Assembly (NCBI RefSeq): GCF_028737205.1
Contig: NZ_JAQZAL010000014.1
Coordinates: forward strand, 62,001-126,000
Reading direction: 5' to 3'
Source: Actinomycetospora lutea
Lineage (GTDB): Bacteria > Actinomycetota > Actinomycetes > Mycobacteriales > Pseudonocardiaceae
Length of the DNA: 64,000 nt
The notes below the pieces were generated by a model that worked only from the letters and a program-made list of their open reading frames with translations, was not told the DNA's origin and did no database searches. Shown one piece after another: positions 1 to 64,000 of this stretch (within the stretch, counting starts at the first letter, position 1; each line of letters opens with the position of its first letter). Made by a program: the position numbers and the translations under genes.

Positions 1-47
1 GCCCCGACCCCCGGCCGCGGTTCGGTCCCTGTGCGACGATCGCGACC

Positions 48-1463
48 ATGCCGGACCGCCTGTCGGCGCTGGACGCCTCGTTCCTCTACATGGATCAACC
101 GACGACTCCGATGCACGTCGGGAGCGTGTCCGTCTTCCGCAAGCCACGGTCCGGGTTCGACTACGACGGCCTGGTCGAGCTGATCTCGAGCCGGATCGGG
201 CTGGTGCCGCGCTACCGCCAGAAGATCCGCGAGGTGCCCGGGCGGATGGCCCGGCCGGTGTGGATCGACGACGTCGACTTCGACGTCACCTACCACGTGC
301 GGCGCTCCGCGCTGCCGTCGCCGGGCACCGAGCGGGCGCTGTGCGACCTGGTCGCCCGCCTCATGTCGCGGCCGCTGGACCACACCCGGCCCCTGTGGGA
401 GATGTACCTCGTCGACGGGCTCTCCGGCGGGCGGGTGGCGCTGGTCACCAAGACGCACCAGGCAATGGTCGACGGGGTCGCCTCGATCGACATCGGCCAG
501 GTGGTGCTCGACGACACCGCGAACGGCCGTCCGACCCCGGACATCGAGTGGGTCGCGCGGACCGAGCCGTCGTCGTGGCGGCTGATCTACGACGCGATGA
601 GCGAGAACGTCTCCCGTCCCGGCAACGCGGTCGAGGCCGCCCGGGACGCGGTGCGCGACGCGGCGGACACCGTCACGAAGGTCGCGGGCGTCGCCGGGGG
701 CCTGTTCTCGGCGGTGCGCACGGCTGTGCGCCCGGCGCCGGTGAGCCCGCTCAACGTGCCGATCTCCACCCAGCGCCGGTTCGCGATGACCCGCACCGAC
801 CTCGAGGACTACCGCGCCGTCCGCCGCGCGCACGGCGGCACGATCAACGACGTCGTGCTGGCCGTCATCTCCGGGGCCCTGCGCAACTGGCTGCTCTCGC
901 GGGGCGCGACGGTGTCGCCGACCACGACGATGCGGGCGATGGTGCCGCTGTCGGTGCGCGGGGACGCCGAGACCACGGGGTCGATCCAGGGCGCCGGGCT
1001 GCTCGGCAACCAGATCGCGTCGTTCCTGGTCGACCTGCCCGTGGGCGAGCCCAACGCGGTGCTGCGCATGCACCACGTCGCCCACGCGATGCGCGAGCAC
1101 AAGGAGTCGGGCCAGTCGGTCGGCGCGAACGCGCTGGTGCGGGTGGGCGGGTTCGCGCCGCCGACGCTGCACGCGCTGGGCGCCCGGGCCGCGAACGGCT
1201 TCGCGCGCCGGCTGTTCAACCTCGTCATCTCCAACGTCCCGGGCCCGCAGCACGCGCTGTACGCGGCGGGGGCCCGGATGCTCGAGATGTACCCGGTGGT
1301 GCCGCTGGCGAAGGGGCAGTCGCTGGCGGTCGGGCTGACCTCGTACGACGGCGGCGTGTTCTACGGCTTCAACGCCGACCGCGACTCGATGGCCGACGTG
1401 GACGAGCTGGGCGAGCTGGTCACCGAGTCGCTGGCGGAGCTGCGCGCGACGGTGCCGCGATGA
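48..1463 (+). CDS. WS/DGAT-family wax ester synthase/diacylglycerol acyltransferase
   Basis: The 471-residue protein has the length and layout of the bacterial WS/DGAT family, which transfers acyl-CoA chains to alcohols or diacylglycerol to make storage lipid. It opens with LSALDASFLYMD, typical of the family, and ends with the DUF1298-type domain containing NLVISNVPGP. The active-site motif HHxxxDG appears as HQAMVDG at residues 137-143, so the second histidine, thought to be the catalytic base, is Gln138. Some actinobacterial paralogues carry the same change, so it may be low in activity or use another substrate. A patatin-like lipase gene begins 10 bases downstream, suggesting a lipid-turnover operon. 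Family assignment is firm; substrate is not. Confidence 0.9.
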   Translation: MPDRLSALDASFLYMDQPTTPMHVGSVSVFRKPRSGFDYDGLVELISSRIGLVPRYRQKIREVPGRMARPVWIDDVDFDVTYHVRRSALPSPGTERALCDLVARLMSRPLDHTRPLWEMYLVDGLSGGRVALVTKTHQAMVDGVASIDIGQVVLDDTANGRPTPDIEWVARTEPSSWRLIYDAMSENVSRPGNAVEAARDAVRDAADTVTKVAGVAGGLFSAVRTAVRPAPVSPLNVPISTQRRFAMTRTDLEDYRAVRRAHGGTINDVVLAVISGALRNWLLSRGATVSPTTTMRAMVPLSVRGDAETTGSIQGAGLLGNQIASFLVDLPVGEPNAVLRMHHVAHAMREHKESGQSVGANALVRVGGFAPPTLHALGARAANGFARRLFNLVISNVPGPQHALYAAGARMLEMYPVVPLAKGQSLAVGLTSYDGGVFYGFNADRDSMADVDELGELVTESLAELRATVPR

Positions 1464-1473
1464 CGGGGCTGCG

Positions 1474-2430
1474 GTGAGCCTCGGCCTGGTGCTCGGCACC
1501 GGCGGCCAGCTGGGCTACGCGTGGACGATCGCGGCACTGACCACCTGGGAGCAGGAGACCGGGCGCGACGCGCGCGAGGCGGACGTGCTGATCGGGACGT
1601 CGGCGGGCTCGGTGATCGCGGCGGCGCTGGCCAGCGGGGTGCCGGTGGCGGACATGCTCGCCCAGCTGCTCGACCCGCCGCCCGCCCCGACCCGGCCGAA
1701 GGGCGCGCCGCAGTCGACGGCGCGCCGGGGGCTGCCGCCGGTGCCGCGGGTCGGCCCCGGGTCGTTGCGGCTGCTGGGCGAGATCGCGCGGCGCCCACGC
1801 CGGTTCCCGCCGCTGGCGTTCGGGGCGGCGCTGCTCCCGACCGGCCGGGGTGACACCACCGGCCTGCACCGCTGGGCCACCAAGTGGGCGCGCGAGCAGT
1901 GGCCGGAGGCGCCCCAGGTGCGGATCGTGGCGATGGACTACGACACCGGGGCCCGCGTGCCGTTCGGGCGGCCCGGGGCGCCGCCGGCGTCGATGGCCGA
2001 GGCGGCGACGGCGTCGTGCGCGGTGCCGGGCTGGTTCTCGCCGGTGCGCATCGCGGGGCGCCGCTACGTCGACGGCGGGGTGTGCTCGGCGACGTCGGCC
2101 GACCTCCTGCTCGACGCCCACCTGCCCCGCGTCGACGAGGCGCTCGTCCTCGTGCCGCTGGCCCGGTCGGGGGAGACACCGACGGTGTGGTCGAATCCCG
2201 TCGGGGCCACCGACGGCTGGCTGCGCGGGCTGATCGGCGGGCGGACCGCCGGGGAGATCGCTCGGCTGCGCGCGGCCGGGATCACGGTGACCGAGCACGC
2301 GCCGGACGCGGAGGACCGGGCCGTGACCGGCTGGAACGTCATGGACCCCCGCAAGCAGGCCGAGGTCGCGCAGGTCGCGCTGCGGACGACCGCCGCGCGG
2401 TGGGAGCGCGAGAGGACAGGGGAACGGTGA
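1474..2430 (+). CDS. Patatin-like phospholipase
   Basis: The 318-residue protein carries the patatin elements: an N-terminal glycine-rich oxyanion loop (GTGGQLGYA, about residues 8-16), the nucleophile elbow GTSAG with Ser43, and the catalytic Asp200 in DGG (residues 200-202). Such enzymes are Ser-Asp dyad lipid acyl hydrolases. There is no signal peptide, so it should act in the cytoplasm or at the inner membrane face. The GTG start at 1474 was chosen because it lies just before the conserved glycine-rich strand. Its stop overlaps the start of the next gene as GTGA, and the upstream WS/DGAT gene suggests a shared role in neutral-lipid metabolism. Confidence 0.88.
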   Translation: MSLGLVLGTGGQLGYAWTIAALTTWEQETGRDAREADVLIGTSAGSVIAAALASGVPVADMLAQLLDPPPAPTRPKGAPQSTARRGLPPVPRVGPGSLRLLGEIARRPRRFPPLAFGAALLPTGRGDTTGLHRWATKWAREQWPEAPQVRIVAMDYDTGARVPFGRPGAPPASMAEAATASCAVPGWFSPVRIAGRRYVDGGVCSATSADLLLDAHLPRVDEALVLVPLARSGETPTVWSNPVGATDGWLRGLIGGRTAGEIARLRAAGITVTEHAPDAEDRAVTGWNVMDPRKQAEVAQVALRTTAARWERERTGER

Positions 2431-2930
2431 GGATCTACGTCCCGGCCACGGTGGCCGGACTGCGGCGGCTGCTCGAGACCGAGCAGCTGCAGCCGCTCTC
2501 CGGCACGGCCTTCGCCCTGACGCCGCGCCTGCGGGAGGCCTACGCCGCCGGGGACGACGAGGAGCTCGAGTACGTGGCGATGACCGAGGCCACGCGGGCG
2601 TCGCTGCGCCTGCTGGCCACGGAGCTGGCCGAGGACGGTTCCGTGCCTCCTCGTCGGGCGGTGGTGAGCGCGGACGTCGACGAGGTGACCCTGCGCCCCG
2701 ACCTCGACGACGCCGTCGTGCGCGTCGCGGGCCCCATCCCGATGGCGCGCCTGGCGGCCGTGCACCTCGACCTCGAGGAGGCCGGGGGCGCGGTGCGGGC
2801 CGCGGCGGCCGTCGTCGACGCCGCCGACCTGGGCGACCCGGACGCCGAGTTCACCCTCGGCGAGGCCGAGGACCACGAGCTCGCCTGGTACGGCGTCCAG
2901 GAGCTGCCGTTCGTGCTCGAGCTGCTCTGA
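2427..2930 (+). CDS. DUF6912 family protein
   Basis: The 167-residue acidic protein starts MRIYVPATVAGLRRLLE and contains ELEYVAMTEATRASLRLL, which I recognise as DUF6912, an actinobacterial family of unknown function. The GTG start overlaps the preceding TGA (GTGA at 2427-2430) and follows an AGGGGAAC ribosome binding site, so it is translationally coupled to the patatin gene. No membrane segment or signal peptide is visible. Overlap with the lipase implies co-expression, but no biochemical role can be inferred. Confidence 0.8.
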   Translation: MRIYVPATVAGLRRLLETEQLQPLSGTAFALTPRLREAYAAGDDEELEYVAMTEATRASLRLLATELAEDGSVPPRRAVVSADVDEVTLRPDLDDAVVRVAGPIPMARLAAVHLDLEEAGGAVRAAAAVVDAADLGDPDAEFTLGEAEDHELAWYGVQELPFVLELL

Positions 2931-3009
2931 TCTCATCCCTGCGGGGGAGGCGGATCCGGTCCCTCGGGTCGATGCGCGGTGTCGGGGGTGGTCCCTACCG
3001 TCCTCGGGC

Positions 3010-3618
3010 ATGAGCCGCACCGCGACGACCACCCGCCCGTCGGCCCCGGCGGCGCGGTCGGCCCCGGCGGCGCGGTCGGCCGTCGGTGGGCGTCGCACCG
3101 TCGGGCGTCGCCTGGCGTACGGCCTCGGGCTGCTCCCGGCGTCGGCGGGGGTGATGGTGGCGGTCGCGGTCAGCGGGCCGGCCGGGGGCGTGGACGCCGC
3201 GCGACGCCACCTCGGGTGCGGAGGCTTCGCCACGTCGTCGCTGCGTGACCGGGTCCGCGGCGCCCGCGTCATGGTCCACGGCCTGCTCGGCGTCGTGTTC
3301 GGACTGGTGTTCTGGTGGCTGACCTGGATGGCGCTGCTGGGCACCGCGCGCGGCCCGTTCTACGGGTTCGTCGTCCCCGGGCCGTACGACGACGCCTGGG
3401 GTGGCCCGTCCCTCGTGGGGGCGTGGGCGGCGCACGCGTGGGCGTGGGTGGGGGTGCTGGTGGTGCTCGCGCTGGTCTGGTGGGGGCTGGCGGCGCTGCA
3501 CGTGCGGCTCACCGAGTCCGTGCTGGGCACCCGGCGGTCGCCGTGGGTCGTGCCCGTGTCCGGCGTGGTCGTGCTCGGCGCCGTGGCGCTGGTCGTCGCC
3601 TGGGTGCGGCAGATCTGA
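3010..3618 (+). CDS. Conserved four-helix membrane protein of unknown function
   Basis: The 202-residue protein has four hydrophobic stretches (about residues 37-56, 85-108, 135-160 and 178-198), consistent with a polytopic membrane protein. An external loop between helices 2 and 3 is rich in Gly, Pro, Phe and Tyr. The N-terminus contains a tandem duplication of 18 bases encoding SAPAAR twice. I do not recognise a catalytic motif. It lies 79 bases after the DUF6912 gene and ends 38 bases before the SOS box of the next gene, so it is probably separately expressed from that gene. Confidence 0.7.
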   Translation: MSRTATTTRPSAPAARSAPAARSAVGGRRTVGRRLAYGLGLLPASAGVMVAVAVSGPAGGVDAARRHLGCGGFATSSLRDRVRGARVMVHGLLGVVFGLVFWWLTWMALLGTARGPFYGFVVPGPYDDAWGGPSLVGAWAAHAWAWVGVLVVLALVWWGLAALHVRLTESVLGTRRSPWVVPVSGVVVLGAVALVVAWVRQI

Positions 3619-3656
3619 GCGGAACGGCGCTCGGCTGTCGGGGGTGCCCGGTAGTA

Positions 3657-3672
3657 TCGAACACATGTTCGA
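3657..3672. promoter_or_regulatory. Perfect LexA (SOS) box over the start codon
   Basis: TCGAACACATGTTCGA matches the actinobacterial SOS consensus TCGAACNNNNGTTCGA at every fixed position. The ATG of the DUF222/HNH gene (3665-3667) lies inside the box, so bound LexA would sit on the start codon and block the gene until DNA damage. Confidence 0.88.
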
Positions 3673-5319
3673 TGACGGCTACGTGGAGGTGCCGGCGGGG
3701 CTCGAGGAGCTCCCCACCGGCGCCGGGCTCGCCGTCGTGCTCGAGCGGATCGACCCCATGCGGGTGTCTCCGTACGACACCGTGCGGTTGGTGGCTGCGC
3801 AGCGCCGCCAGCTCGCGCACCAGCAGGCGTGCTTCCACCTCGCGGCGCGGGAGGCCTCCCGGGCCGATCCGGACGAGCCGGGCGGGCGGGCCGAGACGGA
3901 CGTGCCCGCCGCGGGCGACGAGCTGCGGGTCGTGCTCGCGGCGTCGCGCACGGCGGTGGGGCGGGTGCTCGACCTGGCCGAGGCCGCCGAGCGCCGTCCC
4001 CGGCTGGGTGCGGCCTGGCGAGCGGGGCGCATCGACGAGCAGCGGGTGGCGATCCTCGTGCGCGGGACCTCGGCGCTGTCCGACGAGCACGCCACCGCGG
4101 TGATCGACGGGCTGGTGGACGAGGCCGGGTCGCTCACGCCGTCGCGGTTGATCGACGAGGTGCAGGCGCGGGCCAAGGCCCTCGACCCGGAGTGGGCGCA
4201 GACCCTCTACCGCAAGCACCGCCGCCAGCGCCGCGTGCGGGCGCGCTGCACCGAGGCCGGCACGGTGAACATCTCGGCGATGGACCTGCCGCTGCCGGGC
4301 GGGGTGAGCGTCACGCGCCGGGTGAACGCGCTGGCCGCGCGGGCCCAGGCGGCGGGCCGGACCGGACTGATCGAGACGATCCGGGCCGACGTCGTGCTCG
4401 CGGTGTTCCACCCCGCCAACGCGGGCGCGACCGACGACGAGATCGTCGCCGCGGTGCTCGCCGCCGCGCTGCCCGACGACCCCCAGCCGCGCCGCACCCC
4501 CGATCCTGCCGAGGCGCCACCGGACCCGTGTCCGAGCCCGTCCCCGGACTCGCCCTCCGCCCGGCGCCCGACGCGGCAGTCCCGGTGCGAGCTGCGCGTC
4601 GGTCTCGCGACGCTGCTGCACATCGACGACCGCCCGGCCCGGCTCCCCGGATGGGGCGTCATCCCGGCCGGCACGGCCCGCGAGCTCGCGGCCGCCTACG
4701 CCGACGCCGAGTGGCGGGTGGCGGTCACCGACCACACCGGCGCCCTCGTCGCCGCCCTCATCACCCGGCACCGCCCGGCCCAGGCCACCACGACGCCGCC
4801 GGAACCGCCGATCGAGGGCGCGCCTCGCACGGTCGTCGAGCTCCACGTCGGCGAGGCCGCGCTCGCCGGCCTGCGGCCCGACGACCACACGGGCTGGGCG
4901 CGGCTGATCGCCGACCTGCAGCACCAGCTCGCGTGCTGGCGCACCGCCCGCGCCGAAGATCGTGCCGCACGGGAGGCGGAGGCGCGGGCGGCGGAGGAGG
5001 GCGCTGCGCCTGGTCCGACCACCGGGCTCTCGCCCTACGGGCAGACGCTCGGCGTGAACGCCTCGGTCTGGGAACGGGTGGCCGTGCGGCGGCGACGGCG
5101 CGCCCAGGAGGCGTTGGCCCGGTTCCCGTCGGCGGCGCTGCGTCGCTGGATCACGATGCGCGACCGCTCGTGCGTCTTCCCGCCCCGATCTGGGAGAACG
5201 ACCCCTCCCCGCCGCGCGCCGAGACGCCCACTCCGGGCCCATCTGCGTCGGGACCGTTCGCGGGCCCACCGACCGGCCGCCCGCCACCCCCTGACGACCC
5301 CGACCCGCCGCCCTTCTGA
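3665..5319 (+). pseudogene. DUF222/HNH endonuclease gene with deleted HNH domain
   Basis: From ATG 3665 the product is a clear DUF222 (13E12-repeat-type) protein: long helical N-terminal region, RVARCTEAGTVNISAMDLP-like core and a disordered Pro-rich middle. These proteins normally end in an HNH nuclease opening RDRSCVFPGC. Here the frame reads RDRSCVFP at about 5158-5181 and then becomes unrelated Arg/Pro-rich sequence, while another frame from about 5185 reads WENDPSPP and ends DPDPPPF at 5319, the usual family C-terminus. This is the signature of an out-of-frame internal deletion that removed the HNH catalytic core. The original frame would otherwise run to 5959 antisense to the next gene. 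The promoter and SOS box remain intact. Confidence 0.82.
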
Positions 5320-5344
5320 CGGCTGGTCACTGCCCGCTCCTGCC

Positions 5345-6115
5345 TCAGAGCTCGCGCGTCCAGGTACCCAGTCGCCGGGCCACGGTGTAGAGCTCGTCGA
5401 TCTCGTCGTCGGCCAGCGCCGCGGGCAGGGCGGTGATCAGCCGCGGGAGGCCCACCGGGGTGGCCACGAGCACGCCCGGCGGCGCCGTGGCGCCGGGGGC
5501 GATGGTCAGCGACGCCGCGACGACGGCCAGCGCGCCGGTGGTCGGCGGCGCCGCCCCGGGGTCGTCACGCCGGGCGGCGGCGAGGAGCCGCCCGGCGTGC
5601 TCCGCCTCGGCCCGCGCGCGGGGCACGTGGTCGACCGGCTCGCGGTCGACGGTCATGCGGTCGCCGTCGACGCGGACCGCCCGGCCGTGGTGGTGCTCGG
5701 TGGTGACCGTGACCAGCCCCGGCGGCCCGAGCAGCACGTGGTCGATCTCGCCGCGGCCCGGGCCCATCGGCACCGCGTGCAGCACCCGCCACGGGGGGCG
5801 GCGCCCCGAGTGCGGGCCGGCCTCGGTCAGGCCCCGCAACGCCTCCGCGAGCCGGACCTCGCCCTCGGCGCCCGCCGGCCAGGACCGCCCGCCCCCGAGC
5901 TCGACCTCGGGCGCGGGTGCGCGTTCGGCGAGGTCGACGTCCCCCGACGAGTCCGGTGACGACGACGGCGCCGGCAGCCACCGCGCCAGCTCCGGCATCC
6001 CGGGGCGCGGGGCGTACCAGCGCTTGGCCCGCCAGTCCCACTGCGCGCCGGCGGCCTTGGCCTCGTCCTTCTCGCCGAACGGCACGTCGAGCCACGGCTG
6101 CTGCTCGCGGACCAT
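5345..6115 (-). CDS. DUF5710-NERD domain protein
   Basis: The 256-residue protein begins with a DUF5710 module (LDVPFGEKDEAKAAGAQWD, about residues 9-27, continuing to KRWYAP), a short nucleic-acid-associated domain also seen at the ends of plasmid primases. After an acidic linker the region from about residue 80 resembles a NERD (nuclease-related) domain, with GRGEIDHVLLGPPGLVTV carrying the conserved E-x-D-hydrophobic core of the PD-(D/E)xK-like fold. A DNA or RNA processing role is therefore plausible but unproven. It lies 18 bases downstream of the photolyase-like gene on the same strand and is probably co-transcribed with it. Confidence 0.72.
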   Translation of the reverse strand: MVREQQPWLDVPFGEKDEAKAAGAQWDWRAKRWYAPRPGMPELARWLPAPSSSPDSSGDVDLAERAPAPEVELGGGRSWPAGAEGEVRLAEALRGLTEAGPHSGRRPPWRVLHAVPMGPGRGEIDHVLLGPPGLVTVTTEHHHGRAVRVDGDRMTVDREPVDHVPRARAEAEHAGRLLAAARRDDPGAAPPTTGALAVVAASLTIAPGATAPPGVLVATPVGLPRLITALPAALADDEIDELYTVARRLGTWTREL

Positions 6116-6133
6116 GGCTCAGCCTGGCACAGG

Positions 6134-7375
6134 TCAGGAGCGGTCCGGCTGCGCCGGCATGCCCTTGCGCCACGCCGTGAACGACTGCATCCGCCCGGCG
6201 CGCGGGCGGAACAGCCACGGCCACGGGTGCACCACCGCGGGCTCGAGCTCGGCGGCGCGCCGGCGGAAGCCGGGCACCGGCGCGAAGGTGACCGCCAGGC
6301 GCCGCCCGGCGAGCTCGTCGGCCACCCGCCCGCGGCGGATCTCGACCGGCCGCCGCGTCGCGAGGTCGGCCAGCGTCTCGGTGAGGAACACCAGCCGCTT
6401 GCCCGAGAGCATCAGGCGCCGCAGCAGCGGCTCGTCGAAGCAGAACACCGCCGGGACGTCGGGGTGCGCGGCCAGGGCGGGGTCGGCGTCGCCGAGCGAC
6501 TCGGCCGTCAGCCAGACCGCGTCGACGTCCCCGGTGGACGGCAGCGCCGGCCCCGCCGTCACCTCCGGGTCGGGGTCGCCGCGCAGCAGGTCGGAGACCG
6601 GGACGCGCGTCGTGCGCTCGTCGGACGGCCACGACTGCACCGGGCACGCGTCCCGCAGCACGCACCCCCGGCACAGGGCCGGCGCCCGCTTCTCGACCTG
6701 CCACCGCGAGAACGCGTAGGCCTTCCCGTTGCCCGCGCCCGTCGTCCACTGCCAGTTGAGCCGGTTGGCCGCCCGGGAGCCGTCGAGGAGGTGGGTGAAG
6801 AACACCTCCTCGCCGTCGCGCCACCGCGCGCCGGCGCGCACCGTCCACTGGCTGGCCAGCCACATCCGCGTCTGGTTGACCAGCCAGCCGTCGGCGTGCA
6901 GCTCCTGCACCGTGGCGTCCATGCACGCCATGTCCCGCGGCCACGGCTCGTCCCACGGCTGCGCCGGCGACGGCGGGGAGGCGCGCAGCTCGTCCCGCAG
7001 CGCGGGCTCGCCGTCGCGGCCGAAGCGGGCGTAGAGGTGGCGGGTGTACTCCTGCCAGGTCAGCTCGTCGCGGTACTTGCGCCGGTCGTTCGCCGGGGCG
7101 TCGGCGACGTGGTCCCACAGCTCGGTGAGGTCGACGAGCTGGTGGCGGATGTAGGGCGACATGCGCGAGGCCCCGCGCCGCGACTCGGGCAGGACCTGGT
7201 TGCGACGTCCCGCGTAGCCGGTGACGTCGAGCGCGGCGAGGGCCGCGTCGGCGGCGCTCTGCCCGCCGCGGAAGGAGCCGGACGCGGCGGGGGTGTCGCA
7301 TGCGAGGTCCGCGAGGTGGTCACGGACGAACGCCACCGCGGCGTGGGGTCCCGGCTCGGGGACGGGGAGCTGCAT
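6134..7375 (-). CDS. Photolyase/cryptochrome C-terminal FAD-binding domain protein
   Basis: The 413-residue protein resembles the FAD-binding half of DNA photolyases: GRRNQVLPESRRGASRMSPYIRHQLVDL, the TWQEYTRHLYARFG segment and ADGWLVNQTRMWLASQW followed by the Asn/Trp-rich NRLNWQWTTGAGNGKAY match the flavin-cradling helices. The N-terminal antenna Rossmann domain of true photolyases is missing. A cysteine cluster C-x2-C-x5-C (CRGCVLRDAC) follows, recalling iron-sulfur photolyases but with different spacing and no obvious fourth ligand. ATG 7375 was preferred over an upstream TTG at 7402 because GGGG motifs precede it. It may repair DNA or act as a light or redox sensor. Confidence 0.78.
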   Translation of the reverse strand: MQLPVPEPGPHAAVAFVRDHLADLACDTPAASGSFRGGQSAADAALAALDVTGYAGRRNQVLPESRRGASRMSPYIRHQLVDLTELWDHVADAPANDRRKYRDELTWQEYTRHLYARFGRDGEPALRDELRASPPSPAQPWDEPWPRDMACMDATVQELHADGWLVNQTRMWLASQWTVRAGARWRDGEEVFFTHLLDGSRAANRLNWQWTTGAGNGKAYAFSRWQVEKRAPALCRGCVLRDACPVQSWPSDERTTRVPVSDLLRGDPDPEVTAGPALPSTGDVDAVWLTAESLGDADPALAAHPDVPAVFCFDEPLLRRLMLSGKRLVFLTETLADLATRRPVEIRRGRVADELAGRRLAVTFAPVPGFRRRAAELEPAVVHPWPWLFRPRAGRMQSFTAWRKGMPAQPDRS

Positions 7376-7404
7376 CCCCCTGCGATACCCCGTGGTGGGC
7401 AATC

Positions 7405-8037
7405 ATGCGCGGCGTGACCCCGGACTCGACCGCCAGCATCGCCCACCTCCTCGCCGCCGCCCGCGCCGACGGCCGCCGCCGGCTGCTCGGGATCGTCGGC
7501 GGCCCCGGCGCGGGCAAGTCGACGCTCGCCGCGTCCCTCGCCGGCCCCCGGGTCGCGGTGGTCGGGATGGACGGGTGGCACCTCGCGAACTCGGTCCTCG
7601 ACCGCCTGGGCCGCCGCGACCGCAAGGGCGCCCCCGACACCTTCGACGCCGCGGGCTACGTCGCCTTCCTCGACCGCGTGCGCTACCGCGCGACGACGGT
7701 CTGGGCGCCCGAGTTCCGCCGCGAGGTCGAGGAGCCCATCGCGGGAGCGCTGGAGGTGCCGCCCGAGGCGCTCGTCGTCGTCACCGAGGGCAACTACCTG
7801 CTGGTCGACGAGCCGCCCTGGGACGGCGTCCGCGCGCTGCTCGACGAGGCGTGGTTCGTCGCGCCCGACGAGGACGTGCGCCGCGCCCGGCTCGTCGCCC
7901 GCCACGAGCACCACGGCCGCAGCCACGCCGAGGCCGTCGCCCGCGCCGACGGGAGCGACGCCGCGAACGCCCGGTTCATCGCCGCCACCGCGCACCGGGC
8001 GGACGTGGTGGTCCGGGAGGACCCACACCGCCCGTGA
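7405..8037 (+). CDS. Nucleoside/nucleotide kinase family P-loop protein
   Basis: The 210-residue protein has a Walker A motif GGPGAGKST (residues 32-40) followed by VGMDGWHLANSVL, the DG-x-H element of the uridine kinase/phosphoribulokinase/pantothenate kinase superfamily, and VVTEGNYLLVDEPPW, the usual Walker B region. It should phosphorylate a small metabolite such as a nucleoside or sugar; the substrate cannot be read from sequence. It is divergent from the photolyase-like gene with only about 30 bases between starts. GTG 7414 is an alternative start. Confidence 0.82.
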   Translation: MRGVTPDSTASIAHLLAAARADGRRRLLGIVGGPGAGKSTLAASLAGPRVAVVGMDGWHLANSVLDRLGRRDRKGAPDTFDAAGYVAFLDRVRYRATTVWAPEFRREVEEPIAGALEVPPEALVVVTEGNYLLVDEPPWDGVRALLDEAWFVAPDEDVRRARLVARHEHHGRSHAEAVARADGSDAANARFIAATAHRADVVVREDPHRP

Positions 8038-8097
8038 CGGGCACCCCGGTCGGCACCAGCGGCACGGTCGGCGGTGCCCTGGTCCGCCCTCCTCCGC

Positions 8098-9174
8098 TCA
8101 CGTCTCCCACGCCGGGGTCCGCAGCGCCTCCAGGACCCGGCGCAGCGCCTCCAGTCGCGCGGGGGACAGGCGCCCGGCCGCGACCTCCGCGTCGAGCGCG
8201 CACTCCGGGTCGGCCGGGGGACCCAGGTGCCCGCAGCCGCGCGGGCACTCCTCGATCGCCGCGGCCAGGTCGCCGAACGCCGCGACCACGTCGTCCGGGG
8301 CGATGTGCGCCAGACCGAACGAGCGGATGCCCGGGGTGTCGATGACCCACCCGCTGACGTGGCGGGACGAGCCCCGCTCCGCTCCGTCTCCCGGGAGCTC
8401 GGGCAGGGCCAGCGCGACCGCGGAGGTCGAGGTGTGCCGTCCCTTCCCGACCCCGGAGACCTCGCCCACGGCCCGGTCGGCGTCCGGCACGAGGGCGTTG
8501 ACCAGCGTCGACTTGCCGACCCCGGAGTGCCCGATGAGCGCCGACACGCGGTCCTCGACGACCTCGCGGAGCGCCACGGGGTCACGGTCGGCCCGGGTGA
8601 CGACGACGGTCAGGTCGAGGGCCGCGTAGTTCGCGGCGAACTCGGCCGGGTCGGCGAGGTCGGCCTTCGTCAGGCACAGCACCGGCTCCAGGCCGCCGGC
8701 GTAGGCGGCGACGAGGGCGCGGTCGACGAACCCGGTGCGCGGCGGGGGGTCGGCGAGTGCGGTGACGATCACCAGGTGCGACGCGTTCGCGACGACGACC
8801 CGCTCGTAGGGGTCGGTGTCGTCGGCGGTGCGGCGCAGCACGCTGCGGCGCTCGGCGACCCGCACGATGCGCGCGAGGGCGTCCTCGCCCCCGGAGACGT
8901 CGCCGACCAGGCCCACCCGGTCGCCGACCACGACCGGCGTGCGGCCCAGCTCGCGGGCCCGCATGGCGACCACGCGCCGCTGCGGGTCCTCGTCGGGCGC
9001 GCACGTCCAGCGGCCCCGGTCGACCCCGACGACCATCGCCTCCGTGGCGTCGGCGTGCTCGGGGCGGCGCTTGCTGCGCGGACGGGTCCCCCGCCCGGGC
9101 CGCACCCGGACGTCCGACTCGTCCAGCCGGGACGTCGCGCCCCGCCCGCCGCCCCGGGATCCGCTCGGCGTCAC
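8098..9174 (-). CDS. rsgA: Ribosome small-subunit-dependent GTPase A
   Basis: RsgA is a circularly permuted GTPase that checks late 30S assembly. The 358-residue protein shows the permuted order: OB-like N-terminal region, G4 (LTKADLAD), G5, then G1 (GHSGVGKST), the switch segment GKGRHTST and G3 (DTPG), followed by the C-terminal zinc domain CPRGCGHLGPPADPEC. Between the switch strand and DTPG there is an extra segment encoded by a dispersed repeat (8358-8393) that RsgA relatives normally lack. The GTG start is 4 bases after the aroA stop, so the two genes are probably one operon, an arrangement also seen in mycobacteria. Confidence 0.94.
   Translation of the reverse strand: MTPSGSRGGGRGATSRLDESDVRVRPGRGTRPRSKRRPEHADATEAMVVGVDRGRWTCAPDEDPQRRVVAMRARELGRTPVVVGDRVGLVGDVSGGEDALARIVRVAERRSVLRRTADDTDPYERVVVANASHLVIVTALADPPPRTGFVDRALVAAYAGGLEPVLCLTKADLADPAEFAANYAALDLTVVVTRADRDPVALREVVEDRVSALIGHSGVGKSTLVNALVPDADRAVGEVSGVGKGRHTSTSAVALALPELPGDGAERGSSRHVSGWVIDTPGIRSFGLAHIAPDDVVAAFGDLAAAIEECPRGCGHLGPPADPECALDAEVAAGRLSPARLEALRRVLEALRTPAWET
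8358..8393 (-). repeat. Family B dispersed repeat, copy B2 (inside rsgA)
   Basis: Read on the minus strand it contains GGAGACGGAGCGGAGCGG followed by GGCTCGTC, about 23 of 27 positions identical to copy B1 at 15319-15353. It is read in frame by rsgA as roughly GDGAERGSSRHVS, lengthening a loop just before the G3 DTPG motif without disturbing the frame. Confidence 0.65.
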
Positions 9175-9178
9175 CGCC

Positions 9179-10492
9179 TCAGACCCCGACCCCGGCGCCG
9201 ACGAGCGCGGGCCAGTCGGTGGCGAAGTCCGGCAGGGTCTTCGTGGTGGCGGCGACGTCGTCGATCGTCACGCCGGGCACGACGAGCCCGACGATCGCGC
9301 CCGCCGTCGCCATCCGGTGGTCGGCGTAGGCCTGCCACGGTCGCGTCGGCGCGGTGAGCGGCGCCGGGGCGATCTCCAGCCCGTCCTCGGTCTCGGCGAC
9401 CCGCGCGCCCACCGTGCCGAGCTCGGCGACCAGGGCGGCGAGGCGGTCGGTCTCGTGGCCGCGGATGTGCGCGACCCCGCGCAGCCGCGACGACGCCCCG
9501 TCCCGCGCGGCGAGGGCAGCCAGGGCGGCGACGGTGGGGGTGAGCTCGCTGACCTCGTGCAGGTCGACGTCGACGCCGTCGAGGCGGTCGGGACCGCGCA
9601 CCGTGAGGCCCTCCGCGGACAGCGTCACCCGCGCACCGAAGGCCTCCAGCACGCGGCGCACCACGGCGCCGGGCTGCAGGTCGGTGTCGGGCCAGCCCGC
9701 GATCGTCACCTCGCCCGCCGTGGCCACCGCGGCGGCCAGGTACACGGCCGCGCCCGAGAGGTCCGGCTCGACGTCGAGCACCGCCGGCGCGGCGACCGGG
9801 CCGGGCGCGACGTGCCAGCTCGAGGCGCCCTCGTCCACGGTCACGCCCGCGGAGCGCAGCATCGCCACGGTCATCGCGACGTGGGGCAGCGAGGGGACGC
9901 CGCGCTCGCCGGCGTGGGTGACGGTCACCCCGCGCGCGTACCGGGCGCCCGAGAGCAGCAGCCCGGAGACGAACTGGCTCGAGGCCGACGCGTCGACGGT
10001 GACCTCGCCCCCGGGCGGGTGCGGGCCGCCCGCGACGGTCAGCGGCAGCGCCTCGCCCGTGACCTCCACGCCGAGCCCGCGCAGGCCCTCGACGATCCCG
10101 CCCATGGGCCGCTCGCGGGCCCGCGGGTCGCCGTCGAGCACCACGGGCCCGTCGGCGAGCGCGGCCAGCGGCGGCACGAAGCGCATCACGGTGCCGGCGA
10201 GGCCGCAGTCGACGTGCGCGCCGTGGAAGGCGGCCGGCGCGGTGATCGCCAGGTCGAGGGTGCCGGCGCGGCCCTCGGTGGAGGTCACCGAGGCCCCGAG
10301 CGCCTGCAGGGCCCCCGCCATCAGCGTCGTGTCCCGCGAGCGGGCGGCGCCCCGGACCCGCCGGGTGACGCCGTCGGTGCCGAGCGCGGCGAGCACGAGC
10401 GCCCGGTTGGTGACCGACTTCGACCCCGGCACCGCCACCGTGCCCCGCACCGGGGCGTCGGCGGTCGGTGCGTCCCAGGGCTGATCGCTCAT
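9179..10492 (-). CDS. aroA: 3-phosphoshikimate 1-carboxyvinyltransferase (EPSP synthase)
   Basis: AroA joins shikimate-3-phosphate and phosphoenolpyruvate in aromatic amino-acid synthesis. The 437-residue length is normal. Recognisable elements are PGSKSVTNRALVLAAL near residues 22-37, the duplicated inside-out barrel halves, GGEVTVDASASSQFVSGLLL, and LHEVSELTPTVAALAAL. The ATG at 10492 precedes MSDQPWDAPTADAP, typical of actinobacterial AroA. It is divergent from the SRAP gene, with 56 bases between starts that must hold both promoters, and upstream of rsgA on the same strand. Confidence 0.95.
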   Translation of the reverse strand: MSDQPWDAPTADAPVRGTVAVPGSKSVTNRALVLAALGTDGVTRRVRGAARSRDTTLMAGALQALGASVTSTEGRAGTLDLAITAPAAFHGAHVDCGLAGTVMRFVPPLAALADGPVVLDGDPRARERPMGGIVEGLRGLGVEVTGEALPLTVAGGPHPPGGEVTVDASASSQFVSGLLLSGARYARGVTVTHAGERGVPSLPHVAMTVAMLRSAGVTVDEGASSWHVAPGPVAAPAVLDVEPDLSGAAVYLAAAVATAGEVTIAGWPDTDLQPGAVVRRVLEAFGARVTLSAEGLTVRGPDRLDGVDVDLHEVSELTPTVAALAALAARDGASSRLRGVAHIRGHETDRLAALVAELGTVGARVAETEDGLEIAPAPLTAPTRPWQAYADHRMATAGAIVGLVVPGVTIDDVAATTKTLPDFATDWPALVGAGVGV

Positions 10493-10548
10493 GGGGCCAT
10501 CCTCTCGCGCCCCGACCCCTGTCGGTGCCCGGTGCCAGGATGGACGGC

Positions 10549-11331
10549 ATGTGCGGCCGCTACAGCCAGTCGAAGGACCCGGCCACCCTCGCCGAGGAGT
10601 TCGACGCCGTCGACGCCACCGACGGCGCGTGGCCCGGCCCCGACCACAACGTCGCGCCCACCACCACGGTGATCGGTGTGGTCGACCGGCACCCGCGCGA
10701 CGGCGCCGGGAAGGCCGACCCGCAGCGGCTCGAGCGCAGCCTGCGGGCCATGCGCTGGGGCCTGGTGCCGGGGTGGGCCGACGACCCGAAGATCGGCAGC
10801 CGCATGATCAACGCGCGGTCCGACTCGCTGACCAGCAAGCCCGCCTTCCGGCGCGCGGTGAAGGGCCGCCGCTGCCTGCTCCCGGCCGACGGCTGGTTCG
10901 AGTGGCAGCGCGACGGCCCCGGCGGGCGCAAGGTGCCGTACTTCATCACGCTGCCCGACGGGAGGTCGCTGGCCTTCGCCGGCCTCTGGGAGACCTGGCG
11001 GCCGAAGGACGCACCGAAGGGCACGTCGCCACTGATCACCACCACGGTCGTCACCATCGACGCCGCCGGTCCGCTGGTCGACATCCACCACCGGATGCCG
11101 CTCGTGCTCCCGCAGGAGCGCTGGACGGCCTGGCTCGACCCGGACAACGACGACCCGACCGGCCTGCTCGAGCCGCCCCCGCCCGAGCTGCTGACGTCAT
11201 TCGAGCTGCGCCAGGTGTCCACCAAGGTCAACAACGTGAAGAACCACGGGCCGGAGCTGGTCGAGGAGAGCCACGAGGAGCCCGAGCAGCAGGGCCTCGC
11301 GCTCGACCTGGACGTGCCGGCGACGCAGTGA
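10549..11331 (+). CDS. SRAP-domain DNA-protein crosslink protein (YedK/HMCES family)
   Basis: SRAP proteins trap abasic sites in single-stranded DNA by forming a thiazolidine link through Cys2. The ATG at 10549 gives MCGRYSQ, leaving the essential Cys2 exposed after methionine removal, which decides the start over upstream in-frame codons. Other family landmarks are DHNVAPTT, RWGLVPGWADDP, NARSD, GWFEWQRDG (catalytic Glu) and the late histidine in HHRMPLVL. At 260 residues it is full length. Its TGA overlaps the next gene's GTG, indicating coupling to an alpha/beta hydrolase. Confidence 0.93.
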   Translation: MCGRYSQSKDPATLAEEFDAVDATDGAWPGPDHNVAPTTTVIGVVDRHPRDGAGKADPQRLERSLRAMRWGLVPGWADDPKIGSRMINARSDSLTSKPAFRRAVKGRRCLLPADGWFEWQRDGPGGRKVPYFITLPDGRSLAFAGLWETWRPKDAPKGTSPLITTTVVTIDAAGPLVDIHHRMPLVLPQERWTAWLDPDNDDPTGLLEPPPPELLTSFELRQVSTKVNNVKNHGPELVEESHEEPEQQGLALDLDVPATQ

Positions 11332-11942
11332 TCACCGTCGAGACGCCGCACGGCGCGGCCGAGGTCCACCTCGACGAGCCCGGGGGCGCGCCGCGCGGGC
11401 TGCTCGTCCTCGGCCACGGGGCCGGTGGCGGGGTCGAGGCGCCCGACCTGCTCGGGGCGCGCGCGGCGGCCCGCGACGCCGGCCTCGCCGTCGCCCGCGT
11501 GCTCCAGCCCTACCGCGTGGCCGGGCGCAGGGCCCCGCCGCCGGCCGCGCAGCTCGACGAGGCGTGGGCGGCGGTCGTCCGGCACCTGGGCCGCACGATC
11601 CCCGACGTGCCCCAGGTGCACGGCGGGCGCTCCTCGGGCGCGCGGGTCGCCTGTCGCGGGGCGGCGGCGCTCGCTCCGGTCGCCGTGCTCGCGCTCGCCT
11701 TCCCGCTGCTGGCGCCGGCGCGCAAGGACGGCACCCGCCCCGACCGCGGCCCCGAGATCGATGCGGTCACCGTGCCGGTGCTCGCGGTCTCGGGCGAGCG
11801 CGACCGCTTCGGCGTGCCGGCCCCGACCGCCACGCGCGAGGTCGTCGTCCTCGCGGGCGACCACTCGCTGAAGGCCCGCGGGCCGGTCGCCGCCGCCGTC
11901 GGCCCCTGGCTGGCGCGGGTGCTCGCGCGCGAGACCGTCTAG
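11328..11942 (+). CDS. Alpha/beta hydrolase, KANL3/Tex30-like
   Basis: The 204-residue protein is a small alpha/beta hydrolase: VLGHGAGGG forms the oxyanion loop, GGRSSGARVA carries the nucleophile Ser, VLAVSGERDRFGVP the acid, and LAGDHSLK the histidine. The layout is like the Tex30/KANL3 group of small dienelactone-hydrolase relatives. Substrate is unknown. The GTG start overlaps the SRAP stop (GTGA), so it is probably made from the same mRNA, and its end overlaps the tail of the convergent TetR gene by 4 bases. Confidence 0.82.
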   Translation: MITVETPHGAAEVHLDEPGGAPRGLLVLGHGAGGGVEAPDLLGARAAARDAGLAVARVLQPYRVAGRRAPPPAAQLDEAWAAVVRHLGRTIPDVPQVHGGRSSGARVACRGAAALAPVAVLALAFPLLAPARKDGTRPDRGPEIDAVTVPVLAVSGERDRFGVPAPTATREVVVLAGDHSLKARGPVAAAVGPWLARVLARETV

Positions 11943-12514
11943 CCCGGGGCGAACGCGCGGCGCGCGACGGCGGCCAGGGCCGTCCGGCGACGCTCGTGGT
12001 CGGCGGCCGGGTCGTCCGGCGCGGCCGTGATCACGGTGGCCGCGGGCGACCAGGTCATCGACAGCGCGATCACCAGCGAGTAGACGTCGCCCGGTGCCAG
12101 CTCGGGGTCGATCAGCCCGTCGGCCTGGGCCGACCGGATCGCATCGAGCTTCCCGGCCATCACGTCGCCGACGGAGGTCAGCAGGTCGCCGGTCGGGACG
12201 CGCTCGAGGCGCGCCCAGGTCGCGAGCAGGATGACCGACGGCGTCTCCAGGTAGGCGTCGTAGAGCCGGACCGCGTAGCCCGGGAGGTCGGTCGCGTCGA
12301 ACGGGACGAGGTCGACGATCAGCGCGAGGTGCTCGGCGAACACCGCGTCGAACAGCCCGTCCTTCGAGGAGAACCAGGCGTAGATCTGTGCCTTGTTGGC
12401 CTCGGCGGCGTCGGCGATCCGGTCGACGCGCGCCCCCGCGATGCCGTAGCGCGAGAACTCCGCGGTCGCGGCGTCCAGCAGCCGGCGGCGCGTCGCCGCT
12501 CCGTCCTTGGGCAC
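11939..12514 (-). CDS. TetR-family repressor
   Basis: The 191-residue protein has a TetR helix-turn-helix at about residues 9-54 (TRRRLLDAATAEFSRYGIAG followed by TVDRIAD-like and NKAQIYAWFSSKDGLFDAV), and a ligand-binding C-terminal region with hydrophobic helices. It is divergent from an alcohol dehydrogenase gene, and the 77 bases between the starts hold two identical copies of an inverted repeat, so it very likely represses both itself and the dehydrogenase. The inducer is probably an alcohol, aldehyde or related compound handled by the enzyme. Confidence 0.9.
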   Translation of the reverse strand: MPKDGAATRRRLLDAATAEFSRYGIAGARVDRIADAAEANKAQIYAWFSSKDGLFDAVFAEHLALIVDLVPFDATDLPGYAVRLYDAYLETPSVILLATWARLERVPTGDLLTSVGDVMAGKLDAIRSAQADGLIDPELAPGDVYSLVIALSMTWSPAATVITAAPDDPAADHERRRTALAAVARRAFAPG

Positions 12515-12524
12515 GGTCCGATCC

Positions 12525-12579
12525 TAACCAACTGGTTGGTCACGTGCTACGGTCGGACGTAACCAACTGGTTGGTCACG
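12525..12579. promoter_or_regulatory. Duplicated TetR operator
   Basis: The 20-base sequence TAACCAACTGGTTGGTCACG occurs at 12525-12544 and again, identically, at 12560-12579, start to start 35 bases. Each copy holds the inverted repeat ACCAAC-TG-GTTGGT. The pair fills the gap between the divergent TetR and dehydrogenase starts and would cover both promoters. Confidence 0.88.
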
Positions 12580-12591
12580 ACAGGAGGAGCC

Positions 12592-13647
12592 ATGCACGAG
12601 GTCACCGGATGGGCCGCACCGGCCCCGGGCGCCGCGCCGCAGCCGTGGACCGTCGAGCGTCGCGACCCGCGGCCCTCCGACGTCGTCGTGCGCATCACCC
12701 ACTGCGGCGTCTGCGCCACCGACCGGCACGCGCTCGCCGGCGGCGACCCGGCGGCGTTCCCGCTGGTCGCGGGCCACGAGATGACCGGCGTCGTCGCGGC
12801 GACCGGCGACGAGGTCACCGACCTCGCCCCGGGCGACCGCGTGGCCGTCGGCAACATCGTCGACTCGTGCCGCACCTGCGCGCCGTGCCGCGCCGGGCGG
12901 GAGAACGACTGCGACGCCTTCCCGACGCTGACCTACGGCGGCGAGGACCGGGTCTCCGGCGGCACCACCCAGGGCGGGTTCTCCACCGAGATCGTCGTCG
13001 ACCGCCACTTCGTGTACGCCCTGCCCGCCGGCCTCGACCCCGCGGGCGCCGCGCCGCTGCTCTGCGCGGGGATCACGACGTGGGCGCCGCTGCGGCGCTT
13101 CGGCGCGGGGCCGGGCACGACCGTCGGCGTGGTGGGGGTGGGCGGCCTCGGGCACCTGGCGATCCGGTTCGCCCACGCGCTGGGCGCCGAGACCGTCGCC
13201 CTGACCAGCAGCGAGAGCAAGGCCGAGGCGGCCAAGGCCCTCGGTGCCGACGACGTCGTCCTCACCCGCGACCCGGACGCGCTCGCCCGCCAGGCCCGCC
13301 GGTTCGACGTCCTGCTCGACACCACCGGCCACCCCCTCGACCTCGCGCCCTACCTGGGCGCGCTCGCGGTCGACGGCACCTACGTCCTCGCCGGCATCCC
13401 GCCGGCCACCCTCGCGATCGACCCGATGAGCCTGGTCGTCGGCGAGAAGCGCATCGCCGGCACCGGGAGCGGCGGCGTGCCCGCGACCCGCGAGATGCTC
13501 GACGTCGCCGCCGAGCACGGGATCGTCGCCGACGTCGAGGTCGTCGGGCCCGACCGGCTCGGCGAGGCGATGGACCGGCTGGGCCGCGGGGACGTGCGGT
13601 TCCGGTTCGTCGTCGACATGGCTCAGTCCGACACGGCCCGCAGGTAG
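12592..13647 (+). CDS. Zinc-dependent alcohol dehydrogenase (MDR family, cinnamyl/YahK-like)
   Basis: The 351-residue protein is a medium-chain dehydrogenase. Catalytic zinc ligands lie in HCGVCATDRHAL and GHE, the structural zinc in CRTCAPCRAGRENDC, and the nucleotide fold in GVVGVGGLGHLAIRFAHALG. Overall it resembles the NADP-linked cinnamyl alcohol dehydrogenase/YahK group, which reduces aldehydes. The ATG at 12592 follows a strong AGGAGGAG site. Control by the adjacent TetR protein through the duplicated operator is likely. Its 3' end overlaps the convergent WYL gene by 25 bases. Confidence 0.92.
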   Translation: MHEVTGWAAPAPGAAPQPWTVERRDPRPSDVVVRITHCGVCATDRHALAGGDPAAFPLVAGHEMTGVVAATGDEVTDLAPGDRVAVGNIVDSCRTCAPCRAGRENDCDAFPTLTYGGEDRVSGGTTQGGFSTEIVVDRHFVYALPAGLDPAGAAPLLCAGITTWAPLRRFGAGPGTTVGVVGVGGLGHLAIRFAHALGAETVALTSSESKAEAAKALGADDVVLTRDPDALARQARRFDVLLDTTGHPLDLAPYLGALAVDGTYVLAGIPPATLAIDPMSLVVGEKRIAGTGSGGVPATREMLDVAAEHGIVADVEVVGPDRLGEAMDRLGRGDVRFRFVVDMAQSDTARR

Positions 13648-14555
13648 CGCTCGCCCGTCGTGCGCAGCTGGGCCACGAGCTCCGGCGGGCCCTCGACCCG
13701 GAAGTCCAGGTCGAGCATGCCGACGTAGGCCGCGACGGTGGCCACGCTGTCGGCGCCCGTGACGAGCACGCAGCTGTGCGCGTCGCGGGGCTCGACCACA
13801 CCCACCGCGGGGTTGATCCGCGCCAGCACCTCCGACGCCGGCGCCGCCACGACGATCCGCGCGTGCACCGACCAGCCCGCCGTGGCCACCTCGCGCAGCA
13901 CCAGGTCGGTGAGGTCCTCGGGCGGGTCGACGGGGGAGAAGCGCGGCCCGCCCGGGGTGCGCAGCTCCAGTCCGTCGGCGCGCAGCACGGTCCACGTCCC
14001 GGTCGCGGGGGCGCGCACCACCACGTACCAGCGCCGCTCCCAGCTCACGAGGCGGTAGGGCTCGAGGAGGCGGGCCGGCCCGTCGGCCCCGGCGACGCGC
14101 AGCGCCGTCCGGTCGCGGATCGCCTCGGCCACCGCGCGCAGCAGCGCAGGGTCGACCTCGGGGTCCGGCGCGTCGGAGACGGTGTTCTCCGGGCCGCGCG
14201 CGGTGGCCTCGGTGAGCGCGGCGACGGTGCGGCGCAGGCGGTGGGGCAGCACCCGGTCGAGCTTCGCGAGCGCCCGCTCCCCGGCCTCGCGGGTCCCGGC
14301 CAGCCCGGTGCCGGCGCGCAGCCCGAGGGCGACCGCCACCGCCTCGTCGTCGTCGAGCAGCAGCGGCGGCAGCGACGCCCCGACCCCGAGCCGGTAGCGG
14401 CCCGCGCGTCCGGTCTCGGCGTCGACGGGGTAGCCGAGCTCGCGCAGGCGGGCGACGTCGTGGCGGATCGTCCGGACGCTCACGCCGAGGCGCGCGGCCA
14501 GCTCCGGGCCCGGCCAGTCGGGCCGGGACTGCAGCAGCGAGAGGAGGGCCAGCAT
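13623..14555 (-). CDS. WYL-domain HTH transcriptional regulator
   Basis: The protein has an N-terminal winged helix (LLSLLQSRPDWPGPELAARL, then SVRTIRHDVARLRELGYPV) and a C-terminal WYL domain (RLLEPYRLVSWERRWYVV), a pairing typical of actinobacterial PafC/DeoR-like regulators. Homologues usually start a few residues upstream with RDTSARMLALL. Here that upstream stretch is present in frame (LRDTSARM), but the expected start codon has become CTG exactly where truncated epoxide hydrolase sequence begins. ATG 14555 is the first normal start. The gene may have lost its native promoter in the event that truncated its neighbour. Confidence 0.85.
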   Translation of the reverse strand: MLALLSLLQSRPDWPGPELAARLGVSVRTIRHDVARLRELGYPVDAETGRAGRYRLGVGASLPPLLLDDDEAVAVALGLRAGTGLAGTREAGERALAKLDRVLPHRLRRTVAALTEATARGPENTVSDAPDPEVDPALLRAVAEAIRDRTALRVAGADGPARLLEPYRLVSWERRWYVVVRAPATGTWTVLRADGLELRTPGGPRFSPVDPPEDLTDLVLREVATAGWSVHARIVVAAPASEVLARINPAVGVVEPRDAHSCVLVTGADSVATVAAYVGMLDLDFRVEGPPELVAQLRTTGERYLRAVSD

Positions 14556-14578
14556 TCGGGCGGAGGTGTCGCGCAGTC

Positions 14579-14938
14579 GCCGACTCGCCCGTCGGTCAGC
14601 TCGCCTACCACGAGCTGTTCAACTCCTTCGGCAACGGCACGAGCCTGGTCACCGAGGAGCAGATCCTCACCCAGGTCTCGCTGTACTGGCTCACCAACAC
14701 CGCCGCGACGGCCGTGCGCTTCTACCTCGAGGACGCGCGCGCCGGCGCCGAGCCGCGGGTCAGCGCCGCGCGGACCGGCGTGCAGGTGTTCGCCGACGAC
14801 TTCCAGACGATCAAGGTGTTCGCCGAGCGGGACAACACGGGCGTCGTGCACTGGAGCCGCCACGAGCGCGGCGGGCACTTCGCGGTGATGGAGGTCCCGG
14901 AGGCGGTCGTCGCCGACCTGCGGGTGTTCTTCGGCTAG
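14579..14938 (+). pseudogene. 5'-truncated epoxide hydrolase fragment
   Basis: In this frame the DNA reads ADSPVGQLAYHELFNSFG, then VSLYWLTNTAATAVRFYLED, and ends FAERDNTGVVHWSRHERGGHFAVMEVPEAVVADLRVFFG. This is the C-terminal third of an alpha/beta-hydrolase epoxide hydrolase, including the catalytic His in GGHFA. The cap domain's first half, the nucleophile Asp and any start codon are missing; the first in-frame start is GTG 14714, far inside the fold. The fragment abuts the start of the divergent WYL gene, so a deletion evidently fused the two. It is unlikely to make an active enzyme. Confidence 0.82.
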
Positions 14939-15444
14939 TCGGCGGCGATCTCGGCCAGCTCCGCCCCGGTGGCGGCGACGAGGTCGTCGGGGGTCAGCGC
15001 CATCTGCAGCCCCCGGCGGCCCGCCGAGCACCAGACGGTCCCGTGCTCGGCCACCGAGAGGTCGATCACCACGTCCAGCGCCTGCCGGGTGCCGAGCGGC
15101 GAGATGCCGCCGACGACGTAGCCGGTGAGGCGCTGGGCGGCGGTGGTGTCGGCCATCACCGCCCGCTTACCGCCCCGCGCGGCCGCGAGCGCCTTGAGGT
15201 CGAGGGTCCCCGACACCGGCACCATCGCCAGCACCGGCGTCCCGTCGACCTCGGCGACCAGGGTCTTGAGCACCCGGCGCGGGTCGAGGCCCAGCGCCTC
15301 GGCGGCCTCGGTGCCGTAGGAGACGGAGCGCAGCGGAGCTCGACCCTGCGAGGCGGCGGTCCTCCCGGGCGCGGTGTACGGGTGGGTCGTGTAGGCGATC
15401 CCGGCGTCGTCCAGGGCCGCCAGGGCCGGGGTCGATGCGGCCAC
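14935..15444 (-). CDS. ybaK: Cys-tRNA(Pro)/YbaK-type aminoacyl-tRNA deacylase
   Basis: The 169-residue protein matches YbaK/EbsC deacylases, which hydrolyse mischarged aminoacyl-tRNA. Key parts are ALDDAGIAYTTHPY near the N-terminus, EAAEALGLDPRRVLKTLVAEVDG with the conserved Lys, KRAVMAD, and GGISPLGTR. The segment between HPY and SYGTEAAEALG is longer than usual and is encoded by dispersed repeat B1. A GTG start at 15444 gives MAASTPALAAL. It is divergent from sigR, whose autoregulatory promoter lies just upstream. Its stop overlaps the end of the epoxide hydrolase fragment. Confidence 0.88.
   Translation of the reverse strand: MAASTPALAALDDAGIAYTTHPYTAPGRTAASQGRAPLRSVSYGTEAAEALGLDPRRVLKTLVAEVDGTPVLAMVPVSGTLDLKALAAARGGKRAVMADTTAAQRLTGYVVGGISPLGTRQALDVVIDLSVAEHGTVWCSAGRRGLQMALTPDDLVAATGAELAEIAAD
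15319..15353 (+). repeat. Family B dispersed repeat, copy B1 (inside ybaK, antisense)
   Basis: The plus strand contains GGAGACGGAGCGCAGCGGAG followed by CTCGACCCTGCG. ybaK reads the opposite strand here, giving an insert of roughly TAASQGRAPLRSV between conserved YbaK segments. Orientation relative to the host gene is opposite to copies B2 and B3. Confidence 0.65.
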
Positions 15445-15463
15445 GGCGGGCGAGCCTAGCCCG

Positions 15464-15489
15464 GGAATCCCGCCCCCCGGCACCGCGTT
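15464..15489 (+). promoter_or_regulatory. SigR-type autoregulatory promoter of sigR
   Basis: GGAAT (15464-15468), exactly 18 bases, then GTT (15487-15489): this is the actinomycete SigR/SigH consensus GGAAT-N18-GTT. Transcription would begin around 15496-15500, next to the ATG at 15499 that opens the longer reading frame of sigR. Confidence 0.82.
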
Positions 15490-15666
15490 GAGCCGGACAT
15501 GCCAGCAGTGATGACGAGGGCGGCGGCCGGGCCGGCCGCCGCGACGCCGTTCGACGGCGTGACGTCGTCCGCGGGACCGGATGCCCTGCGACCCACGCGG
15601 GTAGTCTCCTCGGGATTCATCGACGTCCCGACCGCGCCCGCGACGGCGCGGCGCGAAGGGAGCCCC

Positions 15667-16365
15667 GTGGCCGACGCGGCGAGGGCTGTGACTCCTGAGA
15701 CCCCCGACGAGACCGACGAGCGCACCGACGGGGTCGGTGAGGTCGTCGACGTGACGACCGAGACGCCCGAGGAGCGCGCGGCGCGCTTCGAGCGCGACGC
15801 CATGCCGATGGTCGACCAGCTCTACGGCGCGGCCCTGCGGATGACCCGCAACCCGGCCGACGCCGAGGACCTGGTCCAGGAGACCGTGCTCAAGGCGTAC
15901 TCGTCGTTCGCCTCGTTCCGGCCTGGCACCAACCTCAAGGCGTGGCTGTACCGGATCCTCACGAACTCCTACATCAACACCTACCGCAAGCGGCAGCGCC
16001 AGCCCCAGCAGTCGCCCACGGAGGAGATCACCGACTGGCAGCTCGCCCAGGCCGGTGAGCACTCCAGCGCCGGACTGCCGTCGGCGGAGGCCGAGGCCCT
16101 GGAGAACCTGCCGGACACCGACATCCGCGACGCGCTGCAGAACCTGCCGGACGACTTCCGGATGGCGGTCTACCTCGCCGACGTCGAGGGGTTCGCCTAC
16201 AAGGAGATCGCCGAGATCATGGGTACCCCGATCGGCACCGTGATGTCACGGCTGCACCGGGGACGCCGCCAGCTGCGGGTGGCACTGACCGACACGGCAC
16301 GCGACCGCGGGTTCATCCGCGACGGCGGCCAGACGGTGACCACGGGAGAGGGGGCCGGACGATGA
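15667..16365 (+). CDS. sigR: ECF sigma factor SigR/SigH (thiol-oxidative stress)
   Basis: The protein is a group IV sigma factor: region 2 ([20 protein letters not shown], then [14 protein letters not shown] and [18 protein letters not shown]) and region 4 ([20 protein letters not shown], then [20 protein letters not shown]). It directs the disulfide-stress regulon in mycothiol-using actinobacteria. GTG 15667, preceded by GGGAG, gives 232 residues. An in-frame ATG at 15499 adds 56 residues and lies right after a SigR-type promoter, matching the long unstable SigR' isoform known from Streptomyces coelicolor. The stop overlaps the rsrA start (ATGA), so factor and anti-factor are coupled. Confidence 0.93.
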
Positions 16366-16700
16366 GCTGCGGGGATCACCACGAGACCGACTGTTCCGAG
16401 GTGCTCGCCGAGGTCTGGCTCCTGCTCGACCACGAGTGCGACGAGGCCCGGGACGCCCAGCTGCGCCGCCACCTCGACGAGTGCGGGCCCTGCCTGGCCC
16501 GCTACGGGCTCGAGGAGAAGGTCAAGACCCTGCTGAGCCGCAGCTGCCGGGGCGAGCACGCGCCCGCCGGCCTGCACCAGCGGCTGCGCGAGCAGATCCG
16601 CGCGACGATGCTCGAGCAGGCCGAGGTCACCGTCGAGCGTGGCCCGGCCGGCACGGTCGTCGAGGTCAACCAGACCCGCGTGGAGTCCTGGAAGTCCTAG
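16362..16700 (+). CDS. rsrA: Zinc anti-sigma factor RsrA (mycothiol system anti-SigR)
   Basis: The 112-residue protein has the zinc-binding anti-sigma signature: Cys11, His37, Cys41 and Cys44 (HLDECGPC) fall at the same positions as in Streptomyces RsrA. Oxidation of the cysteines to a disulfide releases zinc and SigR. Cys3 and Cys26 are additional thiols. The ATG start overlaps the sigR stop. A strong terminator follows 11 bases after the stop, closing the operon. Confidence 0.95.
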
Positions 16701-16711
16701 GAGGTCCACCC

Positions 16712-16749
16712 ACACGAAAGGCCCGTCCTCGGACGGGCCTTTCGCGTGT
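16712..16749 (+). terminator. Rho-independent-type terminator after rsrA
   Basis: Arms ACACGAAAGGCCCGTCC and GGACGGGCCTTTCG(CG)TGT around a TC loop form a long stem with one small bulge. It lies between rsrA and the convergent bL37 gene and could serve both strands. Confidence 0.85.
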
Positions 16750-16763
16750 TCGGGGGCAAGCCC

Positions 16764-16838
16764 TCAGGCGTGGGGCCGCTTGCCGTGATTGCTGCTCTTC
16801 TTCTTGCGGTCCCGCTTCTGGCGCGCGCGCTTCGACAT
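16764..16838 (-). CDS. Large-subunit ribosomal protein bL37
   Basis: A 25-codon minus-strand frame from ATG 16838 to TGA 16764 encodes MSKRARQKRDRKKKS followed by SNHGKRPHA. This 24-residue, very basic peptide matches bL37, the tiny ribosomal protein found in mycobacterial 50S structures, which ends NHGKRPNA. It binds rRNA and is easily missed in annotation because of its size. It sits alone between the rsrA terminator and pdtaS, the position it occupies in many actinobacteria near the sigR locus. Confidence 0.9.
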   Translation of the reverse strand: MSKRARQKRDRKKKSSNHGKRPHA

Positions 16839-16915
16839 GCACCCATCATCCCACGTCGCGGGGGCCCGACCGGCGCGGTGGTTGGATGATCGCCGTGGGG
16901 AACCGCGGCCGCCCG

Positions 16916-18436
16916 GTGTCGACGCTCTCGAACCTGCTGGCTGCCCACACAGCGCTCTCCGGGGCCGCGGCGGCGCACCTGCAGCGCGTGGTCGCCGAGT
17001 GGCAGCTGCTCGCGGACCTGTCGTTCGCCGACTTCCTGCTGTGGGTGCGCACGCCGCAGGACACGCAGCGGAGCGGAGCTGGACTTGTCGACGGGGCCGA
17101 CCTCCTGTGCGTCGCCCAGTGCCGCCCGACGACGACGGCGACCGCTCATCCCGAGGACATGGTCGGCGTGCGCGCCTCGGCGAGCCAGCACCCGCAGCTC
17201 TACCGGGCCTTCGCCGACACCACCATGCGCCGCGAGGACCAGCCGCGCTGGCACCGGGGCCGGTCGGTGCGCCGCGAGGTGGTGCCGGTCCGGGAGCCCG
17301 GCGGGGGCGAGGTCGTCGCCGTGCTGGGACGCGACACGAACCTCGCGGCCCCCCGGGTGCCGAGCACGCTCGAGGTCTCCTACACGGCCGTGGCGGCCGA
17401 CCTGTGCCAGATGGTCGCCGACGGCACGTTCCCGACCGCCGAGGGGCGCGACGAGGGCCGTTCGTCGCCGCGGGTGGGCGACGGGCTGGTGCGGATCAGC
17501 ACGTCGGGCCGGGTGCTCTACGCGAGCCCGAACGCGGCGTCGGCGTTCCACCGCCTCGGCTGGAGCGAGGAGCTGGTCGGGGTCGACCTCGCCGCGGTGG
17601 TCCGCGAGGTCGCCGACGACGCCTTCGAGGGCGCCGAGGCGGCCGAGCACGTGCGCGGCGCGCTGGCCGGCACCCCGTCGCAGCGCGCCGAGCTCGAGGG
17701 CCACGGCGCGACGGCCGTGCTGCGGGCCCTGCCGCTGCACCCGCGCGGCGTGCCGAGCGGCGCCCTCGTGCTCGTCCGGGACGTCACCGACGTGCGCCGC
17801 CGCGACCGCGCCCTGCTCAGCAAGGACGCGACGATCCGCGAGATCCACCACCGCGTGAAGAACAACCTGCAGACCGTCGCGGCGCTCCTGCGCCTGCAGG
17901 CCCGCCGCACGCCCCACGTGGAGGCCCAGGAGGCGCTCACCGAGTCGGTGCGCCGCGTCACCTCGATCGCGCTGGTGCACGAGGCGCTGGCCGCGTCGGT
18001 GGACGAGAAGGTCGACATCGACGACGTGCTCGACCGCGTGCTGCCGATGATGAACGACGTGACCCGCCCGGGCGCGCGGGTCGCGATGCGCCGCGAGGGC
18101 GAGGTCGGCGTGCTGTCGGCGGTCATGGCGACGCCGCTGGTCATGGTGCTCACCGAGCTGGTCGCCAACGCCCTCGAGCACGGGTTCGCCGAGCGGTCCT
18201 CGGGCACCGTGGTCATCGCCGCGACCCGGACGGCCGCCCAGCTCGAGGTGGAGGTCCGCGACGACGGCCGGGGGCTGCCCGAGACGTTCTCGCTGGAGCG
18301 GGCCCCGGGTCTGGGCCTGCAGATCGTGCGCACGCTCGTCGACTCCGAGCTCGCCGGCTCCCTGCGCATCCTGCCCGGCGAGGACGCGGGCACCCGCGCG
18401 GTCCTGCGGGTGCCGCTGCAGCACCGCGGTCGCTGA
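16916..18436 (+). CDS. pdtaS: Sensor histidine kinase PdtaS
   Basis: The 506-residue soluble kinase begins STLSNLLAAHTALSG and AEWQLLADLSFADFLLWVR, the H_kinase_N (GAF-like) domain of PdtaS. A PAS domain follows (about 185-290), then a HisKA_2 dimerisation segment REIHHRVKNNLQTVAALL with the phospho-His near residue 312, and an HATPase domain (ELVANALEHGF, RDDGRGLP, GLGLQIV). PdtaS works with the antiterminator PdtaR and has been linked to metal and nitric oxide sensing in mycobacteria. GTG 16916 was chosen by that N-terminus; ATG 16886 is possible. Repeat B3 adds about 12 residues in the first domain. No pdtaR is in view. Confidence 0.88.
   Translation: MSTLSNLLAAHTALSGAAAAHLQRVVAEWQLLADLSFADFLLWVRTPQDTQRSGAGLVDGADLLCVAQCRPTTTATAHPEDMVGVRASASQHPQLYRAFADTTMRREDQPRWHRGRSVRREVVPVREPGGGEVVAVLGRDTNLAAPRVPSTLEVSYTAVAADLCQMVADGTFPTAEGRDEGRSSPRVGDGLVRISTSGRVLYASPNAASAFHRLGWSEELVGVDLAAVVREVADDAFEGAEAAEHVRGALAGTPSQRAELEGHGATAVLRALPLHPRGVPSGALVLVRDVTDVRRRDRALLSKDATIREIHHRVKNNLQTVAALLRLQARRTPHVEAQEALTESVRRVTSIALVHEALAASVDEKVDIDDVLDRVLPMMNDVTRPGARVAMRREGEVGVLSAVMATPLVMVLTELVANALEHGFAERSSGTVVIAATRTAAQLEVEVRDDGRGLPETFSLERAPGLGLQIVRTLVDSELAGSLRILPGEDAGTRAVLRVPLQHRGR
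17057..17093 (+). repeat. Family B dispersed repeat, copy B3 (inside pdtaS)
   Basis: Contains GCAGCGGAGCGGAGCTGGAC, agreeing with B1 at about 22 of 27 core positions. It is read in frame by pdtaS as roughly DTQRSGAGLVDGA between WVRTP and DLLCVAQCRP, two segments that are nearly contiguous in PdtaS homologues. Confidence 0.6.
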
Positions 18437-18453
18437 GCCCGGCACGCACACGA

Positions 18454-18491
18454 AGGCCCCGGTGCCGTCTTCGGGGGACGGCCCGGGGCCT
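18454..18491 (+). terminator. Terminator after pdtaS
   Basis: Inverted repeat AGGCCCCGG-t-GCCGTC ... GACGGC-CCGGGGCCT with a short TTCGGGG loop begins 17 bases after the pdtaS stop. Confidence 0.8.
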
Positions 18492-18606
18492 GCGTGGTGT
18501 GCCTCCTGCGTGTCCGGGACGGACGCGTGGGGAGCGAGCGTCCGGCCCGGTCCCGGCGCGGGGGAGCGTGCTCGAGATGCGCCGGGGTCGGGGTCGGTGA
18601 CCCGGG

Positions 18607-18632
18607 GAGGACGCCGGGGAGCTGGCGTCCTC
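18607..18632 (-). terminator. Terminator after whiB1
   Basis: GAGGACGCC and GGCGTCCTC pair around an 8-base loop, 8 bases beyond the whiB1 stop on the minus strand. Confidence 0.7.
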
Positions 18633-18640
18633 GATCCGGA

Positions 18641-18895
18641 TCAGAATCCGGTGTGCACCTCGGGGCGCACGCCGTGGCGCTTGAGCGCCCGGCGCTCGTC
18701 CTCGCTCGCGCCACCCCAGACGCCGGCGTCCTGGCCGGACTCGAGCGCCCACGTCAGGCACTCGGTCATCGCGGGGCAGCGCCGGCAGACGCTTTTCGCA
18801 CGCGCGATCTGGGAGAGCGCAGGGCCACTCGTGCCGACCGGGAAGAACAGTTCCGGGTCCTCGTCGCGGCAAGCAGCGTCGTTCCGCCAGTCCAT
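18641..18895 (-). CDS. whiB1: Iron-sulfur transcription factor WhiB1
   Basis: The 84-residue protein has the WhiB signature: four cluster-binding cysteines at 9, 37, 40 and 46 (C-x27-C-x2-C-x5-C), the GVWGG turn and a basic C-terminal DNA-binding tail (DERRALKRHGV). The start MDWRNDAACRDEDPELFFPVG is that of WhiB1, which holds a nitric-oxide-sensitive 4Fe-4S cluster and binds the housekeeping sigma factor. It lies convergent to pdtaS, as in mycobacteria. The 477 bases upstream hold no gene, so the promoter and leader are probably there. Confidence 0.95.
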   Translation of the reverse strand: MDWRNDAACRDEDPELFFPVGTSGPALSQIARAKSVCRRCPAMTECLTWALESGQDAGVWGGASEDERRALKRHGVRPEVHTGF

Positions 18896-19372
18896 CGTTC
18901 TGAGCTCCTCGGTGGGTGCGCCTCGGGGAGCGCACCGGTCGTGGTCGTCTTTCTCCGACCGTTGTCACGACTCCGGTGTGGCGCCGTGACCTGCCAACGG
19001 AGATCAGGGACACTCACTGTCGCCCGATCTCCCGCCCGTCGTCCGTGGTGTCGGACGACGGACCCGACCGGTCCGGAACGCCGATCCACGCGGGGTCGTG
19101 CGTCCGTCCCGGCATTTGCGGGGGATGCGACTCAATCTGCAGGACGCGACCGATGAGATCGAGTGCCAAGCGGTTCGGCGGGCGAACTCGGTCGGTGAGT
19201 GGAATTGCGCGGACGGTCATGACCGCCCGGCTGCGACGAGCGACGATTACAGCACGACGAGCCGTCCACCCGTCCGTGGCCCCACGACGAGCGGCAGCAG
19301 GTGGACTCGATTCAGATGGCCACTGACCGCCCGTCGGGCCTCACGGAGGTTTGACGCGGGCCCCGATCGGGG
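18896..19372. other. 477-base intergenic region upstream of whiB1
   Basis: I see no convincing gene. The region is less GC-biased than its surroundings and includes short AT-richer tracts (for example around 19130-19150 and 19240-19260). It must hold the whiB1 promoter and probably a long 5' leader. Near 19358-19373 the palindrome CCCCGATCGGGG lies at the end of the lipid kinase gene and may terminate it. No clear CRP-type TGTGA-N6-TCACA site was found. Confidence 0.5.
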
Positions 19373-20293
19373 TCAGACGACGACGCGGAGCGCGTCCGGG
19401 ACGGCCACGAACTCGACGTCGCTGCGCTGCCCGAGGTGGTCGCCGTCGACCTGCAGGTTGACCGGCTCGTCGCTGGTGATCCGCAGGGCGGGGACGTCGT
19501 CGTGGCGCACCACCGACTTCAGGCCCGACGCACCGTCCCGGCGCAGCACCTGGTGCACGAGGCGCAGCACCGTCGGCAGGCCGACCGACTTCAGGGCGAA
19601 CAGCCCGAGGCCGCCGTCGAACGAGCACCCGGGATTGGTGCGCACCGGGCGCGCCCCCAGGTAGGTCCACGGGTCGGTGTTGGACACGATGGCCAGCCGG
19701 ACCCCGCCGACCGGCTCCTCGCCCGCGATCTCGACGGTGAGGTCGGGCGGGTCGAGGCGCGTGCGCGTCCAGCGGCGGACCGACGTGGTGACGTAGCGCG
19801 CCGGGGTGGCGTCGTGGCCGCGCCCGCGGGCGCGCTCCATCGAGGCGATGACGTCGGCGTCCCAGCCGAGCCCGGCGTTGAAGCTGAACCACCGCTCGTC
19901 GGCGCGCCCCAGCCCCACCGTGCGGGACCGGCCCTCCGCCAGGGCGCCGAGGAGCCGGTGGGTGGCCTCCAGCGGCTCCCGGGACACGCCCAGGGCGCGG
20001 GCGAAGACGTTGGCCGACCCGCCGGGCACCACCCCGAGCGCCGGCACGCCCTCGCCGGGGCCGTCGGCGAGCAGGCCGTTGAGCGCCTCGTTCACCGTGC
20101 CGTCGCCGCCGAGGACGATGACGAGGTCGACGGCCTCGGTGCGGGCCCGGGCGGCGAGCTCGGCCGCGTGGCCCCGGTAGCGGGTGGCGACGACGTCGAG
20201 CTTGATCTCGCTCGCGAGCGCGTGCGCGATGACGTCCTGACCGGCCGCCGTCGTCGTGGTGGCCGAGGGATTGGCCACGAGCAGCGCACGCAC
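19373..20293 (-). CDS. Diacylglycerol kinase-family lipid kinase
   Basis: The protein is a DAGK_cat-family kinase: RALLVANPSATTTT opens the ATP-binding domain, VLGGDGTVNEALNGL carries the GGDGT nucleotide motif, and GVVPGGSANVFARALGV follows. The C-terminal beta-sandwich contains SFNAGLGWDADVI and ends near VNLQVDGDHLG. It probably phosphorylates diacylglycerol or another lipid at the inner membrane, recycling phospholipid intermediates. GTG 20293 (306 residues) gives the usual start; GTG 20302 is possible. It lies upstream of whiB1 on the same strand. Confidence 0.9.
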   Translation of the reverse strand: MRALLVANPSATTTTAAGQDVIAHALASEIKLDVVATRYRGHAAELAARARTEAVDLVIVLGGDGTVNEALNGLLADGPGEGVPALGVVPGGSANVFARALGVSREPLEATHRLLGALAEGRSRTVGLGRADERWFSFNAGLGWDADVIASMERARGRGHDATPARYVTTSVRRWTRTRLDPPDLTVEIAGEEPVGGVRLAIVSNTDPWTYLGARPVRTNPGCSFDGGLGLFALKSVGLPTVLRLVHQVLRRDGASGLKSVVRHDDVPALRITSDEPVNLQVDGDHLGQRSDVEFVAVPDALRVVV

Positions 20294-20382
20294 GAGGTTC
20301 ACCGTAGACGCCGTGCGCTCTCCGATCGGGGGGTGTGGTCCCGGGATGTCGCCGATCTCTCGGCCGTCCCTAGGCTGGAGGG

Positions 20383-20733
20383 GTGACGTCGACCCCCCGC
20401 CCGGTCCTCCTCGCGGCCCTGGGCGTGCTCGCCGAGGGTGTCGTCGGCGTCGTCGTGACGGTGCTCATGGCCACCGCGGGCGTGGGCTTCGCCGTCTGGG
20501 GCTTCGTCCTGCTCCTGGCCCTCGGGCTCGGCGTCGTGGCCGTCCTGCTGCTGCGCGGCGAGCGGGGGGCCCGCGGGCCGGCGCTGGTCGCCCAGCTCCT
20601 GACGATCGGGTGCGCGTTCTACGCCGCCGTGCCCTCGCAGCGCCCGGAGTGGGGCTACCCGATCATCATCGCGGCCGCCGGGGTGCTCTACGGCCTGCTC
20701 TGCGCGCCCGCGCGCGCGTGGGCGCAACAGTAG
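20383..20733 (+). CDS. Small integral membrane protein (Rv3217c-like position)
   Basis: The 116-residue protein has three to four hydrophobic helices (about residues 8-32, 35-56, 66-84 and 89-110) with short polar loops and no catalytic motif. A GTG start follows GGAGG closely. A predicted membrane protein occupies the equivalent place next to the lipid kinase and whiB1 in mycobacteria. Function is unknown. Confidence 0.72.
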   Translation: MTSTPRPVLLAALGVLAEGVVGVVVTVLMATAGVGFAVWGFVLLLALGLGVVAVLLLRGERGARGPALVAQLLTIGCAFYAAVPSQRPEWGYPIIIAAAGVLYGLLCAPARAWAQQ

Positions 20734-20750
20734 GTTCGACAGGCGTGGCC

Positions 20751-21308
20751 ATGAACGCGATGCACCGCCGGCTGTGCCGCTCCGAGCGCTGGGCCGAGCG
20801 GATGCACGGCCAGGTGATGCCCTGGGCGCTCGCGGACCTCGACCTCGGCGGCGACGTCCTCGAGATCGGGCCGGGCTACGGCGTGACGACGCGCTGGCTG
20901 GTCGAGCGCACGGGCTCGCTGACCGCCGTGGAGGTCGACCCGCGCCTGGCGACCGCGCTGGACCGCGACATGGCCGGACGGGTGCAGGTGCACACCGCGG
21001 ACGGTGCGCGGCTGCCCTTCCGCGACGCGAGCTTCGACGTCGTCGTCTGCTTCACCGTGCTCCACCACGTCCCCTCGCCCGCCCACCAGGACAAGGTGTT
21101 CGCGGAGGCGGCGCGGGTGCTGCGCCCGGGCGGGGTGTTCGCGGGGTCGGACAGCGTGCGCAGCCTGCGCTTCCGGCTGCTGCACGTCGGCGACACCATG
21201 GTGGTCGTCGACCCCGCGACCATGCCCGACCGGCTGCGCGACGCCGGCTTCCTCGACGCCTCCGCCGAGGCCGGGGAGCGGTCGTTCCGGTTCCGGGCCG
21301 GTCGTTAG
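20751..21308 (+). CDS. Class I SAM-dependent methyltransferase
   Basis: The 185-residue protein shows the methyltransferase 11 motifs: [16 protein letters not shown] (motif I, SAM binding), [10 protein letters not shown] (motif II), [25 protein letters not shown] (motifs III-IV) and [16 protein letters not shown] (motif V). The conserved LHH and the RVLRPGG loop suggest a small-molecule or lipid substrate, which cannot be specified. It follows the membrane protein gene by 17 bases and is convergent with the NUDIX gene, overlapping it by 4 bases. Confidence 0.88.
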
Positions 21309-21688
21309 CCGAGCGCCTCGGCCAGCAGCGACGGGTAGGACGGGTGCGCCAGATCGAGCGCGGGCAGCTCCGCGGCGGTGAACCAGCCGAGCCGCTCGTG
21401 CTCGTGGTCGGCGACGTTGCGGACCTCCCCGGCCCACGCGTGGACCAGCCACACCGAGAGCTCGGCGTCCCCGTCCACCAGCACGCGCCAGGGCGCCCCG
21501 AGCGCCGCGTCGACGCCCAGCTCCTCCCGCAGCTCGCGGCGGGCCGCGGCGACCGCCGACTCGCCGGGCTCGACGTGCCCGCCCGGCAGGTCCCAGACGC
21601 CCGGGTAGGAGGCGCGGTCGGCACGCCGCAGCCCCAGGAGCACCCGCCCGTCGCGGACCAGGACGCCGGCCGCCATCAGGGTCGTCAA
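21305..21688 (-). CDS. NUDIX hydrolase
   Basis: The 127-residue protein contains a complete Nudix box, [20 protein letters not shown] followed by ELGV, for Mg-dependent hydrolysis of nucleoside-diphosphate derivatives. The preceding [20 protein letters not shown] resembles MutT-like enzymes. Substrate is not predictable. The stop and start overlaps on both sides show that it is translated together with the histidine phosphatase gene upstream, whose stop overlaps its ATG. Confidence 0.9.
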
Positions 21689-22323
21689 TGCCGGTCGGCC
21701 GGCAGGGGCGGGGCCTCGACGAGGCCGCCGGGGGCGTTGAGCAGGTCGATGCGCGGCACCCCGCGCTCGTGGCCGAGCACCGTCACCGAGGCCGCGTCGA
21801 AGGCGAAGCCGACCCCGGCCGACGGGTCCAGGCCCAGGTAGCGGGCGATCAGCACCCGCCCGGCGTGGCCGTGGCCCACGAGCACGACGTCACGCCCCGC
21901 GAGCTCCCGCCCGGCGTCGGCGAGGACCTGGTCGAGGCGGGCGGCCACCTCGGCCCCGGTCTCACCGCCGGGAGACGGGTGCGTCCACACCGTCCAGCCC
22001 GGCACCTCCTCGCGGATCTCGGGCGTCGTGCGGCCCTCGTAGGCGCCGTAGTCCCACTCGACGAGGTCCTCGCGGACCGTCGAGGGCTCCAGGCCCGCCA
22101 GCCGCGCGGTCTCCGTGGCACGCCGGCGGGGGCTGGTCCAGACGGCCGGGGGCGGGGCGTCGGCGCCGCGCAGGGTGAGGATCAGGTGCCCGGCGGTCCG
22201 CGCCGCCTCCTCGCCCTTCCCGGTCAGCGGGAGGTCGGTCCGGCTGGTGTGCCGTCCGTCGCGAGACCACGCGGTCTCGCCGTGCCGCAGGACGTACAGG
22301 CGTCCGAGGGGGGTCTCGCTCAC
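21685..22323 (-). CDS. Histidine phosphatase (phosphoglycerate mutase-like)
   Basis: The 212-residue protein has the histidine phosphatase signature [20 protein letters not shown] at residues 9-28 (catalytic His in RHG), LTGKGEEAA, the acid-base residue in [13 protein letters not shown], and the second His in [12 protein letters not shown]. It resembles the mycobacterial Rv3214 (Gpm2-like) acid phosphatase, which is also near sigH and whiB1. A broad-specificity phosphatase is more likely than a true glycolytic mutase. Confidence 0.9.
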
Positions 22324-22362
22324 GGGGCGTTCCTACCCGTTCGGCGGCCCTGCGGACGACGA

Positions 22363-22394
22363 CGCGCCCGCCCCCGGGACCGGGGACGGGCGCG
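22363..22394 (-). terminator. Terminator after sodN
   Basis: CGCGCCCG-c-CCCCG and CGGGG-a-CGGGCGCG pair around a four-base loop, 24 bases past the sodN stop. Confidence 0.75.
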
Positions 22395-22417
22395 CCGGGT
22401 GCTCCCGCGCGGGGGAC

Positions 22418-22831
22418 TCAGCCCTTCTTGGTCTCCCAGAAGATGTCCGAGATCTCGGCGATGTGGTCGAGGACCTGCTGGCCGGTCTGCGGGTCCATCG
22501 AGGACTTGGCGCCGTCGGCGCCGCCGCCCGCGGCCTTGGTGGCCTTGTTGAACAGCTCGTGGAGCTGCGGGTACTTCTCGAAGTGCGGGGGCTTGAAGTA
22601 GTCCGTCCAGAGCACCCACAGGTGGTGCTTGACGAGGTCCGCGCGCTCCTCCTTGATCTGGATGGCGCGGGTCCGGAAGGCCGGGTCCTCGTTGGACTGG
22701 TACTTCTCCTGGATCGCCTTGACCGACTCGGCCTCGATCCGGGCCTGGGCCGGGTCGTAGACGCCGCAGGGGAGGTCGCAGTGTGCGGTGGCCTCCAGGC
22801 GCGGTCGCAGGACGCTGGAGAGCAGTCCCAT
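22418..22831 (-). CDS. sodN: Nickel superoxide dismutase
   Basis: The 137-residue precursor carries the nickel hook HCDLPCGVYDP. Residues 1-16 (MGLLSSVLRPRLEATA) are a propeptide; cleavage before His17 frees the N-terminal amine that, with His1, Cys2 and Cys6 of the mature enzyme, binds nickel. The remaining helical bundle is typical (KHHLWVLWTDYFKPPHFEKY). It converts superoxide to peroxide and oxygen in the cytoplasm. A GGGAGG site precedes the ATG. The divergent neighbour is the maturation protease. In Streptomyces this gene is controlled by the nickel repressor Nur; no Nur box was identified here. Confidence 0.96.
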   Translation of the reverse strand: MGLLSSVLRPRLEATAHCDLPCGVYDPAQARIEAESVKAIQEKYQSNEDPAFRTRAIQIKEERADLVKHHLWVLWTDYFKPPHFEKYPQLHELFNKATKAAGGGADGAKSSMDPQTGQQVLDHIAEISDIFWETKKG

Positions 22832-22923
22832 CTCGCCTCCCTCTTCCTGATGGGGAATGGTGATCGTTCCGACGACAGAGAACGTACCCCCAGCCCCGCC
22901 CGCCGACACGTGGAGCGCCGCCG

Positions 22924-23253
22924 GTGAGGACCCTTCGTGAGCTGCTGGCACGCCGTCCGCGGCGGGTGCTCGTGCGCGGTGGGTCGATGGTGCCGACGCT
23001 GCGTGACGGCGACGTCGTCCTCGCGTTCCCGGGGGCCGCGGTGCGGCCCGGGGAGGTCGCCCTCGTCCGGTGGCCGGCGCGGCCCGACCAGCTCTCGGTG
23101 AAGCGCGCGGCCCTCGCCGCCGACGACGGCTGGTTCGCCGTCGGCGACGCGCCGACGGCCTCCACCGACTCCCGCACCCTCGGCCCGGCCGAGGCGCTCG
23201 GCCCCGTCCGCTGGCGGCTGTGGCCGCACCCGGGGCGCTTGCACGCGCGGTAG
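22924..23253 (+). CDS. sodX: Nickel superoxide dismutase maturation protease
   Basis: The 109-residue protein is a minimal S26-type signal peptidase: GGSMVPTLRDGDVVL places the nucleophile at Ser21, and LSVKRA places the general base at Lys60. It lacks a membrane anchor, as expected of SodX, which removes the SodN propeptide in the cytoplasm so nickel can bind. The GTG start is 92 bases from the divergent sodN start, so the two genes probably share a regulatory region. Confidence 0.93.
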   Translation: MRTLRELLARRPRRVLVRGGSMVPTLRDGDVVLAFPGAAVRPGEVALVRWPARPDQLSVKRAALAADDGWFAVGDAPTASTDSRTLGPAEALGPVRWRLWPHPGRLHAR

Positions 23254-23262
23254 TCGACGAGC

Positions 23263-23284
23263 GGTCACGGCGCGCCGCGTGACC
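23263..23284 (+). terminator. Terminator-like hairpin after sodX
   Basis: GGTCACG and CGTGACC pair around an 8-base GC loop, 9 bases after the sodX stop. Confidence 0.55.
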
Positions 23285-23508
23285 CCGGACGCAGACACGG
23301 GACCCGCCGACGCGCGAGGATCGCCCGCGACCGGGCGAGCGAGAGCGCTCCAGAGGAGCATGGCCCGGGCCGCGCGCCCACCCGCGCCGACGGCCCGCCC
23401 GGCACCCGCCGACCGCGGGTGCCGCCACCACCTCCCGCCCGGGTATCCCGACCTCGGCAGCCCACCCCCCGGGACGCTGCCGACCCCCACCGTCCGCTTG
23501 GAGCCACC

Positions 23509-24762
23509 GTGAGCGACCCCGGCAACGACGCCACCACGAACCAGCCCGCCCTCGACGGCCGCGACATCACCGAGGAGGAGGTGTTCGCGTCGCACGAGAG
23601 CGGCAAGCTCTCGGTGACGCCGACCGTCGGCCTGTCCGGTCGCCGCGACCTCGCCATCGCCTACACGCCCGGGGTGGCGAAGGTCTGCCGCGCGATCGCC
23701 GACGACAAGGCGCTCACCGCCCGCTACACGTGGACCCACCGCCTGGTGGCCGTGGTCTCCGACGGCACGGCCGTCCTCGGGCTGGGCGACATCGGCCCGC
23801 GCGCGTCCCTGCCCGTCATGGAGGGCAAGTCGGCGCTGTTCAAGGCGTTCGCCGACCTCGACTCGATCCCGCTGGTGCTCGAGACCACGGACGTCGACGA
23901 GATCGTGGACACGCTCGTGCACCTGCGCCCGAGCTTCGGCGCGGTCAACCTCGAGGACATCGCGGCGCCGCGCTGCTTCGAGATCGAGCGCCGGCTGATC
24001 GAGGCGCTCGACTGCCCGGTGATGCACGACGACCAGCACGGCACCGCCATCGTCGTGCTCGCGGCGCTGCGCAACGCCACCCGCGTGCTGGACCGCGACC
24101 TCGCCTCGCTCAAGGTCGTCGTCAGCGGGGCCGGCGCCTCCGGGGTCGCCTGCGCGAAGATCCTCCTCTCGGCGGGGGCGAGCGACGTCGTCGTGCTCGA
24201 CTCCCGCGGCGTCATCCACGCGGGCCGGGACGGGATGAACGTCGAGAAGATGGCGCTGGCCGAGCAGACCAACCCGCGGGGCGTGCGCGGCGACCTCGCC
24301 GCCGCGGTGGCCGGGGCCGACGTGTTCCTCGGGCTCTCGGGCTCCACCATCCCCGAGTCGGTGATCGCGTCGATGGCCGAGGGCGCCATCGTGTTCGCGC
24401 TGTCCAACCCCGACCCGGAGATCGACCCCGAGGTCGCACGCAAGCACGCGGCGGTCGTCGCGACGGGGCGCAGCGACTACCCGAACCAGATCAACAACGT
24501 GCTCGCGTTCCCGGGCGTGTTCGCCGGCGCGCTCGACGCGGCCGCCCGGCGCATCACCGAGGCCATGAAGCTGGCCGCGGCGGACGCGATCGCCGACATC
24601 GCCGCCGGCGACGAGGAGTTCGGCGCCGACCACATCGTGCCCAGCGCGCTGGACACCCGCGTGGCGCCGGCGGTGGCCGAGGCGGTCGCCCGGGCCGCGG
24701 CCGAGGAGGGCGTCGTGCGCCGACACGTCGCCGAGGTCGCCGCCGAGGGGCACGGGCACTAG
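23509..24762 (+). CDS. NAD(P)-dependent malic enzyme
   Basis: Malic enzyme oxidatively decarboxylates malate to pyruvate. The 417-residue protein is the short bacterial form: AYTPGVAKVC (malate-binding Tyr), GDIGPRASLPVMEGKSALFK with the catalytic Lys, VMHDDQHGTAIV (metal ligands) and the nucleotide fold VVVSGAGASGVACAKILL. The terminal phosphotransacetylase-like domain of long forms is absent. GTG 23509 gives MSDPGNDATTNQPA. It stands alone, with a hairpin shortly after the stop. Confidence 0.92.
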   Translation: MSDPGNDATTNQPALDGRDITEEEVFASHESGKLSVTPTVGLSGRRDLAIAYTPGVAKVCRAIADDKALTARYTWTHRLVAVVSDGTAVLGLGDIGPRASLPVMEGKSALFKAFADLDSIPLVLETTDVDEIVDTLVHLRPSFGAVNLEDIAAPRCFEIERRLIEALDCPVMHDDQHGTAIVVLAALRNATRVLDRDLASLKVVVSGAGASGVACAKILLSAGASDVVVLDSRGVIHAGRDGMNVEKMALAEQTNPRGVRGDLAAAVAGADVFLGLSGSTIPESVIASMAEGAIVFALSNPDPEIDPEVARKHAAVVATGRSDYPNQINNVLAFPGVFAGALDAAARRITEAMKLAAADAIADIAAGDEEFGADHIVPSALDTRVAPAVAEAVARAAAEEGVVRRHVAEVAAEGHGH

Positions 24763-25286
24763 CGATCCCCCGTCACCTGGTGGCACGCCATCCAGTTGTG
24801 CACCAGGGATGACGCGGCGACCGGTCGTCCACGACGGTTTCGCGGTGCCGGCGCGTCGGGTACCGGGCGGTGGCCACGATCCCCGGCGTGTCGGTGTCGC
24901 TCACCCGGCCGATCACCCGTCATCCTTCCGGTGGTTGCGGGACGTTCGCGGCGTGATCGAGACCGTTCGTGGCCCCTCGGGAGCACGGTCGGTAGGTCGG
25001 TGTTCCGCAGGTGGGTGATCCGGTGGTCCATCGGCCGAGTGGCCCTGGGCCGTCTGCCGCTCGTCGTGGACTCCGTCCGCTTCGGCGCGACGACCGGTCG
25101 GTGTCCTCAAGGTCGTTCGTCCGTGTCGTGCAGCAGAACGCGTGGGAACTCGCGGTCGTCGCGCGGCGTCCCTCCACGGGGTGATCTACCCGGACCCCCA
25201 CCGGGTCTCCTTCGTTGCTGAGACAGACGCGGAGGGGCCGTTCCATCCAGGACGGCGCGGGACCCGCGTGCGAGGGGAGCGCAGAC
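24763..25286. other. 524-base region without a recognised gene
   Basis: A 141-codon frame (24796-25221) exists but has Arg/Ser-rich composition, no known motif and poor codon pattern, so I do not call it. The first part holds the malic enzyme terminator. The last 70 bases should hold the promoter and GAGGGGAG ribosome site of the GGDEF-EAL gene. No riboswitch fold was recognised. Confidence 0.5.
24776..24807 (+). terminator. Hairpin after malic enzyme gene
   Basis: CCTGGTG(g)CAC and GTGCACCAGG form an imperfect stem starting 13 bases after the stop. Confidence 0.5.
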
Positions 25287-27977
25287 GTGGGGAGTGCCGT
25301 GCCGGTGCCGGGCTCGCGTGGCCTCGCCCTCGCCGCCGGGGCGAAGCACCGGGCCGGGGCGCTCGCGGTCCTGCCCCCCGCGGACGGCGGCCCCGAGGGC
25401 GGTGTGTCGTTGCCGCCGGGCGCCGCGCTGCACCACGACGTCCACGGCCGCGTCGTGGCCGTGCGCGACCAGGTCGCCCACCTCGTCGACCCCGCCGGCA
25501 CCGTCGAGCCGCGCGGGATGCTCGGCCGCCCGTTGCACGACCTGCTCGTCGCCGTCGCGCCCGTCGACCCCGGCGCGGGTCCCGAGGGCCTGCTCACCGC
25601 GCGGCTGCGGCGGGTGGCGGCCGCGCCGCTGCCGGTGCACGTCGTGGTCTGGCGGGACGCGGTGGGCGGCGCGACGCTGGTGCTGGTGCCCCAGGCGGCC
25701 CCGTCGCCCCCGTCGCCCCCGTCGCCCCTGTCGGGCCCGGAGAGCGCCACCGCCGCCGACCTGGCCGACGGGCCCTCCGCGGCCGACGTCGAGCGCATCG
25801 CCGGGCTGGGGCACTGGGAGGTCGACCTCACCTCCGGCTCCGCGTGGCTCTCGCCGGTGCTCGCCGAGCTGCTCGGGATCGAGGCGCGCCCCCGGCGGCG
25901 CGCGGAGGACCTCCTCAACGCGCTGCACCCCGCCGACCGCGGCGGGTTCGTGCGCCGCTGGACGGCCCTGGTGTCCGAGGGCGCGCCGCTGGAGGCCGAG
26001 GCGCGCCTCGGCGACGGCACCGGGCGCATCCTGCAGCTGCACGCCGCCCTGCGTGCCGACGGCACCGTGCTCGGCACCGCGTCCGACGTCACCGCCCGGC
26101 GCCAGGCCGAGGAGCGGCTGCGCGCGCTGACCCAGCGCTTCACCGACCTGCTCGCCGTCGCCCCCGTCGGCATCGCGCTCTTCGACGACGACGAGCGGCT
26201 GGTCAAGGCCAACCAGGCGCTGTGCCGGCTGCTCGGCCAGGGCCCCGAGGCGCTGCGCGGCCGGCGCGCCGACGAGCTGCTCGACCTCGCCGCCGAAACG
26301 GCCGAGGGGCCGGGGCCGGTGACGCCGCTGCTCTCGCGGCCGGCGGGTTCGGCGGGGTCGGTGAGCTGGTCGTGCGCGCCGCGGGCGCTGCGCACCCGCG
26401 AGCGCGGCGCGGGCGGCGCCGCCGCCGACCCGGTGTGGTGCGAGCTGCACGTCTCGGTCTCGGTGCACGACGACGGCGGCGTCACCCACCTCGTCGTGTT
26501 CACCGACGTCACCGACGCGCGGCGGGTCGAGGCGAGCCTGCGCCACCAGGCCATGCACGACGAGCTCACCGGCCTGCCCAACCGGCGCGCGCTCACCACG
26601 ACGGTCTCGCGGCTGCTCGCCGGCCCGACGGCGCGACGCACCGGGGTGCTGTTCTGCGACCTCGACAACTTCAAGCGGGTCAACGACTCGCTGGGTCACG
26701 ACGCCGGGGACGAGCTGCTCGTCGAGCTCGCCGCGCGGCTGCGCGAGCGCCTGCCCGCCGGGTGCGCGGCCTCGCGCAGCGCCGGCGACGAGTTCGTCGT
26801 GGTGTGCGCCGACGTCGACCTGCACGGCGGGCTGGACGCGCTCACGGCCACGGTCGCGGGCATCCTGCGCACCGCGATCCCGGTGCACGGGCAGCTCGTG
26901 CGGATCTCGGCGACCGTCGGGGCGGCGGTCGGCGCGACCATCGGTGCCGACGCGCACGCCGACCCGTCCCAGCCCGAGATCGACCCGACGGCCGACCCGG
27001 TCGAGCAGGTGCTGCGCCGGGAGCGCGCCACCGAGCTGGCGGGCCTCGACCCGGCGCCGGCGCACCCGGGCACCGGCGACCTCATGCGCTTCGCCGACGC
27101 CGCGCTCTTCGAGGCCAAGAGCGGCGGCACGGGCCGGTTCGCGCTCGCCGACGAGGCGATCATGAAGGGTGCCGACGAGGCGCTGCGCCTCGAGACCCAG
27201 CTGCGCGAGGCCATGGTCAACGACGAGCTGGTGCTGCACTTCCAGCCGGTCGTCGGCGCCGACGGTCGCGTGCAGACCGCCGAGGCGCTGGTGCGCTGGC
27301 AGCACCCCGAGCACGGCCTGCTCTTCCCCGACAAGTTCCTGCCCGTGGCCGAGGCCGCCGACCTGATGGGCGACCTCGACCGCTGGGTGCTGCGCACCGC
27401 CGTCCGCGAGGCCGCCGTGTGGCCGCCGTCCGGCCCCGACGGCACGGTGCCCTCGGTGGCGGTCAACCTCGCGGGGCTGCTGCCCGGCGACCCCGACTTC
27501 CTCGACACCGTGCACGAGGCCGTCACCGTCGCGGGCCTGCCCTACGACCGCCTGGTGCTCGAGCTGGTCGAGACCTGCCTGGCCGACCTCCCGTCGACGA
27601 CCCTGCGCGAGATGAACGAGCTCATCGCCGCCGGTGTGCGCTTCGCGGTGGACGACTTCGGCACCGGCTACTCCTCGCTCTCGCGGCTGACGGGGCTGCC
27701 CGCGCAGATCGTCAAGCTCGACCGCGGCTTCGTCCGGGGCGTGGCGACCGGCGAGTCCGACCGCGCCGTGGCCCGGGCCGTCGTCGACCTCACGGCCGCC
27801 ATCGGGCAGATCTGCGTGGCCGAGGGCGTCGAGGACGAAGACCAGTTCGCGGTGCTGCGCGACCTGGGCGTGCACGCCTACCAGGGCTGGCTGTTCGCCC
27901 GCGCGATGCCGGGCGAGGCGTTCACGCAGCTGCTGCGCCGGGGGCCGCTGACGCCCGAGGACCGCCGGGCGGGCTGA
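25287..27977 (+). CDS. PAS-PAS-GGDEF-EAL cyclic-di-GMP enzyme
   Basis: The 896-residue protein has a poorly defined N-terminal 165 residues, two PAS-like sensor domains (about 170-275 and 285-410), a GGDEF domain (about 422-620) and an EAL domain (about 636-890). The cyclase signature reads AGDEF rather than GGDEF, and there is an insert of about 45 residues before the terminal ADAALFEAKSGG strand, so cyclase activity is uncertain. The EAL domain looks active: EALVRWQHP, ELVET, DDFGTGYSSLSRL, KLDRGF and AEGVED are all present. No membrane helix is seen. GTG 25287, after GAGGGGAG, is the preferred start. Confidence 0.88.
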   Translation: MGSAVPVPGSRGLALAAGAKHRAGALAVLPPADGGPEGGVSLPPGAALHHDVHGRVVAVRDQVAHLVDPAGTVEPRGMLGRPLHDLLVAVAPVDPGAGPEGLLTARLRRVAAAPLPVHVVVWRDAVGGATLVLVPQAAPSPPSPPSPLSGPESATAADLADGPSAADVERIAGLGHWEVDLTSGSAWLSPVLAELLGIEARPRRRAEDLLNALHPADRGGFVRRWTALVSEGAPLEAEARLGDGTGRILQLHAALRADGTVLGTASDVTARRQAEERLRALTQRFTDLLAVAPVGIALFDDDERLVKANQALCRLLGQGPEALRGRRADELLDLAAETAEGPGPVTPLLSRPAGSAGSVSWSCAPRALRTRERGAGGAAADPVWCELHVSVSVHDDGGVTHLVVFTDVTDARRVEASLRHQAMHDELTGLPNRRALTTTVSRLLAGPTARRTGVLFCDLDNFKRVNDSLGHDAGDELLVELAARLRERLPAGCAASRSAGDEFVVVCADVDLHGGLDALTATVAGILRTAIPVHGQLVRISATVGAAVGATIGADAHADPSQPEIDPTADPVEQVLRRERATELAGLDPAPAHPGTGDLMRFADAALFEAKSGGTGRFALADEAIMKGADEALRLETQLREAMVNDELVLHFQPVVGADGRVQTAEALVRWQHPEHGLLFPDKFLPVAEAADLMGDLDRWVLRTAVREAAVWPPSGPDGTVPSVAVNLAGLLPGDPDFLDTVHEAVTVAGLPYDRLVLELVETCLADLPSTTLREMNELIAAGVRFAVDDFGTGYSSLSRLTGLPAQIVKLDRGFVRGVATGESDRAVARAVVDLTAAIGQICVAEGVEDEDQFAVLRDLGVHAYQGWLFARAMPGEAFTQLLRRGPLTPEDRRAG

Positions 27978-27999
27978 CCCCCGCGCTGAGACCGGTATC

Positions 28000-28013
28000 A
28001 CACCGGCCGGTGT
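28000..28013. promoter_or_regulatory. Perfect palindrome upstream of osmoprotectant operon
   Basis: ACACCGGCCGGTGT is a perfect 14-base palindrome, 102 bases before the ABC ATPase start and 22 bases after the GGDEF-EAL stop. It could be an operator or part of a terminator; the sequence alone does not decide. Confidence 0.4.
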
Positions 28014-28114
28014 CGCGGGGCGGTGATCGGTCGCGGCTGTCGGGGCCGCCGATTACATTCCGCCTCGACTCGGTGGCCGACCCTGTGCCGCCGGCGGGAC
28101 CCGGGAGCCAGTAC

Positions 28115-29206
28115 GTGATCGAGTTCCGGGACGTGGGGAAGCGGTTCGCCGACGGCACGGTGGGGCTGGAGTCGCTGTCACTCACGGCACGCGAGGGCGA
28201 GATCACCGTGCTGGTCGGGCCGTCGGGCTGCGGCAAGACCACCTCGCTGCGCACCGTCAACCGCATGGTCGAGCCCACGTCGGGCGCGGTGCTCCTCGCC
28301 GGGCGCGACGTCGCGCAGGGCGACCCGGCCGAGCTGCGCCGCGGCATCGGCTACGTCATCCAGCAGGCAGGCCTCTTCCCGCACCGCCGCGTGATCGACA
28401 ACGTGGCCACCGTCCCGGTGCTCCAGGGCCTGTCGCGGCGCGAGGCGCGGGCGCGGGCGGCCGAGGTGCTCGAGCGGGTCGGGCTCGACGACGCGCTCGC
28501 CCAGCGCTGGCCCGCCCAGCTCTCCGGCGGCCAGCAGCAGCGGGTCGGCGTGGCCCGCGCGCTCGCCGGCGACGCGCCGGTGCTGCTCATGGACGAGCCG
28601 TTCTCCGCAGTCGACCCCGTGGTGCGCGTCGAGCTCCAGGACGAGCTCCTGCGCCTGCAGGCCGACCTCGGCAAGACCATCCTGTTCGTCACCCACGACA
28701 TCGACGAGGCGATCCGCCTGGGCGACCGGGTGGCCGTACTGCGCGTCGGCGGCCGGCTGGCCCAGTTCGCGCCCCCGGACGAGCTGCTCGCCCAGCCCGT
28801 CGACGACTTCGTGTCCGGGTTCGTGGGGCGCGACCGCGGCTACCGGCGGCTGGGCTTCCTGCCGGCCACCGCGCTGCGGCTGGTCGACCTGCCGACCCGC
28901 GCCGACGCCAACGGCGACACGGCCGGTCCCGCGGTCCCGGGGGAGTGGACCGTGCTCCTCGACGGCAGCGAGCGCCCTGCGGCCTGGCTCGGCCCCGACG
29001 GCGCGCGCCACGACCTCGGCTCGGTCTACGTCACCGACGGCGACGACGCCGCGGCCGACGCCGCCGGCACGCTGCGCGGGGCCCTGGACGCGGCGCTGAG
29101 CTCGCCGGCCGGACGCGGGGTCGCCGTCGACGGCGCCGGCCGCTATCGCGGCGGGGTCGACACCGACGACGTGCTGGCGCTGCTCGACAGGAGCGCCCCC
29201 CGGTGA
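28115..29206 (+). CDS. Osmoprotectant ABC importer, ATP-binding subunit (OpuCA-like)
   Basis: The 363-residue protein is a glycine betaine/choline-type ATPase: Walker A GPSGCGKTT, Q-loop VIQQAGLFPHR, signature LSGGQQQRVGVARAL, Walker B VLLMDEPFSAVD and H-loop FVTHDIDEA. Past residue 245 is an acidic tail in place of standard CBS repeats, ending with GVDTDDVLALL. It powers uptake through the two permeases that follow. GTG 28115 is preferred for its GGGAG site; GTG 28085 is also in frame. Its stop overlaps the next start (GTGA). Confidence 0.9.
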   Translation: MIEFRDVGKRFADGTVGLESLSLTAREGEITVLVGPSGCGKTTSLRTVNRMVEPTSGAVLLAGRDVAQGDPAELRRGIGYVIQQAGLFPHRRVIDNVATVPVLQGLSRREARARAAEVLERVGLDDALAQRWPAQLSGGQQQRVGVARALAGDAPVLLMDEPFSAVDPVVRVELQDELLRLQADLGKTILFVTHDIDEAIRLGDRVAVLRVGGRLAQFAPPDELLAQPVDDFVSGFVGRDRGYRRLGFLPATALRLVDLPTRADANGDTAGPAVPGEWTVLLDGSERPAAWLGPDGARHDLGSVYVTDGDDAAADAAGTLRGALDAALSSPAGRGVAVDGAGRYRGGVDTDDVLALLDRSAPR

Positions 29207-29838
29207 GGGCGTTCGGCTACGACATCGACGAGCTGGTGATCGCCCACGTCCTGCTCGCGGTCGTCCCGGTGATCCTGGGCCTGGTCATCGCCCTGCCGCT
29301 GGGGTGGTGGGCGCACCGCTCGGCGGGTGCCCGCCGGGTCCTCGTGCCGCTGTCCGGTGCGCTCTACACGGTGCCGTCGCTGGCGCTGATCGTCTTCATC
29401 CCGGTGCTGCTGGGCACGCCGATCCTCAGCCCGGTCAACGTCGGGCTGACGCTCACGATCTACACGGTCGCGCTGCTCGTGCGCAGCGTGGCCGAGGCGC
29501 TCGACGCCGTGCCCGCCACGGTCACCACGGCGGCCACCGCGGTCGGCTACCGGCCCGCGGGGCTGTTGTTCGGCGTCCAGCTCCCGCTCGCCGTCCCCGT
29601 GCTCACCGCCGGCATCCGGGTGGCGTCGGTGTCGGCGTTCTCGCTGGTGACGGTGGGTGCCCTCGTCGGCATCCAGTCGTTGGGCACGCTGATGACCGAC
29701 GGGTTCCAGCAGGACTACACGGCGATGGTGGCCACCGGCATCGTCGGCTCGGTCCTGCTCGCCTTCCTCTTCGACGCGCTGTGGCTCGCGCTGGGCCGCA
29801 CGCTCTCGCCGTGGGCTCGCGCCGGGGCGGGGGTGTAG
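29203..29838 (+). CDS. Osmoprotectant ABC importer, permease 1 (OpuCB-like)
   Basis: The 211-residue protein has five to six membrane helices and the BPD_transp_1 fold: HVLLAVVPVILGLVIALPLGW, LYTVPSLALIVFIPVLLG and the cytoplasmic coupling region EALDAVPATVTTAATAVGYR before the LFGVQLPLAVPVLTAGIR helix. It forms half of the transmembrane channel for a quaternary-amine-type osmolyte. It overlaps the ATPase gene by 4 bases and is followed after 2 bases by the second permease gene. Confidence 0.9.
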   Translation: MRAFGYDIDELVIAHVLLAVVPVILGLVIALPLGWWAHRSAGARRVLVPLSGALYTVPSLALIVFIPVLLGTPILSPVNVGLTLTIYTVALLVRSVAEALDAVPATVTTAATAVGYRPAGLLFGVQLPLAVPVLTAGIRVASVSAFSLVTVGALVGIQSLGTLMTDGFQQDYTAMVATGIVGSVLLAFLFDALWLALGRTLSPWARAGAGV

Positions 29839-29840
29839 GC

Positions 29841-30581
29841 GTGCTCGGACGTCTCGTCGAGTGGTTCTCCGCGCCCGCGCAGTGGAGCGGGTCCGCCGGC
29901 ATCCCGACCCGGGTGCTCGAGCACCTCGGCTACACGCTGCTCGCCGTCGCCATCGCCGCGGTCATCGCGCTGCCGCTGGGCGCGGTCATCGGGCACACCC
30001 GCCGCGGCGGGCTCGCGGTCGTCGGCGTCGCCAACGGCCTGCGGGCGCTGCCCGAGCTGGGCGTGCTCGTGCTGTTCGTGCTGCTGCTGGGGCTCGGCCT
30101 GCTGCCGCCGACGCTCGCGCTGGTGCTGCTCGCCATCCCGCCGATGCTCGCCGGGGCGTACTCCGGGGTCGCGGGCGCCGACCCGGGCGCCGTCGACGCC
30201 GCGCGCGGGATGGGGATGCGCGAGTCGCAGATCCTGCTGCAGGTCGAGGTGCCCGCCGCCGTGCCGCTCGTGCTCGGCGGGGTGCGGTTCGCGACGCTGC
30301 AGGTGGTCGCCACCGCGACGATCGCCGCCTACGTCGGGCTGGGCGGCCTCGGGCGCTACATCATCGACGGCTTCTCGGTGCGCGACTTCCCGCAGATGCT
30401 CGGCGGCGCGCTGATCGTCGCGGTGCTCTCCATCGTCGTCGAGCTCGTGCTCCAGCTCCTCGGGCGGTTCGTGACGCCCGGTCCCGACCGTCTCCGGCTC
30501 CGTGGCCGTCCCGACCGCCACGCTGCCGCGGCCCCGTCCTCCGTTCCCACCCCGCCATCCCCAGAGAGGCCCGACCGATGA
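29841..30581 (+). CDS. Osmoprotectant ABC importer, permease 2
   Basis: The 246-residue membrane protein is the second BPD_transp_1 permease, with HLGYTLLAVAIAAVIALPLG, ANGLRALPELGVLVLFVLLL, the coupling-loop sequence DPGAVDAARGMGMRESQIL, and IAAYVGLGGLGRYIIDGF. The Pro/Arg-rich last 30 residues are cytoplasmic and unusual. The GTG start is 2 bases after the preceding TAG; its TGA overlaps the lipoprotein gene's ATG. It should pair with permease 1 as a heterodimer. Confidence 0.9.
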   Translation: MLGRLVEWFSAPAQWSGSAGIPTRVLEHLGYTLLAVAIAAVIALPLGAVIGHTRRGGLAVVGVANGLRALPELGVLVLFVLLLGLGLLPPTLALVLLAIPPMLAGAYSGVAGADPGAVDAARGMGMRESQILLQVEVPAAVPLVLGGVRFATLQVVATATIAAYVGLGGLGRYIIDGFSVRDFPQMLGGALIVAVLSIVVELVLQLLGRFVTPGPDRLRLRGRPDRHAAAAPSSVPTPPSPERPDR

Positions 30582-31504
30582 TCCGATCTCCCCGCGCGCT
30601 GCTCCTGGCCGCGGTCGCCGCCGTCGGCGTCCTCCTCGCCGGGTGCGGGGGCGGCTCCGACCCGCTCGCCACCCAGCCCGCCGCGCCCTCGGCGCAGGGC
30701 ACCGTCCGCATCGGCTCGGCGAACTTCACCGAGAACCGCCTGCTCGCCGAGATCTACGCGAGCGCCCTGGAGTCCAAGGGCGTCACCGTCGAGCGGCGCT
30801 TCGGCATCGGCAGCCGCGAGACCTACTTCCCGGCGCTGCAGCGCGGCGAGATCGACCTGGTGCCCGACTACACCGGCAACCTGCTGCAGTTCCTCAACCC
30901 GCAGGCCACGGCCACGGCCTCCGACCAGGTCTACCAGCAGGTCTCCGGTGCCCTGCCGCCCCAGCTCCAGCTGCTCGCGCAGAGCGCCGCGGAGGACAAG
31001 GACGCCGTCGTCGTCACCCGCGCCTACGCGACGCAGAACAACCTGCGCTCGATCGAGGACCTCGCCCCGCTGTGCTCGACGATCGCCTTCGGCGGCCCGC
31101 CGGAGTTCCAGCAGCGCTCGTACGGCGTCCCCGGCCTGCAGCGGATCTACAACTGCACGTTCCGCGAGTTCCGCGCCCTCGACGCGGGCGGGCCGCTGAC
31201 CGTCGCCGCGCTGCGTGACGGCACCGTCCAGGCCGCCGACCTGTTCACCACCGACGCCTCGATCCCCGAGAACGACTTCGTCGTGCTCGAGGACCCGCGC
31301 TCCAACTTCGCCGCCCAGAACGTCGTGCCGCTGATCAACCGGACGAAGTCGTCCGACCCCCGCGTCACCGACACGCTCAACCAGATCTCGGCGAAGATGG
31401 ACACCGCCCAGCTGACCCAGCTCAACCAGCGCCTCGCCGGGCCCGACCGCCCCGACCCCGCCACCGTGGCCCGCGACTGGCTGAACTCGGCGGGCATCCA
31501 GTAG
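30578..31504 (+). CDS. Osmoprotectant ABC importer, substrate-binding lipoprotein (OpuCC-like)
   Basis: The 308-residue protein has a lipoprotein signal peptide ending in the lipobox LLAGC (Cys24 or near), then an OpuAC-type periplasmic-binding fold: GTVRIGSANFTENRLLAEIY, RRFGIGSRETYFPALQRGEIDLVPDYTG and TTDASIPENDFVVLEDPR. It captures a compatible solute such as glycine betaine, choline or proline betaine outside the membrane and delivers it to the two permeases. It is the last gene of the four-gene operon and its start overlaps the permease stop. Confidence 0.92.
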   Translation: MIRSPRALLLAAVAAVGVLLAGCGGGSDPLATQPAAPSAQGTVRIGSANFTENRLLAEIYASALESKGVTVERRFGIGSRETYFPALQRGEIDLVPDYTGNLLQFLNPQATATASDQVYQQVSGALPPQLQLLAQSAAEDKDAVVVTRAYATQNNLRSIEDLAPLCSTIAFGGPPEFQQRSYGVPGLQRIYNCTFREFRALDAGGPLTVAALRDGTVQAADLFTTDASIPENDFVVLEDPRSNFAAQNVVPLINRTKSSDPRVTDTLNQISAKMDTAQLTQLNQRLAGPDRPDPATVARDWLNSAGIQ

Positions 31505-31519
31505 TAGCGGCTCCGGGCG

Positions 31520-31550
31520 CGCCGATCACCGTGTGCCAGGGTGATCGGCG
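31520..31550 (+). terminator. Perfect hairpin between osmoprotectant operon and cobW-like gene
   Basis: CGCCGATCACC (31520-31530) pairs perfectly with GGTGATCGGCG (31540-31550) around a 9-base loop. It may end the importer operon. Because its second arm contains the AGGG ribosome site and the first base of the next GTG start, it could also restrict translation of the GTPase gene. Confidence 0.6.
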
Positions 31551-32551
31551 TGCCCCGTCGCGTCCCCGTGGTGCTGGTCGCCGGTCACCTCGGTGCCGGC
31601 AAGTCGACGCTGGTCAACCACCTGCTGCGCCGCGCCGACGGGGTCCGGATCGGCGTCGTCGTCAACGACTTCGGCGCGATCGGGATCGACGCGATGCTCG
31701 TGGCCGGGCAGGCCAGCGCCGTGACCTCGCTGGCCGACGGCTGCCTGTGCTGCACCACCGACGCCAACGGCCTCGCCGCCCTGCTCACCGAGCTGACGGC
31801 GCCGGCCGCGCGCCTCGACCTCGTCGTCGTGGAGGCCAGCGGCCTCGCGGAGCCCCGCGAGCTGGTGCGCCTCCTGCTCGACGCCATCGCGGGGGAGGCG
31901 CGGCACGCGGCGTACGGGGTCCTGGTCGTGGTGGTCGACGCCGTGGAGGGTGCCGGGGAGCCCGACCCGTCGGTCCGGCTCGCCGACCTCGTCGTGCTCA
32001 ACCAGGTCGACCGCGTCGACGACCCCGCCCCGCTGCTCGCCGCGCTGCGGGCGGTCGCCCCCGGCCCGGTGCTCCCGGTGGTCCGCGGGGCGGTGGACCC
32101 GGCGCTGCTCGTCGACCCGCCGGCCCGTCGCGGCCCGCCCCGGTCGGGGCAGCTGTCGTTCGACGTGCTGCTGCGCGAGGTCGCCGGCGACGAGCACCCG
32201 CACGCCACCGGGGAGAGCGTCACCGTGGAGCGGGACACCCCGCTGGACCCCGCGCGGTTCGCGGCGTTCCTCGAGGCGGGGCCGACCGGCGTGTTCCGGT
32301 CCAAGGGCGTGGTGCGCTTCCCCGGCGCCGCCCCGTTCGTCGTGCAGACGGTCGGCACGGCGATCCGGGTGCGCCCGGCACCCCGCTCCGCCGACGTCGC
32401 CGGCGCCCGGCTCGTGTTCCTCGGCGCCGGGCTCGACGCGGCCGCCCTGCACGCGGCGGTCGACGCCTGCGCGGCCGACCCCGCGGCGGGCGAGCCGTCT
32501 CTGTTGCCGGTGCTGCGCTACGAGGAGTCCGACCGCGTCGACGCCGTCTGA
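31550..32551 (+). CDS. CobW/COG0523-family metal-chaperone GTPase
   Basis: The 333-residue protein has the G3E GTPase motifs: Walker A GHLGAGKST (residues 12-20), the metal-binding CxCC in DGCLCC, EASGLAEP, and NQVD as the base-specificity motif; the C-terminal CobW_C domain contains SKGVVRFPG. These GTPases insert or allocate zinc, cobalt or other metals. GTG 31550 is placed 8 bases after AGGG; GTG 31541 is an alternative. No cobalamin or zinc-uptake gene lies nearby, and no Zur-type box was seen, so the metal is undetermined. Confidence 0.88.
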   Translation: MPRRVPVVLVAGHLGAGKSTLVNHLLRRADGVRIGVVVNDFGAIGIDAMLVAGQASAVTSLADGCLCCTTDANGLAALLTELTAPAARLDLVVVEASGLAEPRELVRLLLDAIAGEARHAAYGVLVVVVDAVEGAGEPDPSVRLADLVVLNQVDRVDDPAPLLAALRAVAPGPVLPVVRGAVDPALLVDPPARRGPPRSGQLSFDVLLREVAGDEHPHATGESVTVERDTPLDPARFAAFLEAGPTGVFRSKGVVRFPGAAPFVVQTVGTAIRVRPAPRSADVAGARLVFLGAGLDAAALHAAVDACAADPAAGEPSLLPVLRYEESDRVDAV

Positions 32552-32680
32552 TCGGGAGGTCAGGAGCACGTGGTGCACCGCCACGGCCCGGGCGAGGTGG
32601 ACGAGGTGCCCGTGATCTCCGGCCGACGGCGCCGGGCCGGACGCGACGTTCTGGCCGAGGGTGCCCCTCGCCCGTCTGTG

Positions 32681-32703
32681 CGAGCGAAGGGGCCCTTCGC
32701 TCG
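32681..32703. repeat. Family C intergenic hairpin, copy C1
   Basis: CGAGCGAAGGG and CCCTTCGCTCG flank a single G in a perfect palindrome, lying between the convergent cobW-like and DUF6104 genes. Its GAGCGAA/TTCGCTC ends resemble copies C2 and C3. A terminator function for both genes is likely. Confidence 0.6.
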
Positions 32704-32754
32704 GAACCGGCGAGCGGCCGAACCCGGCGCGCCCGCGCAGTCGGCAGTCGCGCC

Positions 32755-32931
32755 CTACTCGTCGTCGCTGTCGTCGCGGGCGAGGAACGTCGCGAACCGG
32801 TCGGCGGCGCCGGCGTGCTCCGGGTGGGCGTCGACGAAGGCGCGGAGGCGGTCGGCCAGCCAGGCCAGGCTGACCTCCTCCTCGCCCCGCCGCTCCTCGA
32901 GCTCCTCGATCCCGCGGTCGGTGAAGTACAC
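32755..32931 (-). CDS. DUF6104 family small protein
   Basis: The 58-residue acidic protein starts MYFTDRGIEELEERRGEEEV and continues SLAWLADRLRAFVD, which matches the DUF6104 family found beside the 2-oxoglutarate dehydrogenase gene in actinobacteria. The GTG start is 6 bases downstream of the kgd stop, so it is almost certainly translated from the kgd mRNA. It is predicted helical and cytoplasmic; function is unknown. Its constant company suggests a role tied to the Kgd complex, but this is inference. Confidence 0.85.
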   Translation of the reverse strand: MYFTDRGIEELEERRGEEEVSLAWLADRLRAFVDAHPEHAGAADRFATFLARDDSDDE

Positions 32932-32937
32932 GAGCAG

Positions 32938-35900
32938 CTAGTCCGCGAGCGCCTCGGCGATGAGCGCCTTCTGCTCCACCTCGTGCACCTTGGCGACACC
33001 GGCTGCCGGGGCGGCCATGCGGCGCCGGGAGATGCGCGTGAGGTGGGGCAGGCGGCCGTTCATCCGCTCCGGGAGCCACAGGCCCAGGAACGGCCAGGCG
33101 CCCTGGTTCGCCGGCTCCTCCTGCACCCAGCGCACGTCGGTGACGGCGTTCGGGTACCGGTCGAGAATTGCGCCCAGCTCGTCGGTGGCCAGCGGGTAGA
33201 GCTGCTCCATCCGCACGATCGCCGTGTCGTGGGTGCGGCCCGCCTTCTCGCGCGCGGCGACCAGCTCGTAGTAGATCTTGCCGGCGCAGAGCAGCAGGCG
33301 CGTGACGTCCTCCGGGGCGTGCTCGCCCCGGGTCTGGTCGAAGGCCGGGTCGTCGAGGATCGGCCGGTAGCCGCCCGAGGTGAAGTCCTCCACCGGGCTG
33401 ACCGCCGCCTTGTTCCGCAGCATCGACTTCGGCGTGAAGACGACGAGCGGACGGCGCACGCCGTCGGTGGCGTGGCGGCGCAGCAGGTGGAAGTAGTTCG
33501 CCGGGCTCGACGGCACCGCGACCGTCATCGACCCCTCGGCACACAGCTGCAGGAAGCGCTCGATGCGCCCCGAGGTGTGGTCGGGGCCCTGGCCCTCGTG
33601 GCCGTGCGGCAGCAGCAGCACGACGTCGGAGGTCTGGCCCCACTTCGCCTCACCGGACGAGATGAACTCGTCGATGATCGACTGGGCGCCGTTGACGAAG
33701 TCGCCGAACTGCGCCTCCCACAGCACCAGCGCCTCGGTGTTGGCCACCGAGTAGCCGTACTCGAAGCCCACGGCCGCGAACTCCGAGAGCGCCGAGTCGT
33801 AGGGCATGAACTTGCCCTGGTCGGCGGTGAGGTTGCGCAGCGGGTAGTACTCCGCGCCCGTGTGGCGGTCGATGACCACCGAGTGGCGCTGCACGAAGGT
33901 CCCGCGGCGCGAGTCCTGGCCCGACAGGCGCACCAGCTTGCCGTCGATGAGCAGCGAGCCCCAGGCCAGCAGCTCGGCGTAGGCCCAGTCGATGCCCTCC
34001 TCCGAGTCGGCGGCCGCGGCCTTGGCGCGCCGCTCGAGGACCGGCTTGACGCGCGGGTGCGCCGCGAAGCCCTCGGGCAGGTCGGTGTGCGCGCGGGCGA
34101 TCCGCTGGACGACGTCCAGCGGCACCGCCGTCTGCAGCGAGTTCGGCACGGCCTGCTCGTACTCGACCGACGGGCTCGGCTCGGGGTCGGCCTTCTCGAG
34201 CTCGCGGACCTCGTTGAACACGTGCTCGAGCTGGCTGCCGTAGTCGCGCAGCGCGTGCTCGGCCTCGTCGAGCGAGATGTCGCCGCGACCGATCAGCGAC
34301 TCGGTGTAGGTCTTGCGCACCGAGCGCTTGGCGTCGATGACGTCGTACATCTCCGGCTGGGTCATCGAGGGGTCGTCGCCCTCGTTGTGGCCCCGGCGGC
34401 GGTAGCAGATCATGTCGATCACGACGTCGGAGTTCCAGCGCTCGCGGAACTCCACGGCCAGCCGCGCCACCCAGACGCAGGCCTCCGGGTCGTCGCCGTT
34501 CACGTGGAAGACCGGCGCGTCGATCATCTTCGCCACGTCGGTGCAGTAGTGCGTCGAGCGGGTGTGCTCGGGCGCGGTGGTGAAGCCGACCTGGTTGTTG
34601 ACGATCACGTGCACGGTGCCGCCGGTGCGGTAGCCGCGCAGCAGCGCGAGGTTCAGCGTCTCGGCCACGACGCCCTGGCCGGCGAACGCGGCGTCGCCGT
34701 GCAGGGCGACCGGCAGGACCGTGAAGCCCTCCGGGCCCTTGTCGAGCATGTCCTGCTTGGCCCGCACGATGCCCTGCATCACCGGGTCGACGGCCTCGAG
34801 GTGCGAGGGGTTCGACGTCAGCGACACCGTCGTCTCGCCGTCGCCGAACATGCGGAAGAACTTGCCCTCGGCGCCGAGGTGGTACTTCACGTCGCCGGAG
34901 CCGTGCGCCTGGCCCGGGTCGAGGTTGCCCTCGAACTCGCGGAAGATCTGCGAGACGGGCTTGCCGACGATGTTGGCCAGCACGTTGAGCCGCCCGCGGT
35001 GGGGCATGCCGACGACGACCTCGTCCATCTCGTGCGCGGCGGCCGTGTCGAGCACGGCGTCGAGCAGCGGGATGACGGTCTCGGCGCCCTCGAGCGAGAA
35101 GCGCTTCTGCCCGACGTACTTGGTCTGCAGGAACGCCTCGAACGCCTCGGCGGCGTTGAGCTTCGAGAGGATGTACTTCTGCTCGGCGACCGGCACCTTC
35201 TCGTGCGGGCGCTCGATGCGCTCCTGCAGCCAGGCGCGCTTCTCGGGGTCGAGGATGTGCATGTACTCGATGCCGATGGTGCGGCAGTACGAGTCGCGCA
35301 GGACGCCGAGGACGTCGCGCAGCTTCATGCAGCCGCGCCCGGCGAAACCGTCGACCGGGAACTCGCGGTCGAGGTCCCAGAGCGTCAGGCCGTGCGACGC
35401 GATGTCGAGGTCGGGGTGCTTGCGCTGCGGGTGCGAGAGGGGGTCGGTGTCGGCCATGAGGTGGCCGCGCGTGCGGTACGCGTCGATCAGCTCGATGATC
35501 CGCGCGGTGCGGTCGATCTGCGACGACGGCAGGTCCTGGCGCCAGCGGATCGGCTCGTAGGGGATCCGAAGCGACGCGAAGATGTCGTCGTAGAAGCCGT
35601 CCTCGCCGAGCACGAGGTGGTGGATGCGGCGCAGGAAGTCGCCGGACTCGGCGCCCTGGATGATCCGGTGGTCGTACGTGGACGTCAGCGTGATGATCTT
35701 GCTGATGCCCATGTCGGCGAGCTTCTCCTCGCTCGCCCCCTGGAACTCGGCGGGGTACTCCATGGCGCCGACGCCGACGATGGTGCCCTGGCCGACCGTC
35801 AGGCGCGGCACCGAGTGGTTGGTGCCGATGGTGCCCGGGTTGGTCAGCGAGATCGTGACCCCGGCGAAGTCCTCGCTGGTCAGGGCGCCGGTGCGCGCCT

Positions 35901-36825
35901 TGCGCACCATCTCCTCGTAGGCCGCCCAGAACTGGGCGAAGCTCATGTTCTCGGTGCCCTTGAGGGCCACCACCACGAGCGAGCGCGACCCGTCCTTGCC
36001 CGGCAGGTCCATCGCCAGGCCGAGGTTGACGTGACCGGGGTCGACGACGGCGGGCTTGCCCTTCTCGTCCTCGCCGAAGTGCCGGTTCATGTTGGGGAAG
36101 TCCGCGAGGGCGCGCACCATCGCGTAGCCCAGCAGGTGGGTGAACGACACCTTCCCGCCGCGCGTGCGCCGCAGGTGGTTGTTGATCACGATGCGGTTGT
36201 CGGCCAGCAGCTTGGCCGGCACCGCGCGCACGCTCGTCGCCGTCGGCAGCTGCAGCGACGCCGTCATGTTCTTGGCGATCGCGTTGGCCGCTCCGCGCAG
36301 CGGCTTGGTCGTCTCGACGGCGCCGTTGCCCGCACCGGGCTGCGCCGACTTCGCCGGGCTCGTGGTGCCGGCCGCCGGCTTGCTCGTGCTGTCGGTGCCG
36401 GACGGGGACGACTGGGTCGGCGCGCTCGTCACGGGGGCCTTCTCGCTCGGGGCCTGCGGGGAGGCCTGCTGCCGGGGGGCCTGCTGCTGGGCCTGCTGCT
36501 GCGCCTGCTGGGGCGGGGCCTGCTGCTGGGCCTGCTGGGGCGGGGCCTGCTGGGGCGCCTGCTGCGCGGGCTCGGTCTCCGTCTCGACCTCGCCGTTCGA
36601 CGACCCGCGCGGCTCGGCCGACTCGGCCGAGAGCGTGCCGTTGGACGCGTTGCCGGCGCTCGCGTGCGCCCCGGCCTCGTCGGGCGCGGTGTCGGGGCTG
36701 TAGTCGGCGAAGAAGTCGTGCCACGCGGCGTCGACGGAGTCGGGGTCGGCCAGGTAGCGCTGGTACATCTCGTCGACCAGCCACTCGTTGGGTCCGAACT
36801 GGGCGGTCGGGCTACTACTCGACAC
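32938..36825 (-). CDS. kgd: Multifunctional 2-oxoglutarate metabolism enzyme (E1/E2 fusion)
   Basis: The 1295-residue enzyme fuses, in order: the N-terminal peptide [20 protein letters not shown] for E1 assembly, a long Gln/Ala/Pro-rich linker (about 70-160), an E2-type succinyltransferase domain (about 170-400, with DHRIIQG), and the full thiamine-diphosphate E1 domain ([52 protein letters not shown]). It acts as 2-oxoglutarate dehydrogenase, decarboxylase or hydroxy-oxoadipate synthase in the TCA cycle and is controlled by the FHA protein GarA in mycobacteria. GTG 36825 gives the family's usual N-terminus. DUF6104 follows directly. Confidence 0.96.
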
Positions 36826-36875
36826 GACTCGAAATCGCCTCAATCAGTCGTCGCGGTGGCGTCGGAAGCGTGTCC

Positions 36876-36881
36876 AGATTA
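36876..36881 (-). promoter_or_regulatory. Candidate -10 element of kgd
   Basis: On the minus strand TAATCT lies in CTAATCTGGA, about 50 bases before the kgd GTG. The same CTAATCTGGA occurs before the ABC exporter gene at 41003-41008. No clear -35 was seen. Confidence 0.4.
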
Positions 36882-37037
36882 GCGCTTGACACCTCCCGGG
36901 GTCGGTGCCCTGTCGCCTACTGCACCGGTCCATGCGAGTGCTCTTCCCGCGCATGGTGCCGCTGGGCCACCGGACGGGCACGCACCGTGCGCCATGTCAC
37001 GCAGCCGCAGCGCCCGGAACCGGGTGACCCGGACCGC

Positions 37038-40000
37038 TCAGCCGGCGCGCGCGAGGTCGTCGTCCGGGTCGACCAGCCCGCCCTCGCCGACCGCGTCGTC
37101 GACCGTCCCCGCCCCGGCACGCCAGAGCCGGGCATAGGCGCCGTCGCGGGCGAGGAGCTCGGCGTGCGTGCCCTCCTCGAGGATCCGGCCGGCGTCGATG
37201 ACGACGATGTGGTCGGCGCGCGCGGCGGTGGCGAGCCGGTGGGCCACGACGAACGTGGTGCGCGGCGCCGCCAGGCGCTCGCCCGCCGCCAGCACCGCGC
37301 CCTCGGTGGACGGGTCGAGCGCGGCGGTGGCCTCGTCGAGCAGGAGCAGCCGCGGGTCGACGAGCTCGGCGCGCGCCAGGGCGACGAGCTGGCGCTGCCC
37401 GGCCGACAGGCCGCCGCCGCGCTCGCCGACGGGCTGACGGAAGCCCCCGGGCAGCGAGGCGATCATCTCGAGCGCCCCGACGTCGCGGGCGGCCTGCTCG
37501 ATGCGGGCCGGGGTGGCCTCGGGGTCGCCGTAGGCGATGTTGGTCGCGACGTCGCCGACGAACAGGTGCGCCTCCTGCGGCACGACGCCCAGGCGACGGT
37601 GCAGCGTCGGCAGGTCGTGCTCGCGGACGTCGACGCCGTCGATCAGCACGCTGCCCGAGGAGGCGTCGTAGAACCGGGCGACGAGCTTGACCACCGTCGA
37701 CTTCCCCGCGCCCGTGGCCCCGACCAGCGCGACCGTCTGCCCCGCCGGCACGTGCAGCGAGAAGTCGGCGAGGGCCGGGGTCTCGGCGCCGGCGTAGGAG
37801 AAGCCGACGTCGCGCAGCTCGACCTCGCCGCGCAGGTCGTCGACCACGACCGGGTGCTCCGGGGCGGGCACCGAGGTCGGCGTGCGCAGCAGCTCGCCGA
37901 TGCGCAGCAGGCCGATGCGGGCCTGCTGGTAGCCGTCGAAGACCTGCGAGAGCTGCTGCACGGGCCCGAAGAACATCGCGAGGTAGAGCAGGAACGCGGC
38001 GAGGATGCCGGGGGACAGGCCGCCGGTGGCCACGCGGGCGGCGCCGACGCCGAGCACCGCGGCCTGCGCGAGGTCGGAGAGCATCGCCGCGAACGGGAAG
38101 TACGTGGCGATGAGGCGCTGGGCGCGCAGGCGGGCCCGGCGGTAGGCGTCGCTGTTGCCGGCGAAGGTGGCCGCCGAGAGCTCCTCGTGGGTGTGGGCCT
38201 GGGCGACCCGGAGCCCCGCGACGTTCTCCTGCAGGTCGGCGTTGACCACGCTGACCCGCTCGCGCGCCTCGGCGTAGGCCGCCGACGACAGGCGCCGGAA
38301 GATCACCGTGGCCACGATGAGCACGGGCATCACCGCGAGCGCGACCAGGGCGAGCTCGACGTCGGTGACCAGCAGGGCGACGGCCACGCCGATGATCGTC
38401 AGGAGCGCGACGAACGCCTGCGCGAGCCCGGTCTGCAGGAACGTCGAGAGCGCGTCGACGTCCGTGGTCATCCGCGTCATGATCCGGCCGCCGAGCTCGC
38501 GCTCGTAGAAGTCGAGGCCGAGGCGTTGGAGGTGGGCGAAGCTGCGGGTGCGCAGCAGGAAGAGCCTGCCCTCGCCGATGCGGGCGGTGAGCACGGTCTG
38601 GGCGGCGACCACGAACCAGTCGAGGGCGACCACCACCACGCCCAGCCCGACGGCGAGCCACAGCACGTCGAGCGAGCGCGCCTGGATGCCGCCGTCGACC
38701 GCGAGGCGCGCGAGCGAGGGGAACGCGACCGTGGCGGCCGCGTCGAGGCCGAGCAGCACGACGGCGAGCAGCAGGGCCCAGCGCACCGGGCGCAGGAGCT
38801 TGCCGAGGCGGAACGCGGGGTCGGGCGCGGTCGGGTCCTCGCCGTGCACATCGGGTTCCTCGGTGGCGGGCGGCAGGCGGTCGAGATGCGCGCGGATCTC
38901 CGGCGAGGCCCCGCCGTCGATCCCGCCGGCGAGCGCCTCCGACCCGGCCGCGACGGTGACGGGCGCCGGGGCGGGCACGGGCCGGTCGGGCGCGGGGTCG
39001 TCGGGCCACAGCGAGCGGGTGAAGGTCGGCGCCGCCGCGGTGTCCGGCGCGTCGTCGGGCACCCGCCCGGTCTCGTCGATCCGCCCTGTCTCGTCGATGC
39101 GTTCCGGCGGGCCCGCGAGCAGCTCGCGGAACAGGCGGCACCGGCCCTCCAGCTCCTGGCGGGTGCCCACGTCGACGACGCGGCCGCCGTCGAGGACGGC
39201 GATGCGGTCGGCGAGCGCGAGGGTGGAGCGGCGGTGGGCGATGACGACGGTGGTGCGCTGCGCGGTGACTGCGCGCAGCGTCTCGCCGATCGCGGCCTCG
39301 GTGGTGGCGTCCACCGCGGACGTCGCGTCGTCGAGGACGAGCACGCGGGGGTCGTAGAGCAGGGCGCGGGCCAGGGCGACGCGCTGGCGCTGGCCGCCCG
39401 ACAGGGTGAGCCCGCGCTCGCCGACGCGGGTGTCGTAGCCCTCCGGCAGCGCGGTGATGAACGCGTCGGCCTGCGCGGCGACCGCGGCCGCGCGGATCTG
39501 CTCCTCGGTGGCGTCCGGGCAGCCGTACGCGATGTTGGCGCGCACGGTGTCGGAGAAGAGGAACGCCTCCTCGAACACCACGCCGACCGCGTGGCGCAGC
39601 GAGTCCAGCCGCAGGTCGCGCACGTCGATCATCGATGATCCGGCTCCCCTATCGGCGTGCTCCCCTTGCTGCTCCGCGTCCGGGAGGTCGTCCGGCGGAC
39701 CGATGCGCAGCGCGCCACCCTGCACGTCGTAGAACCGGGGCGCGAGCAGCGCCACGGTCGACTTGCCCGAGCCCGAGGTGCCGACCAGCGCGACCGTCTC
39801 GCCCGGGGTGATGTCGAGCGAGAGGCCGTCGAGCACCGGCTCGCTGCGTGCATAACCGAAGCGCACGTCCTCGAGCCGCACGCCCAGCGGGCCGTCGGGC
39901 ACCGTGCGGGCGGTCGGCGCGTCGACGATCTCGGGCTGCGAGTCGATGAGCTCGTAGACGCGCTCGACCCCCGCGCGGGCGAGCTGGCCGGTGACCACGA

Positions 40001-41060
40001 GGCCCGCGACCAGCCGCGCCGGGCCGACCAGGGCGGCGATGTAGGAGGTGAACGCGATGAACACGCCCAGCGAGATCGCCCCGTCGACCGCCAGCACGCC
40101 CCCGAGCGCGAACACCACGAGCTGGCCGACGGTGGGCAGCGCGGTGAGCGTCGGGGTCAGGCGGGCGTTGAGCCACGAGGCGCGCAGGCGCTCGGCGTAG
40201 AGCCGCCGCGCCGCCTCGCGCAGCCGGCCGACCTCGCGCGTCTCCTGGCCGAAACCCTTGACCACGCGGACACCGGTGACCGTCTCCTCGACGTGCTGGG
40301 CGACCTCGGCCGCGCGCTGCTGGGCCGACCACGTCGCGGGGAACAGGCGGCGCCGCAGGCGCGCGGTGAACACGACACCGAGCGGCAGCACCACCAGCGA
40401 GACCGCCGTCAGCAGCGGCGACAGGAACAGCATGATCGTGATCGACACGACGAGCTGGCCGACCGTGCCCGCCACCAGCGGCACCATGCCGAGCAGGCCC
40501 TGGACCTGCTGGAGGTCGGAGTTGGCGCGCGAGACCACCTGGCCGGTGCGCAGCGCGTCCTGCTTCGGGCCGTCGAGGCGCGAGACCGAACCGAACACGC
40601 GGCGCCGCAGGTCGTGCTGCACCCCCAGCGAGAGCCGCCCGCCGAGGTAGCGGCGCAGGAACGCCGCGCCGAAGCGGACCACGGCGATGGCCGCCATCGC
40701 GCCGACCAGCCACCCGAGCCCGTCGGTGGACCCGGCGACGGCACGGTCGACCGCCGTGCCGACGAGCAGGGGGCCGACGGCCTCGAGGCTGACCCCGAAC
40801 ACCGAGGCGGTGAGGGCGGCGACCGACAGCGCCCGGTGGCGCCAACAGTCGCGGGCGAGACGCCGGACCCACCCCTGTGGGCGACGTCGATGGTCCGGCT
40901 CGCCTCTCGGCGTGCTCCCCCCTCTGCTACGCGTTCTGTCGGCCGACGCAGACGTGCGCTCCGTGGTGCCCTCCGGGTGGTGGTGGTGAGGCGATCCGCT
41001 CCAGATTAGGACCGCCCCCCGACACCCCGCCGTGCGCGGCGACCCGGACGTGACGCACAC
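37038..41060 (-). CDS. Fused double ABC exporter (two TMD-NBD halves in one chain)
   Basis: The roughly 1300-residue protein joins two complete half-exporters. The first half has six helices, then an NBD with GTSGSGKST, LSGGQRQRVALARAL and VLVLDDATSAVDATTE; the second half repeats this with GATGAGKST, LSAGQRQLVALARAE and LLLLDEATAALD. In NBD1 the catalytic Glu after Walker B is Asp, so ATP hydrolysis is probably asymmetric, as in heterodimeric multidrug exporters. Repeat A1 enlarges NBD1 and A2 lies in the N-terminal tail. No ATG, GTG or TTG occurs in frame between GTG 41060 and the first helix, and a candidate promoter lies downstream of that GTG, so the start is doubtful. Confidence 0.82.
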   Translation of the reverse strand: MCVTSGSPRTAGCRGAVLIWSGSPHHHHPEGTTERTSASADRTRSRGGSTPRGEPDHRRRPQGWVRRLARDCWRHRALSVAALTASVFGVSLEAVGPLLVGTAVDRAVAGSTDGLGWLVGAMAAIAVVRFGAAFLRRYLGGRLSLGVQHDLRRRVFGSVSRLDGPKQDALRTGQVVSRANSDLQQVQGLLGMVPLVAGTVGQLVVSITIMLFLSPLLTAVSLVVLPLGVVFTARLRRRLFPATWSAQQRAAEVAQHVEETVTGVRVVKGFGQETREVGRLREAARRLYAERLRASWLNARLTPTLTALPTVGQLVVFALGGVLAVDGAISLGVFIAFTSYIAALVGPARLVAGLVVTGQLARAGVERVYELIDSQPEIVDAPTARTVPDGPLGVRLEDVRFGYARSEPVLDGLSLDITPGETVALVGTSGSGKSTVALLAPRFYDVQGGALRIGPPDDLPDAEQQGEHADRGAGSSMIDVRDLRLDSLRHAVGVVFEEAFLFSDTVRANIAYGCPDATEEQIRAAAVAAQADAFITALPEGYDTRVGERGLTLSGGQRQRVALARALLYDPRVLVLDDATSAVDATTEAAIGETLRAVTAQRTTVVIAHRRSTLALADRIAVLDGGRVVDVGTRQELEGRCRLFRELLAGPPERIDETGRIDETGRVPDDAPDTAAAPTFTRSLWPDDPAPDRPVPAPAPVTVAAGSEALAGGIDGGASPEIRAHLDRLPPATEEPDVHGEDPTAPDPAFRLGKLLRPVRWALLLAVVLLGLDAAATVAFPSLARLAVDGGIQARSLDVLWLAVGLGVVVVALDWFVVAAQTVLTARIGEGRLFLLRTRSFAHLQRLGLDFYERELGGRIMTRMTTDVDALSTFLQTGLAQAFVALLTIIGVAVALLVTDVELALVALAVMPVLIVATVIFRRLSSAAYAEARERVSVVNADLQENVAGLRVAQAHTHEELSAATFAGNSDAYRRARLRAQRLIATYFPFAAMLSDLAQAAVLGVGAARVATGGLSPGILAAFLLYLAMFFGPVQQLSQVFDGYQQARIGLLRIGELLRTPTSVPAPEHPVVVDDLRGEVELRDVGFSYAGAETPALADFSLHVPAGQTVALVGATGAGKSTVVKLVARFYDASSGSVLIDGVDVREHDLPTLHRRLGVVPQEAHLFVGDVATNIAYGDPEATPARIEQAARDVGALEMIASLPGGFRQPVGERGGGLSAGQRQLVALARAELVDPRLLLLDEATAALDPSTEGAVLAAGERLAAPRTTFVVAHRLATAARADHIVVIDAGRILEEGTHAELLARDGAYARLWRAGAGTVDDAVGEGGLVDPDDDLARAG
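39622..39679 (-). repeat. Family A dispersed repeat, copy A1 (inside ABC exporter NBD1)
   Basis: On the minus strand it contains GGGGAGCACGCCGATAGGG then GAGCCGGATCATCGA. It agrees with A2 over about 50 bases apart from a 7-base duplication (CATCGAT) and roughly eight mismatches. Read in frame it inserts about 18 residues (EQQGEHADRGAGSSM and neighbours) between GPPDD and DVRDLRLDSLR. Confidence 0.75.
40883..40935 (-). repeat. Family A dispersed repeat, copy A2 (N-terminal tail of ABC exporter)
   Basis: Minus strand: CGCGTAGCAG, then GGGGGGAGCACGCCGAGAGG and CGAGCCGGACCATCGACGT. It is translated in a different frame from A1 (GGSTPRGEPDHRR), so the similarity is at DNA level, not from a repeated protein domain. 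Confidence 0.75.
41003..41008 (-). promoter_or_regulatory. Candidate -10 element of ABC exporter gene
   Basis: TAATCT within CTAATCTGGA on the minus strand, the same 10 bases as before kgd. If used, transcription would start near 40996, downstream of the only upstream in-frame start codon. Confidence 0.35.
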
Positions 41061-41297
41061 CCGCCCCCGTGGTCCAATGCACGCGTGCAGCACTTCCTCC
41101 TCGGCCCCCTGTGGGAGAGCCGTCGTGCGCACCTGTTCGACCAGCGGTGTCGCCGGGCCTGACGAGACGGGTCGCGTGCCATCCCGGCCGCGACGTCCCT
41201 CGCCCGCGCACCGCACCGCACCGCCCTCCCGAGGACCGGCTACCGACGGCCGGTGACGTGCGTGCGCGGACGCCCGCACCCCCGGAGGACGAGTTCC

Positions 41298-41909
41298 GTG
41301 ACCGCCCTGGTCGACCAGCCCGTGCACGCTCCTGCCAGCCCGTTCACCCGTCCCCGCTCGCGGCGCCCCGACCTGCGGCGCTGGCAGGACGGCCCGACCC
41401 CGGCCAGCCTCGCCGACCTGCTCGCGCTCACCCGTGAGGTGGCCGCCGAGGTCGACGCCGGCCGGCACGCGGTCGAGGTCGACCCCGTCCAGCGCTGGTC
41501 GCGGCGCCTGCACGCCGACCCGCACCTCGACGTCTGGCTCATCTCCTGGGCCACCGACCAGGCCGCCGAGCTCCACGACCACGGCGGGTCGATCGGCGCG
41601 CTGACCGTGGTGCGCGGCGCGCTGACCGAGTGGCGCTGGACCGCGGGCAGCGACGACGACGGCACGTGCCCTGCCGAGGAGCTGCCCGCCCGCGGCCCCG
41701 GCCTGCGCCGCCGGGCGCTCGCCCCCGGCCGGTCCGTCGCGTTCGGGCTCGGCCACGTGCACGACGTCTCCAACCGCGCGGCCGAGACCGCGGTCAGCGT
41801 GCACGCCTACTCGCCGCCGCTGTCGGCCATGTCGTACTACGGGGTCCGGGCCGGCGTGCTGCACCGGACCCGCTCGGAGCTCGTCGCACCGGGAGCATCG
41901 CCGGAGTGA
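41298..41909 (+). CDS. Cysteine dioxygenase family protein
   Basis: The 203-residue cupin resembles bacterial cysteine dioxygenases, which oxidise cysteine to cysteine sulfinate with iron and oxygen. The iron ligands fit HDHGGS (two His) in AELHDHGGSIGALTVVRGAL and the later His in GLGHVHDVSN. The N-terminal helical part LADLLALTREVAAEV is typical of actinobacterial members. GTG 41298 follows GGAGG. Its stop overlaps the rhodanese start (GTGA), so sulfur oxidation and sulfur transfer are coupled. Confidence 0.88.
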   Translation: MTALVDQPVHAPASPFTRPRSRRPDLRRWQDGPTPASLADLLALTREVAAEVDAGRHAVEVDPVQRWSRRLHADPHLDVWLISWATDQAAELHDHGGSIGALTVVRGALTEWRWTAGSDDDGTCPAEELPARGPGLRRRALAPGRSVAFGLGHVHDVSNRAAETAVSVHAYSPPLSAMSYYGVRAGVLHRTRSELVAPGASPE

Positions 41910-42316
41910 GCACCATCGACGACCTCCTCGCCGCCGCCCGGGCCCGGCTGCGGCGCCTCGAGCCCGCCGAGGCCGCCGCGGCGCTCGCCGACGGCGCACG
42001 GCTGGTGGACATCCGCCCCGGCTGGCAGCGCCTCGACGAGGGCACGGTGCCGGGCGCCCTGGTGATCGAGCGCAATCACCTCGAGTGGCGCCTCGACCCC
42101 GCCTCCGACGCCCGCGTCGCCGAGGTCACCGACCACGACCAGCAGTGGATCGTGCTGTGCTCCGAGGGCTACACGTCCTCCCTCGCCGCCGCGGCCCTCC
42201 AGGACCTCGGCCTGCACCGGGCCACCGACGTCGTCGGCGGGTTCCGCGCCTGGGCGGCGGCGGGCCTGGACACCGCGCCGGGGTCGGACGACCGTCCGGA
42301 GTACGCCCGGCCTTGA
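41906..42316 (+). CDS. Rhodanese-domain sulfurtransferase
   Basis: The 136-residue single-domain rhodanese shows LVDIRPGWQR, GTVPGALVIERNHLEWRL and the active-site loop VLCSEGYTSSLAA with the catalytic Cys. It would carry sulfane sulfur as a persulfide. It is translationally coupled to the cysteine dioxygenase gene, a pairing common in actinobacteria, and presumably handles sulfur released in cysteine breakdown. Confidence 0.9.
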   Translation: MSTIDDLLAAARARLRRLEPAEAAAALADGARLVDIRPGWQRLDEGTVPGALVIERNHLEWRLDPASDARVAEVTDHDQQWIVLCSEGYTSSLAAAALQDLGLHRATDVVGGFRAWAAAGLDTAPGSDDRPEYARP

Positions 42317-42349
42317 CACCATGGGGCCTCCCGACCCGGACGGAGGCCC

Positions 42350-43085
42350 ATGGTGACCGCAGGGCTCGACGAGCGGCTCCCCGGCGTGGTCGCGCTCTAC
42401 CGCGACCTGCACGCGCACCCCGAGCTCGCGTTCGCCGAGCACCGCACCGCGGCGCTCCTGGCCGACCGGCTGCGCGCGATCGGGCTCGAGGTCACCACCG
42501 GCGTCGGGGGCACCGGCGTGGTCGGGCTGCTGCACAACGGCCCCGGGCCGCGTGTGCTGCTGCGGGCGGACATGGACGGCCTCCCGGTGGCCGAGGTCGA
42601 CGCCGTGCCCCACCGCAGCCGCGACACCGCCGTCGACGCGGACGGCGTCACCGTGCCGGTGATGCACGCCTGCGGGCACCGCGGCGTCGGGCGCCCCGCA
42701 GGAACCCGTGATCGCCCCGCTGACCGACTTCCCGCTGCTGGTCAACGACGTCGAGGCCACCGAGCGGGTGCGGGCGGCGTTCGCGGCGCGCTTCGGCGAC
42801 ACGGACGTGCACGAGGCGCCGCGCCGGTCGGGCAGCGAGGACTTCGGGTGCTTCGGCGAGGCCGCCGGCGTGCCCTCGGTGTTCTGGAACCTCGGGGCGC
42901 TCGACCCCGGGCTCTTCGCCGACGACCCCGGGCACCCCGAGGCGGCGGTCGTGAGCGGGCGCGCCCCGGGCGTGCACTCGCCGCACTTCGTGCCCACCGC
43001 TCCGGACGCCCTGCTGCGCCGGGGCGTCGAGGCGGTGCTGGCGGCCGCGGGGTGCTGGCTGGGGGTCAGCCCGGGCTCTCGGTGA
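42350..43085 (+). pseudogene. M20-family amidohydrolase gene with internal frameshifting deletion
   Basis: The first 112 codons read as a normal M20D amidohydrolase: LYRDLHAHPELAFAEHRTAA, RVLLRADMDGLPV and VPVMHACGH, the start of the metal-binding HACGHD. Immediately after, the frame turns to nonsense, while the next frame picks up ASGAPQEP and TDFPLLVNDVEATERV, RRSGSEDFG, VPSVFWNLGALDP and HSPHFVPTAPDALLRRG, the last third of the same family. The middle, with the dimerisation domain and further metal ligands, is gone. The breakpoint lies at about 42680-42690. No active enzyme can be made. Confidence 0.87.
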
Positions 43086-43134
43086 CGTGACGGCCCAGCG
43101 CCGCGCGGAAGGCCTCGGGCGACTGCGGCGTCAC
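43066..43134 (-). pseudogene. Probable flavin reductase N-terminal remnant
   Basis: From GTG 43134 the minus strand reads MTPQSPEAFRAALGRHVT, the usual opening of flavin reductase-domain proteins (which continue GVTVVT), then ESPG and a stop. It abuts the C-terminus of the broken M20 gene. Only 22 codons remain, so this is a tentative call from a short match. Between here and 43244 the plus strand also holds an unrecognised C-terminal-looking stretch ending DPDRDSRTGA at 43227. Confidence 0.45.
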
Positions 43135-43244
43135 GAGCGCACCGACGTCACCCGCATGCCCGAGCGCGCGGCGCTGGTGGCCGCGCTCGTCACGGATCCG
43201 GACCGGGACTCCCGCACCGGCGCCTGAGGCGCGATGATCCGGGT

Positions 43245-44915
43245 GTGGACGCGCCCGAGACCTGGATCACCCCGCTCACGCCGCTGGCCTTCCTGCGCCG
43301 CTCCGCGGACGTGTATCCCGACAAGACGGCGATCGTGCACGGCGCCGAGCGGATGTCCTACGCGCAGTTCGCCGCGGAGGCCCAGCGCCTGGCCCGCGCG
43401 CTGCGCGCGAGCGGGATCGGGCCGGGCGACCGTGTGGCGTGCCTGCTGCCCAACGTGCCGCCGATGCTCGTCGCGCACTTCGGGGTGCCGCTGGCCGGCG
43501 CGGTGCTCGTCGCGGTGAACACGCGCCTGTCCAGCGAGGAGGTCCGCTACATCCTCGACCACTCGCAGGCCAGCGTGCTGGTGGTCGACTCGGCGCTGCG
43601 GGGCACCGTCGAGCCGATCGCGGGCTCGCTGGAGACCGTGCGCGAGATCGTCAACCTGGTCGACCCGCAGGGCCCGGACGCCGGGGCGTCGGTGGACGGC
43701 ACGAGCTGGGACGACCTGCTGGCCCGGGGCGGCGAATCAGGGGAGCACGCCGATGGGGAGGACCTGGCGTGGGAGGTCGCCGACGAGCGTTCCACGATCA
43801 GCATCAACTACACGAGCGGCACCACCGGGCGGCCCAAGGGCGTCCAGTACCACCACCGCGGCGCGTACCTGAACTCGTTCGGCGAGATCGTGCACAGCTA
43901 CCACGACCCGTCGACGGTCTATCTGTGGACGCTGCCGATGTTCCACTGCAACGGCTGGTGCACCCCCTGGGCGATCACCGCGATCGGCGGGACCCACGTC
44001 TGCCTGCGCGAGGTGCGCGGCGACGCGATCTGGGCGCTCATCGGCGAGCACCGGGTCACCCACCTCAACGGCGCGCCCACCGTCGTCACCACGATCATGA
44101 ACGCGGCCGAGGCGCGGACGCTGGACTACGCGCTGGTCGTGACCACCGCCGGTGCGCCGCCGAGCCCCACGACCATCCTCGAGATGGAGAAGATGGGCTT
44201 CCGGATCGTGCACGTCTACGGGCTCACCGAGACCTACGGGCCGTACTCGGTGTGCCAGTGGCAGGAGGAGTGGCGCGGGCTCGAGGAGCACGCGCGGGCG
44301 AAGCTGCAGGCGCGCCAGGGCGTCGGGATGCTGCAGTGCGAGCCGCTGCGGGTGGTCGAGACGCTCGGCGAGGACGTCGCCGACTGGGCCTCGGTGCAGC
44401 TCGTCGACGTGCCCCACGACGGCGAGACCATGGGCGAGATCGTCATGCGCGGCAACAACGTCATGTCCGGCTACTTCCGCGACCCCGACGCGACGGCCAA
44501 GGCGTTCGCCGGCGGCTGGTACCACTCGGGCGACCTGGGGGTCATGCACCCGGACGGCTACGTCGAACTGCGCGACCGCGCCAAGGACGTCGTCATCTCC
44601 GGCGGCGAGAACATCTCCACCGTCGAGGTCGAGCAGGCCGTGCTCTCGCACCCCGCGGTGCTCGAGGCGGCGGTGGTCGGCGTCCCCGACGAGCAGTGGG
44701 GCGAGCGGCCGAAGGCGTTCGTCGTCCTGCGCCAGGGGCAGTCCGCGGAGCCCGGGGCCATCATCGACCACGTCAAGGGCGCCATCGCGCGCTACAAGGC
44801 ACCTCGCGACGTCGAGATCGTCGAGGACCTGCCGAAGACCTCGACCGGCAAGATCCAGAAGTTCGAGCTCCGGGCCAAGGAGTGGGGCGACGCGACCACC
44901 CGCATCCGGGGCTGA
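43245..44915 (+). CDS. Acyl-CoA synthetase (AMP-dependent ligase, FadD-like)
   Basis: The 556-residue enzyme has all ANL-family motifs: YTSGTTGRPKGV (P-loop), LPMFHCNGWC, GLTETYGP, YHSGDLGVMHPDGY, DRAKDVVISGGENIS and the C-terminal catalytic Lys in TSTGKIQKF. It activates a carboxylic acid as acyl-AMP then acyl-CoA. The sequence is closest to medium/long-chain FadD proteins that share FHCNGW. The loop before the P-loop (GESGEHADGEDLAW) is encoded by repeat copy A3. The GTG start gives MDAPETWITPLTPL. No neighbouring beta-oxidation genes are present. Confidence 0.9.
   Translation: MDAPETWITPLTPLAFLRRSADVYPDKTAIVHGAERMSYAQFAAEAQRLARALRASGIGPGDRVACLLPNVPPMLVAHFGVPLAGAVLVAVNTRLSSEEVRYILDHSQASVLVVDSALRGTVEPIAGSLETVREIVNLVDPQGPDAGASVDGTSWDDLLARGGESGEHADGEDLAWEVADERSTISINYTSGTTGRPKGVQYHHRGAYLNSFGEIVHSYHDPSTVYLWTLPMFHCNGWCTPWAITAIGGTHVCLREVRGDAIWALIGEHRVTHLNGAPTVVTTIMNAAEARTLDYALVVTTAGAPPSPTTILEMEKMGFRIVHVYGLTETYGPYSVCQWQEEWRGLEEHARAKLQARQGVGMLQCEPLRVVETLGEDVADWASVQLVDVPHDGETMGEIVMRGNNVMSGYFRDPDATAKAFAGGWYHSGDLGVMHPDGYVELRDRAKDVVISGGENISTVEVEQAVLSHPAVLEAAVVGVPDEQWGERPKAFVVLRQGQSAEPGAIIDHVKGAIARYKAPRDVEIVEDLPKTSTGKIQKFELRAKEWGDATTRIRG
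43731..43762 (+). repeat. Family A dispersed repeat, copy A3 (inside acyl-CoA synthetase)
   Basis: AGGGGAGCACGCCGATGGGG differs from the A1 core by one missing base. It is read in frame as SGEHADGED in a variable loop of the ligase, the same GEHAD reading as A1. Confidence 0.6.
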
Positions 44916-45024
44916 GCCTCTCGTCGCGCCCGACCCGCGCCGGGGCATGACGGGCCCCGGTGACGGGAAGGGCAGCGGGACGGCGGAGACTGTCCGCCGC
45001 TGTCGCGGTGAGGAGCGAGGACGC

Positions 45025-45576
45025 GTGAGCGAGGAGTCCGTCGAACGGGGCGAGGCCGTCCTGGACAACGACATGACGAGCCTGGACACCGAGCCGTCGG
45101 TGATCCTGGACGAGGACCGCCTGGACGCCGATCCGCTCGAGGACGGCATGGACACCCCGGAGGGCTACAGCCGGGACGTCCGCCTCGGCGGCACCCAGGA
45201 GTGGGAGAGCGAGCCGCCCAGCATCGACTACCGCCTGCCGCAGGAGGAGCCCGAGGCCACGGCCGAGCAGCCGCCGGACCGGCCCCTGGCGGCGACGCCG
45301 ATCGACGAGCTCGACGAGTCGGTCGACGACCCGGAGAACGCCGTCGACGGCGTGGGCGGGGCGGTCCTGCTGGACGCCGAGGGCGCCGACGGCGTCACCG
45401 AGGCCGAGAGCCTCGCCGAGGAGGCGCGCGAGATCGAGCTCGGTGTGTCCTCGGCGGACGGCAGCGTCGAGCCGACCGGACTGCCGAGCGACGACGCGAT
45501 CGGCGAGGTCGCGGCCATCGACAACGAGCCGGGCTCCGCGGAGGAGCAGGCGATGCGCGTGGAGCAGGAGAACTGA
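45025..45576 (+). CDS. DUF5709 family acidic protein
   Basis: The 183-residue, very acidic protein contains DPLEDGMDTPEGYS and QEWESEPPSIDYRLPQEEP, which I recognise as the DUF5709 family of actinobacteria; the C-terminal half holds DDAIGEVAAIDNEPGSAEEQAM. It is probably disordered and cytoplasmic. GTG 45025 after GAGG is preferred; ATG 44947 would add an Arg-rich leader. Function unknown. Confidence 0.72.
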   Translation: MSEESVERGEAVLDNDMTSLDTEPSVILDEDRLDADPLEDGMDTPEGYSRDVRLGGTQEWESEPPSIDYRLPQEEPEATAEQPPDRPLAATPIDELDESVDDPENAVDGVGGAVLLDAEGADGVTEAESLAEEAREIELGVSSADGSVEPTGLPSDDAIGEVAAIDNEPGSAEEQAMRVEQEN

Positions 45577-45602
45577 GCGCCGGGGGGACGGCGCGCCCGG
45601 CC

Positions 45603-46142
45603 GTGCCGCGACGGGTCGTGGTCGCCGGCACGGTCGTGGGCGCCGTCCTCGTGGTGCTCCTCGCCGGCGCGCTGATGGGCGGCTGGCGCCCGTTCACCCC
45701 GGCCCCCGACGTCCTGACGTTCGGGCCCGGCGGCGACCTCGAGCAGTACACGCTGTTCGAGGGCCAGTGCGCCCGCGGGCAGCTGGCGGTCGGCGGCGGC
45801 TTCGGGCCGGAGGCCGACGCGCAGTGCGGCACGCCCCACGACGTCGAGGTCGTCGCGTCGACCGCGCCGATCGGCGAGGGCCGCGCGGTGTCGTACCCGG
45901 GCGAGGGCGCGCTGGCGGACTTCGGGCGCGCCTACTGCGCGATGTACGTCGACTCCGACCTGCTCGTCGCGGAGTCGGGCGGCGTCGCCCGCGACGACCT
46001 GCGCATGACCGCCGTCGTGCCGAGCCGGGCGGCCTTCGCCGACCCGGGCTCGGCGGGCGCCACGCGCGGCGGCCGGGAGGTCAGCTGCGTCATCTCGCGC
46101 AGTGACGGCGAGGCGCTGACCGACCGCTTCTCGGTCATCTGA
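45603..46142 (+). CDS. Membrane-anchored protein with septum-formation-like domain
   Basis: The 179-residue protein has one N-terminal membrane helix (VVVAGTVVGAVLVVLLAGALM) and an exported domain with four cysteines. The pattern EGQCARGQLAV ... AQCGTPHDVEVVAS resembles the septum formation domain (C ... C-x2-PH-x-E-V) of actinobacterial envelope proteins. Disulfides are likely. It starts 26 bases after the DUF5709 stop. The domain call is by pattern and moderately secure; a role in division is only suggested by the family name. Confidence 0.65.
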   Translation: MPRRVVVAGTVVGAVLVVLLAGALMGGWRPFTPAPDVLTFGPGGDLEQYTLFEGQCARGQLAVGGGFGPEADAQCGTPHDVEVVASTAPIGEGRAVSYPGEGALADFGRAYCAMYVDSDLLVAESGGVARDDLRMTAVVPSRAAFADPGSAGATRGGREVSCVISRSDGEALTDRFSVI

Positions 46143-46224
46143 GCGGCGGGGGGCCGAACGGCGCAGTCACTCGCAGCGCCGGACCTATTGCCCTGTGTGA
46201 GTGTGGCCGTGACCATACTTCACC

Positions 46225-47580
46225 ATGAGCACACTTCCCGCCGGAGTCGACCGTCGGGCGCTCAAGCGCCGGGCCGTCGTCGCGAGCACCGTCGGCACCA
46301 CCATCGAGTGGTACGACTTCTTCCTCTACAACACCGCCGCCGCCCTGGTCTTCGGGCCGCTGTTCTTCGCCGACTCCGAGGCCGGCGGCGTGCTCCTGGC
46401 GTTCTCCACCCAGTTCGTGGGCTTCGCCGCCCGCCCGATCGGCGCGGCGATCTTCGGGCACTACGGCGACCGCATCGGTCGCAAGTACAGCCTCGTCGCG
46501 ACGCTCCTGCTCATGGGCGGGGCGACGGTGCTCATCGGCTGCCTGCCCACCTACGCCTCGATCGGCGTGCTCGCCCCGATCCTGCTGACCCTGCTGCGCG
46601 TGCTGCAGGGCATCGGCGTCGGCGGCGAGTGGGGCGGCTCGGTGCTCATGTCGATGGAGTGGGGCCACCGGCGCCAGCGCGGGCTGATGGCGGCGTGGCC
46701 GCAGGCCGGCGTGCCGATCGGGCTCGCCCTCGGCACCTTCGTGGTGTGGCAGTTCTCCGGCCCGGAGTTCCTCGAGTGGGGCTGGCGCGTGCCGTTCATC
46801 GCCAGCGTGGTGCTCATCGGGATCGGGCTGTGGGTGCGGCTTACCGTGCTCGAGTCGCCGGCGTTCGCGCAGGTCAAGACATCCGGCAAGGTCGCCAAGC
46901 TGCCGCTGGCCGAGACCCTGCGCACCCAGTGGCGCGACGTGCTCAAGGCGATGTTCGTCCGCACCGCCGAGCAGGCGCCGTTCTACATCTTCACCTCGTT
47001 CGTGCTCGCCTACGGCACCCAGCAGCTCGACCTGGAACGCAGCGACCTGCTGCTCTACCTCATCCTCGCCGCGTGCCTGGGCATCATCAGCGTGCCGTTC
47101 TTCGGCTGGCTCTCCGACGTGCTGGGCCGACGGCTGGTGTACGGCATCGGCGTGGTGCTCACGGGGCTCTACGCCTTCCCCTACTTCGCCCTGCTCAACA
47201 CGAAGGTGGGCGGGCTGATCCTGCTGGGGATCATCCTCGGGCTGATCTTCCACGACATGATGTACGGGCCGCAGGCGGCGCTGATCTCCGAGAGCTTCGG
47301 CACCGGCATCCGCTACACCGGCGCGGGGCTGGGCTACCAGCTCGCCTCGATCACCGCGGGCGGGCCGGCGCCGCTGATCGCGACCGCGATCCTGGCCGGG
47401 ACGGGCTCCACCACCTGGATCTCGATCTACATCATCATCTGCGCGGTGGTCTCGATGATCGCGCTGCTGATGATGCACCCGCGCCCGCCGGAGGCCGACG
47501 AGGCCGACCTGGCGTCCGAGGACCAGGCCGGCCAGGAGGCAATCGAGGACGCGGCGCGCTCGGAGCGCTCGCGGAGCTGA
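46225..47580 (+). CDS. MFS metabolite:proton symporter (MHS family, ProP-like)
   Basis: The 451-residue transporter has 12 predicted helices and the MHS features: GTTIEWYDFFLYN at the N-terminus, GHYGDRIGRKYSL (the loop 2-3 signature), RVLQGIGVGGEWGGSVLM and WLSDVLGRR. Family members import proline, betaine, citrate, ketoglutarate or shikimate with protons. The substrate is not readable. The short C-terminal tail is Glu/Asp then Arg/Ser-rich. It stands between unrelated genes and is followed after 18 bases by the kinase-like gene. Confidence 0.9.
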   Translation: MSTLPAGVDRRALKRRAVVASTVGTTIEWYDFFLYNTAAALVFGPLFFADSEAGGVLLAFSTQFVGFAARPIGAAIFGHYGDRIGRKYSLVATLLLMGGATVLIGCLPTYASIGVLAPILLTLLRVLQGIGVGGEWGGSVLMSMEWGHRRQRGLMAAWPQAGVPIGLALGTFVVWQFSGPEFLEWGWRVPFIASVVLIGIGLWVRLTVLESPAFAQVKTSGKVAKLPLAETLRTQWRDVLKAMFVRTAEQAPFYIFTSFVLAYGTQQLDLERSDLLLYLILAACLGIISVPFFGWLSDVLGRRLVYGIGVVLTGLYAFPYFALLNTKVGGLILLGIILGLIFHDMMYGPQAALISESFGTGIRYTGAGLGYQLASITAGGPAPLIATAILAGTGSTTWISIYIIICAVVSMIALLMMHPRPPEADEADLASEDQAGQEAIEDAARSERSRS

Positions 47581-47598
47581 CGCGCATGATGGTGGGCG

Positions 47599-48222
47599 AT
47601 GCCGATCCGCCCGCTCACCCCCGCCGCGCTCGCCGACGAGATCGTCGCCGCCGTCGAGCGGGCCGGTCCCGGGCACGTCCGGGTGCTGGTCGACGGTGCG
47701 CCGCCGGCCCGCCCGGAGGTGCTCGCGGACGCGCTCGTCGACCCGCTGCGCGTGCGCTCCCGGCCCGTCGTGCGGGTGTCGGCGTGGGACTTCCTGCGCC
47801 CGGCGTCGGTGCGCCTCGAGCGCGGGCGCACCGACCCGGACTCGTTCTACGACGACTGGCTCGACGCGGGCGCGCTGGTCCGCGAGGTGCTCGCCCCGCT
47901 CGGCCCCGGCGGCAGCGGGCAGGTGCTGCCCCGGCTCTGGGACGTCGCCGTCGACCGGGCGGCGCGGGCGGAGCGCCTCGCGGTCCCGGCGGGCGGCATC
48001 GTCGTGGTGGACGGCCCCCTGCTGCTCGGGCGCGGTCTGCCGGCCGAGCTCGCCGTGCACCTCGCCCTGTCCGAGACCGTGCTGGCGCGCCGCACCCCCG
48101 CCGACGAGGCCTGGACGCTGCCCGCGTACGCGCGCTACGCCACGGAAGTCGACCCGGTGACCGTCGCCGACCTCGTCGTCCGCGCCGACCACCCCGACCG
48201 CCCGGCCCTTCAGACGGCCTGA
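47599..48222 (+). CDS. Uridine kinase-like protein lacking a P-loop
   Basis: The 207-residue protein has the overall order of actinobacterial uridine kinase-like proteins: VRVLVDGAPPARPEVLADAL, VSAWDFLRPASVRLERG, DSFYDDWLDAGALVREVL and IVVVDGPLLLG. In the first element the Walker A motif (GxxxxGKT) expected after VDG is replaced by APPARPE, with no Gly-Lys-Ser/Thr. Phosphate binding in the usual way is therefore unlikely; it may be a pseudokinase or a ligand-binding relative. It follows the MFS gene by 18 bases. Confidence 0.72.
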   Translation: MPIRPLTPAALADEIVAAVERAGPGHVRVLVDGAPPARPEVLADALVDPLRVRSRPVVRVSAWDFLRPASVRLERGRTDPDSFYDDWLDAGALVREVLAPLGPGGSGQVLPRLWDVAVDRAARAERLAVPAGGIVVVDGPLLLGRGLPAELAVHLALSETVLARRTPADEAWTLPAYARYATEVDPVTVADLVVRADHPDRPALQTA

Positions 48223-48231
48223 TCCCGTACG

Positions 48232-48248
48232 AGCGATGCGGCATCGCT
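48232..48248. terminator. Hairpin between convergent kinase-like and monooxygenase genes
   Basis: AGCGATGC and GCATCGCT flank a single G, 9 bases after the stop of the kinase-like gene. Confidence 0.5.
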
Positions 48249-48259
48249 GGCAATTCAAC

Positions 48260-48286
48260 ACAGCACGCCGATAGGGCCAGGATCAC
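48260..48286 (+). repeat. Family A dispersed repeat, copy A4 (intergenic)
   Basis: AGCACGCCGATAGGG followed by CCAGGATCA matches the A1 core and, after a small gap, its GGATCA end. This is the only A copy outside a gene. Confidence 0.5.
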
Positions 48287-48318
48287 CACATCCTCGCGGC
48301 GCGACACGCCGAGGGAGC

Positions 48319-49932
48319 TCAGGCGGCCCGGCGCCGCGCCCGCAGCGCGAACCCCGGGTAGCCGGCCTGCGCCTCGGCGTCGCACATCTCCCGGTAGCGG
48401 GCGAACCCGCCGGCGTAGGGCAGGAACACGCGCGGCTTGCCCGGCACGTTCGCGCCGAGGTACCAGGAGCTCGCCGCCTGCGGCAGCAGCGTCGCGTCCG
48501 CGGCCTCGCGGACGTGGTCGGCCCACCGGGCCTGGGCCTCGGGCGTCGGCTCGGCGTCGAGGTCGTGGGCCCGCAGGTGCCCGAGGAGGTCGGCGATCCA
48601 GTCGACGTGCTGCTCGATCGAGGTCGGCATGTTGGTCAGCACCGACGGGCTGCCCGGCCCGGTGATCGTGAACAGGTTCGGGAAGCCGGCCACGCCGAGC
48701 CCCAGGTAGGTCGCCGCGCCCTCGGACCAGGCCTCGGTGAGGGCGAGGCCGTCGCGGCCGCGGAGGCCCAGCCGCAGCAGCGGCCCGGACAGCGCGTCGA
48801 AGCCGGTGGCGAACACGAGGACGTCGAGCGGGTGCTCGGCGCCCGAGGCCAGCCGCACGCCGCCCGGCGTGATCTGCGCGATCGGGTCGGCGCGCACGTC
48901 GACCAGGGACACGTTCGCCCGGTTGTAGGTCTCGAAGTAGTCGGTGTCGATCGGCGGGCGCTTGGTGGCGAACGGGTGATCGTGCGGGGTCAGCACCGCG
49001 GCGACGGCCGGGTCGTCGACGGTCTCGTGGATCTTCGACCGGATGAAGTCCGACGCCGTCTCGTTGACCTCCGGGTCGGCGAGCACGTCGCGCACCGCCG
49101 CGCGGAAGCGCAGCCCGCCGCGCTCCCAGGCGCGCTCGAAGAGGGCGCGGCGCTCGTCGTCGGGCAGGGCGAGGGTGTCGACGTCGCTGACGACGAACGG
49201 GTGCCCGTTGGTCGAGGCCTGCTGGACCTCGCGGATCGCCGCGTAGTCGGCCTTGTAGCCCGCGGCCTCCTCGGCGGAGAGCGGGGCGTTGCGGGCGGGG
49301 ATGCTGAAGTTCGCGGTGCGCTGGAAGACGGTGAGGTGCCCGGCCGACGCGGCGAGCACCGGGATGGCCTGGATGCCGGTGGACCCGGTGCCGACCACCC
49401 CGACCCGGCGGCCCGTGACGTCGACGCCCTCGTGCGGCCACTGCCCGGTGTGGTGCCACTCGCCGGCGAACCCGTCGAGCCCGGGGATGTCGGGGACGTT
49501 CGCCGACGACAGGCAGCCCACCGCGGTGACCAGCCACCGGCACGTCCACCGCTCGCCGCCCTCGGTGTCGATCACCCAGCGGTCGCCGTCGTGGGCGGCC
49601 GACACGACCGTCGTCGAGAACGAGATGGAGCGCCGCAGGTCGAACCGGTCGGCCACGTGCTCGAGGTAGGAGAGGATCTCCGCCTGGCCGGGGTAGCGCT
49701 CCGACCAGTCCCACTCCTGCTCGAGCTCGCGCGAGAAGGCGTAGCAGTAGTAGTAGCTCTCCGAGTCGCACCGCGCGCCGGGGTACCGGTTCCAGTACCA
49801 GGTGCCGCCGACGCCGTCCGCGGCCTCGAGCCCGTGCACGGCGAACCCCAGCCCGCGCAGGCGATGGATCGTGTAGAGCCCGGCGAACCCGGCCCCGATG
49901 ACGACGACGTCGAGATCGTTGCCCACGCTCAC
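48319..49932 (-). CDS. Flavin-containing monooxygenase, Baeyer-Villiger type
   Basis: The 537-residue enzyme has an FAD Rossmann motif GAGFAG (residues 13-18), the Baeyer-Villiger fingerprint FAGEWHHTGQWP (about 155-166, fitting FxGxxxHxxxWP) and a second NADPH motif GTGSTG near residue 178. GTWYWNRYPGARCDSESYYY is characteristic of cyclohexanone/phenylacetone-type enzymes. It should insert oxygen next to a ketone using NADPH and oxygen. The GTG at 49932 is chosen; GTG 49926 is possible. No ketone pathway genes are adjacent. Confidence 0.92.
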   Translation of the reverse strand: MSVGNDLDVVVIGAGFAGLYTIHRLRGLGFAVHGLEAADGVGGTWYWNRYPGARCDSESYYYCYAFSRELEQEWDWSERYPGQAEILSYLEHVADRFDLRRSISFSTTVVSAAHDGDRWVIDTEGGERWTCRWLVTAVGCLSSANVPDIPGLDGFAGEWHHTGQWPHEGVDVTGRRVGVVGTGSTGIQAIPVLAASAGHLTVFQRTANFSIPARNAPLSAEEAAGYKADYAAIREVQQASTNGHPFVVSDVDTLALPDDERRALFERAWERGGLRFRAAVRDVLADPEVNETASDFIRSKIHETVDDPAVAAVLTPHDHPFATKRPPIDTDYFETYNRANVSLVDVRADPIAQITPGGVRLASGAEHPLDVLVFATGFDALSGPLLRLGLRGRDGLALTEAWSEGAATYLGLGVAGFPNLFTITGPGSPSVLTNMPTSIEQHVDWIADLLGHLRAHDLDAEPTPEAQARWADHVREAADATLLPQAASSWYLGANVPGKPRVFLPYAGGFARYREMCDAEAQAGYPGFALRARRRAA

Positions 49933-49967
49933 GAGTCTCGGCGGACGAGCCCCACCTGACAACCCGG

Positions 49968-50948
49968 TCAGCCGTGCGCCGCCCGGTACCGCTCCCACAC
50001 CTCGGGCCGGAGCCGTCCCCGGTCGGGCACCTCGATGCCCTCGGCGCGCGCCCACGCCCGGACCTCCGCGGTCGACGGTCCGGAGGGCGCCGCGCCGGAC
50101 AGCTCCGGCACCGCGCCGGGGAGGCGGACCCCGATGGCCTGCTCGTCGCGCGCCCACGCCAGCGCGGCGGCGAGGTAGCGGTAGGTCCACTCCTCGGCGA
50201 GCGGCCGCGTCTCGGCGAAGACGATGGGGATGCCCGGCCACCGGACCTGCAGCTCCGCGAGGGAGTCGGCGACCTGCGCGGGACGGACGTGGCGCTGCGC
50301 GAACACCTGCGACCACCGGTCCTCGACCACCACGGCCGCCCGCGGGAGCGCCGCCAGGTCGCCGAGGGCGAACCGCAGGCGTCCGCTGCTGAGGCTGGAG
50401 ACCAGGTCGGGCAGCGACTTGCGTTCGACCGACGCCACCAGCGTCCCGTCGAGCAGGACGCCGTAGTCGCCGGCCGGGAGCGTGCGCCGGACGGTCCGGG
50501 CCTGCTGACCCGGGAACCCGTACGGGTAGCGCTCGTGGGCGTCGACGACGATCTCGAGCCCGTCGCCGTCCACCCCGGCGGGCCGTGCCGTCGGCGTCCG
50601 GACCTGCGGGCGCGCCTGCTTGCGCGTCCGCGGCGACTGCCAGAACACCATGTCCCGACCGCGACCCCGGGTGTACACGATCTGCGAGCGGTTCTCGCGA
50701 GCGCGATCCAGCACGACGTCGATGGCGGCGCCCCGGCGCGCGCACGAGCGCAGCGCGACGCGTTCGACCACGTCCAGCTCGTCCTCCGGCGGCCACTCCC
50801 CGGGATCGGCGGGGTGGCAGTAGAGCGCCTTGGTCCGCGGCCAGGTGTCCGACGTGCGGAACACCAGGCCGTCGCCGAGGGGCAGCCGGAGCAGGTACCC
50901 GAGCGACGACGTCGCGTCGGGGTTGCGGGCGATGACGAGGTCCGCCAC
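49968..50948 (-). CDS. ERCC4-domain nuclease with Lsr2-type C-terminal domain
   Basis: The 326-residue protein combines a unique N-terminal 120 residues, an ERCC4/XPF-like nuclease domain with VDAHERYPYGF and the catalytic VERKSLPDLVSSL (ERKxxxD), and a C-terminal helical domain EVRAWARAEGIEVPDRGRLR followed by PEVWERYRAA that matches the AT-hook-like DNA-binding domain of Lsr2. XPF/Mus81-type nucleases cut branched DNA; the Lsr2 module would bind AT-rich DNA minor grooves. GTG 50957 is an alternative start. It is transcribed with the FAD oxidase upstream and the monooxygenase downstream on the same strand. Confidence 0.82.
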   Translation of the reverse strand: MADLVIARNPDATSSLGYLLRLPLGDGLVFRTSDTWPRTKALYCHPADPGEWPPEDELDVVERVALRSCARRGAAIDVVLDRARENRSQIVYTRGRGRDMVFWQSPRTRKQARPQVRTPTARPAGVDGDGLEIVVDAHERYPYGFPGQQARTVRRTLPAGDYGVLLDGTLVASVERKSLPDLVSSLSSGRLRFALGDLAALPRAAVVVEDRWSQVFAQRHVRPAQVADSLAELQVRWPGIPIVFAETRPLAEEWTYRYLAAALAWARDEQAIGVRLPGAVPELSGAAPSGPSTAEVRAWARAEGIEVPDRGRLRPEVWERYRAAHG

Positions 50949-50978
50949 GGCGTGCACGGTAGCGCTCGGGGCGGCCGG

Positions 50979-52340
50979 TCAGCGCAGCGCGCACCCCGGG
51001 TTCAGCGTGCCCTCGGGGTCGAGCGCGGCCCGCACGCGCCGGACGACGTCGAGCGCGCCGGGGTCGCCGAACTCCTCGAGGTGGTGGGCCTTCGCGCGCC
51101 CGACACCGTGCTCGCCCGACACCGCCCCGCCGAGCGCGGTGCCGGCCGCGAAGACGTCGTGCAGGGTCTGCGCGAGGCGCGCCGGATCGGGCTGGAAGAC
51201 CGCGAGGTGCACGTTGCCGTCGCCCGCGTGCCCGCAGCCCAGCACGCGCGAGCCGTGCGCGTCGCCGGCCGCGCGGGCCCGCGTGAGGAACGCCGCCATC
51301 GCCGAGCGGGGCACGACCAGGTCGACGATCTCGTCGGCGCCCGCGGCCTTGATCGCCCAGAACGTCTTCTCCCGCGCCTCGACCAGGCGGCGCGCCGAGC
51401 CGGCGGGCAGGTCGAAGACGTCCTCCGCGCCGGCGTCGGCCAGGACGCCGGCGAGCTCCTCGGCGTCCTCGTCGACGCGCTCCTGGCGCCGTCCGGCGAG
51501 CTCGACGAGCAGGTGGTCGGCGTCGACGAGGGCCTCGGGCAGGCCCAGCGACAGCTCGGCGGCCGCGCACACGGCGCGCATGGTCGGGCCGTCGAGGTAC
51601 TCGCAGATCGTCGGCCCCAGCCCCGAGGCGACGACCGCGCCGACCGCGGCGGTCACCGCCTCGGCACCGCGGAACGGCGCGAGCACCGTGCGCCGTGCGG
51701 GCAGGCGCGGGTGCAGGCGCACGATCACCTCGGTGACCAGCGCGAGCGTGCCCTCCGAGCCCACGAGCAGCTGGGTGACGTCGTAGCCCGACGAGATCTT
51801 CAGGAGCTTGCCGCCCGTGCGCACCAGCGACCCGTCGGCGAGCACCGCCTCCAGCCCGAGCACGTGCGAGCGGGTGACGCCGTAGCGCACCGCGCGCATG
51901 CCGCCGGCGTTGGTGGCGACCGTGCCGCCGACCGACGCGCTCGTCTCGCCGGGGTGCACCGGGTAGGTCAGGCCGTGCTCGCCCGCGGCGGCGTCGAGGT
52001 CCGCCAGCGAGACCCCCGGCTGGACGACCGCGACGGCGTCCACCGGGTCGATCTCGAGGATGCGGTCCAGGCGCGCGAACGACACGAGCACGGCGCCGTC
52101 GTCGGGGGTGGCGGCCCCGGACAGTCCCGTGCCGGCCCCGCGCGCGGTCAGCGTCACGCCCGCGGCCCGGGCGGCGCGCACGACGGCGGCCACCTCGTCG
52201 CGGTCGCGCGGCCAGACGACGTAGGCCGGCTTGCCCGCCGGGATGCCGAGGGCCTCGTCGGCGCACAGGTCCGCGACGGCCGGGTCGTCGCCCGGCAGCA
52301 CGTGCTCGGCGCCGACCGCGTCGGCGAGGAGGTCGAACAT
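50979..52340 (-). CDS. FAD-linked 2-hydroxyacid oxidase/dehydrogenase (GlcD/D-lactate type)
   Basis: The 453-residue protein has the FAD_binding_4 (PCMH) domain with PRDRDEVAAVVRAARAAGV, TARGAGTGLSGAATP, HPGETSASVGGTVATNAGGM and YGVTRSHVLGLEAVLADG, and a C-terminal FAD-oxidase domain with GCGHAGDGNVHLAVF and GEHGVGRAK. This is the glycolate oxidase GlcD or D-lactate dehydrogenase group. Partner subunits GlcE/GlcF are not near, so a single-subunit D-lactate or 2-hydroxyglutarate dehydrogenase is favoured. It starts divergently from the reductase-like gene. Confidence 0.9.
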   Translation of the reverse strand: MFDLLADAVGAEHVLPGDDPAVADLCADEALGIPAGKPAYVVWPRDRDEVAAVVRAARAAGVTLTARGAGTGLSGAATPDDGAVLVSFARLDRILEIDPVDAVAVVQPGVSLADLDAAAGEHGLTYPVHPGETSASVGGTVATNAGGMRAVRYGVTRSHVLGLEAVLADGSLVRTGGKLLKISSGYDVTQLLVGSEGTLALVTEVIVRLHPRLPARRTVLAPFRGAEAVTAAVGAVVASGLGPTICEYLDGPTMRAVCAAAELSLGLPEALVDADHLLVELAGRRQERVDEDAEELAGVLADAGAEDVFDLPAGSARRLVEAREKTFWAIKAAGADEIVDLVVPRSAMAAFLTRARAAGDAHGSRVLGCGHAGDGNVHLAVFQPDPARLAQTLHDVFAAGTALGGAVSGEHGVGRAKAHHLEEFGDPGALDVVRRVRAALDPEGTLNPGCALR

Positions 52341-52409
52341 CCCCGAGGTCTAGCACGAACCGCTACGCTGCGAACCAGTTGTGAAATGCAATCAGACGAG
52401 GGGCGCGAC

Positions 52410-52967
52410 ATGGGCCGGCTGATCTACTCGATGATGACCACACTCGACGGCTACACGGCCGATGCCGACGGCGACTTCGGCTGGGGCATCACCGAGGACA
52501 TGGAGCTGCACCGCGCCATGGAGGAGTCCGCCCAGGGCGTCGGCACGTTCCTCTACGGGCGGCGGATGTACGAGACGATGGTCTTCTGGGAGACCGCGGA
52601 CGCCCTGCCGGACGAGCCGCCGGAGATGGCGGAGTTCGCCACGACGTGGCAGGCGGCCGACAAGATCGTCTACTCCACGACCCTGGACACCGTGTCGAGC
52701 GCGCGCACGCGCATCGAGCGCACGTTCGACCCCGACGCCGTGCGGGCGCTCACGGCGGACGGCGACGCCACCGTCGACGGCCCGTGCCTCGCGGCGACGG
52801 CGCTCGCGGCGGGGCTGGTGGACGAGATCGCGCCGGTGGTCATGCCCGTCGTGGTCGGCGGCGGCACACGGTTCCTGCCCGAGGGCCTGCGCCTGGACCT
52901 GGAGCTCGTCGGCGAACGCCGGTTCGCGAGCGGCGCGCTGCAGCTGCGCTACCGGGTCCGGCACTGA
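52410..52967 (+). CDS. Dihydrofolate reductase-like RibD C-terminal domain protein
   Basis: The 185-residue protein belongs to the DHFR/RibD_C superfamily: RLIYSMMTTLDGYTADADGD, FLYGRRMYETM, KIVYSTTL and LVDEIAPVVMPVVVGGGTRFL. Such proteins bind NADPH, but the group's substrates are mostly unknown; it is not the housekeeping folate enzyme. ATG 52410 follows GAGGGG; ATG 52386 is in frame. The gene ends inside a 13-base tandem repeat that places a stop codon in all three frames. Confidence 0.86.
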   Translation: MGRLIYSMMTTLDGYTADADGDFGWGITEDMELHRAMEESAQGVGTFLYGRRMYETMVFWETADALPDEPPEMAEFATTWQAADKIVYSTTLDTVSSARTRIERTFDPDAVRALTADGDATVDGPCLAATALAAGLVDEIAPVVMPVVVGGGTRFLPEGLRLDLELVGERRFASGALQLRYRVRH

Positions 52968-52993
52968 GGTCCGGCACTGAGGTCCGGCACTGA
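52955..52993 (+). repeat. Three tandem copies of a 13-base unit with stop codons in all frames
   Basis: GGTCCGGCACTGA is repeated exactly three times. The first TGA (52965-52967) ends the DHFR-like gene. Because 13 is not a multiple of three, the TGAs of the later copies (52978 and 52991) fall in the other two frames. Confidence 0.9.
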
Positions 52994-53028
52994 GCCGGCC
53001 GCGCGGACGCGCTCGCTAGCCTCGGGGC

Positions 53029-53829
53029 ATGGTGGTCCGCGACGCCCCGATCGTCTCGCACGTCGAGCACACGCCCGAGGCGACGCGTCCGCGGCGGGTG
53101 GAGGTCGTCGAGGTCCACGACCTGACCCCGCGGATGCGCCGGGTCCGCCTCGCGGGCGACCTGCACGACCTGCCCGTCGCCGGGCCGACCGACCACGCCA
53201 AGGTCTTCTTCCCGTCCGCGCCGGGGGAGGAGCCGCCGGAGCCCGAGCTGAACGCGCGCGGGCTCGTCGTGCCGCCGGCGGGGCTCCCGCGCCCGTATCG
53301 CGAGTACACGCTGCGCCGCCACGATCCGGCGGCCGGCGTCGTCGAGATCGACCTCGTGCGCCACGGCGGGGGGCGCGCCGGCGCGTGGGCGGAGGACCCG
53401 CGCGGCGCGCTGTGGCTGCACGGCCCGCGCTCGAGCCTCGCGGTCGAGGCCCGCGACTGGTACCTGCTCGGCGGCGACGAGACCGCGCTCCCGGCCCTGG
53501 CGCGCTGGGTCGACCAGCTGCCGACGGTCCCCGTGCACGTCGTCGTCGAGGTCGCCGACGCGGCCGAGGAGGCCTACCTCGTCGACGTCCCGCCGCACGT
53601 CACCGTCGACTGGCGCCACCGCGACGGCGCCGCGCCGGGCACGACGACGCTGCTCGACGAGGGCGTCGCCGCGTTCACCCCGCCGGCGGGCGAGGGGTTC
53701 GCGTGGATGGGTGCCGAAGCGGGGGCGCTGCGCCCGGTGCGTCGGCGCCTGCGCGCGCTCCTGCCCACCGCGGCGGTCGACCTCGACGGCTACTGGCGCC
53801 GTGGCGTCGAGGGCACCGGGCTGGGTTGA
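53029..53829 (+). CDS. Siderophore-interacting protein (ferric reductase)
   Basis: The 266-residue flavoprotein has an N-terminal FAD-binding barrel (TPRMRRVRLAGDLHD, RPYREYTLRRHDP with the FAD-binding RxYT, VRHGGGRAGAWAEDP) and a C-terminal NAD(P)H domain (YLLGGDETALPALARWVD, GEGFAWMGAEAGALRPVRRRL). SIP proteins reduce ferric siderophores in the cytoplasm to free iron. No siderophore synthesis or transport genes lie nearby, so it may process imported xenosiderophores. Confidence 0.92.
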   Translation: MVVRDAPIVSHVEHTPEATRPRRVEVVEVHDLTPRMRRVRLAGDLHDLPVAGPTDHAKVFFPSAPGEEPPEPELNARGLVVPPAGLPRPYREYTLRRHDPAAGVVEIDLVRHGGGRAGAWAEDPRGALWLHGPRSSLAVEARDWYLLGGDETALPALARWVDQLPTVPVHVVVEVADAAEEAYLVDVPPHVTVDWRHRDGAAPGTTTLLDEGVAAFTPPAGEGFAWMGAEAGALRPVRRRLRALLPTAAVDLDGYWRRGVEGTGLG

Positions 53830-53836
53830 CCCGCCT

Positions 53837-53878
53837 CGTGAGCGAAATTCCCGGCGATAGCCGGGAATTTCGCTCACG
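53837..53878. repeat. Family C intergenic hairpin, copy C2
   Basis: A perfect 19-base-pair inverted repeat: C plus GTGAGCGAAATTCCCGGC, loop GATA, then the exact reverse complement. It lies between the convergent SIP and MarR genes and contains the MarR stop codon (53874-53876). It would terminate transcription from both sides. Confidence 0.85.
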
Positions 53879-54320
53879 TGGGGTGGTCGACCAGGCGGGC
53901 GGACAGGGCGCGCAGCACGCGCAGGCAGGCGTCGAGGTCGCCCGGGTCGAGGTGGGCACCGAGGTCGCTCTCCAGGGCGGCCAGCTCGCGGCGCTCGCCG
54001 TCGCGCACCTCGCCGAGCACCTGCTCCCCGGATGCCGTGAGCTCCACGAGCACCGAGCGGCGGTGTGCCGGGTTCTCACGGGTGCGCACCCAGCCGCGGT
54101 CCGCGGCGTCGTCGACCGAGCGCTGCACGAACTGCCGGGAGAGCGTCAGCGTGCGCGCGAGTCCCGGCACCGTCGTCGCCCCGCGGCCCGCCAGCGCGTC
54201 GAGCACCGCGCGGACGCCGACCGGCATGCCGCCCTCCTGCTCGACGGCCCGCACGCCGCGGCGGTAGAGGGGCCCGAGGACGTCGAAGACCGCCGCGAGG
54301 CGGACGCCGGGGTCGGTCAT
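53874..54320 (-). CDS. MarR-family regulator
   Basis: The 148-residue protein has a MarR winged helix (RGATTVPGLARTLTLSRQFVQ, then RSVDDAADRGWVRTRENPAHRRS as recognition helix and wing) and dimerising end helices. It is divergent from an alpha/beta hydrolase gene with 46 bases between the starts, and that gap is filled with nested inverted repeats, so it probably represses both. Its stop codon is supplied by the C2 hairpin. ATG 54320 is preferred; ATG 54329 is in frame. Confidence 0.88.
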   Translation of the reverse strand: MTDPGVRLAAVFDVLGPLYRRGVRAVEQEGGMPVGVRAVLDALAGRGATTVPGLARTLTLSRQFVQRSVDDAADRGWVRTRENPAHRRSVLVELTASGEQVLGEVRDGERRELAALESDLGAHLDPGDLDACLRVLRALSARLVDHPT

Positions 54321-54366
54321 GACACCCATGTTGTCATGTCTCCTGAGACATGACACCTTGGGTGTC
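54321..54366. promoter_or_regulatory. Nested palindromic MarR operator
   Basis: TGTCATGTCTC (54332-54342) and GAGACATGACA (54345-54355) form an 11-base inverted repeat around CT; outside it GACACCCA (54321-54328) and TGGGTGTC (54359-54366) form a second. Together they span the whole gap between the divergent start codons. Confidence 0.85.
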
Positions 54367-55122
54367 ATGCTCGCCCACGTCGACCAGGGCAACGGCCCGC
54401 CCGTCCTCCTCCTGCACGGCGGCGCGCTGGACCACCGCCTCTGGGAACCCCAGATCGCCGCGCTCGCGCGCACCCACCGCGTCGTGGCGCCCGACCTGCG
54501 CGGCCATGGCACCTCCCCGACGCCGACCGCCCCCTTCCGCCACGTCGACGACGTCGCCGCGCTCGTGCGCGGGCTCGACCTCGGCCCGGTCACCGTCGCC
54601 GGCATCTCGCTCGGGGCGTCGGTCGCCGTCGACCTCGCGCTCGAGGCGCCGGACCTGGTGGCGGGGCTCGTCGTCAGCGGCGCCGGCGCGAGCGGGGCGG
54701 AGTTCCGCGACCCCGCCACCCTCGACCTCCTCGCGCGCTGGGCGCAGGCCGCGCGCGACCGTGACCGCGAGCGCTGGACCGCGATCTTCCTCGAGCTCGG
54801 GTTCGGTCCGGGGCGCCCGCTCGACGACGTCGACCCCGCGGTGCTCGCGCACGTCCGGCGGATGACCGACGACACGCTCGATCGCCACGTCCCCGACGGC
54901 ACGCCGGTGCTCCCGACCCCGGTCGCCGACGCCGTCACCCGGTCCCGGGACCTGCGGCTCCCCGTCCTCGCGATCGTCGGCCTGCTCGACAGCCCCGACC
55001 ACCAGCGCATGGCCCGCGAGCTCGCGCAGGACGTCGTCGAGGTCCCCCGCGCCGGTCACTACCCCACCCTCGAGGCGCCCGACGAGGTCACCGCCGCCCT
55101 GCTCGCCTTCCTATGTGAGTGA
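54367..55122 (+). CDS. Alpha/beta hydrolase
   Basis: The 251-residue protein has the classical fold: LLLHGGALDHRLWEPQ (oxyanion loop), VVAPDLRGHGTSP, the nucleophile elbow VAGISLGASVA, the acid near VGLLDSPD and the His in AGHYPTLEAPDEV. It resembles the 3-oxoadipate enol-lactonase/esterase-type branch; substrate unknown. It is under likely control of the divergent MarR regulator. Its last codons (Cys-Glu-stop) are encoded by the arm of the C3 hairpin. Confidence 0.88.
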   Translation: MLAHVDQGNGPPVLLLHGGALDHRLWEPQIAALARTHRVVAPDLRGHGTSPTPTAPFRHVDDVAALVRGLDLGPVTVAGISLGASVAVDLALEAPDLVAGLVVSGAGASGAEFRDPATLDLLARWAQAARDRDRERWTAIFLELGFGPGRPLDDVDPAVLAHVRRMTDDTLDRHVPDGTPVLPTPVADAVTRSRDLRLPVLAIVGLLDSPDHQRMARELAQDVVEVPRAGHYPTLEAPDEVTAALLAFLCE

Positions 55123-55154
55123 ACTTCGGTGCCATAGCCCCGAACTTCACTCAC
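55115..55154. repeat. Family C intergenic hairpin, copy C3
   Basis: GTGAGTGAACTTCGG and CCGAACTTCACTCAC pair with one internal mismatch, extending toward a CATA loop. It lies between convergent genes and supplies stop codons to both: TGA at 55120-55122 on the plus strand and TGA at 55147-55149 on the minus strand. Confidence 0.8.
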
Positions 55155-55539
55155 GTACGGAGGCGCGGCGCAGCCAGAGCAGGCCCAGGACCGGCAGGAC
55201 GACGGGGACGAAGCCGTAGCCGATGCCGAAGTCCGACCACACCGTCGGGTCGGGGAAGTCCTGCGGGCGCAGCAGCGACAGCGTCCCGATCGCGAGCACG
55301 CCCACCAGCTCGATCACCACCGCCACCAGCGCCACCCGCCGCGCTCCCCGGCCGAGGGCGACGGCCGCGACGAGGTACACCGCCGCCGCGAACGCCGAGA
55401 GCACGTAGGCCTCCGGGGCGCGCTCGAACTGCACCGCGATCTGGTACAGCGCCCGGGCGCCCGCCGAGATCGCGAACACCACGTAGACCACGAGCAGGAC
55501 CCGCCCGGGCCCCGCGGACAGGGAGCGCTCAGCGGGCAC
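55147..55539 (-). CDS. Four-helix membrane protein of unknown function
   Basis: The 130-residue protein has four hydrophobic helices (LLVVYVVFAISAGARALYQI, YVLSAFAAAVYLVAAVALG, RVALVAVVIELVGVLAIGTL and GYGFVPVVLPVLGLLWL). The GTG start overlaps the end of another membrane protein gene by 11 bases, so the pair is co-translated. No motif suggests a function. The layout fits small actinobacterial integral membrane proteins. Confidence 0.72.
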   Translation of the reverse strand: MPAERSLSAGPGRVLLVVYVVFAISAGARALYQIAVQFERAPEAYVLSAFAAAVYLVAAVALGRGARRVALVAVVIELVGVLAIGTLSLLRPQDFPDPTVWSDFGIGYGFVPVVLPVLGLLWLRRASVRE

Positions 55540-55903
55540 CGGTCACCGTCCACACCTGGCCGGTGCGCAGCGCCAGCACCGCGATCGTGATGCCCGCGAC
55601 CGCCAGCACCACCGAGCCGTACCGCGTCCGCTCGCCGTGGGCCAGCGCGGCCCCGATCGGCAGCACCGCCAGCATCGCGACCAGGTAGCCGACGATCTCC
55701 ACGACGGCGCCGGTGGTGCGCCCGCCCTCCACGACCAGCCCGACCACGATCACCAGGGCGACGACCAGCGCGACGCCCTCGAGCACCAGCAGCCCGATGC
55801 GGTGGCCGAACGTCGGCGCCTGGCCCACGACCGCGGAGACCACGCACCACAGCGCCCACGCGAGGGCGAGCGCGAGGACCACGAAGGTCAGGCCGACGAT
55901 CAC
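55529..55903 (-). CDS. Four-helix membrane protein of unknown function
   Basis: The 124-residue protein consists of four hydrophobic segments (VGLTFVVLALALAWALWCVV, IGLLVLEGVALVVALVIVVG, VEIVGYLVAMLAVLPIGAAL and SVVLAVAGITIAVLAL). It is the upstream member of an overlapping gene pair. The GTG start is 10 bases after the Lrp-family gene's stop, so all three may share an mRNA. Function unknown. Confidence 0.7.
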   Translation of the reverse strand: MIVGLTFVVLALALAWALWCVVSAVVGQAPTFGHRIGLLVLEGVALVVALVIVVGLVVEGGRTTGAVVEIVGYLVAMLAVLPIGAALAHGERTRYGSVVLAVAGITIAVLALRTGQVWTVTGAR

Positions 55904-55913
55904 GGACGGCAGC

Positions 55914-56426
55914 CTACGAGCCGGTGCCGGGCACGGGCCGGAGGTGGTCGAAGATCAGGCTGGTGACGGTGCCCGCCACGTCGCGGTGCGCGTTGAGCCG
56001 CGCGACGAGGTCGCGCAGCGCGCCCGTGCCCGCCGTCGCGACGTGCAGCAGGTAGTCGTCCTCGCCCGCGACGAAGTACACGTCGCGCACCTCGGGCAGC
56101 CGGCGCACCAGCCCCGTGAACTCGCCCAGGCGGTCGCGCGCGTCGCTCTGCAGCCGCACCGAGATCATCGCCTGCAGCGGCAGGCCGACGGCGGCCGGGT
56201 CGACGTCGGCGTGGTAGCCGCGGATCACCCCGCGCTCGCGCAGCGACCGCACCCGGGCCAGGCACGTCGACGGCGCGACGCCCACGGCCTGCGCCAGCGC
56301 GGCGTTGGTGATCCGCGCGTCGGCGACGAGGTGGGCCAGCAGCGCCCGGTCGACCTCGTCGAGCCCCCGCAGATCGTTCGGCGCGACGGCCACTGCCCGC
56401 ACCGCGTCGTCCGATCGTTCGCGCAT
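55914..56426 (-). CDS. Lrp/AsnC-family regulator (AldR-like)
   Basis: The 170-residue protein has an AsnC-type HTH (LDEVDRALLAHLVADARITN, AALAQAVGVAPSTCLARVRSL) and a C-terminal RAM/effector domain (VRDVYFVAGEDDYLLHVAT). It is divergent from alanine dehydrogenase, the arrangement of mycobacterial AldR, which controls ald in response to alanine. A regulatory link to alanine is therefore likely. Confidence 0.9.
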   Translation of the reverse strand: MRERSDDAVRAVAVAPNDLRGLDEVDRALLAHLVADARITNAALAQAVGVAPSTCLARVRSLRERGVIRGYHADVDPAAVGLPLQAMISVRLQSDARDRLGEFTGLVRRLPEVRDVYFVAGEDDYLLHVATAGTGALRDLVARLNAHRDVAGTVTSLIFDHLRPVPGTGS

Positions 56427-56519
56427 GGCCCGAATCTACAGAATCATCTGCGGCGATATACCGATCACGGTGCAGGAACTTCACGCTGGAGGGGAGACGC
56501 CGACGGACGGAGATGGACG
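56427..56519. promoter_or_regulatory. Divergent Lrp/ald control region
   Basis: The 93-base gap contains an AT-richer stretch at about 56432-56465 with the small inverted repeat CAGA-ATCA-TCTG, a plausible Lrp-family binding site, plus a GGAG ribosome site before ald. Confidence 0.5.
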
Positions 56520-57617
56520 ATGAAGGTCGCGGTGCCCGCCGAGGTCAAGGACAACGAGTTCCGGGTGGCCCTGACGCCCGGCGGCGTGCGCGAGCTCGTC
56601 GCCCACGGCCACGATGTGACCGTCGAGCAAGGCGCGGGCCTCGGCTCCGCGTTCGGCGACGACGAGTACAAGCAGGCCGGCGCGCGCATCCTCGCCGACG
56701 CCGACGACGTGTGGGGCGACGCCGACCTGGTCGTCAAGGTCAAGGAGCCGGTCGCCGAGGAGTACCACCGACTCCGCGCGGACCTCACGCTCTTCACCTA
56801 CCTGCACCTCGCCGCGTCCCGGGCGTGCACCCAGGCCCTGCTCGACGCCGGCACCACCGCGATCGCCTACGAGACCGTCACCCGCGGTGGTGCCCTGCCC
56901 CTGCTCGCCCCGATGAGCGAGGTCGCGGGCCGCCTGGCCCCGCAGGTCGGCGCCTACCACCTCATGCGCTCCCAGGCCGGCCGCGGCCTGCTGCTCGGCG
57001 GCGTCCCCGGCGCGCCGGCGGGTCATGTCGTGGTGATCGGCGGCGGCGTCTCCGGTGCGTCCGCGGTGCAGATGGCGGTGGGCATGCACGCCCGCGTCAC
57101 GGTGCTCGACACGAACCTGGACACCCTGCGCGCCCTCGACGCCCGCTACGCCGGGCGGGTGCAGACGATGTACTCGAGCGCCGACAACCTGGAGCGCGCC
57201 GTGCTCGACGCCGACCTCGTCGTCGGCGCCGTCCTCGTGCCCGGCGCGAAGGCCCCGACGCTGGTGCCCGACGCGCTGGTCGCGCGCATGAAGCCGGGCG
57301 CGGTGCTCGTCGACATCGCCATCGACCAGGGCGGCTGCTTCGCCTCGTCGCACCCGACGACGCACTCCGACCCGACCTTCGCGGTGCACGACACGCTCTT
57401 CTACTGCGTGGCGAACATGCCCGGCGCGGTGCCGAACACCTCCACCCACGCGCTCACGCACGCCACCCTGCCGTTCACGCTCGCCCTGGCCGACCGCGGC
57501 TGGCGCGATGCGCTGGCCGCCGACGCCGGGCTGGCCGACGGCCTCGCGACCCACGCCGGCGAGCTCCACAGCGCCGCCGTGGGCGAGGCGCACGGCCTGC
57601 CGGTCCGCGGCCTCTAG
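56520..57617 (+). CDS. ald: Alanine dehydrogenase
   Basis: The 365-residue enzyme interconverts alanine and pyruvate with NAD. Family landmarks: MKVAVPAEVKDNEFRVALTP, the Lys in VKVKEP, TYLHLAASRACTQALLDAG with the catalytic His, the NAD fold HVVVIGGGVSGASAVQMAVG and VLVDIAIDQGGCF with the catalytic Asp. Length and start are normal. It is divergent from an AldR-like regulator gene. Ald supports alanine use and redox balance under low oxygen in related organisms. Confidence 0.96.
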   Translation: MKVAVPAEVKDNEFRVALTPGGVRELVAHGHDVTVEQGAGLGSAFGDDEYKQAGARILADADDVWGDADLVVKVKEPVAEEYHRLRADLTLFTYLHLAASRACTQALLDAGTTAIAYETVTRGGALPLLAPMSEVAGRLAPQVGAYHLMRSQAGRGLLLGGVPGAPAGHVVVIGGGVSGASAVQMAVGMHARVTVLDTNLDTLRALDARYAGRVQTMYSSADNLERAVLDADLVVGAVLVPGAKAPTLVPDALVARMKPGAVLVDIAIDQGGCFASSHPTTHSDPTFAVHDTLFYCVANMPGAVPNTSTHALTHATLPFTLALADRGWRDALAADAGLADGLATHAGELHSAAVGEAHGLPVRGL

Positions 57618-57661
57618 TCGGGGGCCCACTACCCGGTCGCCCCGACCTGCCCACGAGCCGC

Positions 57662-57919
57662 TCAGGCCCCCGGCAGCGCCCCGGTCTCGCGGCGGGCGTA
57701 GGACACGGCGGCCATCGACGCGCGCGCCGACGCGAGCACGGACGCCCAGTCGGCGTCGCCGCCGCCCGTGCGCAGCGCGAGCAGCTCGCGGGCGCACAAC
57801 GCGGCCTCGTGCGCGGCCCAGAGCAGCGGGTCGCGGTCGGCCGGCGGGGCACCGAGCCCGGCCAGCACGGCCGCGAGGTGCTCCTCGAGGGCGGCCAGCT
57901 CGGCGGTGGGTGCGCTCAC
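57662..57919 (-). CDS. Unknown 85-residue helical protein, last gene of the carrier-protein operon
   Basis: The 85-residue protein (starting MSAPTAELAALEEHLAAVLA, ending RRETGALPGA) is Ala/Leu-rich and predicted helical, with a single Cys near residue 42 and a Trp-Ala-Ser segment later. I recognise no family. Its GTG overlaps the carrier protein stop (GTGA), so it is made together with the carrier. A partner, chaperone or small modifying protein for the carrier is possible, but nothing in the sequence proves it. Confidence 0.7.
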   Translation of the reverse strand: MSAPTAELAALEEHLAAVLAGLGAPPADRDPLLWAAHEAALCARELLALRTGGGDADWASVLASARASMAAVSYARRETGALPGA

Positions 57920-58176
57920 GCGGTCACCCCGCTCTCGACCAGGAACGCGGCCATCGCGTCGACGCTGCGGAAGCGGTCGATGTCGAAGTCGTCGAGCGGC
58001 AGCCGGCACCCGAAGGTGTCCTCGATGCCGACGATCAGTGTGACCAGGGCCAGGGAGTCGATCAGGCCCTCGGCGATGAGGTCGGTGTCCGACGAGGGCA
58101 CATCGACTCCGAGTCGGTCACGGACCAGGTCGGTCAGCTGGTCGGTCATCGGCCCGCCGGTGGTGGCGTCGGGCAT
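57916..58176 (-). CDS. Acyl/peptidyl carrier protein
   Basis: The 86-residue protein is a carrier: LVRDRLGVDVPSSDTDLIAE then GLIDSLALVTLIVGIED, with Ser41 in the DSL motif as the phosphopantetheine site, and the later DDFDIDRFRSVDAMAAFL helix. ATG 58176 and ATG 58149 are both possible starts. It lies between the adenylation gene (2-base gap) and the small unknown gene (4-base overlap), so it should receive the amino or other acid activated by the adenylation enzyme. Confidence 0.9.
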   Translation of the reverse strand: MPDATTGGPMTDQLTDLVRDRLGVDVPSSDTDLIAEGLIDSLALVTLIVGIEDTFGCRLPLDDFDIDRFRSVDAMAAFLVESGVTA

Positions 58177-58178
58177 CG

Positions 58179-59750
58179 TCAGCGTCCTCCTGTCACGGCG
58201 CCGACGGGGGCGAAGTGCTTCCGCAGGGCCGGCCGGTCGATCTTCCCGTTGACGTTGTGGGGCAGGTCGTCCATCTCGGCCCAGCGCGCCGGGACCATGT
58301 ACTTCGGGACGAGCTCACCGATCCGCCGGCGCACGTCGGCGGCGGGCAGCACGTGTCCCTCGGCCACCGAGTACGCGCAGCAGATCGTGGTGCCCTCGAA
58401 CCCGCCGGTCTCGACGCCGACGACGGCGAGCTCGCGGATCCCCGACACCGTTGCCAGCGCCGCCTCGATCTCCCCGAGCTCGATGCGGTACCCGCGGCTC
58501 TTGATCTGCGAGTCGGCGCGGCCCAGGAAGTGGACGACGCCCTCGCCGTCGACCCGGGCGAGGTCGCCGGTGCGGTAGAGCCGCTCGCCGGAGGGGTCCG
58601 GGCGGAACGCGGCCGTCGTCTTCTCCGGGGCGCGCCAGTAGCCCGGCGACAGCCCGGCCCCGCCGATCCAGAGATCGCCGACCTCACCCGCGGGGAGCGG
58701 CGCCATCGCCTCGTCGAGGACCCGGAGCTCCTCGCCGTCGCACGCCCGCCCGATCGGCACCGGCACCGTCTCGTCGGCGGGGACCTCGGGCACGTCGTAG
58801 AAGCTCGACGCGATCGTCGCCTCGGTCGGCCCGTAGAGGTTGGTGAAACGGACGTGCGGCAGCTTGCGCATCCAGTGCGCGAGCACCGGCGTCGGCAGCA
58901 CCTCGCCGCACCACAGGAGGCGCTCGAGCGCGGGGAAATCGTCCTGGGCGACGGCGTCGAAGCGCGCCAGGTAGGTCAGCACGCTGGGCACCGAGAACCA
59001 CTGCGTCAGCGCTCGGTCACGGATGAACGACGCCGTGGCGCGCGGGTCGACCCCGAGCGTCGCCGGGACCAGGTGCAGCTCCGCACCGGCCGCCAGCGTC
59101 GCGTAGATGTCGAAGGTCGACAGGTCGAAGTGCAGCGGCGGGTGCCCGGAGATCCGGTCGCCGGGCCGCGTGCCGAAGTGCTTCAGCGCCCAGTCGACGA
59201 AGGCGATCACCGTGTCGTGGGTGATCATCACGCCCTTGGGCACGCCGGTGGAGCCCGACGTGAAGAGCAGGTGCGCCAGGTCGACCGGCGCGACGCCGGG
59301 GGTGCCGGCCGAGGCGCCGAGCAGGTCGGCGCGCGTGAACGCGACGTCGTCCTGGGCGTCGAGCGCGCCGATCGTCGGGTACGGTCCGGGCAGCTCGGCG
59401 AGCACCTCGTCGAGCAGCGGGCGCGAGGCGGCGTCGACGAGCACGACCTCGGGCTCGGCGGCGCCGACGATGCGCGCCACCCGCGACGCCGGGCCGGCCG
59501 GGTCGATCGGCACGTACGCGCCGCCGGCCCGGAGCGTCCCGATCAGCGCCGCGATCGTCCACGGCGACTTCTCGGCGAGCACGCCGACCCGCGCGCCGGG
59601 GGTCAGGCCCCGGTCGAGCAGCACGTGGGCGATGCGGTTGACCGCGCCGTCGAGCTCCGCGTAGCTCATCACCTCGTCGGTTCCGACGATCGCGGTGCGA
59701 TCGGCGTGGCGGTCGACCGCGGCGGCGAGGAGATCCTGCAGGTGCCTCAT
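58179..59750 (-). CDS. Stand-alone adenylation enzyme (amino-acid activating ANL ligase)
   Basis: The 523-residue protein shows NRPS-type adenylation core motifs: LLFTSGSTGVPKGVM (A3, about residues 160-174), NLYGPTEATI (A5), LYRTGDLARV (A7), SQIKSRGYRIELGEIEAAL (A8) and NVNGKIDRPAL with the catalytic Lys (A10, near residue 500). It resembles DltA-like free-standing adenylation proteins that load a separate carrier. Substrate residues cannot be assigned by eye with confidence. The ATG overlaps the monooxygenase stop, and the carrier gene follows after 2 bases. Confidence 0.9.
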   Translation of the reverse strand: MRHLQDLLAAAVDRHADRTAIVGTDEVMSYAELDGAVNRIAHVLLDRGLTPGARVGVLAEKSPWTIAALIGTLRAGGAYVPIDPAGPASRVARIVGAAEPEVVLVDAASRPLLDEVLAELPGPYPTIGALDAQDDVAFTRADLLGASAGTPGVAPVDLAHLLFTSGSTGVPKGVMITHDTVIAFVDWALKHFGTRPGDRISGHPPLHFDLSTFDIYATLAAGAELHLVPATLGVDPRATASFIRDRALTQWFSVPSVLTYLARFDAVAQDDFPALERLLWCGEVLPTPVLAHWMRKLPHVRFTNLYGPTEATIASSFYDVPEVPADETVPVPIGRACDGEELRVLDEAMAPLPAGEVGDLWIGGAGLSPGYWRAPEKTTAAFRPDPSGERLYRTGDLARVDGEGVVHFLGRADSQIKSRGYRIELGEIEAALATVSGIRELAVVGVETGGFEGTTICCAYSVAEGHVLPAADVRRRIGELVPKYMVPARWAEMDDLPHNVNGKIDRPALRKHFAPVGAVTGGR

Positions 59751-60760
59751 GCGCCGACCGCCGCGGTGGCCCGGGTGAACACCTCGCCGGCGTGGCCGAG
59801 CTCCTCGGCGTCCGGCGGGATGTCGAGCACGAACACCTCGACACCGCGCTCGAGGTAGCGCGCGACCTCGGCGGCGACGCGGTCGTGCGACCCGACCAGG
59901 TAGGGGCAGAACGACTGGTAGTTCTCGAACGGTCCGAGCCAGTAGGGCTCGGGCTCGGCGCCCAGCTCGGCCGACGGCGTGGGGGCCTTGGTCCGGCGCG
60001 CCAGCTGGTGGTGCCAGTGCGAGTCCGTCACGCGCATGGCCATCGCGTGCGCGACCTGCCCGGTGCGGTCGGCGGGGAAGCGCTCGTGCGCCACCCGCCA
60101 GGCCTCGTCGGCGTCGTCGCGGGCGATGATCCCCATCCGCACGCCGCCGCCGCTCGGGGCGTCGGCGGGGTCGGTCTCGGCCAGCGGCTCCGGGTAGCGG
60201 ATCGGGGTGGCCCCGATCTCGGCGGCCGCGGCCCGCCCGGCGGGCGACGACCCGGAGATCAGCACCTCGGGCATCAGCTCCGGCGGGCACGCCGGGGCCA
60301 GCTTGAGGTTCTGCACCTGGTGCCACCGGCCCTCGCGGGTCACGGTCTCCCCGCGGAGCAGGCTGGTGAGGATCTGCGTGTACTCGACGGTGCGCGTGTA
60401 GCGGTCGTCGTGCTCGGTGTCGTCACCGAGCGCCACGAGGTCGTTCTTGAACCCGCCCGCGAGCATGTTCAGGTGCACCGACCGGCCGTGCAGACAGGCC
60501 AGCGAGGACACCATCGACGCCGCGGTGTACGGGTGCATGTACACCGGCTGGACGGCCACGAGCGGGGCGAGCCGCTCGGTCGCCGCGATCGCCGTCTGCG
60601 ACACCAGCCACGGGTCGGCGATGCTGTTGTCGGTGTAGACGAGCATGCCCGCGCAGCCCGCCTCCTCGCTCCAGCGCGCCGTCGCCGCCACGGCCGCGAG
60701 GTACTCGCCGGGGGCGACGTCCTTGGACTGGGGGCAGGTCGAGTAGACCGTGAGGCTCAT
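59747..60760 (-). CDS. Luciferase-like (LLM class) flavin-dependent monooxygenase
   Basis: The 337-residue protein belongs to the bacterial luciferase/SsuD superfamily: SLTVYSTCPQSKDVAPGEYL, EEAGCAGMLVYTDN, LAPLVAVQPVYMHPYTAASM, HLNMLAGGFKNDLVALGDD and DRYTRTVEYTQILTSLLRGE are typical flavin-barrel segments. Such enzymes use reduced FMN from a partner reductase to oxidise a substrate; in assembly-line clusters they often act on carrier-bound amino acids. Its ATG overlaps the carbamoyltransferase stop and its stop overlaps the adenylation start, so it is central to the operon. Confidence 0.88.
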   Translation of the reverse strand: MSLTVYSTCPQSKDVAPGEYLAAVAATARWSEEAGCAGMLVYTDNSIADPWLVSQTAIAATERLAPLVAVQPVYMHPYTAASMVSSLACLHGRSVHLNMLAGGFKNDLVALGDDTEHDDRYTRTVEYTQILTSLLRGETVTREGRWHQVQNLKLAPACPPELMPEVLISGSSPAGRAAAAEIGATPIRYPEPLAETDPADAPSGGGVRMGIIARDDADEAWRVAHERFPADRTGQVAHAMAMRVTDSHWHHQLARRTKAPTPSAELGAEPEPYWLGPFENYQSFCPYLVGSHDRVAAEVARYLERGVEVFVLDIPPDAEELGHAGEVFTRATAAVGA

Positions 60761-62508
60761 GCCTTGGTGCCTTCCACCACGAAGCCCTCGATGTAGAGCC
60801 GATCGAGCGCGATGCCGGCGAAGGTGTCGATCGCCGTCACCGGGTCCATGATCAGCGGCTGGCCCTTGACGTTGAACGAGGTGTTGACGGTGACGCCGGC
60901 ACCGGTGCGGTCGCGCACCTTGCCGAGCAGGCGGTGGAAGCCCGGTGCGAGGTCGGGCCGCACGGTCTGGATGCGGGCCGAGTCGTCGGCGTGCACGATC
61001 CCGTCCACGGTGCGGCGCGCCTCGGGCCGCACGTGGGCTGTGCAGAGCATGTAGCGGTCCGGCTCGAAGCCGTGCGTGACGAACAGCCGGTCGACGTCCT
61101 CGTCGAGCACCGCCGGGGCGAAAGGCCGGAACGCCTCGCGGAACTTCACCGCGCCGTTGATCCGGTCCTTGATCCGGTTGCCGTCCGGCCGGGCCAGGAT
61201 CGAGCGGTTGCCCAGCGCGCGCGGTCCGAACTCCATGCGCCCGGAGAACCACGCGATGATCCGGTCGTCGGCGATGTCGTCGGCGGCGGCCGCGAAGTAC
61301 TCGTCGGTGGCGCCGACGTGGCGCCAGGTGAGGTCAGGGCGTGCCTCGAGGGCCGCCTGCACCTGGTCCTCGGTGTACTGCGGGCCGAGGTACGGGTCGA
61401 ACGGGCCGGTGGCCGTCACCGGGTCGCCCTCGGCGCGGGCAGCGGACCAGGCCGCGCCGAGCGCCGTGCCGTCGTCGCCGGAGGCGGGCTGGACGAACAT
61501 GCCCTCCAGGCCCGGCAGGTCGGCGATCGACTGGTTGGACTTGCAGTTGAGGAACGTGCCGCCGGCCAGGCAGAGGTGGCGCTCGCCCGTGCGCTCGAGC
61601 CAGTGCCCGACGAGCTCGACCAGCACCGTCGTGAGGCGCTCCTGCAGCGACGCGGCGAAGTCGGCCTCGTCGCGCTGGATGGACCCGTCGGGCTCCGACG
61701 GGGTGAAGGCGGCCTCGGCGAGGAAGGCGCGGGCGTGGGGGTAGCCCTGCTCGGGCTCCGCGAGGGCGCCCGCCGGCCAGTCGATGACCACCGCGCCGCG
61801 GTCGGCGTCGAAGCGGGCGAGCTTCTCGAACACCGGGCGGAAGCGCTCCGGGTCGCCGTAGGGCGCGAGACCCATGACCTTGTACTCGTCGGAGTTGAAC
61901 TGGAAGCCCAGGAACCGCGTCGCGATCGAGTACAGGATGCCCAGCGACGTCGCGATGGGCTGCGTGTGGAGCACCTCGAGTTCCCCGCCGGTGGCGCGGT
62001 AGACCGACAGCGACTCGGTCTCGCCCATGCCGTCGCTGACCACGACCAGCGCCGAGTCGAAGCCGCTGGGTGCCAGGGCGGACTCCGCGTGCGCGACGTG
62101 GTGGCGCACCGGACGGAAGCGCTCGGCGACACGGGTCCAGCCTGCGGCGGTGAGTCCGTCGACGACGGTCGCGCTCGCGTAGACCTCGTCGAACGGTGCT
62201 CCGGTGATCTCGAAGGCGCGGCGGTGACGGTCGTAGTCGAAGCCGTGGGCGATGACGTCGACGTCGTCGGCGGAGACCCCCGCCTCGCGCAGGACGTAGT
62301 CGATGGCGTGCACCGGCAGCGCGCCGGTGCCCTTGTCGCCGGTGAACCGCTCCTCGCTCGCCGCCGCGACGAGTCGGCCGTCGACGACGACGGCCGCCGC
62401 GCTGTCCAGCCCTTGGCAGATGCGCTCGTCGAGCTTCGAGATGCCGGGGTGCGAGCGACGGAGGTGGTCCTGGGAGTGCGGAAGGCCGGACAGGCCGAGG
62501 ACGATCAC
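60757..62508 (-). CDS. NodU/CmcH-family carbamoyltransferase
   Basis: The 583-residue enzyme has both domains of the TobZ/NodU family: an N-terminal Kae1-like domain (VIVLGLSGLPHSQD, DSAAAVVVDGRLVAAASEERFTG in two parts, HHVAHAESA metal/active-site histidines near residue 133, VSDGMGE) and a C-terminal YrdC-like domain (WFSGRMEFGPRALGNRSI near residue 420, FRPFAPAVLDED). It makes carbamoyl-AMP from carbamoyl phosphate and ATP and transfers the carbamoyl group to a hydroxyl or amine of a natural product. It heads the five-gene operon. GTG 62508 is chosen to start at the first beta-strand. Confidence 0.92.
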   Translation of the reverse strand: MIVLGLSGLPHSQDHLRRSHPGISKLDERICQGLDSAAAVVVDGRLVAAASEERFTGDKGTGALPVHAIDYVLREAGVSADDVDVIAHGFDYDRHRRAFEITGAPFDEVYASATVVDGLTAAGWTRVAERFRPVRHHVAHAESALAPSGFDSALVVVSDGMGETESLSVYRATGGELEVLHTQPIATSLGILYSIATRFLGFQFNSDEYKVMGLAPYGDPERFRPVFEKLARFDADRGAVVIDWPAGALAEPEQGYPHARAFLAEAAFTPSEPDGSIQRDEADFAASLQERLTTVLVELVGHWLERTGERHLCLAGGTFLNCKSNQSIADLPGLEGMFVQPASGDDGTALGAAWSAARAEGDPVTATGPFDPYLGPQYTEDQVQAALEARPDLTWRHVGATDEYFAAAADDIADDRIIAWFSGRMEFGPRALGNRSILARPDGNRIKDRINGAVKFREAFRPFAPAVLDEDVDRLFVTHGFEPDRYMLCTAHVRPEARRTVDGIVHADDSARIQTVRPDLAPGFHRLLGKVRDRTGAGVTVNTSFNVKGQPLIMDPVTAIDTFAGIALDRLYIEGFVVEGTKA

Positions 62509-62710
62509 GGTGGTGCTTCCCCCCGAGGGTCGGCGGCGCAGATCGACTGCGCCGACGGTGCACTGCGTCGGTGTCGGGTCTCGTCCACTATGGCGGGCGC
62601 AACTCCGGGGCTGCACAGCGGGGTCGCGACAGGGAAGATGATCGGTTCTTCCTGGAACGGCCCAGGTCGCAGGGGGTTGTCAGCTGTCGCCGATGGGCAC
62701 ATTGCGATCG

Positions 62711-64000
62711 ATGTCTCGTCGCGACGATCTCTCCGCCACCCTGCGTTCCCTCGAAGGAGCGAGCTACGGGCGCTACAAGTCGCTGTCGGGCCGCTGGGAC
62801 GTCGGGGGCGTGGGCCTCGAGGTGCTGCGCGTCCAGGCCGACCCGTTCGCGCCGCCGAGCCGGGTGCGGCTGACGGTCACGGACGCGGGCCTGCCCGCCG
62901 ACCTGTACGCCACCGCCGACCGGCGCCGCGCCCTCGCCGCGTTCCTGCTGCGCGGGCTGCGCCGGGCGCTGCGCGGCACGCCGGTGCACGTCGACGCGGG
63001 CGGGCCCGAGGTGCTCGACCGCACGGCCGGCACGGTGGGCGAGGACGGCGTCGTGGTGGTCGAGGTCGGCGTCCCGTTCCCGGGGCCCAAGCGCCGCATC
63101 CTCGGGCGCGAGGCCGCCACGCTGCTGGGGGACACGCTGCCGGCCGCGGCCCGCGAGGCGATCGCCGGGGCCGACCACGACGCGGCGCGGGCGTTCGTCG
63201 AGACCGTCGAGGACGCCGTGGCGCTGCGGGCGGCGCTGGCCGGGCGCGGGCTGGTCGCGTTCGTCGCCGACGGGGCCGTGCTGCCGCGGCGCAGCGGGGT
63301 CGACGACCGGCCGCTCGACGGCGCGACCCCGTTCGGGGGCCCGGCGGAGCTGCGGGTGACGCTCACCGCGCCCAACGCCGGGGAGGTGAGCGGCCTCGGG
63401 GTGCCCGAGGGCGTCACGCTCATCGTCGGCGGTGGCTACCACGGCAAGTCGACGCTGCTGCGCGCGCTGGAGGCCGGCGTGTACGACCACGTGCCCGGCG
63501 ACGGGCGCGAGCAGGTGGTCACCCGGCCCGACGCCGTCAAGCTGCGCGCCGAGGACGGGCGGGCGGTGATCCACGACGACGTGTCGGCGTTCGTCGCGCA
63601 CCTGCCCTCCGGCGAGCCGACCGACGACTTCTCGACCACCAACGCGTCGGGGTCCACGAGCCAGGCCGCGTCGACGGTCGAGGCGGTGGAGGCGGGCGCG
63701 GACGTGCTGCTCATCGACGAGGACACCTCGGCGACCAACATGATGATCCGCGACGCCCGGATGCAGCAGCTGATCGCGACCGAGCCGCTGGTGCCGTTCG
63801 TCGAGCGGGTGCGCCCGCTGCACGCCGAGCACGGGGTGTCGACGGTGCTGGTGATGGGCGGGTCGGGCGACTATCTCGGCGTCGCCGACACCGTGATCAT
63901 GATGGACGCGTACCGCGCGTCGGACGTCACGGCGCGCGCCCACGAGATCGCCGCCGCCGGGCCGCCGCGGACCGTCGAGCACACCGGCTTCCCGGCGGTC
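62711..64000 (+). CDS. ABC-class ATPase (COG3044-type), 3' end outside window
   Basis: The first 430 residues of a predicted ATPase of the ABC class are present; the frame is still open at the window edge. It starts MSRRDDLSATLRSLEGASYG, has a family-specific N-terminal region, a Walker A motif GGGYHGKST at about residues 240-248, the STTNASGSTSQAAST signature region and a Walker B ADVLLIDEDTSATNMM near residue 331. Such proteins are single-chain, soluble, without membrane helices, and of unknown cellular role; a nucleic-acid or isoprenoid-related task has been proposed. It is divergent from the carbamoyltransferase operon, with about 200 bases between. Confidence 0.85.
   Translation, partial: MSRRDDLSATLRSLEGASYGRYKSLSGRWDVGGVGLEVLRVQADPFAPPSRVRLTVTDAGLPADLYATADRRRALAAFLLRGLRRALRGTPVHVDAGGPEVLDRTAGTVGEDGVVVVEVGVPFPGPKRRILGREAATLLGDTLPAAAREAIAGADHDAARAFVETVEDAVALRAALAGRGLVAFVADGAVLPRRSGVDDRPLDGATPFGGPAELRVTLTAPNAGEVSGLGVPEGVTLIVGGGYHGKSTLLRALEAGVYDHVPGDGREQVVTRPDAVKLRAEDGRAVIHDDVSAFVAHLPSGEPTDDFSTTNASGSTSQAASTVEAVEAGADVLLIDEDTSATNMMIRDARMQQLIATEPLVPFVERVRPLHAEHGVSTVLVMGGSGDYLGVADTVIMMDAYRASDVTARAHEIAAAGPPRTVEHTGFPAV

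Follow-up and report, generated by a model that had tools for sequence, protein, structure and literature searches.

A micro-insert confined to Actinomycetospora that occurs in genes and within larger repeats

What is the short sequence that recurs in and around an ABC exporter gene of Actinomycetospora lutea, and is it one element or several? The window analysed here, a 64,000-nucleotide stretch of contig NZ_JAQZAL010000014.1, had been predicted to carry four copies (A1 to A4) of a single short repeat that share a core, lie within less than 9 kb, lengthen proteins, tolerate any reading frame and recall the Rickettsia palindromic elements (RPEs). The core, GGGGAGCACGCCGATAGGG, is exact in A1 (39647-39665, minus strand) and is present with two mismatches in A2 (40902-40920, minus strand) and one in A3 (43740-43758, plus strand); A4 shares only its 3' part, GCACGCCGATAGGG (48263-48276). 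A further match, with three mismatches, lies at 46557-46575, and dinucleotide shuffles of the window give an expectation of 0.03 core matches.

The whole genome (6.53 Mb in 106 contigs) contains 104 copies of the core at up to three mismatches, 28 of them exact, versus 3 for the reversed pattern; the existence of a repeat family, a claim that depended on just such a genome-wide excess, is borne out. That four copies fall in under 9 kb amounts to weak clustering, P being 0.033 for a group of this kind anywhere in the genome. At no more than one mismatch, the core was found in all 18 Actinomycetospora genomes of a 61-genome set, this genome included (3 to 57 copies each), and in none of the 43 genomes from outside the genus. 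A family-wide scan of 390 genomes again found it in 18/18 genomes of the genus, and the single matches in 2 of the 372 others are at chance level, since the reversed control gave 4 matches outside the genus in the same collection. Public sequences were scanned as well, and among the matches listed (80) there were 79 from Actinomycetospora and one from a metagenome bin, whose contig (L069, of MAG 53_S67) is the sole core-bearing record among them labelled Pseudonocardia. The core repeat is real, dispersed through the genus and confined to Actinomycetospora. Rfam gave no match to window positions 38500-49000 at E up to 1 and no match at gathering score in nine sources, and viral contigs, searched with two patterns including the exact core in case of a phage origin, contained no exact match. 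A literature search, which for the most part did not extend to subscription journals, returned no report of the core repeat or of repeats in Actinomycetospora.

As members of one family, A1 to A4 do not hold together. The core stands within recurring flanks that are unrelated to one another, and these flanks are repeat families that are also found without it. A1 and A2 are copies of a 36-bp repeat resembling the mycobacterial interspersed repetitive units (MIRUs), here Family I, filled by a micro-insert; A3 is the micro-insert alone, which we call naked; and A4 is another repeat, a hairpin, with a variant insert. The empty form of Family I reads GGGAGACGGAGC-GCAGCG-GAGCTCGACC, and in filled copies 24 nt stand in place of the middle 6, which lengthens the 36-bp unit to about 54 bp. 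Families II and III likewise exchange 6 nt for about 24, and families IV, V, VI and VIII show a net gain of 17 to 21. Families I, II, III, IV, VI and VIII all have empty copies; for family V a single one was found, and it is diverged. Table 1 gives the features of the window.

Table 1. Repeat copies and their host genes in the window (positions are those of the 64,000-nucleotide stretch).
Feature	Position	Strand	Basis or remark
Empty Family I copy, AGGAGACGGAGC-GCAGCG-GAGCTCGACC	15318..15345	+	without micro-insert
Second empty Family I copy, GGACACGCAGC-GGAGCG-GAGCTGGACT	17059..17085	+	without micro-insert
ABC exporter gene carrying A1 and A2; membrane and ATPase domains, two of each	37038..41015 (open-frame span)	-	two stretches each of Pfam PF00664 and PF00005
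A1, complete Family I repeat of 54 bp holding the micro-insert, in first nucleotide-binding domain	39634..39687	-	orthologue alignment
A2, diverged copy of Family I (about 54 bp), N-terminal part of the ABC exporter frame	40887..40940	-	orthologue alignment
AMP-binding acyl-CoA ligase gene, host of A3	43245..44915	+	Pfam PF00501, PF13193
A3, naked micro-insert, 18 bp net; protein reads GGESGEHADGED	43736..43753	+	orthologue alignment
A4, intergenic hairpin repeat (Family VIII) with variant micro-insert	48234..48314	+	empty copies, folds

The ABC exporter frame stays open through both A1 and A2, which are read in different frames of it. That the two are alike in DNA and differ in frame had been noted from the letters, and our frame check agrees with it, both being Family I copies. 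A1 had also been assigned to the first nucleotide-binding domain, and it is indeed a 54-bp insert there, with a gap of at least 54 columns at about 39634-39687 in 10 of 10 aligned congeners. A2 faces a gap of about 54 columns in the nearest congener (L186) and is seen in none of 12 aligned congeners, in a region that is poorly conserved.

Family I is itself a feature of the genus. The 27-nt body of its empty form is present in 18/18 Actinomycetospora genomes (1 to 150 copies each, some of them arrayed in tandem every 36 bp) and, at three mismatches or fewer, in 0/43 genomes from outside the genus. One genome (G014) has tandem arrays (for example C1:315405-315575), the longest with at least five 36-bp units, which are possible typing loci. 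Three states of a Family I site, with no repeat, with 36 bp and with 54 bp, can be seen between species at loci L003, L010 and L013, and less cleanly at L002. Three relatives without the repeat and one with the 36-bp form were found at both L003 and L013, and two of each at L010, where the 36-bp form is that of the nearest relative, G011; at L002 two relatives lack the repeat and a third, L343, carries a copy of the 36-bp type whose junctions are less clean, and at L008 all 4 relatives lack it. G011 has no repeat at the other four of these loci, and at L003, L013 and L002 another genome, G009, has the 36-bp form where G011 has none. We infer that Family I sites usually change by insertion and not by loss; a reverse step, the loss of 18 bp from the filled form, may also occur. 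Repeats of 5 bp flank 46 of the 98 filled copies and 20 of the 47 empty ones, a slight excess over the 36-38% of controls.

The intergenic position given for A4 is correct, and the copy lies there as a Family VIII hairpin in which 24 nt of variant micro-insert (48252-48275) replace a 7-nt loop. Empty Family VIII copies are known at L067, L122 and L130, and the interval orthologous to A4 holds an empty Family VIII hairpin in one of five aligned congeners (L189). Families II, III and VIII have the micro-insert where the empty hairpin has its loop region. Families IV and VI have it in place of a portion of one hairpin arm, and in the single representative folded for each the long stem is broken up, the fold going from -26.3 kcal/mol empty to -19.4 filled in Family IV and from -37.7 to -32.3 in Family VI.

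Naked copies show what the micro-insert does in protein genes, to which it usually adds about six amino acids that are similar from copy to copy. A3 had been taken for an insert in an acyl-CoA ligase, and the Pfam matches to its host and the lack of its in-frame 18 bp in 17/17 congeneric orthologues confirm this; unfiltered, the net length relative to these congeners is 18 in 12 of the 17, 24 in two, 28 in two and 15 in one. At this gene G011 is nearest to the present genome (92% identity). Close by, a peptidase/amidohydrolase-like ORF, identified by eye at 42350-43090, seems to be without about 530 bp at 42679 that are present in L190 (L190:1642-2175). Orthologues that are empty at the insert were found for 17 of the 18 naked gene copies examined and none for the other, L060; the prediction that the repeat lengthens proteins and is absent from orthologues is thus supported by alignment. 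Measured against the nearest empty orthologue of each of the 17 sites, the net gain is 18 in 12, 15 in 3 and 21 in 2, in a tally that admitted these three values only; unfiltered alignments agree on the majority value for most sites, with outliers at L108 (28 twice, from a misplaced alignment, and 18 once), L022 (9 once) and L085 (19 once).

The hosts identified by Pfam include Mur ligase, Mfd-type, UvrC and RarA/MgsA-type proteins, helicases, malic enzyme, methylmalonyl-CoA mutase, acyl-CoA carboxylase, deaminase and acyl-CoA dehydrogenase, among others, and several are DNA repair genes. In four hosts some relative bears something at the place of the insert, such as a decayed insert (L278), a variant one (L297) or an unrelated longer one (L300). 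The last of these, in a biotin carboxylase gene, is another repeat-like insert (a hairpin, Family VIII-like by eye) where L069 has the micro-insert. The insert of the Mfd-type gene (L020) is the same in G006 (L252), diverged in G002 (L267) and absent from the nearer G011 and four others, a pattern in which descent, loss, transfer or old polymorphism may play a part. The empty site, judged by eye, encodes Asp-Gly in 12 of 17 cases, and from this one might guess, and only guess, that the inserts are located at turns.

Frame tolerance, which had been proposed for the whole repeat, belongs to only one kind of copy. Family I copies in genes are read in several frames, antisense included. Naked copies in genes were in sense frame 0, which gives the peptide GEHADRG, in 19 of 23 cases by a first classification; the 18 naked sites above were chosen from that classification, mostly in this frame, and so are no evidence for a frame bias. 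In a second classification, in which a loose family filter counted a number of naked copies as Family I and 14 of the 31 copies scored as naked lay in no open frame of high GC3, the GEHADRG frame accounted for 14 of the 17 copies in open frames; of the other three, L151 (a candidate insertion) is in sense frame 2 and L057 and L163 are antisense. The expected rate is the 38% of CGACGG occurrences in coding tiles that have the GEHADRG orientation and phase, against which 14/17 gives P = 2.4e-4, or 1.1e-3 without two orthologous duplicates. We rejected the notion of one family read in all frames, naked and Family I copies behaving differently. The bias is probably due to purifying selection against the other frames, and a mechanism tied to the transcribed strand may also contribute.

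The sites of insertion have a motif in common. The pentamer CRRCG occurs at one fixed register in 10 of the 17 gene sites (one nearest empty orthologue per site), versus a background of 0.039 per site at other in-phase registers (P = 1.3e-10, or 6e-9 allowing for 46 registers). It is found one codon upstream in 7 of the 17, at either register in 11, and at neither in 6 (L020, L221, L085, L111, L117 and A3, the nearest empty orthologue of A3 having it at -5 and -14). Family I serves as an internal control: its filled copies are interrupted at the centre (83 copies) or 5 nt upstream (8 copies), and 37 of 49 empty copies have CRRCG at one or both of the matching places, which are 5 nt apart; 11 of the 49 have none in the body and one has it elsewhere only. 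The best target forms are CGACG and CAGCG, and the target bases are lost, not duplicated.

The inserted unit is about 20 nt long, AGGGGAGCACGCCGATAGGG, and follows a hypervariable 4-nt spacer. Our loci were gathered mainly through exact or near-exact core matches, which overstates conservation of the core; a set of 161 copies chosen by their 3' part alone gives a fairer view of the 5' part, and there conservation is 46-60% at positions -5 to -2, 89% at -1 and 93-99% at the next five core positions, which lie outside the search pattern. C never occurs at spacer position -4 in these 161 copies, though the loci hold 37% C. Between AGC and the GGGG of the core, the spacer of central Family I copies is exactly 5 nt in 82 of 86. 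Because of this sharp boundary of conservation and this constancy, we conclude that a variable spacer of near-fixed length precedes a unit of about 20 nt.

The observations to be accounted for are the filled and empty alleles, the target preference, the near-fixed boundaries, the restriction to the genus and the frame bias. The explanation that we favour, and consider rather probable, is a non-autonomous micro-element, a unit of about 20 nt behind a 4-nt spacer, that is copied preferentially to CRRCG and replaces about 6 nt by about 24. Such an element would be copied to many sites in Actinomycetospora chromosomes, best of all to CGACG or CAGCG, each insertion giving a net gain of 18 bp (range about 15 to 21). 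It would enter older and larger repeats, so converting the 36-bp form of Family I to 54 bp, and would enter protein genes, where it would persist at Asp-Gly-like sites of housekeeping enzymes, mostly read in a single sense frame as GEHADRG. A putative enzyme would act in trans on the defined unit, an activity suggested by the ends: since they are nearly fixed, a defined unit moved in trans accounts for them better than accidental template switching does. Profile searches of the 18 genomes for a Y1 transposase and for the reverse transcriptase profile RVT_1 gave no enzyme that would move the micro-insert, and no donor locus was found. Other points also tell against this explanation: 6 gene sites lack CRRCG at both main registers, 11 empty Family I copies lack it in the body, the net gain varies from 17 to 21 in families IV, V, VI and VIII, the L020 insert is missing from the nearer G011, and the small size of the unit and its loss of target bases are out of the ordinary. 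More speculatively, the micro-insert could represent mobile DNA of a new class, perhaps with the smallest of all interspersed mobile units (about 20 nt plus a variable spacer of 4 nt), written preferentially into CRRCG by machinery specific to the genus that replaces about 6 bases, parasitising repeats and repeatedly adding one peptide at Asp-Gly sites; we consider this somewhat less likely than not.

Template switching or break repair at CRRCG, copying a short stretch from a dispersed copy by microhomology (CGAC-GG versus CGAT-AGGG), would need neither a dedicated enzyme nor a reverse transcriptase. In its favour, the target motif resembles the core in its 3' part, a loss of target nucleotides is also what repair produces, and one locus (L063) has a tandem pair or duplication with a 17-nt period. 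Such copying should, however, leave variable ends with donor flanks, and instead conservation falls sharply before the core and the spacer length is shared by nearly all central Family I copies, so that we regard it as unlikely. Another idea is that a larger transposon with such ends inserted at CRRCG and on excision left an 18-bp scar. The near-constant, scar-like length and the adjoining variable spacer fit this, yet in 1.83 Mb of (redundant) gathered sequence every one of 68 left halves is followed by a right half, and of 161 right halves only 2 lack the left half, those of A4 and L133, each of which has a variant in its place; even in a sample biased by having been gathered mostly through the core, this makes an excision footprint improbable.

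The remaining explanations we consider less probable still. Were the core a protein- or RNA-binding motif produced repeatedly by selection, for example as a hairpin loop, its high conservation and its replacement of the loop region in families II, III and VIII would follow, but it arrives as a block with empty orthologues and in unrelated enzymes, and the stems that it breaks up in families IV and VI, in one representative each, disfavour a conserved hairpin-loop motif. Retro-insertion of a short RNA through reverse transcription, to which we give an equally slim chance, would agree with a conserved 3' and a variable 5' end and with the sense-strand bias in genes, and the present genome has three RVT_1 matches. 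It is nevertheless one of just 4 of the 18 genus genomes with such matches (3 over the cut-off), the other 14 having none, and copies are present in all 18. Reverse transcription is thus not supported as the source, nor is a RAYT/REP system, the Y1 (IS200/IS605-type) transposase profile PF01797 matching 0/18 genus genomes and 5 of 14 control genomes.

If the micro-element does move as a defined block, it would lie at the lower end of the size range of known bacterial interspersed repeats, would not be a hairpin, and would have a target preference of its own without a Y1 transposase or a reverse transcriptase, the two kinds searched for. It would also offer many natural insertions of one peptide in housekeeping enzymes with empty orthologues for comparison, so that one could put to the test both the mechanism and how well proteins tolerate insertion.

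How, then, does it compare with known systems? Family I, with its units of 36 or 54 bp and its tandem arrays, is likened to the MIRUs by description and not by sequence (PMC2734929, PMC12548453). Coupling of a short ORF to a downstream start codon has been described for MIRUs (PMC12548453), and a minority of Family I copies may have a counterpart of it. In 13 of 98 filled Family I copies an upstream start codon opens an ORF that crosses the repeat and terminates at a TGA that shares bases with a downstream (A/G/T)TG start, versus 0.94% of random placements, and in 3 of 47 empty copies versus 0.55%, an arrangement that is enriched and found in a minority of copies; in those 13 the micro-insert keeps the ORF open and in frame. 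Family I differs in belonging to another genus, in lying also inside genes and in having a 36-bp form that is filled by a separate micro-insert.

The micro-insert itself is at or below the size of the repetitive extragenic palindromes (REPs), and loss of target bases rather than their duplication is unusual. MITEs are marked by terminal inverted repeats and target site duplication; the micro-insert loses target bases, and for Family I the flanking 5-bp repeats are slightly more frequent than in controls. With group II introns and retroelements it does not share a consistently present reverse transcriptase. REPs are described as interspersed repeats of 20-40 bp, the GTAG and CGTC types being hairpins with a tag at one end and the CGTC type having no dedicated transposase; some are in genes, many of these being replication and repair genes (PMC3733652). 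The micro-insert is similar in being small, interspersed and in part intragenic, and its target CGACG is CGTCG on the opposite strand, but it has no strong hairpin with a GTAG or CGTC tag, and CRRCG is a target and not a tag.

The likeness to RPEs that had been suggested applies in part. Like RPEs, as these are described, the micro-insert is non-autonomous, lies between and inside protein genes, is in frame and gives a conserved peptide in unrelated proteins (PMC2229807, PMC10969869); it is dispersed, lengthens proteins and is absent from orthologues. RPEs are long palindromes, from 105 to about 150 bp in size (PMC2229807, PMC10969869), whereas the micro-insert is about 20 nt, replaces target bases, often at CRRCG, also enters other repeats and folds weakly (-3.7 kcal/mol for the 24-mer and -0.2 for the A4 variant). 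In genes, then, the micro-insert works like an RPE, and by its lack of a long palindrome and of a Y1 transposase it falls outside the definitions of both RPEs and REPs.
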